Assembly (NCBI GenBank): GCA_003331265.1
Contig: QOPV01000013.1
Location: 1 to 37,623 of the forward strand
Length of the DNA: 37,623 bases
Source of the DNA: Cryomorphaceae bacterium
GTDB taxonomy: Bacteria; Bacteroidota; Bacteroidia; Flavobacteriales; Flavobacteriaceae
Direction of reading: 5' to 3'
Shown: positions 1 through 37,623 of the stretch, one piece after another
Position numbering within the stretch: position 1 is the stretch's first letter
Layout: every line of letters begins with the position of its first letter
The notes under the pieces: generated by a model
What the model was told of the DNA's origin: nothing
Seen by the model: the letters and a program-made list of their open reading frames with translations, nothing else
The model's database searches: none
Program-made: the position numbers and the translations under genes

Positions 1-1
1 T

Positions 2-1450
2 TGTAATGATTCACCTTTAGTTTTATATACCCCATCAGATGATAACCCCTGGAATGTATCTAAAATTAGATTTTTATATCGCAGATTGGGTTTTGGAATC
101 TCAAATGAAAAAGCAAAAGCTTTATTAGTCAAATCACCTGAAGAATTAATTGATGATATAATAAATTCTGCTAAAACGATGCCATTAACATCAGCACCGG
201 AATGGGGTTTTTGGAATAATAGTGAAATTAGTAATTCAGGAAATAATCAGGCTTATTACAAAAATGTATGGCAAAAACAAGCTTTTTCGAATTTTATTTC
301 TGATGGTTTTAGAGAAAGACTAACTTTATTTTGGAGTAATCATTTTGTAACTGAATACTATGATTATAATCAAGCACAGTACTTATATCAGTATCATTCT
401 AGGCTTCAAGAGTATTCTCTTGGAAATTTTAAAGACTTTGTAAGTGTAATTGGATTGGAACCAGCTATGCTAAGATATTTAAATGGCTATTCTAATAAAA
501 AGAAGGCGCCAAATGAAAATTATGCTAGAGAGCTTTATGAGTTATTTACTTTGGGTGAAGGAAACGGATATACGTCCAATGATATTACTGAAACTTCAAG
601 AGCATTAACTGGTTACAATAAATATTTAGATGGTTACGGAAGCGCAGTAGTTTTTAATGAAAACACCTTTGACAGTGGAGATAAAACTATTTTTGGAAAA
701 ACTGGTAATTGGGGATATCAAGATGTTATTGATATTTTATTTGAAGAAAAAAACGAATTAATAGCGAATTTTATTTGTGAAAAATTATATAAATATTTTG
801 TTAGCCCTGTCTTAAATAAAGAAATTACATCACAATTAGCATTGACTTTTATTGCAGCAGATTTTGAATTAGTTCCTGTTTACAATCAATTGTTTAAAAG
901 CAAACATTTTTTTGATCCAAATTCATCTAATGTTTTAATTAAAAGCCCTATTGACTTATTTGTTTTCATTCAAAATGATTTTGAATTTATTTTTCCATCA
1001 AATTTTCAAAAGAATCACACTAATTATTTAAAAGCTCGTTGTACAGAAATGGGCCAAGAAATATTTAAACCCATTGATGTAGCTGGGTGGCAAGAAAATC
1101 AGGATTGGATTAGCACAGGAACCTTACCCATGAGGTGGGAGTTTATTGAGTATATTTTTAATAGACACTGGGCCGGAAATAAAGAACAATTTAGAACCTT
1201 TATAATTTCTCTCGTTGGAAATACTGAAAAAGATCCTAAAATAATTGTAGATAAATTAAAAGGGTTTATGTTTTGTAATTATGACATAAAGTATGAGGAG
1301 CGTCTAGATGCTATAAATATATTTAAGGGTGATGTACCTGATAATTATTTTGAAGATGGGACATGGGATCTTAACAACGAATCTGTTCCAAAACAAGTTT
1401 ATGATTTAATCTTATTTTTCATTTCATTACCTGAGTTTCAATTAAAATAA
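2..1450 (+). CDS. DUF1800 family protein, 5' end cut by window edge
   Basis: The reading frame is open from base 2 through to the stop at 1450, so the gene begins outside the window. The TTG at 86 is only an internal codon: residues upstream of it (NPWN, then RFLYRRLGFG) are the usual DUF1800 N-terminal motif. Further family marks are FWSNHFV, NYARELYELFTLGEG, ALTGY and DVAGWQ. DUF1800 proteins are of unknown biochemical function; in Bacteroidota and other phyla they are usually encoded next to a DUF1501 protein, which is the case here (2-nt gap), and the pair is thought to be exported. The 482 codons visible are near the lower end of the family length, so only a short N-terminal part should be missing. 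Any export signal would lie in the missing part. Family is secure; function is not. Confidence 0.9.
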   Translation, partial: CNDSPLVLYTPSDDNPWNVSKIRFLYRRLGFGISNEKAKALLVKSPEELIDDIINSAKTMPLTSAPEWGFWNNSEISNSGNNQAYYKNVWQKQAFSNFISDGFRERLTLFWSNHFVTEYYDYNQAQYLYQYHSRLQEYSLGNFKDFVSVIGLEPAMLRYLNGYSNKKKAPNENYARELYELFTLGEGNGYTSNDITETSRALTGYNKYLDGYGSAVVFNENTFDSGDKTIFGKTGNWGYQDVIDILFEEKNELIANFICEKLYKYFVSPVLNKEITSQLALTFIAADFELVPVYNQLFKSKHFFDPNSSNVLIKSPIDLFVFIQNDFEFIFPSNFQKNHTNYLKARCTEMGQEIFKPIDVAGWQENQDWISTGTLPMRWEFIEYIFNRHWAGNKEQFRTFIISLVGNTEKDPKIIVDKLKGFMFCNYDIKYEERLDAINIFKGDVPDNYFEDGTWDLNNESVPKQVYDLILFFISLPEFQLK

Positions 1451-1452
1451 TT

Positions 1453-3048
1453 ATGAAGAAAAAAAATTATTTAAACTCTAAAAAACATAAAGCCGAACAT
1501 TCAAAGTGGGGAAGAAGAGGTTTTTTAAAAACCTTGGGAATTGCGGGTGCTGGAGCAATATCTTTTGGAAATAGTTCATTGTCTGTTTTAAACTCAAATT
1601 TCTTAACTAACGCACTCACAGGATCTATTAGTGATAGATCATTAGTACTTATAAGATTAAAGGGAGGTAATGATGGGTTAAATACTATAGTTCCGCTTAA
1701 TCATTTTGACACCTATGTCAATAAAAGACCAAATATTCACATTCCGAAATCTAATCTGATTGAGTTGAGCGATAGTTTTGCCATTCCTAAATTCATGAAT
1801 AATTTAGAACCTTTGTGGAAAGATGGTAAAATGAAAGTTGTAAACGGTGTGGGATATGAAAACCCAAATGGATCTCATTTTAAATCGTCTGATATTTGGG
1901 CAAGCGCTACACATAATAAAGAAATTTCAACAGGATGGCTTGGAAGATATTATGATGAAAAGTATTTAGACTATTTGACTAATCCACCTGAAAAACCTGT
2001 AGCAATTCAAATTGGAAGTAGAGGTAATTTAATATTTAATGGAAGTAAAACATCTTACGCATTTGCGGTATCAAGCCCTGAAAGATTAAAGAAAGTAGCT
2101 GAAAACGGGACCTTATTTGACACAAAAAATCTACCAGATTGTACACATGGAGATCAAATAGAATTTCTTAGAAGAATTTCTAATGCTACATTTAATTACG
2201 CCTCTGTTATTCATAAGGCTTATAATGAGTCGGAAGAGTTTGACCAATATGATGCAGAGAACAGTTTAGACAGACAATTGAGTTTGGTTTCAAGACTTAT
2301 TAAAGGTGATTTAGGATCTAAGATTTACATGGTTTCACTTGGTGGTTTTGATACACATGGAAGTCAACCTGAAAGACATCAAAAATTATTAACCACTTTA
2401 TCAAACTCTATTAAAGTCTTTTATGACGATTTGAAATATTATGGTTTAGACAAAAAAGTTCTTTCATTAACTTTCTCAGAATTTGGAAGAAGAGTAGCTG
2501 AGAATGGATCTGAAGGAACTGACCATGGAACAGCTGCCCCAGTTATGTTATTTGGACCTGCATTAAAAGGAAATGGATTTATAGGAGATCATCCAAGTTT
2601 GAGTGATTTAAACAACCGAGGTAATTTAAAACATAATTTAGATTTTAGATCTATTTATACTACAATTTTAACTGACTGGCTATGTGGTGATAAGAATTTC
2701 ATTAATAAAGCTATGTTAGGTAATGAATATTCTCTTTTAGGTTTAGGAATTAATTGTAATGATGAAATAATAAATTACGATGATATCATTCCTTATCATG
2801 CTGCAATTTATGGTTCTAGCAAAGTTGACTTGAATTTAAGAATAAATCAGGATCATCATATTAAAATTTATGTGTATGATATTTTAGGAAGAAATCATGG
2901 TCTGATATATGATAATTTACTTAGAAGAGGAACACATACATTTCCTTTGTCTATTAATTCAAGAAGAAAATTATCTTCGGGTCAATACTTCTATAATATA
3001 AAAGTATTAGGTGGTCAAGACTTAAATAAATCGTTTGTTGTAAAATAA
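1453..3048 (+). CDS. DUF1501 secreted protein with Tat-like N-terminus and T9SS sorting tail
   Basis: DUF1501 proteins belong to the alkaline-phosphatase/sulfatase-like fold group; the substrate is unknown. The N-terminus carries a twin-arginine motif (GRRGFLKTLG, residues 21-30) followed by a small-residue hydrophobic stretch, as expected for a Tat signal. LKGGNDGLN (about residues 69-77), SLGGFDTHG, FSEFGRR and DHGTAAP are characteristic of the family. The last 80 or so residues look like a type A T9SS C-terminal domain: strand-rich, with VYDILGR, then SSGQYFYNIKV and a final KSFVVK. It starts 2 nt after the DUF1800 gene and is probably cotranscribed and coupled with it. The protein likely ends up at or beyond the outer membrane. 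Its stop is only 1 nt from the stop of the convergent gene. Confidence 0.9.
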   Translation: MKKKNYLNSKKHKAEHSKWGRRGFLKTLGIAGAGAISFGNSSLSVLNSNFLTNALTGSISDRSLVLIRLKGGNDGLNTIVPLNHFDTYVNKRPNIHIPKSNLIELSDSFAIPKFMNNLEPLWKDGKMKVVNGVGYENPNGSHFKSSDIWASATHNKEISTGWLGRYYDEKYLDYLTNPPEKPVAIQIGSRGNLIFNGSKTSYAFAVSSPERLKKVAENGTLFDTKNLPDCTHGDQIEFLRRISNATFNYASVIHKAYNESEEFDQYDAENSLDRQLSLVSRLIKGDLGSKIYMVSLGGFDTHGSQPERHQKLLTTLSNSIKVFYDDLKYYGLDKKVLSLTFSEFGRRVAENGSEGTDHGTAAPVMLFGPALKGNGFIGDHPSLSDLNNRGNLKHNLDFRSIYTTILTDWLCGDKNFINKAMLGNEYSLLGLGINCNDEIINYDDIIPYHAAIYGSSKVDLNLRINQDHHIKIYVYDILGRNHGLIYDNLLRRGTHTFPLSINSRRKLSSGQYFYNIKVLGGQDLNKSFVVK

Positions 3049-3049
3049 T

Positions 3050-3829
3050 CTAAAAACTTGTAAAGAGTTTCTCCATTTTTACACTCTCTTCATCAGCCAA
3101 GGCTTTATCGACTAAGATTCTTCCACTATGTTCATCAGTAATAAGTTTTTTTCTTGAAGCAATATCTAGTTGAACTTGAGGGGGAATTGTAAAAAAAGAT
3201 CCAGCTGAAGCTCCTCTTTCGACAGCAACAACAGCAAGTCCATTTCTAACGCTAGATCGTATTTTTTTGTATGAAATTATTAGAGATTCATCGATTTTGG
3301 ATTCAAATTCTTTAGATTTTTTAAGAAGTTCGTTCTCTTCTTTTTCTGTTTCTTTTAAAATATCTCCAAGTTCATTTTTTTTATGAGTCAAATGTTCCTT
3401 TCTTTCTTCAAGTTTTTCGTTGTTTTGAGCGATATTTTCTTTTTTTAATTCAATTTGAACATTTAATTCTTTTACTTGCTTAGCACAAAGTTCAATCTCA
3501 AGTTCTTGAAATTCTATTTCTTTACTTAGAGATTCAAAAGCTCTGTTATTTCTAACATTTTTTTGTTGTTCATTATATTTTTTAATCATTGTTTTAGCAT
3601 GTTCTGTCGTATTCTGCTTTGATTTAATGTCTTCTGAACATTGATTTAGTTCATCATTTATTTTAGAAATTCTAACTTCAAGTCCTGCCACCTCATCTTC
3701 CAAATCTTCGACTTCTAAGGGAAGTTCACCTCTTACACTTTTGATTTTATCAATTCTAGAATCAATTAATTGTAGGTCATATAATGCTCTAAGTTTTTCT
3801 TCTACAGAGAATTCTTTTTTCTTAGCCAT
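3050..3829 (-). CDS. CdsZ/CT398-like coiled-coil protein with degenerate zinc ribbon
   Basis: This 259-aa protein is a long coiled coil (about residues 10-180, rich in E, K, L and N) followed by a short C-terminal domain. It matches the family often annotated as C4-type zinc ribbon or CdsZ-like, with the landmark IPPQVQLDIASRKK and then SGRILVD. In the zinc-binding form the ribbon has two CxxC knuckles; here those places read SAGS (208-211) and DEHS (232-235), so all four cysteines are absent and zinc binding by this site is unlikely. My recollection is that this loss is common in flavobacterial members. Function is unknown; a scaffold or regulatory role is inferred from related proteins. It begins 2 nt downstream of nif3, suggesting one transcript from the promoter upstream of nif3. 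Confidence 0.85.
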   Translation of the reverse strand: MAKKKEFSVEEKLRALYDLQLIDSRIDKIKSVRGELPLEVEDLEDEVAGLEVRISKINDELNQCSEDIKSKQNTTEHAKTMIKKYNEQQKNVRNNRAFESLSKEIEFQELEIELCAKQVKELNVQIELKKENIAQNNEKLEERKEHLTHKKNELGDILKETEKEENELLKKSKEFESKIDESLIISYKKIRSSVRNGLAVVAVERGASAGSFFTIPPQVQLDIASRKKLITDEHSGRILVDKALADEESVKMEKLFTSF

Positions 3830-3831
3830 AA

Positions 3832-4611
3832 TTAAAAATAATTAACAGGGTTAGTATTTGATTTTGATATAACGCACGCAAACTTAGGAATTTTTTTTCT
3901 AAGAAAATTTAAAATAAGTTCTTTTGTGTATTGCTCACTTTCATAATGTCCAATATCTAATAATAAAATTTTATTTTCTGCTCTAAAATAATCATGATAT
4001 TTAAGATCTGCAGTTATAAAACAGTCAGCTCCAGCTTTTATTGCTTCTTCAATTGCAAAACTTCCAGAACCACCTAAAACTGCTACTTTTTTTATTTTTT
4101 TATTTAAGAAGGTGGAGTGTTTGATCAAACTAGTTTTCATTATACCTTTTACATAATTTAGGAATTCTTTCTCTGGAGCCGGTTTATGTAGTTCCCCAAT
4201 CATTCCCATCCCTCCTTTACAGTCTATTTTTGGAATTAAAATTTTAGTATTATTTAAATTTAGATATTTTGAAATTTGAAAATTTACTCCCTTTGGGTGG
4301 TTATCTAAGTTTGTGTGAATTGCATAAATATTTATGTTATTTTTTATGGACTTACTTATCACCCTTTTAACATAAGTCTTGTTAGTTATTTTTTTTAATC
4401 CATCAAAAATTATTGGGTGGAAACTAATAATTAAATCGCATTTATTTTCAACTGCTTCATCAACAACATTTTCTAGAGTGTCAAGGGTTATTAAAGCTTT
4501 TTTAACCTCTACATTTTCATCACCAAGAATCAAACCAACATTATCAAAATCTTCTGCTAGTTCCAGAGGAGCCCATTTTTCTATTAGATTTATAATTTCT
4601 TTTAATTTCAA
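3832..4611 (-). CDS. Nif3-like dinuclear metal centre protein (GTP cyclohydrolase I type 2 fold)
   Basis: Nif3/YbgI family members form hexameric toroids with a two-metal site; their reaction is unsettled. Visible metal-site motifs are FHPIIF, IHTNLD and DIGHYESE near the C-terminus, plus AEDFDNVGL near the N-terminus. At 259 aa it is the short form, like Escherichia coli YbgI, lacking the PII-like insert found in the roughly 365-aa forms that I recall from many Bacteroidota. No ATG is available near the family start; the frame opens with TTG at 4611, thirteen nt after an exact TAnnTTTG box, so TTG is the likely start. It heads a two-gene unit with the coiled-coil gene and is divergent from lpxK with 71 bp between them. 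Confidence 0.88.
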   Translation of the reverse strand: MKLKEIINLIEKWAPLELAEDFDNVGLILGDENVEVKKALITLDTLENVVDEAVENKCDLIISFHPIIFDGLKKITNKTYVKRVISKSIKNNINIYAIHTNLDNHPKGVNFQISKYLNLNNTKILIPKIDCKGGMGMIGELHKPAPEKEFLNYVKGIMKTSLIKHSTFLNKKIKKVAVLGGSGSFAIEEAIKAGADCFITADLKYHDYFRAENKILLLDIGHYESEQYTKELILNFLRKKIPKFACVISKSNTNPVNYF

Positions 4612-4624
4612 ATTTTTTTTTTTA

Positions 4625-4632
4625 CAAAGTTA
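4625..4632 (-). promoter_or_regulatory. Predicted -7 promoter element for nif3
   Basis: TAACTTTG on the minus strand is an exact match to the Bacteroidota -7 consensus TAnnTTTG. It ends 13 nt upstream of the TTG start of nif3. No clear TTTG-like -33 element is seen at the usual spacing (a TTTA lies near), so the call rests mainly on the -7 box and position. Confidence 0.5.
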
Positions 4633-4682
4633 TAAATTATTGAATCAACTAAAGTTTAGATATAAATTTATAATTTAGTTTT

Positions 4683-5696
4683 ATGATTTTTTTTAGAAAA
4701 ATTCTGTTTCCTTTTACAATTATATATTTTTTAATTACTTGTTTTAGAAATATTTTATTTGATTTACAATTATTAAAATCTAGGAGTTTTGATTATCCTT
4801 TAATTGGGGTAGGAAATTTAAGTTCTGGTGGAACAGGAAAAACTCCATTAGTTGAGTATATTTTTAAAAATTTTAGTGATAGTTTTAACTTATCACTTTT
4901 AAGTAGAGGTTACAAAAGATCTGGGTCCGGTTATATTCGAGCAGGGGATAACTCAAGTCCAAGTTTAATCGGTGACGAACCATATCAAATTTTTAAAAAG
5001 TTTAGAAATATTCAAGTCGCAGTTGATGGAAATAGGATCAGAGGAGTTGAAAATTTAATAAACGAAATTCCAAATTTACAGGGAGTTGTTTTAGATGATT
5101 GTTTTCAACACCGCTATATTGACTTAAAATTAAATATTTTACTAACTACCTATCAAAATCCATTTTTTAAAGATTGTATTTTACCCTCTGGAAATTTAAG
5201 AGAATCTAGTGCAGGATACCATAGAGCCGATGTGATTATAGTTACAAAATGTCCTTTAAGTTTAAATTCTATTAAAATGGATGAATTTAAGGGTTCTATC
5301 AATTTAAAAAATCATCAAAGTTTGTTTTTTACGTCTATAGAGTATAATAATACTCTATTTGGAAAAGAATCAATAAAACTAAATAAACTTAAAAAATTTA
5401 AGATTTTATTAGTTACTGGCATAGCAAATAACACACCATTATTAGAGTTTTTGAATAAACAAAATATTGAATTTGATCATTTGAATTTTAATGATCATCA
5501 TAATTATTCAACTAATGATATTGAAAAAATTAAAAAAGATTATTTTGATAGAATTATTATAACAACTGAAAAAGACTATATAAAAATAAATCAGTTAGGT
5601 TTGAAAAATGATTTATATTATTTAAAGATAGAAACTAAATTTTTGAGAGATGAAAATTCTTTTAAAAAAATAATTAGAAATACACTTTCTAATTAA
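4683..5696 (+). CDS. lpxK: Tetraacyldisaccharide 4'-kinase LpxK
   Basis: LpxK phosphorylates the 4' position of the lipid A disaccharide precursor at the inner membrane. The N-terminal 25 residues are hydrophobic and serve as the membrane anchor. The P-loop NLSSGGTGKTP lies at residues 45-55. LLSRGYKR and then DDCFQHR (138-144; the family usually reads DDGFQHR) follow, with the C-terminal landmarks FNDHHNYS and TTEKDYIKI. The 337-aa length is typical of Bacteroidota. It is monocistronic and divergent from nif3, and its 3' end overlaps that of lipA by 8 nt in convergent orientation. A near-consensus box (TAATTTAG, 4671-4678) ends 4 nt before the ATG. Confidence 0.95.
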   Translation: MIFFRKILFPFTIIYFLITCFRNILFDLQLLKSRSFDYPLIGVGNLSSGGTGKTPLVEYIFKNFSDSFNLSLLSRGYKRSGSGYIRAGDNSSPSLIGDEPYQIFKKFRNIQVAVDGNRIRGVENLINEIPNLQGVVLDDCFQHRYIDLKLNILLTTYQNPFFKDCILPSGNLRESSAGYHRADVIIVTKCPLSLNSIKMDEFKGSINLKNHQSLFFTSIEYNNTLFGKESIKLNKLKKFKILLVTGIANNTPLLEFLNKQNIEFDHLNFNDHHNYSTNDIEKIKKDYFDRIIITTEKDYIKINQLGLKNDLYYLKIETKFLRDENSFKKIIRNTLSN

Positions 5697-6645
5697 TATG
5701 TTTTTGAGCTTTGTAAGAAGATCTAACAAGCGGACCACTTTCGACATGTCTAAATCCTAGGTCTATTCCAAATTCTTCATATTTTTTAAATTGGCTAGGG
5801 TCAATAAATTCTTTCACTGGCAAATGTTTTTTTGAAGGTTGTAAATATTGACCAATAGTTACAATGTCGACATCATGATCTTTTAAATCCAAAAGTGTTT
5901 GAAATACTTCATTTTCTTTTTCACCTAATCCAAGCATTATTCCAGATTTAGTTCTATTGATTCCATTTTTCTTTAAATATTTTAAAACATTAAGACTTCT
6001 ATCATATTTTGCTTGAATTCTAACCTCACGAGTTAGTCTTTTTACTGTTTCCATATTATGAGAAACAACTTCAGGGTTAACATCAATAATTTTATCTAAA
6101 TGTTTTTCAATTCCCTGAAAATCTGGAATTAAAGTTTCAAGAGTTGTATTAGGGTTTAATCTCCTAATACTTTTCACCGTTTCTGACCATATAAGGGTAC
6201 CCATATCTTTTAAATCGTCTCTATCTACAGACGTAATAACAGCATGTTTAATCTTCATTATTTTTATAGAATTTGCTACTTTCTCAGGTTCTGACCAGTC
6301 TACTTTTTCAGGTTTACCAGTTTTTACTCCGCAAAAACCACATGATCGAGTGCAGATGTTACCTAGAATCATAAACGTTGCTGTTCCCTCTCCCCAACAT
6401 TCACCCATATTTGGACAACTTCCAGAGGAACATATCGTGTTTAGATTGTATTTGTCAACCAAGCCTCTAAGCTCGGTATATTTTTCACCTGTTGGAAGTT
6501 TTACTCTGATCCACTTTGGTTTTTTTTCTATTTTCTTCTTTGAAAAAAATTTATTAGAAATGTTATTTCTATTAGAAATTTTGAGACTTTTCCATTGATC
6601 TTTATTAGTTGTTAATTCTTTTGAATGGATTAGATTTGTAGACAT
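5689..6645 (-). CDS. lipA: Lipoyl synthase LipA
   Basis: LipA is a radical-SAM enzyme that inserts two sulfurs into the octanoyl group carried on lipoyl domains of 2-oxoacid dehydrogenases and the glycine cleavage system. Both iron-sulfur clusters can be read: the auxiliary cluster cysteines C72, C77 and C83 (CX4CX5C) and the radical-SAM CX3CX2C at C98, C102 and C105. The conserved RSSY near the C-terminus (308-311) supplies the serine ligand of the auxiliary cluster. The N-terminal 45 residues are a lysine-rich extension before the conserved domain; the ATG start at 6645 is the only good one. Its 3' end overlaps that of lpxK by 8 nt. The nearest gene upstream on this strand is the Nramp-like transporter, 41 nt away. 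Confidence 0.96.
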   Translation of the reverse strand: MSTNLIHSKELTTNKDQWKSLKISNRNNISNKFFSKKKIEKKPKWIRVKLPTGEKYTELRGLVDKYNLNTICSSGSCPNMGECWGEGTATFMILGNICTRSCGFCGVKTGKPEKVDWSEPEKVANSIKIMKIKHAVITSVDRDDLKDMGTLIWSETVKSIRRLNPNTTLETLIPDFQGIEKHLDKIIDVNPEVVSHNMETVKRLTREVRIQAKYDRSLNVLKYLKKNGINRTKSGIMLGLGEKENEVFQTLLDLKDHDVDIVTIGQYLQPSKKHLPVKEFIDPSQFKKYEEFGIDLGFRHVESGPLVRSSYKAQKHIN

Positions 6646-6686
6646 AAAATTTTTTCAATGCTAATTTACAAACTATTAATTAATTT

Positions 6687-7898
6687 TTATAATATACTTA
6701 AGTACCAAATAGTAAAACATGATAAAAATATTATACCTAAGACACTTAAAATATTTATATAAATGGAAGGTCTAAATTCTTTAGGTGTATGTTTACTATT
6801 TATCAATTTAAAATTAGCAATTGCATAAAAAGGAGCCGTGATAAAAGAAAGTATAGTGGCAATTTTAACTAGAAGGCCCATTTCTGACATGAAAAAGATA
6901 AAAATAGATAATGTTCCTAAAGCCAATATTATAATCCAAAAATTATAGTTAGCAATTTTTTTGAATCCAAGTAATTTAAATGTTTTTTTCATTGTTCTTG
7001 GGGAGGCATCCAAGCAGGTTATTGTTGTGCTAAACATTGTAGTAAAAGCTGCTATTGCTATTATTAAAAAAGCGCCATCTCCAATTGAAATAGTATATAG
7101 GTTTATTAACTGATTTGCAAAGACACCTCCTTGATTTGAGAAGGTTTCTCCACTGTTATACATGACAAGTGAACCCAAAGCAATAAAACATATTCCTAAA
7201 ATTATAGTGGTAACATATCCAATATTAAAATCGAAAATAATTTCTTTTTTACTTATCAATTTATCTTTTTTCTTTTTTTCTAAAGTCCAAATAGATTGCC
7301 AAATTGAAATATCAAGTGGGGCTGGCATCCAACCCATAAAAGCCACTAAGAAAGCAACTTCAATTGCTTCTTTTGGAAAGATTTGTGTCAATTCTAATGA
7401 ACTACTAGAGTTAGTTCCTGCAATAAATACCGCTAATAAAGTACTTACAGTAAGTAATACTATTACAAACTTCATTAAATTATCTAGAAGTTTATATCTG
7501 CCAATTAAAAGTATAAGCAAACACATTAAAATTATTATACATGCCCAAACTGTAATATTAGATGTTATTCCAAAAAGTTCAATTGCTAATCCTGCTGTTA
7601 CTATTGTCACAGCAGTTTGAATTGTAAACATAGTTATAAGCGATAAGATTAAATAAGTTAATAAGACATACTTACTTAATTTATAATAACCGTCTAAAAT
7701 ACTTTCTCCAGTTGCTAAAGAATATTTAGGGCCAAATAAGAAAAAAGGGTATTTGAATAAATTAGAAAGTAACAGAGCCCATAATAATCCAAAACCAAAA
7801 TCAGCTCCTGCTCTAGTTGACTGAACTAAATGAGAAACCCCAATAGCAGCACCAGCAAATAGGAGTCCCGGACCTAATTTTTGAATAACTTTTATCAT
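6687..7898 (-). CDS. Nramp-family transporter lacking the DPGN motif
   Basis: The protein has about eleven hydrophobic segments in 403 aa and begins with LGPGLLFAGAAIGVSHLVQ, matching Nramp (Slc11) TM1 in position. In canonical Nramp manganese/iron transporters TM1 carries DPGN, whose Asp and Asn coordinate metal; here the equivalent stretch reads AAIGVSHLVQSTRAGA with neither. TM6 shows GWMPAPLD, related to the A-x-x-M-P segment. Proteins of this sequence type are commonly annotated as divalent metal transporters in Bacteroidota, but the substrate is uncertain without the canonical ligands. The ATG overlaps the stop of the sigma-factor gene by 4 nt (ATGA type), so the two are probably translationally coupled. 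Inner-membrane location is clear; substrate is not. Confidence 0.82.
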   Translation of the reverse strand: MIKVIQKLGPGLLFAGAAIGVSHLVQSTRAGADFGFGLLWALLLSNLFKYPFFLFGPKYSLATGESILDGYYKLSKYVLLTYLILSLITMFTIQTAVTIVTAGLAIELFGITSNITVWACIIILMCLLILLIGRYKLLDNLMKFVIVLLTVSTLLAVFIAGTNSSSSLELTQIFPKEAIEVAFLVAFMGWMPAPLDISIWQSIWTLEKKKKDKLISKKEIIFDFNIGYVTTIILGICFIALGSLVMYNSGETFSNQGGVFANQLINLYTISIGDGAFLIIAIAAFTTMFSTTITCLDASPRTMKKTFKLLGFKKIANYNFWIIILALGTLSIFIFFMSEMGLLVKIATILSFITAPFYAIANFKLINSKHTPKEFRPSIYINILSVLGIIFLSCFTIWYLSIL

Positions 7899-8443
7899 GA
7901 TTTTTGAATTATTTGAGATAAGATTCTTTTTGCTCTCATTAACCTTATTTTCACATTATTTATAGGCTGATTTAGTTTTTTAGAAATTTCCTTATTACTT
8001 AATTCATTGAAATATTTAAGTTCAATAACTTTTTTATATATCGGCTTTAATTTATTTATTTTATTTTTTAACGACCTTAGTTTTTGTTCATTGATAAGAT
8101 CATCTTCTGGACTGGGAGAACTTTCTTTAAGTTCTTTAAAATTATTTAACTCAATCAAATTATAATTATTCTTATTTTTTCTTAAATGATCAATATGTAA
8201 ATTTTTGGAAATAGTTATTAGCCAAGTTTTAAAAACATATTTATCATTATATGTATGAATTTTTTCAAATGCTTTTGTGAAACTTTCTATGGTGATGTCC
8301 TCAGCTCCAGATTCATTTTTTATTCTTTTTAATTGAAAATTATAAACATCATCCCAATAGGTATTTAATAGAAAGTTAAAAGCATTTTGATTATTATCTT
8401 TCGCAAGATTTATTTGACTTGTAAGAATTTTATTTTTTACCAA
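7895..8443 (-). CDS. ECF-like RNA polymerase sigma factor
   Basis: The 182-aa protein has the two-domain layout of ECF sigma factors. Region 2 (about residues 20-95) includes GAEDITIESFTKAFEKI and TWLITISKNLHIDHLRK. A short acidic linker follows, then region 4 (about 125-180) with LKPIYKKVIELKYF and the helix-turn-helix NKEISKKLNQPINNVKIRLMRAKRIL. It directs polymerase to a set of promoters not deducible here, and no anti-sigma gene is adjacent. It lies between the 67-aa membrane protein (4 nt upstream) and the Nramp gene (4-nt overlap), so murB, the small gene, sigma and Nramp probably form one operon. The frame opens with TTG at 8443; no ATG is in frame near the family start. Confidence 0.9.
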   Translation of the reverse strand: MVKNKILTSQINLAKDNNQNAFNFLLNTYWDDVYNFQLKRIKNESGAEDITIESFTKAFEKIHTYNDKYVFKTWLITISKNLHIDHLRKNKNNYNLIELNNFKELKESSPSPEDDLINEQKLRSLKNKINKLKPIYKKVIELKYFNELSNKEISKKLNQPINNVKIRLMRAKRILSQIIQKS

Positions 8444-8447
8444 ATTT

Positions 8448-8651
8448 TTAATTCAAATTTATTTTTGGTTCTTTACACTCTGTTTCAGTTGGCAGCTTTC
8501 CGCATATTCCACACGGTTCATTGTTTTTATTTAGAAATGGGCTATTACTAGCACATGTTCCGGAAAATTTCCCATTTTTTTTTAAAATTATTTTAATTGA
8601 AATTCCCGCAAAAGCTATTCCTAACAATAAAAATGTAATAATAAATAACAT
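8448..8651 (-). CDS. 67-aa membrane or secreted protein with four cysteines
   Basis: One N-terminal hydrophobic segment (residues 2-22) is followed by a short polar tail with cysteines at 33, 47, 50 and 59 (GTCASNSPFLN, then CGICG). The pattern resembles a small conserved Bacteroidota family usually labelled membrane or secreted protein. It contains no named domain and its function is unknown. The four cysteines, including a CxxC, could bind metal or form disulfides; this is inference. It lies 3 nt from murB and 4 nt from the sigma gene, so it is likely cotranscribed with both. The ATG start at 8651 is clear. Confidence 0.75.
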   Translation of the reverse strand: MLFIITFLLLGIAFAGISIKIILKKNGKFSGTCASNSPFLNKNNEPCGICGKLPTETECKEPKINLN

Positions 8652-8654
8652 ATT

Positions 8655-9668
8655 TTAGATTATATTAACTTCCTCTTCAAGCAAGATATTAAATTTTCTT
8701 AAAACTGCTTTTTTAATTTTTTGAGAAAAGTCAAAAATTTCTTTTCCAGTTGCATTACCAAGGTTAATAATGATTAAAGCATGTTTATTGTGAGTTCCAG
8801 TATTTCCCTCTCTTAATCCTTTAAAGCCACATTTTTCTATCAACCAAGCAGCAGGAATTTTAATTTCATTAAAAGAAATATTAAAAAAAGGAATATTTTT
8901 TTCTTTCTGATTTAGATTTTTAAAATCAATTTTGGAAATAATTGGATTTTTAAAAAAACTCCCACAATTACCAATAATTTTGGGATCTGGTAATTTACTG
9001 GATCTTATTTCAATTACTGAATTTGAAATATCATTAATTGTAGGGATACTGATGTTTTTTTTTATTAAATTATCTCTCAAAGGTTCATATGAAAAATTAA
9101 TTTGGTGATCCTTTTTTGAAAGTCTAAAAGTCACATTTGAAATAATATATTTGTTTTTTAATTCCTCTTTGAAAATCGAACTTCTATATGAAAATTTACA
9201 TTCATTATTTTTAAAAACTTTAATAGAACCCGAATCAATTGAAATTGCTCTGCAGTTTAAAAAAGTTTCTTTTAATTCCACACCATAAGCACCAATATTT
9301 TGAATTGGAGCACTACCAACGTTTCCTGGAATTAGACTTAAATTTTGTAGTCCACCATAATTTTTAGCTATACTCCATTTTACTAGATCATCCCATATTT
9401 CTCCAGCTCCTACGGAAACATCAACGTACGTATTTGTTTCATTATAAATTTTAATTCCTTTAAGGTTAATTTTTAAAATATCCTTATCTACATCATTTTT
9501 AAAAAGTATATTAGTTCCTCCACCCAATATAATTGGTTGTGTATAGTTAGTTTCTTTAAGAAAGCTTGTTATTTCCAGTTCTGAATTTACAATATTGAAA
9601 CTAGAAGAAATGGCATCTATTCCAAAACTATTGTAATTTTTTAGAGATGTATTATTAATTTTTTGCAA
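8655..9668 (-). CDS. murB: UDP-N-acetylmuramate dehydrogenase MurB (type I)
   Basis: MurB reduces UDP-GlcNAc-enolpyruvate to UDP-MurNAc using FAD and NADPH, an early cytoplasmic step of peptidoglycan synthesis. FAD-domain motifs are ILGGGTNILF (47-56) and IPGNVGSAPIQNIGAYG (113-129). YRSSIFK (161-167) and GNCGSFFKNP (233-242) hold the active-site residues, with S237 in the position of the proton-donating serine. AAWLIEKCGFKG near the C-terminus is also typical. The 337-aa length and the C-terminal domain fit the E. coli type I enzyme. The frame opens with TTG at 9668; relatives begin at about the same place, so I keep it. A box close to the -7 consensus (TATATAATTTG) overlaps this start. Confidence 0.95.
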   Translation of the reverse strand: MQKINNTSLKNYNSFGIDAISSSFNIVNSELEITSFLKETNYTQPIILGGGTNILFKNDVDKDILKINLKGIKIYNETNTYVDVSVGAGEIWDDLVKWSIAKNYGGLQNLSLIPGNVGSAPIQNIGAYGVELKETFLNCRAISIDSGSIKVFKNNECKFSYRSSIFKEELKNKYIISNVTFRLSKKDHQINFSYEPLRDNLIKKNISIPTINDISNSVIEIRSSKLPDPKIIGNCGSFFKNPIISKIDFKNLNQKEKNIPFFNISFNEIKIPAAWLIEKCGFKGLREGNTGTHNKHALIIINLGNATGKEIFDFSQKIKKAVLRKFNILLEEEVNII

Positions 9669-9701
9669 ATTATATACTCTTGTTAAAAAAACAGAACTAA
9701 T

Positions 9702-10106
9702 CTATTTCTCTTCTTCTTCCTCCTCGTCTGGCTCAGGGAGAACTTCACCTTTAATTCTAAGTATAATATTAGGTGTTTTCGCATTAGAATTTACTGTAAT
9801 GGCTTTTTGAAAAAGGCCTGTTCTTTTTGTGTCATATTCAACTTCAATTATTCCAGATTCTCCTGGCTCAATTGGCTTTTCTGGTTTCTTTGGAATTGTA
9901 CATCCACAGGATGAAAAAATTCTTGAAAAAATTAAGGGAGAATCTCCAGTGTTTTTAAATTCAAAAGTTTTTTTACCATCCACACCATTTTCAATTATCC
10001 CATAATCAATAATAGTTTCTTTAAATGTAATTTCAGCAAATTTCTCTTGAGAATGTATTGGGACGGAGTATAAAATTACACAGATGATTATTAAGAATCT
10101 TTTCAT
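9702..10106 (-). CDS. DUF1573 exported protein with acidic tail
   Basis: A Sec signal peptide (MKRFLIIICV..., cleavage probably just before Q20) precedes one DUF1573 domain. The domain is an Ig-like fold related to ASPM/SPD-2/Hydin modules and has the typical FKNTGDSPLIFSRIFSSCGC and RTGLFQKAITVNSNA. The protein ends in a run of glutamates (PEPDEEEEEEK). Bacteroidota encode many such periplasmic or secreted proteins and no enzymatic role is established. It is divergent from valS across 115 bp and stands alone on its transcript or leads into murB (33 nt downstream). Family assignment is firm; function is unknown. Confidence 0.88.
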   Translation of the reverse strand: MKRFLIIICVILYSVPIHSQEKFAEITFKETIIDYGIIENGVDGKKTFEFKNTGDSPLIFSRIFSSCGCTIPKKPEKPIEPGESGIIEVEYDTKRTGLFQKAITVNSNAKTPNIILRIKGEVLPEPDEEEEEEK

Positions 10107-10188
10107 GATTTCAATTTTAATTAAAATTATGACTTTTTATACATATTACAAAAAATCAACTTACCTTTTAAATTACTTTTTAGTTAAC

Positions 10189-10196
10189 TACTTTTG
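10189..10196 (+). promoter_or_regulatory. Predicted -7 promoter element for valS
   Basis: TACTTTTG is an exact TAnnTTTG match ending 25 nt before the chosen valS ATG at 10222. A TTTTA at 10166-10170 is at about the right distance for a weak -33 element. The position downstream of 10084 argues against the longer valS reading. Confidence 0.5.
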
Positions 10197-10221
10197 TCAT
10201 CATAATAATTCAAACAAAAAG

Positions 10222-12831
10222 ATGGGTATTGTTAAAAACTTTGACGCAAAAAATTTGGAGTCAAAGTGGTATAAGTTTTGGTTAGACAATAATTATTTTG
10301 ATTCATCTCCAAATGAGAGGGAACCTTATACGATTGTCATACCTCCACCGAACGTCACAGGAATTTTACACATGGGTCACATGCTAAACAATACAATCCA
10401 AGACATTCTTGTAAGAAGAGCTAGGCTCAAAGGTTTTAATGCATGTTGGGTTCCTGGTACTGATCACGCTTCTATAGCAACCGAAGCAAAAGTTGTTGAA
10501 AAATTAAAGAAGGACGGAATTGATAAAAATGACTTATCCAGAGAGGAATTTTTAAAGCATGCCTGGGAATGGACCCATACACATGGAGGGTTGATTTTAG
10601 AACAATTAAAGAAATTGGGATGCTCATGCGATTGGAAAAGAACAAAATTTACTTTGGATAGTGAAATGTCCGAATCCGTTATAAAAGTATTTGTTGATTT
10701 GTTTGAAAAAGGTTTGATATACAAAGGATCTAGAATGGTAAATTGGGATCCACAAGCAAAAACAACTTTATCCAATGAGGAAGTAATTTATGAGGAAGAA
10801 AAAAGTAAAATATTTTATATTAAATATAAAATTTCTGATTCTTTGGAAACAATTAGTGTGGCTACAACTCGTCCAGAAACAATTTTTGGAGATACAGCAA
10901 TCGCAGTAAATCCTAAAGACAAACGTTATCAAAAGTATCAGGGAATGAAAGCTGTTATTCCAATATTGAATAAAGAAATTCCTATTATTTCAGACAAATA
11001 TGTCGACTCAGAATTTGGAACTGGATGTCTAAAAGTTACCCCTGCTCATAGTGAAAATGATAAAATGATTGGTGATAAACATAAACTTGAAATTGTAGAT
11101 GTTTTAAACGATGATGGAACACTCAATGAGTTTGGATTACATTATCAAGGACTAGACAGGTTTGTAGTTAGATCTAAAATTTCCGAAGAGCTAAAAAAAA
11201 TTAGTGCTTTAATAAAGGTTGAGCCTTACTTGACTAAAATTGGAAAATCTGAAAGAACAAAATGCGTCATAGAACCAAGATTATCTGAGCAGTGGTTTCT
11301 TAAAATGAAAAATATTTCCAAACCAGCTTTGAAAGCTGTAAATGATGATGAGGTTAAGTTATTTCCAAAAAAATTTAAAAATACTTACAGAAATTGGATG
11401 GAAAATATAAGAGACTGGAATATTTCTAGACAACTTTGGTGGGGACATCAAATTCCTGTGTATTATTTAGATTCCAGTAAAAAAGATTTTGTTGTCGCTG
11501 AGAATATTAACAAAGCAATAGAAAAAGCGAGAAAAAAAAGTGGAAATTCTAAACTAGAAATTAAAGATTTAGTTCAGGATAACGATGTTTTAGACACATG
11601 GTTTTCATCATGGATTTGGCCAATTAGTGTTTTTGATGGTATTAGAAACCCTAAAAACAATGACTTTAATTATTATTATCCAACAAATGACCTAGTGACT
11701 GGTCCAGATATTTTATTTTTTTGGGTTGCTAGAATGATAGTTTCTGGATTTGAAATTAAAAAATCAAAACCATTTAATTCGGTTTATTTTACAGGTCTAG
11801 TTCGAGATAAACAAGGAAAGAAAATGTCAAAGCAATTAGGTAATTCTCCTGATGCTCTTAAGTTAATAAGTGATTTTGGGGCTGATAGTGTAAGGGTAGG
11901 CCTTTTACTTAGTGCTCCAGCTGGAAATGATCTTTTATTTGATGAATCCTTATGTCAACAGGGAAAAAATTTCTCTAACAAAATTTGGAATTCCTATAGA
12001 TTGGTAAAGTCTTGGAATGTATCAAACTCTGTTGAACAAAATGAAGCCTCAAATACCGCAGTTGAATGGTTTGAAAATAAATTCAGTTCTAAATTAATAG
12101 AAATTGACGATCATTTCAAAAAGTATAGGATTTCTGATGCTTTAATGACTATTTATAAACTTGTGTGGGACGACTATTGTTCCTGGTTCCTTGAAATTGT
12201 AAAACCAAATCAAGGAACACCTATGGATAGTTCAACATATCAAAGTACATTGTGTTTTTTAGAAAAATGTTTAATAGTTCTTCATCCATTTATGCCGTTT
12301 ATTTCAGAGGAGATCTGGAGTGGTATAAAAAATGAGAGTGATGAACCTTTAATTGTTAAAAATTGGCCAACACCAAGCAAGATAGATAATTTGTTACTTA
12401 GAGATTTCGATCATATTTCTAATCTTGTTACTAATATTAGAAAATATAGAAATGAAAAAGGAATTTCATATAAAGAACGAATTGAATTGTATTCAAGTTC
12501 TTTTTTAAAAAACAAGAATAAAAGTATTGTTCTTAAATTGGCTAACTCACTGATTAATAAAGATTCATCTGACAAAGATGTTTATGGAATCTCATTAATA
12601 GTCGATAGTAAAGAATATTTTGTTAAGAATTATGTTGAATCGGAAGATGATTTAAAAAAGATTGAAGAGGATTTGAAATATAACTTAGGATTTTTAAAAT
12701 CTATTCAATCAAAACTTAACAATAAGAGTTTCGTTGAAAACGCACCTGAAATTGTAGTTGAAAATGAAAAGAAAAAAGAAGAAGATACTAAGGTTAAAAT
12801 TAAAATGCTCGAATTAAAATTGAAAAAATGA
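10222..12831 (+). CDS. valS: Valyl-tRNA synthetase ValS
   Basis: ValS charges tRNA-Val and edits mischarged threonine. The class I signatures are present: HIGH-type HMGHM at residues 50-54 within PPPNVTGILHMGHM, and KMSKQLGNSPD starting at K534. The KMSKQ variant (rather than KMSKS) is one I associate with Bacteroidota enzymes. The editing domain shows ATTRPETIFGDTAIAV, and DTWFSSWIWP is typical of ValRS. The C-terminus is a lysine/glutamate-rich coiled coil, as in most bacterial ValRS. I start at the ATG at 10222 (869 aa). The frame extends 46 codons upstream, but that segment is hydrophobic, non-conserved and would overlap the divergent gene and the predicted promoter. It ends 6 nt from the convergent psd stop. 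Confidence 0.96.
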   Translation: MGIVKNFDAKNLESKWYKFWLDNNYFDSSPNEREPYTIVIPPPNVTGILHMGHMLNNTIQDILVRRARLKGFNACWVPGTDHASIATEAKVVEKLKKDGIDKNDLSREEFLKHAWEWTHTHGGLILEQLKKLGCSCDWKRTKFTLDSEMSESVIKVFVDLFEKGLIYKGSRMVNWDPQAKTTLSNEEVIYEEEKSKIFYIKYKISDSLETISVATTRPETIFGDTAIAVNPKDKRYQKYQGMKAVIPILNKEIPIISDKYVDSEFGTGCLKVTPAHSENDKMIGDKHKLEIVDVLNDDGTLNEFGLHYQGLDRFVVRSKISEELKKISALIKVEPYLTKIGKSERTKCVIEPRLSEQWFLKMKNISKPALKAVNDDEVKLFPKKFKNTYRNWMENIRDWNISRQLWWGHQIPVYYLDSSKKDFVVAENINKAIEKARKKSGNSKLEIKDLVQDNDVLDTWFSSWIWPISVFDGIRNPKNNDFNYYYPTNDLVTGPDILFFWVARMIVSGFEIKKSKPFNSVYFTGLVRDKQGKKMSKQLGNSPDALKLISDFGADSVRVGLLLSAPAGNDLLFDESLCQQGKNFSNKIWNSYRLVKSWNVSNSVEQNEASNTAVEWFENKFSSKLIEIDDHFKKYRISDALMTIYKLVWDDYCSWFLEIVKPNQGTPMDSSTYQSTLCFLEKCLIVLHPFMPFISEEIWSGIKNESDEPLIVKNWPTPSKIDNLLLRDFDHISNLVTNIRKYRNEKGISYKERIELYSSSFLKNKNKSIVLKLANSLINKDSSDKDVYGISLIVDSKEYFVKNYVESEDDLKKIEEDLKYNLGFLKSIQSKLNNKSFVENAPEIVVENEKKKEEDTKVKIKMLELKLKK

Positions 12832-12837
12832 TTTTTT

Positions 12838-13488
12838 TTAATTTTCAGCGATCGTATCAATTCCACCAACTACTAACTCTCCAAGTTCAACCTTTATTTT
12901 AGAATCTAGTGGAAGGAATAAATCAACTCTTGATCCAAATTTAATAAACCCAGCATCCTCCCCTTGAGTAACAGAATCGCCTACTTTAGCATAATTTACA
13001 ATTCTTCTGGCTATAGCACCTGCTATTTGTCGATATAGTACTTCTCCATACTTTTTATTATCAACCACCACTGTTGTTCTTTCATTTAGTTCTGATGATT
13101 TGGGATGCCAAGCTACAAGATATTTACCAGGATGGTATTTACTGAATTTAACAATTCCGCTATTTGCATATCTTGTTACGTGAACATTTAATGGAGACAT
13201 GAAAATAGAAACTTGAATTCTATCATCTTTGAAATACTCTTTTTCATAAACTTTTTTAATAACTACTACTTTTCCATCAACAGGAGAAATAATTAACGAA
13301 TCATTTAACAGAGTTGATCTTTTTGGATTTCTAAAAAATTGAAGAATTAAAACTAAACCAAAAATTGTTAAAATTCCGATTGAATAATTTATAATTGAAT
13401 TATTAATTAATTCTTTTGAAATCAGATTAATTAAGACAACAATAATAAATGAAATGATAATAATCTTATACCCTTCCTTATGAAACAT
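12838..13488 (-). CDS. psd: Phosphatidylserine decarboxylase proenzyme (short type)
   Basis: Psd converts phosphatidylserine to phosphatidylethanolamine with a pyruvoyl cofactor made by self-cleavage. This is the short 216-aa type with two N-terminal hydrophobic segments (about residues 8-25 and 33-50). Motifs seen are ISPVDGKVV, IFMSPLNVHVTRYA, and the cleavage region IKFGSRVDLFLP, where the break is expected between G185 and S186. The small alpha chain would be the last 31 residues. Its start overlaps the end of cdsA by 11 nt, so CDP-diacylglycerol synthesis and PE formation are encoded together; the intervening PssA is not in the window. Its 3' end is 6 nt from that of valS. Confidence 0.93.
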   Translation of the reverse strand: MFHKEGYKIIIISFIIVVLINLISKELINNSIINYSIGILTIFGLVLILQFFRNPKRSTLLNDSLIISPVDGKVVVIKKVYEKEYFKDDRIQVSIFMSPLNVHVTRYANSGIVKFSKYHPGKYLVAWHPKSSELNERTTVVVDNKKYGEVLYRQIAGAIARRIVNYAKVGDSVTQGEDAGFIKFGSRVDLFLPLDSKIKVELGELVVGGIDTIAEN

Positions 13489-14317
13489 AGTTAAATATTA
13501 TTATTAATAAATAAATAAATGGTGCCGTAAATATAATACTATCCATTCTATCGTAAAGACCTCCATGGCCAGGAAGCCACTTTCCGCTGTCTTTAACTCC
13601 AGCCTCTCTTTTAAATTGTGACTGAACTAAATCCCCTAATGTTCCTAGTATACTTGTTAATACGCCAATAATCAGCCATTGTATTAAAGAGAAATTAGTG
13701 TTTAAATAAAAATTAAATATTATTGCAAGTATAATTGAAAAAATTATTCCACCAACAAACCCTTCAATACTTTTTTTTGGAGAAACTGATTTTAGTAATG
13801 GTCTTTTACCAAAACTCACTCCAAAGACATATGCTGCGGAATCAGAAATCCAAATTAGAGATAAAAAACAAAAAACAATTAAAGGATTATATGTGCCTGA
13901 AACATTAGACATCGAAAAAAAAATAACAAGAGATCCAACCAAATAAAAATGACCTAGGAAACGATTTTTTAGAATTGAAAAAGAAAATAATTTCTTTTTC
14001 AAAAGAGAAAATCCAAGTAATATATTGGTTATGACTATAATTATTAAAAATCCAATCTGAAATTCTGGATATTTTGATAAAATAAAAAGAGAGAGATATA
14101 AAGGAAAAGTTAAGTAAAGAATTAAGTAAGATTTTCCAGAATCAGAGGATAAAAACTTGTGATTATAATCAGAAACTAGTTTAATAAACTCAAAAACAAG
14201 AATCAAACTGCATATAAAACCGATTGAGAAGAAAAGGTATTGATTGTAAAACAAAGAGAATAAAAGAACAAGAGCATATGTAAAAGCAGTTATAGATCTT
14301 GTATAAAATTCTTTCAT
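13478..14317 (-). CDS. cdsA: Phosphatidate cytidylyltransferase CdsA
   Basis: CdsA makes CDP-diacylglycerol from phosphatidic acid and CTP in the inner membrane. The 279-aa protein has about eight hydrophobic segments. Its C-terminal part contains the CDP-diglyceride synthetase signature SQFKREAGVKDSGKWLPGHG followed by GLYDRMDS, holding the conserved Asp, His and Asp residues. An upstream conserved stretch is WISDSAAYVFG...GKRPL...SPKKSIEG. It directly abuts the LUD-domain gene (no gap) and overlaps psd by 11 nt. The run rsfS-ftsH-LUD-cdsA-psd is a conserved block I recognise from other flavobacteria. Confidence 0.95.
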   Translation of the reverse strand: MKEFYTRSITAFTYALVLLFSLFYNQYLFFSIGFICSLILVFEFIKLVSDYNHKFLSSDSGKSYLILYLTFPLYLSLFILSKYPEFQIGFLIIIVITNILLGFSLLKKKLFSFSILKNRFLGHFYLVGSLVIFFSMSNVSGTYNPLIVFCFLSLIWISDSAAYVFGVSFGKRPLLKSVSPKKSIEGFVGGIIFSIILAIIFNFYLNTNFSLIQWLIIGVLTSILGTLGDLVQSQFKREAGVKDSGKWLPGHGGLYDRMDSIIFTAPFIYLLIIIFNYVS

Positions 14318-14929
14318 TTATAAGTCTTCTAATAAAAGAAGGTAAAGGTTTTTAGCCGCACTCCCATAGGTTAAGAAATTAGTATTTTCTTTTTCTTGAC
14401 TATTAAAATTTTTTATTGTAGTAATATTTGTTGGTAAGTTATTGGGGTACTTGCTTTTGATTCCATTTAGACCACCACTTAAAGTTTCTGTAAATTGACT
14501 AATTTTTGCGAAAACAATAAAATTTTGAGGAAGATCATTTACTTTATGAGATTTTATTTGTTCAGCACATATTAATAAACTTCCATCATTAGCAACTAAA
14601 AATTCACATTTAGTTAAAAAAAACTTAGAATTTAAGTTAGTTTTAGAAATATTAAGTTTTTCTTTTTCTGCAAAGAAATCAAGTAATGAATCATCATAAC
14701 ATAATATTTCTACATCATTCCATTTATTTTCTTCAATTATTTGAGAAAAAAATGAATCACACTCTGACTTGTTTTCACAGTATAAAAATTTACCTCCATT
14801 TTCTGTAAAATTAAAAGTAAATCTTTCTTCAATTGGAGCCTTTTTTTCTGGCATATATTTACCTTTAGAATTTTCATCGGGTTCCAAGGAATCATTTTTT
14901 GTGAAAAAGGATTTTATGAATTTTTTCAA
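14318..14929 (-). CDS. LUD-domain (LutC/YkgG-like) protein
   Basis: The 203-aa protein resembles the LUD (DUF162) family that includes the lactate-utilization protein LutC, with landmarks GGKFLYC, a central FFLTKCEFLVANDGSLL and HKVNDLPQNFIVFA. The first 40 residues are a charged, low-complexity leader ending in GKYMPEKKAP, as in flavobacterial relatives. No lutA or lutB is nearby, so a lactate role is not supported by context; the steady position between ftsH and cdsA suggests a housekeeping role that is unknown to me. The frame opens with TTG at 14929. The 73-bp gap to ftsH contains a near-consensus -7 box (TATCTTTA), so it may have its own promoter. Confidence 0.78.
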   Translation of the reverse strand: MKKFIKSFFTKNDSLEPDENSKGKYMPEKKAPIEERFTFNFTENGGKFLYCENKSECDSFFSQIIEENKWNDVEILCYDDSLLDFFAEKEKLNISKTNLNSKFFLTKCEFLVANDGSLLICAEQIKSHKVNDLPQNFIVFAKISQFTETLSGGLNGIKSKYPNNLPTNITTIKNFNSQEKENTNFLTYGSAAKNLYLLLLEDL

Positions 14930-15002
14930 TTATAAATTTTATAATCGTAAAGATAAAAAAACTAAATATTTTCAGTTGGAATGTTAATAATTTTAAATAA
15001 AA

Positions 15003-16943
15003 CTATTTCTTAGATTTGGATTCTTTAATAACAGTTTTAATATCAAAAGGTCTTTCACCATAAATTCTAACTAAATCTTCTTTGAAAATAACCTCTTTAT
15101 CTAAAAGAAAATCTGCTAGTTCTATTAATTTACTTTTATGTTTTTTTAAAAGTTTTATTGCTCTTTGGTATTGAGTCTCTATTATGTTTGATATTTCTTT
15201 GTCAATAACTTGCGCCGTAACATCACTGTAAGGTTTTGTAAATCCGTAATCGTTTTGACCACTAGAATCATAGTAAGTTAAATTTCCAATTTTATCATTT
15301 AGTCCATAAACGGTTACCATAGATCTGGCTTGTTTAGTAACTTTCTCTAAATCGCTTAATGCTCCTGTAGAGATATTGTTAAACATTACTTTTTCAGCTG
15401 CTCTTCCACCAAGAGCTGCACACATTTCATCTAGAATTTGTTCTGGCTTAACAATTTGACGCTCTTCTGGTAAATACCAAGCGGCCCCCAAAGATTGACC
15501 TCGCGGAACTATTGTTACCTTGACTAATGGTGCTGCATGTTCTAACATCCAGCTAACAGTTGCATGCCCAGCTTCATGAAAAGCAATTGTTTTTTTCTCA
15601 GATTCCGTAATTATTTTATTCTTTTTTTCTAACCCACCAACAATTCTATCAACAGCATCTAAAAAATCTTGTTTGTTCACGGATTTTTTTAATTTTCTTG
15701 CTGCTATTAAAGCAGCTTCATTGCATACGTTGGCAATATCAGCGCCTGAAAAGCCAGGTGTTTGTTTTGCTAAAAAATCAGTATCAAGTCCTTTTGAAAT
15801 TTTTATTGGCTTAAGATGAACTTGAAAAATTTCTTTTCTTTCTCTCACATCTGGAAGATCAACATATATTTGTCTATCAAATCTACCTGCTCTCATCAGC
15901 GCTTTGTCAAGAACATCAGCTCTATTTGTTGCTGCTATAACTATTACGTTTGTATTGGTTCCGAAACCATCCATTTCTGTTAATAATTGATTTAAAGTAT
16001 TTTCCCTTTCATCATTTCCTCCGGTCATATTACTTTTCCCTCTCGCTCTACCTATTGCATCAATCTCGTCAATAAATATTATTGCGGGAGCTTTATCTTT
16101 AGCTTGTTTGAAAAGATCTCTCACTCTAGACGCACCGACCCCAACGAACATTTCCACAAAGTCGGAACCAGATAATGAAAAGAAAGGAACTTTTGCTTCA
16201 CCAGCCACTGCTTTAGCTAAAAGAGTTTTCCCAGTCCCTGGCAAACCTACAAGGAGTGCACCTTTTGGTATTTTTCCTCCTAACTTTGTATACTTTGTAG
16301 GGTTTTTTAGAAAATCTACAATCTCTTGAACCTCTTCTTTTGCTCCTTCGAGTCCGGCTACATCTTTAAAAGTAGTTTTTACATCAGCTTTTTCATCAAA
16401 TAATTTTGCCTTGGATTTTCCAATGCTAAAAATTTGAGAACCACCACCACCACCACCAGACATTCTTCTCATAAAGAAGAACCATAAGCCAACTAAAATT
16501 ATTAGTGGAAGAAATCCTAATATATAATCCAGTAATTTGTTTTCAACAGTTTTAAAATCATAATTGAACTGAATCCCTTTTTTTTCTGCTTCTTCAAGTT
16601 TATTTTGAAATAATTCTAAATTTCCAATTTCAAAAACGTAATGTGGGCCATTAATATTTTTTTGACCTAAAAAGTTAGTTGAATTAGCGCTTTTATGATC
16701 GGGACTATTTAAAGCATCTCTTTGAAGAGTTACTTGAGCCAAGTTTTTATTAATTACAGTAACATCTTTGATCTCTCCTTTATTTAAAAATCTTTCAAAA
16801 CTAGAAATATTAATATTTTTTGAAGTATTGGCTGTTTCGCTTCCACCAATAAAATAAGTACTTACAAAAAATAAAACTATCATTGAATAAATCCAATATG
16901 TATTAAATTTCGGTTTTTTTATAGAATTTTTATTCTTATTCAT
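15003..16943 (-). CDS. ftsH: ATP-dependent zinc metalloprotease FtsH
   Basis: FtsH is a membrane-anchored AAA+ protease that degrades damaged membrane proteins and selected cytosolic regulators. Two membrane segments (about residues 17-34 and 140-158) flank a periplasmic domain. Walker A is GLPGTGKT (233-240; the second residue is usually Pro), Walker B IIFIDEID (288-295), the second region of homology lies around 336-356, and the zinc site is HEAGH (456-460) with a third ligand expected in GALSDLEK. A glycine run (163-168) follows TM2. Length 646 aa is normal. It starts 2 nt after rsfS and is presumably cotranscribed with it. Confidence 0.97.
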
Positions 16944-16945
16944 TT

Positions 16946-17302
16946 TTAGTATTTTGATTCAACAAGGGTAGAATTTGCTTCTTCCCATAACTCTTCAATT
17001 TTATAATATTCTCTTGTTTCTTCATTAAATATATGAACTACAACATCAATATAGTCCATCAAAACCCATTTACTATTTTCTAATCCTTCTATATGCCAAG
17101 GTTTTTCACCAATTTCTTTACTAACACATTTTCTTATCGACCCAGTTATTGCATTAACTTGAGTAGAGGAATTCCCAGAACATATAATAAAATACTTACA
17201 AGCAACATTATCAATAACTCTTAAATCTAAAATATTAATGTTAAGTCCTTTTACATTTTCAATTCCTTCGATGATATTAGTAATTAGGTTATCAGTATTC
17301 AA
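16946..17302 (-). CDS. rsfS: Ribosomal silencing factor RsfS
   Basis: RsfS binds ribosomal protein uL14 and blocks subunit joining when nutrients are scarce. The 118-aa sequence fits the family with NILDLRVIDNVACKYFIICSG, STQVNAI, KPWHIEGLENSKWVLMDY and DVVVHIFNEETREYYKIEELW. The start is TTG at 17302; no in-frame ATG lies close to the expected N-terminus. It heads the minus-strand run rsfS-ftsH and is divergent from birA across 71 bp, an AT-rich gap in which no exact TAnnTTTG box was found on either strand. Confidence 0.94.
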   Translation of the reverse strand: MNTDNLITNIIEGIENVKGLNINILDLRVIDNVACKYFIICSGNSSTQVNAITGSIRKCVSKEIGEKPWHIEGLENSKWVLMDYIDVVVHIFNEETREYYKIEELWEEANSTLVESKY

Positions 17303-17373
17303 ATTGCTTAATTAAAGATGTAAATTTAGGATATTTAGTTCTACTATTTTAGTTTTATGATAATATTGTTTAT

Positions 17374-18114
17374 ATGAAAATAATCAAACTTGATGCCATT
17401 AATTCAACAAATGAATATTTAAAGAAATATATTAAAGAAAATTTTATTAAAACAACACATGTTGCATATACTTTCAATCAAACAAATGGAAAAGGGCAAA
17501 GAGGAAAGACCTGGGACTCTGAACAAGGAAAGAATTTAGCATTTTCACTATGTTTATTTCCAGAAAATGTAAAAGCTAAGGATCAATTTAGCTTTAACAT
17601 GATAGTTTCACTTTTTTTATTTAATATATTAAAATCATTAAAAATTCCCAATCTTAAAATAAAATGGCCAAACGACATATTGTCAGGCGGAAAAAAAATA
17701 TGTGGAATTTTAAATGAGTTTAAGCTTAGAGGAGATAGCGTGGAAAATATTATAGTTGGATTTGGTCTTAATATTAACCAAGAAAATTTTGATAATTTAC
17801 CAAATGCATCTTCCTTAAAATTAATTAATAAAATTACTTATGATTTAAATAACTTTACTGCTTTAATCATACAAAGCTTAAAAAGATATGATTATTTAAA
17901 TCCCAAATCAGAACTAGAATTAAAAAAAATCAATACTAATTATAATAGGAACTTATATAAATTAAATAACTTTAGCAATTTTAAAAATTCAGAAAAAAAG
18001 ATATTTCAAGGAAAAATAATATCTGTTGGCAAGGATGGACTTTTAAAAATGAGATTAAAAAACGGTAATATTGAAAACTATAATTTTCAAGAAATTCAAA
18101 TGGTTTTAAACTAA
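17374..18114 (+). CDS. birA: Biotin--[acetyl-CoA-carboxylase] ligase BirA (no HTH domain)
   Basis: The enzyme activates biotin to biotinyl-AMP and attaches it to the carboxyl-carrier protein. Key motifs are NSTNEYLK near the N-terminus, the biotin/AMP loop NGKGQRGKTW (38-47; family GRGRRGR), KWPNDI (97-102) and KICGIL (108-113), then VGFGLNIN. There is no N-terminal DNA-binding domain, so it is a monofunctional ligase and not a biotin repressor. The 246-aa length is typical. It begins 71 bp from the divergent rsfS and is followed 11 nt later by the YqaA-like gene, so the two are likely cotranscribed. Confidence 0.92.
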   Translation: MKIIKLDAINSTNEYLKKYIKENFIKTTHVAYTFNQTNGKGQRGKTWDSEQGKNLAFSLCLFPENVKAKDQFSFNMIVSLFLFNILKSLKIPNLKIKWPNDILSGGKKICGILNEFKLRGDSVENIIVGFGLNINQENFDNLPNASSLKLINKITYDLNNFTALIIQSLKRYDYLNPKSELELKKINTNYNRNLYKLNNFSNFKNSEKKIFQGKIISVGKDGLLKMRLKNGNIENYNFQEIQMVLN

Positions 18115-18125
18115 AAATAAATATT

Positions 18126-18575
18126 ATGGAATCATTTGTTGAGTTAGGTTTTTTGGGACTGTTTTTAGCGAGTTTTTTAGGAGCAACCGTGATACCTTTA
18201 AGTTCCGAAATTGTTTTGAGTTATCTGATAGTAAAAGGATTTGATATTAATTTAAGTATAATTATTGCTTCTATTGGTAATTGGCTTGGTGGATTAAGTA
18301 GTTATTTTTTAGGAAGTCTAGGGAAATGGGAGTTTATTGAAAAATATTTTAGAATAAAAAAAGAAAAGATTATTCGCTTTAAAGAAAAAATCGACCGTTG
18401 GGGGAGTACTTACGCTTTTCTTTGTTGCTTACCCATTATTGGAGATCCTATTGCAGTTAGTTTAGGATTTTTTAAAATAAATTTTATGAGAGTGTCTCTT
18501 TGGATGTTTATTGGAAAACTTGCCAAGTACATAGTTTGGGCAATTATAACATACTACGGAATTTCAATTTTTTAA
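18126..18575 (+). CDS. YqaA-like DedA-superfamily membrane protein
   Basis: The 149-aa protein has about four hydrophobic segments with a charged middle (RIKKEKIIRFKEKIDRWG, about residues 76-93). FLGATVIPLSSEIVL near the N-terminus and the SIGNWLGGLSSYFLG segment match the YqaA branch of the DedA/SNARE-associated (VTT domain) superfamily. Members of the wider superfamily include lipid scramblases and flippases, but YqaA itself has no settled role. It follows birA by 11 nt. Its 3' end overlaps the convergent SDR gene by 4 nt, leaving no room for a separate terminator. Confidence 0.82.
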   Translation: MESFVELGFLGLFLASFLGATVIPLSSEIVLSYLIVKGFDINLSIIIASIGNWLGGLSSYFLGSLGKWEFIEKYFRIKKEKIIRFKEKIDRWGSTYAFLCCLPIIGDPIAVSLGFFKINFMRVSLWMFIGKLAKYIVWAIITYYGISIF

Positions 18576-19366
18576 TTATCATACCTTCCTGGAGCTAAAA
18601 TACCAGATAGAAAATCAAAAATGAATTGTGGCACTATTTTTATTAAAAACACTATAACTCTCCATGTTTTAGTTGGTACTATAATTTTTTTACCATTTAA
18701 CATTCCAATTACTCCCTCCTCTGCTATTCTTGATGCCGATTTTTTTAGAAATTGAGGAACACTATCCATTTCATCTTGAACTCCGCTAGCTGTATGAAAG
18801 TTAGTAACTGTATAACCAGGGCACAATGCGGTAGATGTAATTCCTTTTGAATTATAATTAATATTAAGAGCCTCATTAAATCTATTCATAAAAGTTTTAA
18901 TTGGACCATATAAAACCTGAATTGCAGCTGGAGGTGCAAATGCAGCAACAGAGGAAACAATCATGATTTTCCCTTTACCTTTTTTTAACATATTTCTTAA
19001 AAAAAGTTTAGTTAAAGAAATTACAGAAGTTCCTAAAACTCTAATACATTTTTCTTCTTCTTCAACTGTATTTTTTTCAAAAGAATTAGGAAGAGCATAT
19101 CCAGCGTTATTAACTAAAATACCTACATGATAGTTTTTTGATTCACAAAAATTAAAAATATTTTGTGGACCATCTTTATCTGCTAAATCACAAGAAAAAT
19201 AAGTAGTTTCAACTTTATATTTAGAATTAATTTTTTCAGAAATAGTTTTTAATTTTGTCTCTGTCCTTGATGTTAAAATTATATTAAAACCTCTTTTTGC
19301 AAGAGAGTAACATATTTGTTCACCTATTCCTGAACTTGCTCCAGTTACTAGTGCAAATGATTTCAT
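18572..19366 (-). CDS. Short-chain dehydrogenase/reductase
   Basis: Classical SDR fold: the cofactor motif TGASSGIG at residues 8-15, NNAG at 86-89, the catalytic serine in VSS (138-139) and YxxxK at Y153/K157. R35 after the second strand (LTSR) suggests NADP(H) preference. The C-terminus after residue 230 is hydrophobic (VIVFLIKIVPQFIFDFLSG) and may associate with membrane, as in SDRs related to DltE/YqjQ or acyl-chain reductases. The substrate is not predictable. Its start overlaps the stop of the upstream small gene by 1 nt (TAATG), which argues for coupling with that gene and pyrE. Confidence 0.88.
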   Translation of the reverse strand: MKSFALVTGASSGIGEQICYSLAKRGFNIILTSRTETKLKTISEKINSKYKVETTYFSCDLADKDGPQNIFNFCESKNYHVGILVNNAGYALPNSFEKNTVEEEEKCIRVLGTSVISLTKLFLRNMLKKGKGKIMIVSSVAAFAPPAAIQVLYGPIKTFMNRFNEALNINYNSKGITSTALCPGYTVTNFHTASGVQDEMDSVPQFLKKSASRIAEEGVIGMLNGKKIIVPTKTWRVIVFLIKIVPQFIFDFLSGILAPGRYDN

Positions 19367-19761
19367 TAAATTAGTTTAGCAGTATTAATTGATAAGTCAT
19401 TAATAAATGATTGAAGAGGGGTTTTTACCATCATCTGAATCATAGGATTTAAGTCTCCATTAAATTCAAGTGAGAAAGCACAATTATTTTCATCAATTTT
19501 TTTTATTTGTGCAGTGAGCAAAAAATTAATTTTGGAATCGCTTGAATTAAGTTCAATGAGAGATGGTGATTTTTTTTCACCAATCACTAGTTTAATTGCT
19601 GGCATTCCTTTAAGAGAAAAAATTAATGTATTTGGGTCTATTACTTCAAATTTTGAAACATTATCGGGCATAATTATTTTAAAATTTTCGACAATAGATA
19701 GTTTTTCAAACAGTTCAATATCTGAAATATTTAAATTACTTGATGTGCTTTTTAATATCAT
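19366..19761 (-). CDS. Small SRPBCC-like conserved protein
   Basis: This 131-aa protein has no signal peptide or membrane segment. Its pattern (N-terminal helix, then alternating strands, a late helix ending in SFINDLSINTAKLI) and its place immediately after pyrE resemble a small flavobacterial protein annotated as SRPBCC family, a lipid- or ligand-binding helix-grip fold. The match is by general appearance and context, not by catalytic residues, since the fold has none in common. It lies 12 nt downstream of pyrE and overlaps the SDR start by 1 nt. Function is unknown. Confidence 0.65.
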   Translation of the reverse strand: MILKSTSSNLNISDIELFEKLSIVENFKIIMPDNVSKFEVIDPNTLIFSLKGMPAIKLVIGEKKSPSLIELNSSDSKINFLLTAQIKKIDENNCAFSLEFNGDLNPMIQMMVKTPLQSFINDLSINTAKLI

Positions 19762-19773
19762 TGTAATGCTAGT

Positions 19774-20415
19774 TTATTTTTGCCATTCACTTGGATTTTG
19801 TTTCCACTCGTTCAAAACTTTAAATTCATCGTCATTTATATATTTTATTTCTAAAGCCTGTTCTAAAAGAACATCATAGGAGCTTAGAGTATATAATTCT
19901 ACATTATTATTATTAAAATTTTCATATGAAATTGGAAACCCATAAGTGAAAATACTAATCATACCTTTAACTATTAAATTAGCTTCCCTTAAAGCTTCAA
20001 CAGCTACCAAACTACTATTTCCCGTACTAATTAAATCCTCAATCACCACTACATTTTGACCTTCACTAAAATATCCTTCAATTTGGTTTTTTCTTCCATG
20101 TTTTTTTGAGTTAGGTCTAACATATATAAAAGGTAAGTTCATTATATCAGCTACAAGCATTCCAATTCCAATAGCCCCTGTTGCTACCCCTGCTATTAAA
20201 TCAGGTTTTCCATACAACTCATTAATTTGTTTGGAAATTTGTTCTCTTACATAAACTCTGATATGTGGATAAGACAGTATTATTCTATTATCACAATAAA
20301 TTGGAGATTTCCAACCACTAGCCCAAGTAAAGGGATTTTTTGGATTCAATTTTATTGCATTAATTTGTAATAGAAGTTCAGCAGTTTTTTTTGCAGTATT
20401 ATAATCTAATATCAT
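19774..20415 (-). CDS. pyrE: Orotate phosphoribosyltransferase PyrE
   Basis: PyrE joins orotate to PRPP to form OMP in pyrimidine synthesis. NPFTWASGWKSPIYCDNR near the N-terminus and the PRPP loop VVVIEDLISTGNSSL are diagnostic, with RPNSKKHGRKNQIEG between them carrying the catalytic lysines. I use the ATG at 20415 (213 aa). The frame runs 13 codons further upstream to 20454, but that would put the start inside the divergent Nudix gene, and family members begin near MILDYNTAKKTAELL. An exact promoter box lies 4 nt upstream of the chosen ATG. It leads a unit pyrE-SRPBCC-SDR. Confidence 0.95.
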   Translation of the reverse strand: MILDYNTAKKTAELLLQINAIKLNPKNPFTWASGWKSPIYCDNRIILSYPHIRVYVREQISKQINELYGKPDLIAGVATGAIGIGMLVADIMNLPFIYVRPNSKKHGRKNQIEGYFSEGQNVVVIEDLISTGNSSLVAVEALREANLIVKGMISIFTYGFPISYENFNNNNVELYTLSSYDVLLEQALEIKYINDDEFKVLNEWKQNPSEWQK

Positions 20416-20419
20416 AAAA

Positions 20420-20427
20420 CAAATGTA
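20420..20427 (-). promoter_or_regulatory. Predicted -7 promoter element for pyrE, overlapping the Nudix start codon
   Basis: TACATTTG on the minus strand exactly fits TAnnTTTG and ends 4 nt before the pyrE ATG, placing the expected start of transcription at or next to that ATG. On the opposite strand the same bases contain the ATG of the Nudix gene (20423-20425). A TTTTC about 20 nt upstream is a weak -33 candidate. Confidence 0.55.
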
Positions 20428-21007
20428 TAAAGTTTTTCTTAATGAAAATGTCATAAATCTAACAAGTGAAATTCAATTTGGCTCTAATATAACTGTGCTT
20501 CCTTTGAAAGAGACTTCTATTGATGATGTTATTTCAAAAGTTAAAAAACATAAGAAAATTTATTTGTATCACCATAATTCCTTAAAATTGATTTCGAATT
20601 TTAAGAAAAAAATTAAAGTTGTTAAGGCCGGTGGTGGTGTTGTAACTAATTCTAAGGACGAAATATTATTCATATTCAGAAGAAATAAATGGGATTTACC
20701 CAAAGGAAAAATGGATAAAGGCGAAACTATTGAAAATACTGCAGTTCGAGAAGTTGAAGAGGAAACTGGGGTTAAAAACCTTGTTATTTCAAGTTTTTTT
20801 AAAGATACATATCATATCTTTAAAAAGGACAGCAATTATTTTTTAAAACAAACTTCCTGGTTTAATATGAGCTCAAATTACGATGGTGAACTACATCCAG
20901 AGTTAAATGAAGGTATTAGTAAGGTTGTTTGGAAAAGTAGATCGAAGATAAAAAAAATTAAAAATACTTTTCCGAATATTAAATTACTATTGAAAAAATT
21001 AATTTAG
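20423..21007 (+). CDS. Nudix hydrolase
   Basis: The complete Nudix box GX5EX7REUXEEXGU runs from G95 to V117, with R109, E110, E113 and E114 in place for metal binding. The domain occupies about residues 68-190, following a short N-terminal region (1-66) that is conserved in flavobacterial relatives but unnamed. The substrate, some nucleoside diphosphate linked to a moiety, cannot be told; LPKGKMDKGE is typical of the ADP-ribose/ApnA-type hydrolases. It starts only 7 nt from the divergent pyrE, an arrangement I recall as common in flavobacteria, and its 3' end overlaps coaD by 9 nt. Confidence 0.9.
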   Translation: MYKVFLNENVINLTSEIQFGSNITVLPLKETSIDDVISKVKKHKKIYLYHHNSLKLISNFKKKIKVVKAGGGVVTNSKDEILFIFRRNKWDLPKGKMDKGETIENTAVREVEEETGVKNLVISSFFKDTYHIFKKDSNYFLKQTSWFNMSSNYDGELHPELNEGISKVVWKSRSKIKKIKNTFPNIKLLLKKLI

Positions 21008-21454
21008 TTTGACAGATTCTGGAACAAGGAGTTTGTAATCACCTTTATTATCTATAAGCTCCCTAACTATACTACTACTTATAAATGATGTTTTTGCAGA
21101 AGTGAGCAAGAATATTGTTTCAATTTTTGAAAGCTTTCTATTAGTTCGAGCAATTGCTTTTTCAAACTCAAAATCCCCATTATTTCTAATACCTCTTACA
21201 ATGAAATTTGCTCCAACTTTTTTACAAAAATCTATTGTCAAACCTTGATAAGCTTCTACTTTAATTTTAGATTCACCAGTAAAACAATTTTTAATAAACT
21301 CAATTCTTTGTCTTTCAGAAAACATTGTTTTTTTTTGACTATTTCTTCCAACACCAACAATGATTTCATCAAAAAGAGAAAGACTTCTTTTCAAGATATC
21401 TAAATGTCCTAGTGTAAAAGGATCGAATGATCCAGGGAAAATTGCTTTTCTCAT
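20999..21454 (-). CDS. coaD: Phosphopantetheine adenylyltransferase CoaD
   Basis: CoaD transfers AMP to 4'-phosphopantetheine to give dephospho-CoA. The nucleotidyltransferase signature GSFDPFTLGHLDIL (8-21), with T14 and H17, is followed by VRGIRNNGDFEFE and the C-terminal ISSSIVREL. Length of 151 aa is typical. It follows ddl with an 18-nt gap, so ddl and coaD are likely one transcript. The 3' end overlaps that of the convergent Nudix gene by 9 nt. Confidence 0.95.
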   Translation of the reverse strand: MRKAIFPGSFDPFTLGHLDILKRSLSLFDEIIVGVGRNSQKKTMFSERQRIEFIKNCFTGESKIKVEAYQGLTIDFCKKVGANFIVRGIRNNGDFEFEKAIARTNRKLSKIETIFLLTSAKTSFISSSIVRELIDNKGDYKLLVPESVKLN

Positions 21455-21472
21455 TTATTAAATATAAATAAT

Positions 21473-22447
21473 TTATTCTATAGCTTGTTTAATTAGCTCA
21501 CTAAACAAATTTTTTAATGAAATGCCTTTTATTTTTGCCTGTTTAGGAAAAATACTTTCCTGAGTCATTCCTGGGACAGAATTTATTTCCAAGAAATATG
21601 GTTTATCTCCGATAAAAATAAATTCACTTCTTGACAAACCTTTTAAACCAAGTTTTTTATAAATTTTCTTTGAAATTTCAGTTACATTCTTTTTTTGAAT
21701 TTCTGAAATATTAGCTGGTGTAATTTCTTTAGATTTCCCTTCGTATTTAGCTTCATAATCAAAAAAATCATTATCACTTACTAATTGAGTAATACCAAAG
21801 ACTTCAACATTTTTTCTATAATTCATAACGCCAACTGAAACTTCAATTCCATCTAAAAATGCCTCGACTAAAACCTCATTATCAATTTTAAATGAATTTT
21901 CGATGGACCTTTTTAAGTCTTCTTTGTTGTAAACCTTAAAAACTCCAAAACTGCTCCCAGATTTATTTGCTTTAACAAAACAAGGTAAGCCTATTGTTTT
22001 GGTGATCATATCTTCATTAATATCATCTCCGAGATTTAAATTAATTGATTTAGCTGACGGTATATTATATTTTTGTAAAACTGAAATACAATCTCTTTTA
22101 TTAAATGTTAAAGCAGAAGTGTATGCGCTACAGCCTGTATATGGAATACCAATTAAATCAAAATAAGATTGTAGAAGTCCATCTTCACCAGGTGAACCAT
22201 GTACAATTATAAAAGCTATGTCGAATTTTATTTTTTTATTTTTAATTTGAACCGAAAAATCATCTTTAGAAATTTTGAATTTATTATTGTCATTATCTAA
22301 ATAAATCCATTCATCACTTCTTATAACAATTTTAAAAGCTAAATACAGTTCTTTATCGAGATTATCCAAAACAACTTGGCCACTTTTAATTGAAATATCA
22401 TATTCAGATGAATATCCTCCCATCAATACAGCCACATTTTTTTTCAT
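21473..22447 (-). CDS. ddl: D-alanine--D-alanine ligase
   Basis: Ddl forms the D-Ala-D-Ala dipeptide for peptidoglycan. It is an ATP-grasp enzyme: MGGYSSEYDISIKSG at the N-terminus, HGSPGEDG (the family usually has HGxxGEDG), LPCFVKANKSGSSFGV at the ATP site and FLEINSVPGMT near the end for the metal ligands. Length of 324 aa is usual for the short Bacteroidota form. A promoter box ends 4 nt before the ATG. It is divergent from the PASTA gene across 73 bp. Confidence 0.95.
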   Translation of the reverse strand: MKKNVAVLMGGYSSEYDISIKSGQVVLDNLDKELYLAFKIVIRSDEWIYLDNDNNKFKISKDDFSVQIKNKKIKFDIAFIIVHGSPGEDGLLQSYFDLIGIPYTGCSAYTSALTFNKRDCISVLQKYNIPSAKSINLNLGDDINEDMITKTIGLPCFVKANKSGSSFGVFKVYNKEDLKRSIENSFKIDNEVLVEAFLDGIEVSVGVMNYRKNVEVFGITQLVSDNDFFDYEAKYEGKSKEITPANISEIQKKNVTEISKKIYKKLGLKGLSRSEFIFIGDKPYFLEINSVPGMTQESIFPKQAKIKGISLKNLFSELIKQAIE

Positions 22448-22451
22448 ACAA

Positions 22452-22459
22452 CAAAAATA
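22452..22459 (-). promoter_or_regulatory. Predicted -7 promoter element for ddl
   Basis: TATTTTTG on the minus strand fits TAnnTTTG exactly and ends 4 nt before the ddl ATG, so the transcript is expected to begin at or very near the start codon. A TTTTG upstream lies about 15 nt away, shorter than the usual spacer, so the -33 call is weak. Confidence 0.45.
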
Positions 22460-22499
22460 TCATTTATTTTAAGTCAAAACACAGAGATAACATATTTTA

Positions 22500-22507
22500 T
22501 ATATTTG
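22500..22507 (+). promoter_or_regulatory. Predicted -7 promoter element for the PASTA gene
   Basis: TATATTTG followed by C is an exact Bacteroidota -7 box ending 13 nt before the ATG at 22521. No convincing TTTG is seen at the -33 position. Confidence 0.5.
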
Positions 22508-22520
22508 CTTAAAATTACAA

Positions 22521-23081
22521 ATGAATTTGTTAAAGTATTTTTTTACTAGGTATTTTTTAAAGCAAATATTTATTGCTTCTATTATTACTGGAATTATGTT
22601 AGCTGTTGTTTTTGTATATCTAAACATAAATACTAATCACAATAATTACATTTCAGTTCCAGATTTAAAGGGTCTCGTTATTAATGATGTAGAAGAAATT
22701 TTAAATGAAAATAATTTAAAGTATCAGATATCTGATTCTACTTTTTTTAATCCTAATTTCCCTAAGTTTTCGGTTTTAGAGCAGTTGCCAATTGCTAATT
22801 CAAAAGTTAAAAAAAATAGAAAAATTTATTTAACTATTAATCCAGTTAATTATGGTAACATAGCAATACCTAATATTATTCAAATAACTAAAAGAAGTGC
22901 AATTTCAGCTCTTCTTTCATCAGATTTAGATTTAGGAGAAATTACCTTAATAGATAATATTGGTAAGGATATGGTTATTAAAATCTTGTTTGATGATACA
23001 GAGGTTGATCCAGGATTTTTAGTTCCAAAAAAATCTAAAATTGATTTGGTTCTTGGTAATGGTATTAAAAATGAAAAATGA
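22521..23081 (+). CDS. PASTA-domain membrane protein
   Basis: A short cytoplasmic N-terminus and one membrane segment (about residues 13-35) are followed by an extracytoplasmic part with two PASTA-like repeats: VPDLKGLVINDVEEILNENN with its partner strand to about 107, and IPNIIQITKRSAISALLSSD to the end. PASTA domains bind muropeptides or lipid II in penicillin-binding proteins and kinases; stand-alone forms like this are common in Bacteroidota next to rluD. The gene is near ddl, which fits a cell-envelope role by inference. Its stop overlaps the rluD start by 4 nt (ATGA). Confidence 0.88.
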   Translation: MNLLKYFFTRYFLKQIFIASIITGIMLAVVFVYLNINTNHNNYISVPDLKGLVINDVEEILNENNLKYQISDSTFFNPNFPKFSVLEQLPIANSKVKKNRKIYLTINPVNYGNIAIPNIIQITKRSAISALLSSDLDLGEITLIDNIGKDMVIKILFDDTEVDPGFLVPKKSKIDLVLGNGIKNEK

Positions 23082-24100
23082 TTGAAGTTGAAGAAAACAC
23101 TGATTATAGCAAAGATTTATTTGAACATTACCAATTTCATGCAGATAAAGGGCAAGAACCTTTAAGAGTAGATAAGTTTTTAATGAATCGAATTGAAAAT
23201 GCTACAAGAAATAAAATTCAAAATGCTGCTAAAAGTGGTTTTATATTCGTCAATGGAGAATCAGTCAAATCCAATTATAAAGTAAAACCTGGCGATAAAA
23301 TTAAAGTGATGTTTTCTCATCCACCCTATGAAAACTTATTAGTTGGTGAAGAAATGTCTCTTAATATTATTTTTGAGGACGAGTATTTACTTGTTGTCAA
23401 TAAGCCACCAGGTATTGTAGTTCACCCAGGTCATGGAAATTATAGTGGAACATTACTAAATGGATTAATTTATCATTTTAAAAACTTACCATCAAATAAA
23501 GATGGTAGACCAGGTTTAGTACATAGAATTGATAAGGATACTAGTGGTTTGTTAGTAATTGCTAAAACCGAGCTTTCCATGACTAATCTTGCGAAACAAT
23601 TTTATTTAAAAACTTCAAAAAGAAAATATATTGCACTTGTTTGGGGTGTTGTAGAAAAAGAAGAGGGCACTATCAATGAAAATTTGGCCAGAGACCCTAA
23701 AAACCGTTTGATAATGAGTGTGCCTGAGGATAAAGAAATTGGGAAAAGTGCAATAACTCATTATAAAGTGTTGGAGAGATTTAATTATGTAACTCTTTTA
23801 GAATGTCAGTTAGAGACTGGAAGAACTCACCAAATTAGAGCTCATATGAAATTTATTGGTCATCCTATTTTTAGCGACCAGAGATATGGTGGTGACAAAA
23901 TTTTAAAAGGAACAATTTTTAATAAATACAAACAATTTGTTCAGAATTGTTTCAAAACTCTACCAAGACAAGCCCTTCATGCAAAGTCTCTTGGCTTTTC
24001 ACACCCTGTTTTAAAAAAAGAATTAGATTTTGTTTCTGATCTCCCTGAAGACTTTACAGAATGTCTTAATAAATGGAGAAACTATTCAAATAATATTTGA
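23078..24100 (+). CDS. rluD: RluD-family 23S rRNA pseudouridine synthase
   Basis: An S4 RNA-binding domain (about residues 28-80, with RVDKFLMNRIENATRNKIQN) precedes the RluA-type catalytic domain. HRIDKDTSG (149-157) holds the catalytic aspartate D152; VNKPPGIVVHPG and ETGRTHQIRAHM are the other family motifs. RluD modifies helix 69 of 23S rRNA in E. coli; the S4-plus-catalytic layout supports RluD or RluC rather than RluA, but exact target sites are inferred. The 340-aa length is typical. Its ATG overlaps the PASTA stop, indicating coupling; yaaA follows after 33 nt. Confidence 0.92.
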   Translation: MIEVEENTDYSKDLFEHYQFHADKGQEPLRVDKFLMNRIENATRNKIQNAAKSGFIFVNGESVKSNYKVKPGDKIKVMFSHPPYENLLVGEEMSLNIIFEDEYLLVVNKPPGIVVHPGHGNYSGTLLNGLIYHFKNLPSNKDGRPGLVHRIDKDTSGLLVIAKTELSMTNLAKQFYLKTSKRKYIALVWGVVEKEEGTINENLARDPKNRLIMSVPEDKEIGKSAITHYKVLERFNYVTLLECQLETGRTHQIRAHMKFIGHPIFSDQRYGGDKILKGTIFNKYKQFVQNCFKTLPRQALHAKSLGFSHPVLKKELDFVSDLPEDFTECLNKWRNYSNNI

Positions 24101-24133
24101 TTTTTTTTAAATTTATATTTCAATTTATATTAT

Positions 24134-24895
24134 ATGAAAATTATTATTTCACCTGCAAAATCTCTTGATTTTGAAACACAACTACCAATTAAGAATTTTT
24201 CAGTTCCTGATTTTTTAACTGAATCTAAAATTATTAATCAATTACTGAAAAAAAAGTCACCATCTCAGTTAAAATCTTTAATGTCTATCTCAGATAAATT
24301 AGCCGAATTAAATTGGAACAGGAATAACAGTTTTAAAACTCCTTTTGATTCCGATAATTCAAGACCAAGTATTTTTACATTTAGTGGGGATGTCTACAGT
24401 GGTTTAGATGCGTTTAGTCTATCAGAAGATCAAATTAATAAGGCTCAAAACTCTTTGAGAATACTTTCAGGGCTTTATGGTATGTTGAAACCTTTAGATT
24501 TAATTCAGCCATATAGACTTGAAATGGGCACAAAATTAAATGTTGAAGGGTCAGTTAATTTATATGGATTTTGGAAAAATAAAATCACAAACAAATTAAA
24601 TGATGAGTTATTAAAGGATGAATTTTTTATTAATCTAGCTAGTAATGAATATTCATCTGTAATTGATAAAAAGACTTTAAATACAACTATGATTTCTCCA
24701 TCATTTAAGGATATGAAGAATGGAAAATTAAAAATTATTTCTTTTTATGCAAAAAAAGCTAGAGGAATGATGGTAAGGTATATTTTAGATAATGAAATTA
24801 ATAACTTGGAAGATCTTAAAGGTTTTGATTATGGAGGTTACAGTTACAGCTCAGAGGAAAGTGAAAAAATGAAGGAATTAGTTTTTATAAGATAG
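24134..24895 (+). CDS. yaaA: Peroxide stress protein YaaA (UPF0246/DUF328)
   Basis: The sequence matches the YaaA family end to end: MKIIISPAKSLDF at the N-terminus, FSGDVYSGLDA, LSGLYGMLKPLDLIQPYRLEMG, LASNEYS, and the terminal FDYGGYSYSSEESE. In E. coli YaaA is induced by OxyR and limits intracellular iron during peroxide stress, and it has a DNA-binding fold with a helix-hairpin-helix element. No OxyR-type site was identified here. The stop codon is immediately next to the stop of the convergent trpA with no intervening base. Confidence 0.93.
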   Translation: MKIIISPAKSLDFETQLPIKNFSVPDFLTESKIINQLLKKKSPSQLKSLMSISDKLAELNWNRNNSFKTPFDSDNSRPSIFTFSGDVYSGLDAFSLSEDQINKAQNSLRILSGLYGMLKPLDLIQPYRLEMGTKLNVEGSVNLYGFWKNKITNKLNDELLKDEFFINLASNEYSSVIDKKTLNTTMISPSFKDMKNGKLKIISFYAKKARGMMVRYILDNEINNLEDLKGFDYGGYSYSSEESEKMKELVFIR

Positions 24896-25660
24896 TTAAT
24901 TTCTTATTTTATTTATAAAATCACTCACTTTACCCACGCCATATTTTTTTAAGTGTTTTATAAATGCTGAACCTATAATCGCACCGTTACTGTTTTTAAT
25001 TGCATCTAAATATGTTTGCTTATTACTTATTCCAAATCCAATTATTAGTGGAGAGCTTAAATTCATTTTATTTATTCTTTCAAAGTATTTTGTTTGTTCT
25101 TTTTTAAAAGAATTAACAGATCCTGTAATACTAAAACTACTTACCATATAAATGAAACCACTAGAAATTTCATCAATAAATCTAATTCTTTTATCAGATG
25201 TTTGTGGAGTAATTAGAAACATGTTTAGAAGATTATATTTTTCAAAAATTGTTTTATAATTATTATTGTAAATTTCAACAGGTAAATCTGGAATTATTAG
25301 ACCATCTATTCCAGCTAACTCACAGTCCTTGCAAAAAGATTCAACTCCATATTGCATAATTGGGTTAAAGTAACCCATTATAATCAGAGGAATATTAGTT
25401 TCTTTTCTTAACCCTTTAAGTTGTTCAAATAATTTTTTAGTTGTCATTCCATTTTTTAATGCTTTTGTTGAACTTTCTTGAATAGTTGGACCATCTGCTA
25501 AAGGGTCACTAAAAGGCAGTCCAATTTCAATCATATCAACACCACAGTTGTCCAAACTTTTTATGATTGAAGTTGTATCAGAAAGATCTGGAAAACCTGC
25601 AGTGAAATAAATGGATAATATTTCTCTTTTTTTATTTAAAACTTTATTAATTCTATTCAT
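24896..25660 (-). CDS. trpA: Tryptophan synthase alpha chain TrpA
   Basis: TrpA cleaves indole-3-glycerol phosphate to indole, which is channelled to TrpB. The signature EIGLPFSDPLADGPTIQ (45-61) holds both catalytic acids, E45 and D56. MGYFNPIMQYG and GFGISN are the other phosphate-site motifs. Length of 254 aa is slightly short but complete. Unusually it is separated from trpB by a sulfatase gene: its ATG lies inside the end of that gene (8-nt overlap), so TrpA production probably depends on translation of the sulfatase. It is the last gene of the tryptophan operon. Confidence 0.96.
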   Translation of the reverse strand: MNRINKVLNKKREILSIYFTAGFPDLSDTTSIIKSLDNCGVDMIEIGLPFSDPLADGPTIQESSTKALKNGMTTKKLFEQLKGLRKETNIPLIIMGYFNPIMQYGVESFCKDCELAGIDGLIIPDLPVEIYNNNYKTIFEKYNLLNMFLITPQTSDKRIRFIDEISSGFIYMVSSFSITGSVNSFKKEQTKYFERINKMNLSSPLIIGFGISNKQTYLDAIKNSNGAIIGSAFIKHLKKYGVGKVSDFINKIRN

Positions 25661-27200
25661 CAGATGGTTTCAAATATGTTCTTTTGCCATTTGTGTCATA
25701 TAAATCTCCAGGGGTATACTTTATTCTGTTGTATGGCTTTTGTTCAAATTGTCTCCCAAGTCCTTTAGGCTTAACTCTGGCCTCTTTTATTCTTAAATCT
25801 ATTTCAGTTTTTAGGGAATTAAATATTGGTAAATAATTTTCGTTTTTAGCCAGATTTATTAATTCTTCTTTATCATTAGTATGATCATAAAGTTCATAAC
25901 CTAATTCACCATTTTCTCCCCACTTGGTAAGTCTATAGTTTTCCGATTTAATTGAGTATCCATTTCTCCATCTTGTTAAAGCACTGTTTCTAATTTTAAA
26001 ATTGGAGTCTTCAAATACAGGCAATAAACTTTTTCCAACAACATGATCAGGTGATTTTATTCCTGTAAGTTCCATTAATGTTGGGTAGATATCAATTAAC
26101 TCGACAGGGGAGTTAGTTTTTATACCTTTTTCAATCCCGGGGCCAGAAAAAATTAAAGGAACTCTTGTGGAGTTATCAAATAGGGTTTGTTTTTGCCAAT
26201 ACCCGTGCTCTCCTAAATGATATCCATGGTCTGATGAAAATACAACTATAGTATTTTTATCAAGACCAGTTTTTTCTAATTTATCCAGAACTCTTCCTAT
26301 CTGGGCATCCATGAAAGAAATGGTAGCGTAATAAGCTTCTTTAATTTCTTTAGATAGTTCTTTATTAGATTTTAAATTTAATTTAATTTGATCTTTTTTT
26401 GCTCTTATTGATCTTGCTGCTGGTGTAGGAATTGATTTTAAATACTCATCGCTGACTCCAGTATAAGGAATGACCATATCTTCTTTTTCATACAAATCAA
26501 AATATTTTTTTGGAGCAACGTATGGTGTATGTGGCTTGAAAAATCCCACAGCCAAAAAGAAACTTTGCCCATTTTTAGAAAATTTTTCCAGTTGTTCAAC
26601 TGCTTCAGTAGCAACTATTCCATCAGTTTGTTCTTCATCATTTCCATCAGCTTCGAGCCAACTTAAGGTTCCTCCATATTGTCGTTCACTTAATGTATTT
26701 ATTTTATATTCCTCCTCTTTATCTCTTCCCCATGGATTTATTGTATAATCCCAAGTATAAATATCATCTGAACTGGAGCTGCCTATAGATCCGGGATTGT
26801 CGTAATGAAATATTTTTCCAATTCTTACTGATCTGTAATTTTGTTGTCTATATCTTTGCCCCAGTGTAACAACATCCGGGGTTGTAGTTCTAATATCTAC
26901 ATTAAGGGTTGTATGCATTGTTTGATCAGAATACATTCCTGTCATGAAAGAGGCTCTAGATGGTCCGCACAAAGGGTATTGATTATGAGCATTTTCAAAA
27001 AGAATACCTTGACTAGCTAGCTTGTCAATATTAGGACTTATTACCTGCGAATGTCCGTAAGAACCTAAATCACAGTTAAGATCATCTGTCATTATAAATA
27101 ATACATTAAGTTTCTCATTTTTATCTACTGGAATCTCCTTATTGCATCCAAATAATATAATAATACTAAATGCTTGTAAAAAAATTTTAATTGATTTCAT
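25653..27200 (-). CDS. Lipoprotein sulfatase, iduronate-2-sulfatase-like, inside the trp operon
   Basis: The N-terminus is a lipoprotein signal with the lipobox LFGC (C19), so the mature enzyme is membrane-anchored. The S1 sulfatase core follows: NVLFIMTDDLNCDLGSYGH with the metal-binding aspartates, and LCGPSRASFMTG, whose cysteine in CxPSR would be converted to formylglycine by a maturase encoded elsewhere. VFSSDHGYHLGEHG supplies further metal ligands. TMHTTLNVDIRTTTPDVVTLGQ and GKIFHY resemble the iduronate-2-sulfatase branch. Sulfatases in marine Flavobacteriia usually act on sulfated algal polysaccharides; the substrate here is unknown. It lies between trpB (78 nt upstream) and trpA (8-nt overlap), with no sugar-utilization genes nearby. 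The 78-nt gap holds only a partial promoter box (TATATTTA, 27216-27223). Confidence 0.93.
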   Translation of the reverse strand: MKSIKIFLQAFSIIILFGCNKEIPVDKNEKLNVLFIMTDDLNCDLGSYGHSQVISPNIDKLASQGILFENAHNQYPLCGPSRASFMTGMYSDQTMHTTLNVDIRTTTPDVVTLGQRYRQQNYRSVRIGKIFHYDNPGSIGSSSSDDIYTWDYTINPWGRDKEEEYKINTLSERQYGGTLSWLEADGNDEEQTDGIVATEAVEQLEKFSKNGQSFFLAVGFFKPHTPYVAPKKYFDLYEKEDMVIPYTGVSDEYLKSIPTPAARSIRAKKDQIKLNLKSNKELSKEIKEAYYATISFMDAQIGRVLDKLEKTGLDKNTIVVFSSDHGYHLGEHGYWQKQTLFDNSTRVPLIFSGPGIEKGIKTNSPVELIDIYPTLMELTGIKSPDHVVGKSLLPVFEDSNFKIRNSALTRWRNGYSIKSENYRLTKWGENGELGYELYDHTNDKEELINLAKNENYLPIFNSLKTEIDLRIKEARVKPKGLGRQFEQKPYNRIKYTPGDLYDTNGKRTYLKPSDE

Positions 27201-27278
27201 GTGTGTTATTTTATTTAAATATATTAAATGTAATATTTTGATTGGATGTTAAATAGGTATAATTTATGTGTAAATAAA

Positions 27279-28466
27279 TCATAACTTAAAATACTCAATG
27301 TAGGTGTCCAAGTCTTTATCTCCTCTTCCAGAGCAATTAAAAACAATAACATCAGTTTTTTTAAATTTCATTTTATCAAGAACTGCAAAAGCATGTGAAG
27401 TTTCTATTGCAGGAATAATTCCTTCCATTCTTGATAAAATCAACCCCCATTCCATGGCATCCTTATCTTCAATTGAAATAAACTTTCCTCTTCCCGATTT
27501 ATACAAGTTAGCATGCATTGGGCCAACTCCTGGATAATCAAGTCCAGCAGAAATTGAATATGGCTCTGTTATTTGTCCATCCTGAGTTTGCATCAATAGA
27601 GTTTTAGAACCATGAATGATTCCTTCTTTACCTAATACTGAGGTAGCTGCACTTTCTCCAGAATTTATTCCTTTTCCTGCTGCCTCTACACAAATTATTT
27701 TCACTTTTTCGTTATCTAAATAGGGATAAAATATTCCCGCTGCATTGCTTCCGCCTCCAACACAAGCTATAACATAATTAGGGTTTTCATTTCCCTCAAC
27801 TTTTTTTAATTGTTTTTTAACTTCATTTCCAATTACAGATTGAAACCTAGCAACCATATCAGGATAGGGGTGGGGCCCCACAACTGAACCAATGATATAA
27901 TGTGTGTCAACTGGATTATTTATCCAATCCCTAATGGCTTCGTTTGTGGCATCCTTGAGTGTTTTACTTCCTGAAATTGCAGGCTTGACTTCTGCACCTA
28001 ACATTTTCATTCTGGCAACATTTGGAGCCTGTCTAGATATATCCACCTCTCCCATATAAATAATACATTTAATTCCCATTAGCGCACATACAGTAGCAGT
28101 AGCAACTCCATGCTGTCCAGCTCCTGTTTCAGCAATTATTCTAGTTTTACCCAGTTTTTTTGCAAGTAGTATTTGTCCTATTGTATTGTTTATTTTATGA
28201 GCTCCAGTATGGCATAAATCTTCTCTTTTTAAATAAACTTTCGTATTATATTTTTTAGAAAGCCTTTTTGCGTAATAAAGTGGGGTAGGCCTTCCTACAT
28301 ATTTTTCTAATAAGTCATCGAATTCTTTTTTAAAACTTATTTCAGATGATATTTTTAAATATTTAGATTTAAGTTCTTCAATATTAGCATGCATCATTTC
28401 TGGGATAAATGCTCCGCCAAAGTCACCATAAAACCCATTTTTATCTACATTATAAGAATTTTTCAT
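27279..28466 (-). CDS. trpB: Tryptophan synthase beta chain TrpB
   Basis: TrpB condenses indole with serine using PLP. GAHKINNTIGQ contains the PLP lysine, ETGAGQHGVATA and CVGGGSNAAG the substrate and phosphate loops, and SAGLDYPGVGP the conserved mid-C-terminal stretch. At 395 aa it is a normal TrpB1 that should pair with the TrpA of this operon. Its ATG overlaps the trpF stop by 4 nt (ATGA), indicating coupled translation. The usual direct junction to trpA is interrupted by the sulfatase gene. Confidence 0.97.
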   Translation of the reverse strand: MKNSYNVDKNGFYGDFGGAFIPEMMHANIEELKSKYLKISSEISFKKEFDDLLEKYVGRPTPLYYAKRLSKKYNTKVYLKREDLCHTGAHKINNTIGQILLAKKLGKTRIIAETGAGQHGVATATVCALMGIKCIIYMGEVDISRQAPNVARMKMLGAEVKPAISGSKTLKDATNEAIRDWINNPVDTHYIIGSVVGPHPYPDMVARFQSVIGNEVKKQLKKVEGNENPNYVIACVGGGSNAAGIFYPYLDNEKVKIICVEAAGKGINSGESAATSVLGKEGIIHGSKTLLMQTQDGQITEPYSISAGLDYPGVGPMHANLYKSGRGKFISIEDKDAMEWGLILSRMEGIIPAIETSHAFAVLDKMKFKKTDVIVFNCSGRGDKDLDTYIEYFKL

Positions 28467-29074
28467 TTTTTCATTTTATTTATTAGTTCATTAACTTTTT
28501 TATAATCTTTTAATCCAGGCTTAGTTTCAAATTTACTGTTGATGTCAATTCCTAACAAAGGAATTTTTAGTTTTTCAATGTTTAATAAATCTGGAAAATC
28601 AATAATATCAATACCGCCGCTTAACAAAAAGGGTTTTTTTGAATTATATTTTTTTAGAATTTTCCAGTCAAATTTAATCCCATTTCCACCATATGAATCC
28701 CCTTTGGTATCAAACAAAAAATAGTCACAAACTTTTTCAAATAAACTTAATTTTTTAAAATTGAATTCTTTCCCAATATTAAATACTTTAATTACTTTAC
28801 AATGAGCTTTGATTTTATTACAAAATTCAGAGCTTTCATTACCATGTAATTGAACAAAATCAAGATTAAATTGATTTATTTTATTTATAATTAAGTCATA
28901 ATCTTGATTAACAAAAACCCCAACTTTTTTTATTGTATTAGAAATATCAATTGTTTTCTCATTAAAAAACCTTTTAGAATTTGGCCAGAAAATAAAACCC
29001 ATAAAATCTGGATTTAAATTATTTATTTCAGAAATATTGTTTTTAAACTTCATTCCACAAATTTTCAATTTCAT
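28463..29074 (-). CDS. trpF: Phosphoribosylanthranilate isomerase TrpF
   Basis: TrpF catalyses the Amadori rearrangement of phosphoribosylanthranilate. It is a TIM-barrel of 203 aa with the catalytic KICGMK at the N-terminus (C5), GFIFWPNSKR, VGVFVNQ, VQLHGNES and the catalytic Asp region FLFDTKGDSYGGNG, then LSGGID and GIDINSKFE-KPG at the phosphate site. It is a stand-alone gene rather than fused to trpC. It lies 4 nt after trpC and overlaps trpB by 4 nt. Confidence 0.95.
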   Translation of the reverse strand: MKLKICGMKFKNNISEINNLNPDFMGFIFWPNSKRFFNEKTIDISNTIKKVGVFVNQDYDLIINKINQFNLDFVQLHGNESSEFCNKIKAHCKVIKVFNIGKEFNFKKLSLFEKVCDYFLFDTKGDSYGGNGIKFDWKILKKYNSKKPFLLSGGIDIIDFPDLLNIEKLKIPLLGIDINSKFETKPGLKDYKKVNELINKMKK

Positions 29075-29078
29075 TTTA

Positions 29079-29864
29079 CTAATTTTTTAAATTATTAATG
29101 AAATTATCTGCTGCTTTCCCGGGATTTTTTTCTTTCATAAAATTTTCACCCATTAAAAAACCTTCAAATCCATAATTAATAAGTTCTATTATTTCTTTCT
29201 TACTGGTAAGGCCACTTTCAGAAATTTTAACAAATTCTTTTGGAATAAATTCCACTAAATTTTTACTGGTTTGGATATTCACTTCAAATGTTTTTAGATT
29301 TCTATTATTAACTCCAATAATATCTATGGAATCAATCAAACACTTATTTAATTCATCGAGATTATGAATTTCTATTAACACTTCTAGCCCTAAGCTTTTG
29401 GCAAATTGACTTAGGGATTTTATGGATTCTTTTTTTAAACATGATGCTATTAAAAGAATTGCGTCAGCTCCTAATCCTTTTGCTTCAATTATTTGATACT
29501 CATCGATAATAAATTCTTTTCTTAAAACCGGAAGTTTAGTGTTTTCTCTGGCAATTATTAAATCTTTAGAAGATCCTCCAAAATATTGTTCATCAGTCAA
29601 AATAGAAATTCCACTAGCACCTGCATTCTCATATCCTTTTACTACATCGCTAACATTTGAGTTTTTATTAATAATTGATTTTGAAGGCGATTTTCTTTTA
29701 AATTCTGAAATGATTCCAAACTTACAGTTTTGAAGACTTTGTGATAGAGAATTTACAGGCCTACTAAACCCTTTTAGTCTTTCAAGATCAGAAAATGAAT
29801 TATTTTTTTTATTTAATTCTATTTCAGTTTTTTTAGTTTCAATTATTTGATTTAAAATGCTCAT
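29079..29864 (-). CDS. trpC: Indole-3-glycerol phosphate synthase TrpC
   Basis: TrpC closes the indole ring from CdRP. The TIM-barrel motifs include FGIISEFKRKSPSKSII (catalytic K and E), ISILTDEQYFGGS, LPVLRKEFIIDEYQI, IGVNNRNLKTFEV, and SESGL at the phosphate site. The 261-aa length is standard. It overlaps trpD by 1 nt (TAATG) upstream and is followed by trpF after 4 nt. Confidence 0.96.
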   Translation of the reverse strand: MSILNQIIETKKTEIELNKKNNSFSDLERLKGFSRPVNSLSQSLQNCKFGIISEFKRKSPSKSIINKNSNVSDVVKGYENAGASGISILTDEQYFGGSSKDLIIARENTKLPVLRKEFIIDEYQIIEAKGLGADAILLIASCLKKESIKSLSQFAKSLGLEVLIEIHNLDELNKCLIDSIDIIGVNNRNLKTFEVNIQTSKNLVEFIPKEFVKISESGLTSKKEIIELINYGFEGFLMGENFMKEKNPGKAADNFINNLKN

Positions 29865-30856
29865 TATTTACTTAGTTTTTTTAAAGTTTTAAATGCATTT
29901 AAAGCTTTTCCAGAATTCAAAGATTCTCTTGCTTTTTCAATCCCATTTTTAATACTAATGTTTTGGGCAGTTGAAATGGCTATTCCTGAGTTAGCTAAAA
30001 CAACGTTATTTTGTGAACTAGATCCTTTATTATTTAAAATATTCATAAAAATTTTTGCGGATTCTGAAATTGAATTACCTCCAACTATAGACTTAGGTTT
30101 TAATATATTTAAATCAAAGTTTGATGGTTCGAATATTTTTTCGGAATTATTAGAAATGATTTTAACATTTCCCGTTAGAGACACTTCATCATAACCATCT
30201 AACGAATGAATGATTGAGAAATTTTTATTTGATTTTTGAAATATATATGAGTATAATCTAGCTAATTCTAAGCTATAAACTCCAACCATTTGATTGTTAG
30301 GAGATGAGGGATTTACTAATGGTCCCAACATATTAAAGAAGGTTTTTAATCCTAATTCTCTTCTTATTGGAGCAACATGCTTCATTGCTGGATGAAAAAG
30401 AGGAGCATGAAGAATACATATACCACTTTTTTCAATACAACTTTCTATAAAACCTTGATCATTCGAAAATCTAATCCCTAAATTTTCTAATACATTACTA
30501 GATCCACACGATGATGAAACTCCATAGTTTCCATGTTTGGCAACTTTTATTCCAGCTCCAGCAGTAATAAAAGCAGATAGTGTAGAAATATTAAATGTGT
30601 CTTTATTATCTCCTCCAGTTCCACATAAATCAATAGTATTATATTTTTTTAAATCAATGGAAATACATAGCTCAATTAAGGCGTCTCTAAACCCTTCTAG
30701 CTCTTCAACTGTAATATTTCTAATCATATATACAGTTAAGAATGAAGTAACATGTGAATGATTATGTGTCCCGCTAGAAATTTCAAGCAATATGTTTTTA
30801 GCTTCTTCTCTGTTTAGAGTTTTATGAGTAAATAATTTATTTAATATATCTTTCAT
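29864..30856 (-). CDS. trpD: Anthranilate phosphoribosyltransferase TrpD
   Basis: TrpD joins anthranilate and PRPP. The glycine-rich PRPP site GTGGDNKDTFNIST, KHGNYGVSSSCGSSN for anthranilate and the metal-binding DGYDEVSL are all present. I use the ATG at 30856 (330 aa, MKDILNKLF), which overlaps the trpG stop by one base (TAATG), the same junction type as trpD/trpC. The frame extends six codons further upstream to 30874, but that reading lies inside trpG and is less likely. Anthranilate synthase glutaminase and TrpD are separate proteins here, unlike the fused form of enterobacteria. Confidence 0.96.
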   Translation of the reverse strand: MKDILNKLFTHKTLNREEAKNILLEISSGTHNHSHVTSFLTVYMIRNITVEELEGFRDALIELCISIDLKKYNTIDLCGTGGDNKDTFNISTLSAFITAGAGIKVAKHGNYGVSSSCGSSNVLENLGIRFSNDQGFIESCIEKSGICILHAPLFHPAMKHVAPIRRELGLKTFFNMLGPLVNPSSPNNQMVGVYSLELARLYSYIFQKSNKNFSIIHSLDGYDEVSLTGNVKIISNNSEKIFEPSNFDLNILKPKSIVGGNSISESAKIFMNILNNKGSSSQNNVVLANSGIAISTAQNISIKNGIEKARESLNSGKALNAFKTLKKLSK

Positions 30857-31419
30857 TATTTGATTTTTAACCAATTTTTTAAAAGATCTTTTCCGTGTTC
30901 TGTTAAAATAGATTCAGGATGAAATTGAACTCCTCTTAAATTATACGTTTTATGTTTAAATGCCATTATCTGTCCGTTTTGATCATAAGCTAAAGCCTCC
31001 AAATCATCTGGAAGTGGTTCTTTAACAACCCAAGAATGGTAACGTCCAACTTTTAAAGGGTTTGGTAAATCATTAAAAAGAGGGTCTTCTTTAATAATAT
31101 TTATATCAGTAGCAACTCCATGATAAACGGTTTTTAAATTAACAAGTTCTGCTCCAAAAACTTCAGCTATCGCTTGGTGTCCCAAACATACCCCTAAAAT
31201 ACTTTTTGTATTAAAAAAAGATGAAATAATTTCTTTTAAAAGACCAGCCTCGTTTGGAATTCCTGGACCGGGAGAAAGAACAATTTTATCAAACTTTTCA
31301 ATTTCTTTTATATTGACTTGATCATTTCTTTTGACTGTTACCTCACATTTAAGTTCTTCTAAATAATGAACTAAATTGTAAGTAAAAGAATCGTAATTAT
31401 CAATAACTATAATTTTCAT
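30856..31419 (-). CDS. trpG: Anthranilate synthase component II (glutaminase) TrpG
   Basis: TrpG supplies ammonia from glutamine to TrpE. The class I amidotransferase triad is visible: the nucleophile in GVCLGHQAIAEVFG, and the His-Glu pair in VQFHPESILTEHG. LSPGPGIPNEAG forms the oxyanion strand. The 187-aa stand-alone form may also serve PabB if one exists, but its position between trpE and trpD supports a main role in tryptophan synthesis. It starts 2 nt after trpE and overlaps trpD by one base. Confidence 0.96.
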   Translation of the reverse strand: MKIIVIDNYDSFTYNLVHYLEELKCEVTVKRNDQVNIKEIEKFDKIVLSPGPGIPNEAGLLKEIISSFFNTKSILGVCLGHQAIAEVFGAELVNLKTVYHGVATDINIIKEDPLFNDLPNPLKVGRYHSWVVKEPLPDDLEALAYDQNGQIMAFKHKTYNLRGVQFHPESILTEHGKDLLKNWLKIK

Positions 31420-31421
31420 AT

Positions 31422-32837
31422 TTAAATTTTTTCAGCAATTTCTAGTGCGGTGTTTAATGCACCAAGTTTATTGTAAATTTCTTGTAATTCATTTTCCGGA
31501 ACAGATTTTGAAACAATTCCAGCTCCAGCTTGAAATAAAAGTTCATAGTTTTTACTTAGAAATGATCTAATTATTATCGCATGATTAAAATTCCCCTCAA
31601 AATCCATAAAACCAATTGCTCCACCGTAAAATGATCTATTACAATTTTCATATTCGTCAATTAATTGCATCGCCCTATGTTTTGGCGCACCAGTTAATGT
31701 CCCAGCAGGAAATGTATCGGCAGCAATTTGAAAAGTAGACGAACCATTTTTCTTGATTCCAGTTACTTTTGAAACAAGATGTATAACATGAGAATAAAAT
31801 TGAATCTCTCTATCCTTTTCTACTTTTACATCGTTTCCATTTCTACTTAAATCATTTCTGGCTAAGTCAACAAGCATCATATGTTCACTATTTTCTTTGT
31901 CATCTTTTGAAAGTTTCTCAGCTTTTTTTGAATCTTCTAGATCATCACCGGTTCTTTTAAATGTCCCTGCTATTGGATGAATTTCAGCTTTATTCTTTTT
32001 AACAACTAATTGTGCTTCTGGAGAACTTCCGAAAATTTTATAACTACCATAATCAAAATAGAATAAATATGGAGAAGGGTTAACTGATCTTAATGCTCTG
32101 TATAGATTAAACTCATCCCCCTTAAATTTTTGTTTAAATCTTCTGGATAGAACAATTTGAAAAACATCTCCCCTGTAACAATGCTTTATTCCTTTTCTAA
32201 CAAGATCAATATATTGTTTATCATTAATATTAGAGTTTAATTCTCCAACTCTTGAAAAAGGAAACTTAGACGAATTGTTTGAAGAAATAATATTTAATAT
32301 ATCATCCAAATTATTTTTTTCATTAAAACTGTGATGAAATAATTTAGCCTCATTATTAAAAACATTAATCACAATTACATTTGAATAAAAAGCATAGTAT
32401 ATGTCAGGAATTTTTGTGTCGTTATTTTTAGACTGGATATTTATATTTTCAAAGTATTTTATTGAGTCATAATTCATGTATCCAAAAACTCCATTATTAA
32501 TAAATTTTTTGTCATTTTTTTTGCACTCAAATAATTTACAAAATTCATCAACTTGCTTAACTACATCAATATTTTTATTTATTTCAATAGTCTCTTTTAC
32601 TCCACCAGGAAAAGATTTTGATATTATATTTTCTTTAACAGAAATGTGAGCAATAGGATTGAAGCATACATAGGCAAAACTGTTATCATTTGCACCATAA
32701 TCACTACTTTCCAACAGTAGAGAGTTTGAAAACTTATCTCTAATTTTTAAGTAAATACTAACAGGTGTTAAAGTATCTGCTAATAGTTTTTTTTCGGATG
32801 TTAATATTTTGTACAATTTCTTATTTGTTTTAATCAA
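31422..32837 (-). CDS. trpE: Anthranilate synthase component I TrpE
   Basis: TrpE makes anthranilate from chorismate. LLESSD near the N-terminus is the tryptophan-binding motif for feedback inhibition; the chorismate-binding core shows GDVFQIVLSRRF, PIAGTFKRTGDD, MLVDLARNDLSRNG, and GTLTGAPKHRAMQLIDEYE. No ATG is available in frame. I take TTG at 32837 (471 aa), which begins in the U-tract of the attenuator terminator; a second TTG at 32816 is also plausible. The frame continues to a TTG at 32858, but those seven codons are the hairpin itself and should not be coding. Expression is expected to be controlled by the leader attenuator and by product inhibition. Confidence 0.94.
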   Translation of the reverse strand: MIKTNKKLYKILTSEKKLLADTLTPVSIYLKIRDKFSNSLLLESSDYGANDNSFAYVCFNPIAHISVKENIISKSFPGGVKETIEINKNIDVVKQVDEFCKLFECKKNDKKFINNGVFGYMNYDSIKYFENINIQSKNNDTKIPDIYYAFYSNVIVINVFNNEAKLFHHSFNEKNNLDDILNIISSNNSSKFPFSRVGELNSNINDKQYIDLVRKGIKHCYRGDVFQIVLSRRFKQKFKGDEFNLYRALRSVNPSPYLFYFDYGSYKIFGSSPEAQLVVKKNKAEIHPIAGTFKRTGDDLEDSKKAEKLSKDDKENSEHMMLVDLARNDLSRNGNDVKVEKDREIQFYSHVIHLVSKVTGIKKNGSSTFQIAADTFPAGTLTGAPKHRAMQLIDEYENCNRSFYGGAIGFMDFEGNFNHAIIIRSFLSKNYELLFQAGAGIVSKSVPENELQEIYNKLGALNTALEIAEKI

Positions 32838-32862
32838 AAAAGGCCTGTCGCGAGACAAGCCT
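32836..32862 (-). terminator. Intrinsic terminator of the trp attenuator
   Basis: On the minus strand the stem AGGCTTGTC / GACAGGCCT forms nine base pairs (one G-U) around the tetraloop TCGC, followed by six U residues (32841-32836). This is by far the strongest hairpin-plus-U-tract noticed in the window. It lies between the leader peptide and trpE, where a terminator makes sense only as a conditional one. Confidence 0.85.
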
Positions 32863-32888
32863 AAATATTATTATATAATTTAATTGGT

Positions 32889-32951
32889 CTATCGCGAGAT
32901 ATCTAAATTAATTATCCACCACCAAATATTAAATTTTAAATTTTTTAACAT
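32889..32951 (-). CDS. trpL: trp operon leader peptide with three consecutive Trp codons
   Basis: A 20-codon ORF (MLKNLKFNIWWWIINLDISR, stop TAG) precedes the trpE terminator. The three TGG codons in a row lie at 32924-32916. Tryptophan is the rarest residue, so a WWW run in a short ORF directly upstream of trpE is unlikely by chance and is the hallmark of an attenuation leader. The peptide itself probably has no function beyond sensing charged tRNA-Trp through ribosome stalling. An exact promoter box ends 4 nt before its ATG, so the mRNA may begin at or next to the start codon. It is too short to be called by routine gene finding. Confidence 0.85.
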   Translation of the reverse strand: MLKNLKFNIWWWIINLDISR

Positions 32952-32955
32952 GATC

Positions 32956-32987
32956 CAAATATATAAATCATACTATTAGTTTACAAG
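32956..32987 (-). promoter_or_regulatory. Promoter of the tryptophan operon
   Basis: Minus strand: CTTG (32987-32984), a 20-nt spacer, then TATATTTG (32963-32956). This fits both halves of the Bacteroidota housekeeping promoter (TTG around -33, TAnnTTTG around -7). Only four bases (GATC) separate the -7 box from the leader ATG. Confidence 0.7.
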
Positions 32988-33032
32988 TATTTAAATAAAT
33001 TTAATTTTTTTCAATAATAACATTTAGAAATA

Positions 33033-33040
33033 TATCTTTG
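33033..33040 (+). promoter_or_regulatory. Predicted -7 promoter element for the rhodanese gene
   Basis: TATCTTTG fits TAnnTTTG exactly and ends 19 nt before the ATG at 33060. The T-rich run at 33005-33011 is at about the -33 distance but lacks a clear TTTG. Confidence 0.5.
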
Positions 33041-33059
33041 AAGTACTTAAATCACTAAT

Positions 33060-33371
33060 ATGAATCTTAGTCAAGAAGAATGGGCGAAGTCAATTAATAA
33101 ATTTGATAACAGTGTCGTTATAGATGTAAGAACTACAGAAGAATTTGAAGAAGGATTTATTAATAAATCAATTCATCTAAATATATACGACTCACAGCTT
33201 TTTTTAGAAGGAATAAAAAAACTTGATAAAAATCATAATATTCATGTTTATTGTCGTTCTGGCGCAAGAAGTTTTCAGGCTTGCGAGTTAATGAATCAAT
33301 TAGGCTTTAAACATGTTTATAATTTAGATGGAGGAATTTTAGAGTGGAAAGGAAAAATTTTAAAAAAATAA
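33060..33371 (+). CDS. Rhodanese-like single-domain protein
   Basis: One rhodanese domain fills the 103-aa protein: VVIDVRTTEEFEEGFI at the start, the active-site loop CRSGAR with the sulfur-carrying cysteine (residue 65), and YNLDGGILEWKG at the end. Such small cytoplasmic rhodaneses accept sulfane sulfur and pass it on in thiol or sulfur-relay chemistry; the partner is not evident. It is divergent from the trp operon, with about 110 bp between its ATG and the leader ATG. The PspC-like gene follows almost without a gap, so the two are likely cotranscribed. Confidence 0.92.
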   Translation: MNLSQEEWAKSINKFDNSVVIDVRTTEEFEEGFINKSIHLNIYDSQLFLEGIKKLDKNHNIHVYCRSGARSFQACELMNQLGFKHVYNLDGGILEWKGKILKK

Positions 33372-33373
33372 TT

Positions 33374-33592
33374 TTGGATAAGTTTAGATATTTTTTAGAA
33401 CGCAACGGTTTTTCAGTATGTTCCAGGCTTGCCGAGTGGATGGGTATAAGAGCTAAAAATGTCAGATTGTTTTTTATTTACATCAGTTTTTTTTCTTTGG
33501 GATTAAATTTTGCCATTTACCTAATATTAGCTTTCTGGCTAAAAATTAAGGATTTAATTTCTAGTAAAAGATCTTCAGTTTTCGATTTGTAA
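33374..33592 (+). CDS. PspC-domain small membrane protein
   Basis: A short PspC-like domain: an N-terminal amphipathic part with SRLAEWMGIRAKNVRLFFIY and one to two membrane segments (about residues 38-62), ending in ISSKRSSVFDL, an ending I recognise from flavobacterial relatives. I start at TTG 33374 (72 aa, MDKFRYFLERNGF), 2 nt after the rhodanese stop, because relatives begin there. The frame is open back to a GTG at 33344 inside the rhodanese gene, which would add ten residues. PspC in enterobacteria is part of the phage-shock response, but no pspA or pspB is near, so that role is not supported. Confidence 0.82.
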   Translation: MDKFRYFLERNGFSVCSRLAEWMGIRAKNVRLFFIYISFFSLGLNFAIYLILAFWLKIKDLISSKRSSVFDL

Positions 33593-33661
33593 AAAAAATA
33601 TTTGAATTATTACATTTAATTTGCATCTTGTTCTAATATTAATTGTCCCTAAATTTTTTAA

Positions 33662-35188
33662 ATGAAAAAAATATTTTTAAGTTTTCTGTTAATTTTTTCA
33701 TCTTTTTTATCTTTTTCCCAGGATAAAGGATTAGATCAAAAAATTGACGAAGCATTTGCTCCAATTTCAGATTTTTTTAGTTATTATGTTTTTTATCCAA
33801 TAGCTGGTTACCCATTTGTAATTCTTTTATTAATTGGAAGTGCTGCTTTTTTTACATTATATTTTGGTTTTCCTAATATTAAATATTTTTTTACTGCCAT
33901 AAATGTTGTTAGAGGAAAATACGATGAAGTTGAAAAAGACGATTCATCATCTGAGGATGGAGAAGTTTCTCATTTTCAAGCTTTAGCTACTGCCGTTTCG
34001 GGAACTGTTGGTAATGGAAATATTGCAGGTGTTGCATTAGCTATTGCTCTGGGAGGGCCTGGAGCTACTTTTTGGATGGTTGTTTGTGGACTTATTGGAA
34101 TGTCCTCAAAATTTGTTGAATGTACATTAGGAGTTCAGTATAGAGATGTTGGAGAAGACGGAACTATTTATGGAGGACCAATGTATTATTTAACAAAAGG
34201 GCTAAAAGAAAAAGGTTTCGAAACTTTAGGAAAAGTTGCCGCTGTATTTTTTGCAATTTTTTGTATTGGGGGTTCTTTTGGTGGTGGAAATGCAGCTCAA
34301 TCAAATCAGGCAACTATAGTATTAAAACAATTGTTAGGTTTGGAAAGCACAAGTGCAGGTGCAATTATAGGTCTTGTTTTAGCAATTTTAGTTGGAATAA
34401 TAATTATTGGTGGAATTAAAAGAATTGCTTCAGTTACAGAGAAGGTAGTTCCTTTTATGGCATTATTATACTTAATTGCCTGTTTATATATTTTACTTAT
34501 TAATTTTTCATTAATTGATGATGCTATTACATTGATAATTGGAGAGGCTTTTAACCCCACTGCTGTTGGAGTTGGTGGATTTATTGGAGTATTAATGGTA
34601 GGTTTTAAAAGAGCCGCTTTTTCAAATGAAGCAGGAGTTGGTTCAGCTTCCATTGCGCATTCAGCAGTTAAAACTAAATATGCCGCATCAGAGGGCTTAG
34701 TTGCTTTGTTAGAGCCTTTTATTGATACAGTTGTGATTTGTACAATGACTGCTCTAGTTATTATAATATTCAATTTTGGAGGTTATTTTGAATATGGTGG
34801 TGACGGTTTAGGTACCGTAATGATTGATGGAATGCCATTCGAAGGAGCCGGAATAACATCTCAAGCATTCGCAGAGTATATTCCTTTTTCAGATATCTTT
34901 TTAACTATTGCTGTTGTTTTATTTGCAGTTTCTACTATGATATCGTGGTCTTACTATGGATTACAATCTTGGAAATATCTTTTTGGAAGAGGCCAAATTG
35001 CAGATATTACTTATAAGTTAATTTTTTGCATGTTTGTAGTGATAGGTTCTGCTGCCAGTATGAGTTCAATATGGGACTTTTCCGATGCTATGATTTTTGC
35101 GATGGTTTTTCCCAATATGATAGGATTATTTTTCCTATTTCCAGTTGTTAAAAAAGAATTAGAAAAGTATCTAAAAGCAATAAAATAA
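33662..35188 (+). CDS. AGCS-family sodium:amino acid symporter
   Basis: The 508-aa protein has an N-terminal signal-like segment (MKKIFLSFLLIFSSFLSFSQ) and about ten further membrane segments. It matches the alanine or glycine:cation symporter family with FFTLYFGFPNIKYF, GTVGNGNIAGVALAIALGGPGATFWM, the SSKFVECTLGVQYRD loop, GPMYYLTKGL, and RAAFSNEAGVGSASIAHSA. A charged acidic loop (VEKDDSSSEDGEVSH, about residues 86-100) precedes the transport core. Substrate is most likely alanine, glycine or a similar amino acid with sodium. It is separated from PspC by 69 bp and from rpsU by 115 bp, so it is probably monocistronic. Confidence 0.93.
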   Translation: MKKIFLSFLLIFSSFLSFSQDKGLDQKIDEAFAPISDFFSYYVFYPIAGYPFVILLLIGSAAFFTLYFGFPNIKYFFTAINVVRGKYDEVEKDDSSSEDGEVSHFQALATAVSGTVGNGNIAGVALAIALGGPGATFWMVVCGLIGMSSKFVECTLGVQYRDVGEDGTIYGGPMYYLTKGLKEKGFETLGKVAAVFFAIFCIGGSFGGGNAAQSNQATIVLKQLLGLESTSAGAIIGLVLAILVGIIIIGGIKRIASVTEKVVPFMALLYLIACLYILLINFSLIDDAITLIIGEAFNPTAVGVGGFIGVLMVGFKRAAFSNEAGVGSASIAHSAVKTKYAASEGLVALLEPFIDTVVICTMTALVIIIFNFGGYFEYGGDGLGTVMIDGMPFEGAGITSQAFAEYIPFSDIFLTIAVVLFAVSTMISWSYYGLQSWKYLFGRGQIADITYKLIFCMFVVIGSAASMSSIWDFSDAMIFAMVFPNMIGLFFLFPVVKKELEKYLKAIK

Positions 35189-35275
35189 TATTTAAATTAT
35201 CGTATTGTTTAAATGTAATAATTAGATATTTCTTTAAATTTTAAAAAATAATTTCTGAGGAATAAAAAATGTTTA

Positions 35276-35283
35276 TATATTTG
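35276..35283 (+). promoter_or_regulatory. Predicted -7 promoter element for rpsU
   Basis: TATATTTG followed by CG fits TAnnTTTG exactly and ends 20 nt before the rpsU ATG at 35304. TTTC at 35252-35255, with a 20-nt spacer, is a one-mismatch -33 element. Confidence 0.6.
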
Positions 35284-35303
35284 CGACCTATTTAAAATTA
35301 TAT

Positions 35304-35498
35304 ATGCTAATTATACCAGTAAAAGAAGGTGAAAACATAGATAGAGCTCTAAAGAGATTCAAACGTAAATTTGACAAAACTGGAGCAATGAAAAACCTCA
35401 GAGCTAGACAAGCTTTCATTAAGCCTTCAGTAAAAAATAGAGATAAGATTAAGAAAGCTGCATATGTGCAGAATCTTAGAGATCTTGAAAATATATAA
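35304..35498 (+). CDS. rpsU: 30S ribosomal protein S21
   Basis: The 64-aa basic protein is bS21: MLIIPVKEGENIDRALKRFKRKFDKTG followed by the arginine/lysine-rich RARQAFIKPS and KKAAYVQNLRD. S21 sits at the decoding-side platform near the anti-Shine-Dalgarno end of 16S rRNA; in Bacteroidota the anti-SD is sequestered and S21 contributes to this. It has its own strong promoter box and is followed by xerC after 59 bp. Confidence 0.97.
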   Translation: MLIIPVKEGENIDRALKRFKRKFDKTGAMKNLRARQAFIKPSVKNRDKIKKAAYVQNLRDLENI

Positions 35499-35529
35499 TT
35501 TCTCTTAAATTTTTTTTCATTTAAAAGTT

Positions 35530-35551
35530 CTTAACTTTAAATTTTGTTAAG
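35530..35551. repeat. Inverted repeat upstream of xerC
   Basis: CTTAAC and GTTAAG (extended to 7 bp by the flanking T/A) are separated by TTTAAATTTT and end 6 nt before the xerC ATG. No U-tract follows, so it does not look like a standard terminator for rpsU; it might be a hairpin near the xerC start or simply chance in AT-rich DNA. Confidence 0.3.
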
Positions 35552-35557
35552 ACCTAT

Positions 35558-36442
35558 ATGTATTTTTCAAACTTTTTTGATTATCTCTCAAACGAAAAAA
35601 AGTATTCCAAAAATACTATCACTGCGTATAAAAAAGATCTAAATACATTTCATGATTTTTGTAAAGATGAACATGGAATAAATAACATTTCAAAAATACC
35701 TTATTCAATTATTAGAAGCTGGATAGTTAACCTGTCAGATTCCAATTTATCGCCCTTAACAATCAATCGAAAAATATCAGCTCTGAGTCGTTATTATGAT
35801 TTTTTAATTAAAATCGAACAAATAAAAGATTCTCCAACCAAAAATCATAAAAGACTAAAAGTCCAACCAAAAATTATAATACCATTTTCTGAAGATGAAG
35901 TTTTTACTGTTATAAATGTCTTTGAAGATTCTTTTGAGGGCAAAAGAGATATGCTAATAATAGAAACACTTTATTCAACTGGAATAAGAAGAGATGAACT
36001 TATTAAAATAAAAATATCTGATGTTTTTTTTGATGAAAGTTTGATTAAAGTTCATGGTAAAAGAAATAAAGAAAGATTAGTTCCCATGTTGCCTACTCTT
36101 TCCGAAAAGATGAAGGATTACATTAAGCTCAGGTCTAATATTAGCTCTTCAAAAAGTAATCTTTTTATTACATCAAGAGGAGCACAAATAGGTCCATCAT
36201 TAGTTTACAGGGTTGTTAAAAAATATTTCTCAAAAGTTTCTTCTAAAGTTAAAATTAGTCCTCATGTTTTAAGGCATTCGTTTGCAACACACCTTCTCAA
36301 TAATGGAGCGGACATTAATACTATTAAAGAAATTTTAGGACATTCAAGTCTCGCTTCGACTCAAATTTACACTAAAATTAAGTTGCCAAAAATTATTAGC
36401 GATTACAAGAACAATCATCCAAGAGAAATTAAAAATAGATAA
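35558..36442 (+). CDS. xerC: XerC/XerD-family tyrosine recombinase
   Basis: A SAM-like N-terminal DNA-binding domain (about residues 1-85) is followed by the catalytic domain. All six catalytic residues are visible: R144 in STGIRRDEL, K168 in HGKRNKER, H236 and R239 in HVLRHSFATHLL, H262 in GHSSLAST, and the nucleophile Y271. Length of 294 aa fits a chromosome-dimer-resolving Xer protein rather than a phage integrase (no N-terminal arm-binding domain). The rpsU-xerC pairing is the normal flavobacterial order, which supports a housekeeping role. XerC versus XerD naming is uncertain. Confidence 0.9.
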   Translation: MYFSNFFDYLSNEKKYSKNTITAYKKDLNTFHDFCKDEHGINNISKIPYSIIRSWIVNLSDSNLSPLTINRKISALSRYYDFLIKIEQIKDSPTKNHKRLKVQPKIIIPFSEDEVFTVINVFEDSFEGKRDMLIIETLYSTGIRRDELIKIKISDVFFDESLIKVHGKRNKERLVPMLPTLSEKMKDYIKLRSNISSSKSNLFITSRGAQIGPSLVYRVVKKYFSKVSSKVKISPHVLRHSFATHLLNNGADINTIKEILGHSSLASTQIYTKIKLPKIISDYKNNHPREIKNR

Positions 36443-36475
36443 GTTTTGTTTTTTTTAAAAAATCGTTAATTTTCT

Positions 36476-36507
36476 TTTGATTGAAAAAAAATAAATCTAT
36501 ACATTTG
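36476..36507 (+). promoter_or_regulatory. Promoter of the tRNA cluster
   Basis: TTTG (36476-36479), a 20-nt spacer and TACATTTG (36500-36507) form a full-consensus Bacteroidota promoter. It ends 22 nt before the first tRNA-Thr. Confidence 0.75.
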
Positions 36508-36529
36508 CCAACCACTGAAAAGTGGAAAA

Positions 36530-36603
36530 GCCGATGTAGCTCAGCTGGCTAGAGCAGCTGATTTGTAATCAGCAGGTCGTGGGTTCGAGTCCCTCCATCG
36601 GCT
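36530..36603 (+). tRNA. tRNA-Thr (TGT)
   Basis: Acceptor arm GCCGATG pairs with CATCGGC; the D-arm region is GCTCAGCTGGCTAGAGC, the anticodon stem CTGAT/ATCAG with loop TTTGTAA (anticodon TGT), and the T-arm GTGGGTTCGAGTCCCTC. 74 nt; CCA is not encoded. Confidence 0.96.
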
Positions 36604-36624
36604 CATTAGGTTCTTTAAAATATT

Positions 36625-36706
36625 GGGGAGATACTCAAGCGGCCAACGAGGGCAGACTGTAAATCTGCTGTTTTTAACTTCGCAGGTTCGAATCCTGCTC
36701 TCCCCA
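36625..36706 (+). tRNA. tRNA-Tyr (GTA)
   Basis: Acceptor arm GGGGAGA pairs with TCTCCCC, and the anticodon loop is CTGTAAA (GTA). A long variable arm (class II) precedes the T-arm GCAGGTTCGAATCCTGC. 82 nt; CCA is not encoded. Confidence 0.96.
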
Positions 36707-36718
36707 CTAAGTATTTAA

Positions 36719-36791
36719 GCGAGAGTAGCTCAGTTGGTAGAGCGTCAGCCTTCCAAGCTGAATGTCGCCGGTTCGAACCCGGTCTCTCGCT
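36719..36791 (+). tRNA. tRNA-Gly (TCC)
   Basis: Acceptor arm GCGAGAG pairs with CTCTCGC; anticodon stem CAGC/GCTG with loop CTTCCAA (TCC); T-arm CCGGTTCGAACCCGG. 73 nt; CCA is not encoded. Confidence 0.96.
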
Positions 36792-36803
36792 CTAATATTT
36801 TCT

Positions 36804-36875
36804 GCCGATGTAGCTCAGGGGTAGAGCGTTTCCTTGGTAAGGAAGAGGCCTCGGGTTCAAATCCCGACATTGGCT
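36804..36875 (+). tRNA. tRNA-Thr (GGT)
   Basis: Acceptor arm GCCGATG pairs with CATTGGC (one G-T); anticodon loop CTTGGTA (GGT); T-arm CGGGTTCAAATCCCG. 72 nt; CCA is not encoded. It shares its first 15 bases with the upstream tRNA-Thr(TGT). Confidence 0.95.
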
Positions 36876-36913
36876 CTTCGATAATTCACTTTTTTTATCA
36901 CAATTAATAAATT

Positions 36914-36936
36914 CCTTAGGATGTTTTAAGGTTTTT
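36914..36936 (+). terminator. Possible weak terminator after the tRNA cluster
   Basis: CCTTA (36914-36918) and TAAGG (36927-36931) form a 5-bp stem with an 8-nt loop, followed by TTTTT. The stem is short and AT-rich, so the call is tentative. Confidence 0.35.
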
Positions 36937-36975
36937 ATGCTCTTTTTAGTCATTTATTTACGCTAGAACTTATCC

Positions 36976-37089
36976 TTATTCTACAAACTCTATAGAGCCT
37001 CCAACTTGTTCCTCTCCGTTTTCTATTCCTTAAGTCTCTTCCTTTTAATCAAGTATTAAATCAAAGAAATCATTTAGGTCTAGTTTCAT
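36976..37089 (-). pseudogene. Possible remnant of a short gene with two in-frame stops
   Basis: Read on the minus strand from the ATG at 37089, one frame gives MKLDLNDFFDLILD, stop, KEET, stop, then GIENGEEQVGGSIEFVE and a final stop, 38 codons in all. The last part in particular looks protein-like (acidic and glycine-rich in a very AT-rich stretch). I do not recognise the protein. It could be decayed coding sequence left by a rearrangement, or coincidence. Confidence 0.2.
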
Positions 37090-37106
37090 ATCATTATATT
37101 TAGTTT

Positions 37107-37517
37107 ATGAAAAAATTAGAAAAATTTATATACTCAGTAAAATATTTACCTCAAGTATTATATTTTGGCTCTGCTGGCCTCATACTACTAATTATATCTC
37201 TTGATGTTAAACTTATTGAATTACTAATTCCACTTTTTATTTTCTTTTTATATATGACTTATTTGGTAAGTAAGAATTATAAATCTGGTGGTAGAGACCC
37301 TATAGAAAAATTGATTTATTCAAATAAATATCTCCCCCCATTTTTATATTTTAGTTCATTAGCTTGGTTAATTTATACATATTATTTTGGCAATTATTTA
37401 GGGAACGAAATTCAAATTTTGGGATATGTTTGGAATGACTCATTATTAGATTACATATTTTTCTATTGGTTTTTATATATTACTTATTTAGCTGCAAAAA
37501 ATTACAAAAAAAAATAA
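37107..37517 (+). CDS. Unrecognised two-repeat membrane protein
   Basis: I do not recognise a family for this 136-aa protein. It consists of two similar units: residues 5-59 and 67-134. Each begins with EK-F/L-IYS-x-KYLP-xx-LYF-x-S, continues through a hydrophobic segment, and ends with a second hydrophobic segment and the motif Y-x-TYL-xx-KNYK. This gives about four membrane segments in a pseudo-symmetric arrangement, with a glycine/arginine linker (SGGRDP, 60-65) between the halves. No catalytic motif is visible. It lies in the stretch beyond the tRNA cluster, where the normal gene order is lost. A second small membrane ORF starts 10 nt downstream and may share its transcript. Confidence 0.65.
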   Translation: MKKLEKFIYSVKYLPQVLYFGSAGLILLIISLDVKLIELLIPLFIFFLYMTYLVSKNYKSGGRDPIEKLIYSNKYLPPFLYFSSLAWLIYTYYFGNYLGNEIQILGYVWNDSLLDYIFFYWFLYITYLAAKNYKKK

Positions 37518-37527
37518 ATCATAGGTT

Positions 37528-37623
37528 ATGAAAAAACAACATATTATTATTTTAGTAGTTTCTGTATTATTAATTGCCTGGCTATTTAATTTATTATTTA
37601 CTGCTCTAATGCTTTTCGTAGTA
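37528..37623 (+). CDS. Start of a small membrane protein gene, cut by window edge
   Basis: An ATG at 37528 opens a frame that remains open to the last base (32 codons). The product starts MKKQHIIILVVSVLLIAWLF and is hydrophobic from residue 6 onward, so it is a signal anchor or first membrane segment. It follows the two-repeat membrane gene by 10 nt in the same direction. Nothing more can be said without the rest of the sequence. Confidence 0.5.
   Translation, partial: MKKQHIIILVVSVLLIAWLFNLLFTALMLFVV

Follow-up and report, generated by a model that had tools for sequence, protein, structure and literature searches.

The closest described system is RF01692 (Bacteroid-trp), which Weinberg et al. 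(2010; PMC2864571) predicted to be a cis-regulatory RNA in Bacteroidetes and which Rfam names 'Bacteroidete tryptophan peptide leader RNA'. An RF01692 element before the trp operon of F. psychrophilum has been discussed as an attenuator resembling that of E. coli (PMC6414381), and leader-peptide attenuation has been noted upstream of amino-acid operons (PMC9723704). Subscription papers aside, the literature on attenuation in Bacteroidetes yielded little beyond the reports cited here.

We analysed the region upstream of trpE in Cryomorphaceae bacterium, an uncultured marine flavobacterium with a 1.53-Mb draft assembly, in a window of 37,623 nucleotides, the whole stretch of DNA under analysis. 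With high confidence, the element located there is considered a ribosome-mediated transcription attenuator of the trp operon. It is already described in kind for this lineage and not new in kind, because RF01692 matches relatives at this site and the F. psychrophilum paper already interprets the element as attenuation. RF01692 and the window element share the place before trpE, the order of the parts and the terminator core. Among 60 kin genomes, RF01692 scored above the cut-off in 14, always at the leader before trpE; three of these belong to the window's genus (G002, G005 and G014), and two more congeners reached 34 bits at the same place (G015 and G018). On the minus strand of the window, RF01692 gave no match up to E 10 (cut-off 49 bits), and the only match in the window was antisense with 20.1 bits. 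The window copy fails RF01692 by score, and is the same element by position and by a covariance model built without its genus (R2, described below).

Layout of the leader and the operon

The leader lies between the trp operon and a divergently oriented rhodanese gene, and the following features were assigned.

33060-33371, plus strand: rhodanese gene, divergent from trpE
32986-32984, minus strand: TTG fitting the -33 element, with a 20-nt spacer to the -7 box
32963-32956, minus strand: -7 promoter box TATATTTG, fitting the Bacteroidota sigma-A consensus TAnnTTTG
32951, minus strand: predicted transcription start at the A of the leader ATG, deduced from the box position
32836-32951, minus strand: leader region
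32951-32889, minus strand: leader ORF trpL, MLKNLKFNIWWWIINLDISR*, 20 codons from ATG (32951-32949) to TAG (32891-32889)
32924-32916, minus strand: three consecutive TGG codons in the sequence, the sensor
32897-32887, minus strand: antiterminator segment 2, UCGCGA-UA-GAC, overlapping the leader stop UAG (32891-32889)
32862-32836, minus strand: intrinsic terminator with a 9-bp stem, UCGC loop and U-tract (32841-32836)
32856-32848, minus strand: antiterminator segment 3, composed of the loop flanked by GUC from the terminator 5' arm and GA from the 3' arm
31422-32816, minus strand: trpE, the first operon gene, 464 aa from the likely start TTG 32816 (Pfam Anth_synt_I_N and Chorismate_bind)
24896-31419, minus strand: rest of the operon, trpG, trpD, trpC, trpF, trpB, a sulfatase gene and trpA (Pfam, ORFs)

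On the minus strand the gap thus reads TTG, 20 nt, TATATTTG, the leader ORF with TCGCGA at its stop, an A/T-rich spacer, the hairpin with its U-tract, and trpE. The short ORF with tandem Trp codons (WWW) lies between the promoter and the first trp gene and was kept in relatives. The hairpin AGGCTTGTC-TCGC-GACAGGCCT (32862-32841) forms nine pairs including one G-U and is followed by T down to 32836; this intrinsic terminator, standing before the first structural gene, headed the list of terminator-like sites from a scan of 12.6 kb (11 sites found against 5.0 expected). The preliminary description had pointed out a 20-codon ORF with three consecutive TGG codons, a competing segment at its stop codon and a 9-bp hairpin with a six-base U-tract before trpE. 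All were found in place: the ORF is located as stated, TCGCGA at 32897-32892 lies directly 5' of the TAG, and the run of six T counts the last base of the stem.

The box consensus TAnnTTTG has been described at -12 to -5 in F. psychrophilum, where 5.5% of mRNAs are leaderless (PMC9723704). Since the same spacing was assumed here, transcription is predicted to start at the A of the leader AUG, and the leader mRNA of the window is probably leaderless. Of 109 leaders, 102 carried a TAnnTTTG box at most 60 nt 5' of their ATG, and 89 of these also had TTG at the -33 distance. The predicted 5' UTR was exactly 0 nt in 12 of the 17 leaders in the genus, 1 nt in 28 leaders outside it, and 12-15 nt in another group. 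Leaderless trpL and leucine leaders, likewise with the start codon at the 5' end of the transcript, occur in Sinorhizobium (PMC7298713) and Streptomyces (PMC8079986); these belong to other phyla, and the leaderless start in the window is a prediction.

The trpE ORF as listed from 32858 begins inside the hairpin. The true start is most likely the TTG at 32816-32814, 19 bases after the U-tract, because the reading frame upstream of this TTG is closed by stops in close relatives (L002, L003, L007 and L009). Throughout the genus trpE apparently starts with TTG (GTG in some congeners), and with ATG in many other Flavobacteriaceae; annotated trpE starts running into the terminator would be wrong.

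The sulfatase gene (PF00884, SGSH_C; 25653-27200, minus strand) lies between trpB and trpA and shares 8 bases with the start of trpA. It was kept in the operon of three congeners (G015, G016 and G017) and was absent from G011, where trpB directly precedes trpA. The arrangement implies that this gene would be under tryptophan control in the subclade. In F. psychrophilum, an unrelated elastase gene is co-transcribed with trp (PMC6414381).

A his leader, MKFNRNNHHHLNILKRVM*, was found upstream of hisG in the same genome (L147, G000:C42), followed by a hairpin, AAACCCGTTTG-TTAATT-CAAACGGGTTT, whose long T-tract immediately precedes hisG; CAAACG, part of the spacer, is complementary to the 5' arm of the hairpin. 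Like the Trp leader, it has three codons for the amino acid produced and a U-tract hairpin before the first gene, whereas the sensor codons and the hairpin sequence are different.

Conservation and covariation

Each part of the window sequence, taken singly, was only moderately unusual. TGGTGGTGG is present in about 15 copies per strand of the 1.53-Mb assembly, 30 in total when compared to 26 for the reversed control, and WWW alone is therefore weak evidence. The single-sequence fold of the leader was mildly unusual (z -1.86), and the pairing of spacer and apex was equalled or bettered by 26/500 or 9/500 shuffles, varying with the extent of the 3' arm that had emerged. Chance is nevertheless excluded, because more than 100 loci keep the order of the parts and both helices covary.

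The comparison of regions upstream of trpE, which the preliminary description had proposed, detected a Trp-codon leader (WW or WWW) with a hairpin at every one of the 80 named Flavobacteriaceae loci. The 60 kin genomes held 41 trpE loci, all preceded by a Trp leader and hairpin, with WW or WWW in 40 and a single Trp in one; the two sets of loci overlap in part. Relatives lacking both the Trp codons and the hairpin, named earlier as the case against the attenuator, did not occur. The residues of the leader peptide outside the Trp run were poorly conserved, even inside the genus.

The covariance model R2 was trained on 31 leaders, all from genera other than that of the window. It detected the window copy with 65.7 bits and an E-value of 6.7e-11 for the whole genome; among the 22 congeners, it matched all 17 with trpE and none of the 5 without. 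The model R1 gave a single clear match in the genome, the next being at E 0.23. A second weak match of R1, containing TGGTGGTGG (C12:93822), was rejected as a chance match at the C-terminal end of a longer protein, and many weak R1 matches across the phylum were ordinary terminators. Among the R1 matches read, those with WWW leaders ahead of trp genes proved to be real (L151, L156, L159, L161, L162 and L165); the phylum tally of 71/296 is not a prevalence, because real leaders and ordinary terminators are mixed in it. Two of these leaders come from other Bacteroidota, with a WWW leader and hairpin standing before a stand-alone trpB-like gene (L159, G233:C22) and before trpD (L151, G061:C1), both genes named from translation only. 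Judging from these names, the attenuator precedes the first trp gene, whichever one that is.

Two arrangements were observed besides the standard one. Two complete WWW leaders with hairpins were arranged in tandem before one trpE, as a double attenuator, in L117 (G037) and L115 (G052), and RF01692 marked both tandem leaders below the cut-off. In 6 of the 80 loci, representing at least two genera, a small GIY-YIG gene was located between the Trp attenuator and trpE (about 2670-2950 in L048, L066, L069 and L101; 2608-2901 in L054; 1640-1942 in L058), apparently inserted just behind the hairpin. The copy in L048 was identified as PF01541, and the other five look alike.

The spacer box TCGCGA is complementary to the apex of the hairpin, and segments 2 and 3 pair over 9 bp with a 2-nt bulge. 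Within the genus, the box/apex pairs were TCGCGA/TCGCGA, TCGTGA/TCACGA, TCGATA/TATCGA and TCGAAA/TTTCGA. When compared with RF01692, the window has TCGCGA/TCGCGA in place of TCGTGA/TCACGA, and its leader stop has moved by one codon, from TGA to CGA TAG. Over 48 leaders, 94.4% of the box-apex cells were paired against 86.8% after shuffling, and two-sided changes numbered 20 against 4.1 (0/500 shuffles). None of the slid registers of box against apex approached the covariation of the true register in these 48 leaders. With 34 apex types the mean energy was -9.7 kcal/mol for their own boxes and -7.1 kcal/mol for exchanged boxes, and 0/10,000 permutations were as good. These covariation counts are inflated by kinship; the changes are nevertheless spread over several lineages, including families with quite different apexes. 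The terminator stem was paired in 100% of the cells over the 48 leaders, with five pairs changed on both sides (0/500 shuffles). The parts, their conservation and the covariation of both helices are read directly from the genome sequences, and the two TCGCGA copies, suggested earlier to act as the antiterminator, belong to a box and an apex that covary (0/500 shuffles).

Folding with a simulated ribosome and the proposed mechanism

Equilibrium folding of the whole leader under a ribosome mask gave the terminator in every state, also for E. coli, and did not discriminate. As it was uninformative, it was replaced by the folding of growing transcripts with the ribosome footprint masked, and E. 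coli trpL was run likewise. With the ribosome at any Trp codon, about nine antiterminator pairs were formed in the model from the emergence of the apex until 6-7 of the 9 bases of the 3' arm were out. With the ribosome at the stop, there were no box-apex pairs and the terminator closed. Folding with the ribosome at the Trp codons or at the UAG, as proposed in the preliminary description, thus gave the antiterminator in the former state and none in the latter. The outcome was unchanged for downstream footprints of 9-18 nt, and E. coli trpL showed the same switch under this procedure. In these computations the antiterminator excluded the terminator, being free with the ribosome at the Trp codons and blocked with the ribosome at the stop. 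The switch is kinetic in this model, because the complete leader at equilibrium always folds the terminator, as that of E. coli does. Without a ribosome, antitermination is predicted for the window, unlike for E. coli.

A 1:2 hairpin, in which the Trp codons would pair with the segment following the stop, was not supported in the window, as 99/100 shuffles were as good or better. A stem near the Trp codons belongs to the full-length MFE structure, with pairing no better than in shuffles. A separate protector hairpin would be unnecessary, because the stop codon sits inside the antiterminator segment.

We infer leader translation, termination and a response to tryptophan as follows. RNA polymerase would begin transcription at the leader AUG or immediately beside it, and the 20-codon peptide would be started by a ribosome. 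When Trp-tRNA is scarce, the ribosome would stall on UGG-UGG-UGG with its footprint ending upstream of the spacer box, and the free UCGCGAuaGAC could pair with GUCUCGCGA once the 5' arm and loop of the terminator emerge; this antiterminator would block the terminator and allow transcription of trpE-A. When Trp-tRNA is plentiful, the ribosome would reach the UAG inside the box segment and cover this segment, so that the 9-bp hairpin would form and transcription would stop before trpE. The trpL-like logic suggested earlier, with stalling, antiterminator and terminator, gains support from the conservation, the compensatory changes and the masked folding, as far as genome comparison and modelling can indicate.

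The likeness to E. coli trpL, comprising a short Trp-codon ORF, competing antiterminator and terminator, and the same response to a simulated ribosome, is one of design. The window differs in that the box overlaps the leader stop, and that its partner is the hairpin apex (loop and inner arm edges) instead of the 5' arm with the preceding sequence. It also differs in having no supported 1:2 hairpin and a predicted leaderless start, where the E. coli trpL leader has a 5' UTR with a Shine-Dalgarno sequence. Flavobacteriaceae rarely use Shine-Dalgarno sequences. Tentatively, the window may represent a compact attenuator without protector hairpin, common across Flavobacteriaceae, in which the ORF is leaderless, the stop lies inside the antiterminator, ribosome occupancy alone decides and an untranslated leader reads through; we regard this broader proposal as possible yet rather doubtful.

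Alternative explanations and significance

The hairpin might be the ordinary terminator of another transcript beside a coincidental WWW ORF, and TGGTGGTGG is indeed not rare (30 copies, control 26). The upstream gene is, however, divergent and the U-tract lies on the trpE strand, and the order of promoter, Trp ORF, box, hairpin and trpE, kept in more than 100 loci, together with the covariation, has already refuted mere coincidence by conservation, which makes it extremely improbable. Another tryptophan sensor, namely a T-box, TRAP site or riboswitch, has a negligible probability, as the Rfam matches above the gathering score were four tRNAs only and a permissive regional scan gave unrelated noise.

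An effect mainly on trpE translation instead of transcription, through re-initiation or masking of the weak TTG by the hairpin, is very unlikely. The window hairpin does end about 20 nt before the likely TTG, and for Bacteroidetes it has been suggested that ribosomes re-initiate downstream of leader genes (PMC4833913); the stretch between leader stop and trpE nevertheless exceeds 70 nt, far above the peak of 11-14 nt for Bacteroidetes in the same report. Moreover, the U-tract is conserved right after the stem, and some relatives have 60-500 nt between hairpin and trpE, six of them with the GIY-YIG gene in this interval, an arrangement which neither start masking nor re-initiation would tolerate. 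There is a slight chance that attenuation is real and that the leader RNA, once released, or the 20-aa peptide has a further function in trans, for which rnTrpL/peTrpL of S. meliloti, with a leaderless trpL, is a precedent (PMC7298713), and the terminated RNA would indeed be a small leaderless mRNA. A target of the peptide is disfavoured, because its sequence apart from the Trp run shows poor conservation even among congeners. Transcription attenuation by the translating ribosome is retained as the best explanation.

These results extend a known, little-studied class of Trp attenuators to streamlined marine flavobacteria. What is added here is the comparative evidence for the antiterminator, a better model and the predicted leaderless design with the stop in the box. 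RF01692 recovers 14 of the 41 kin copies, and such leaders are therefore under-annotated; R2, the model that leaves out the genus, is a ready replacement for Flavobacteriaceae. The predicted leaderless start and the stop codon inside the antiterminator raise the testable question of how transcription and translation are coordinated at an attenuator in bacteria rarely using Shine-Dalgarno sequences. For this organism, the switch most likely restricts expression of the pathway to times of tryptophan shortage.
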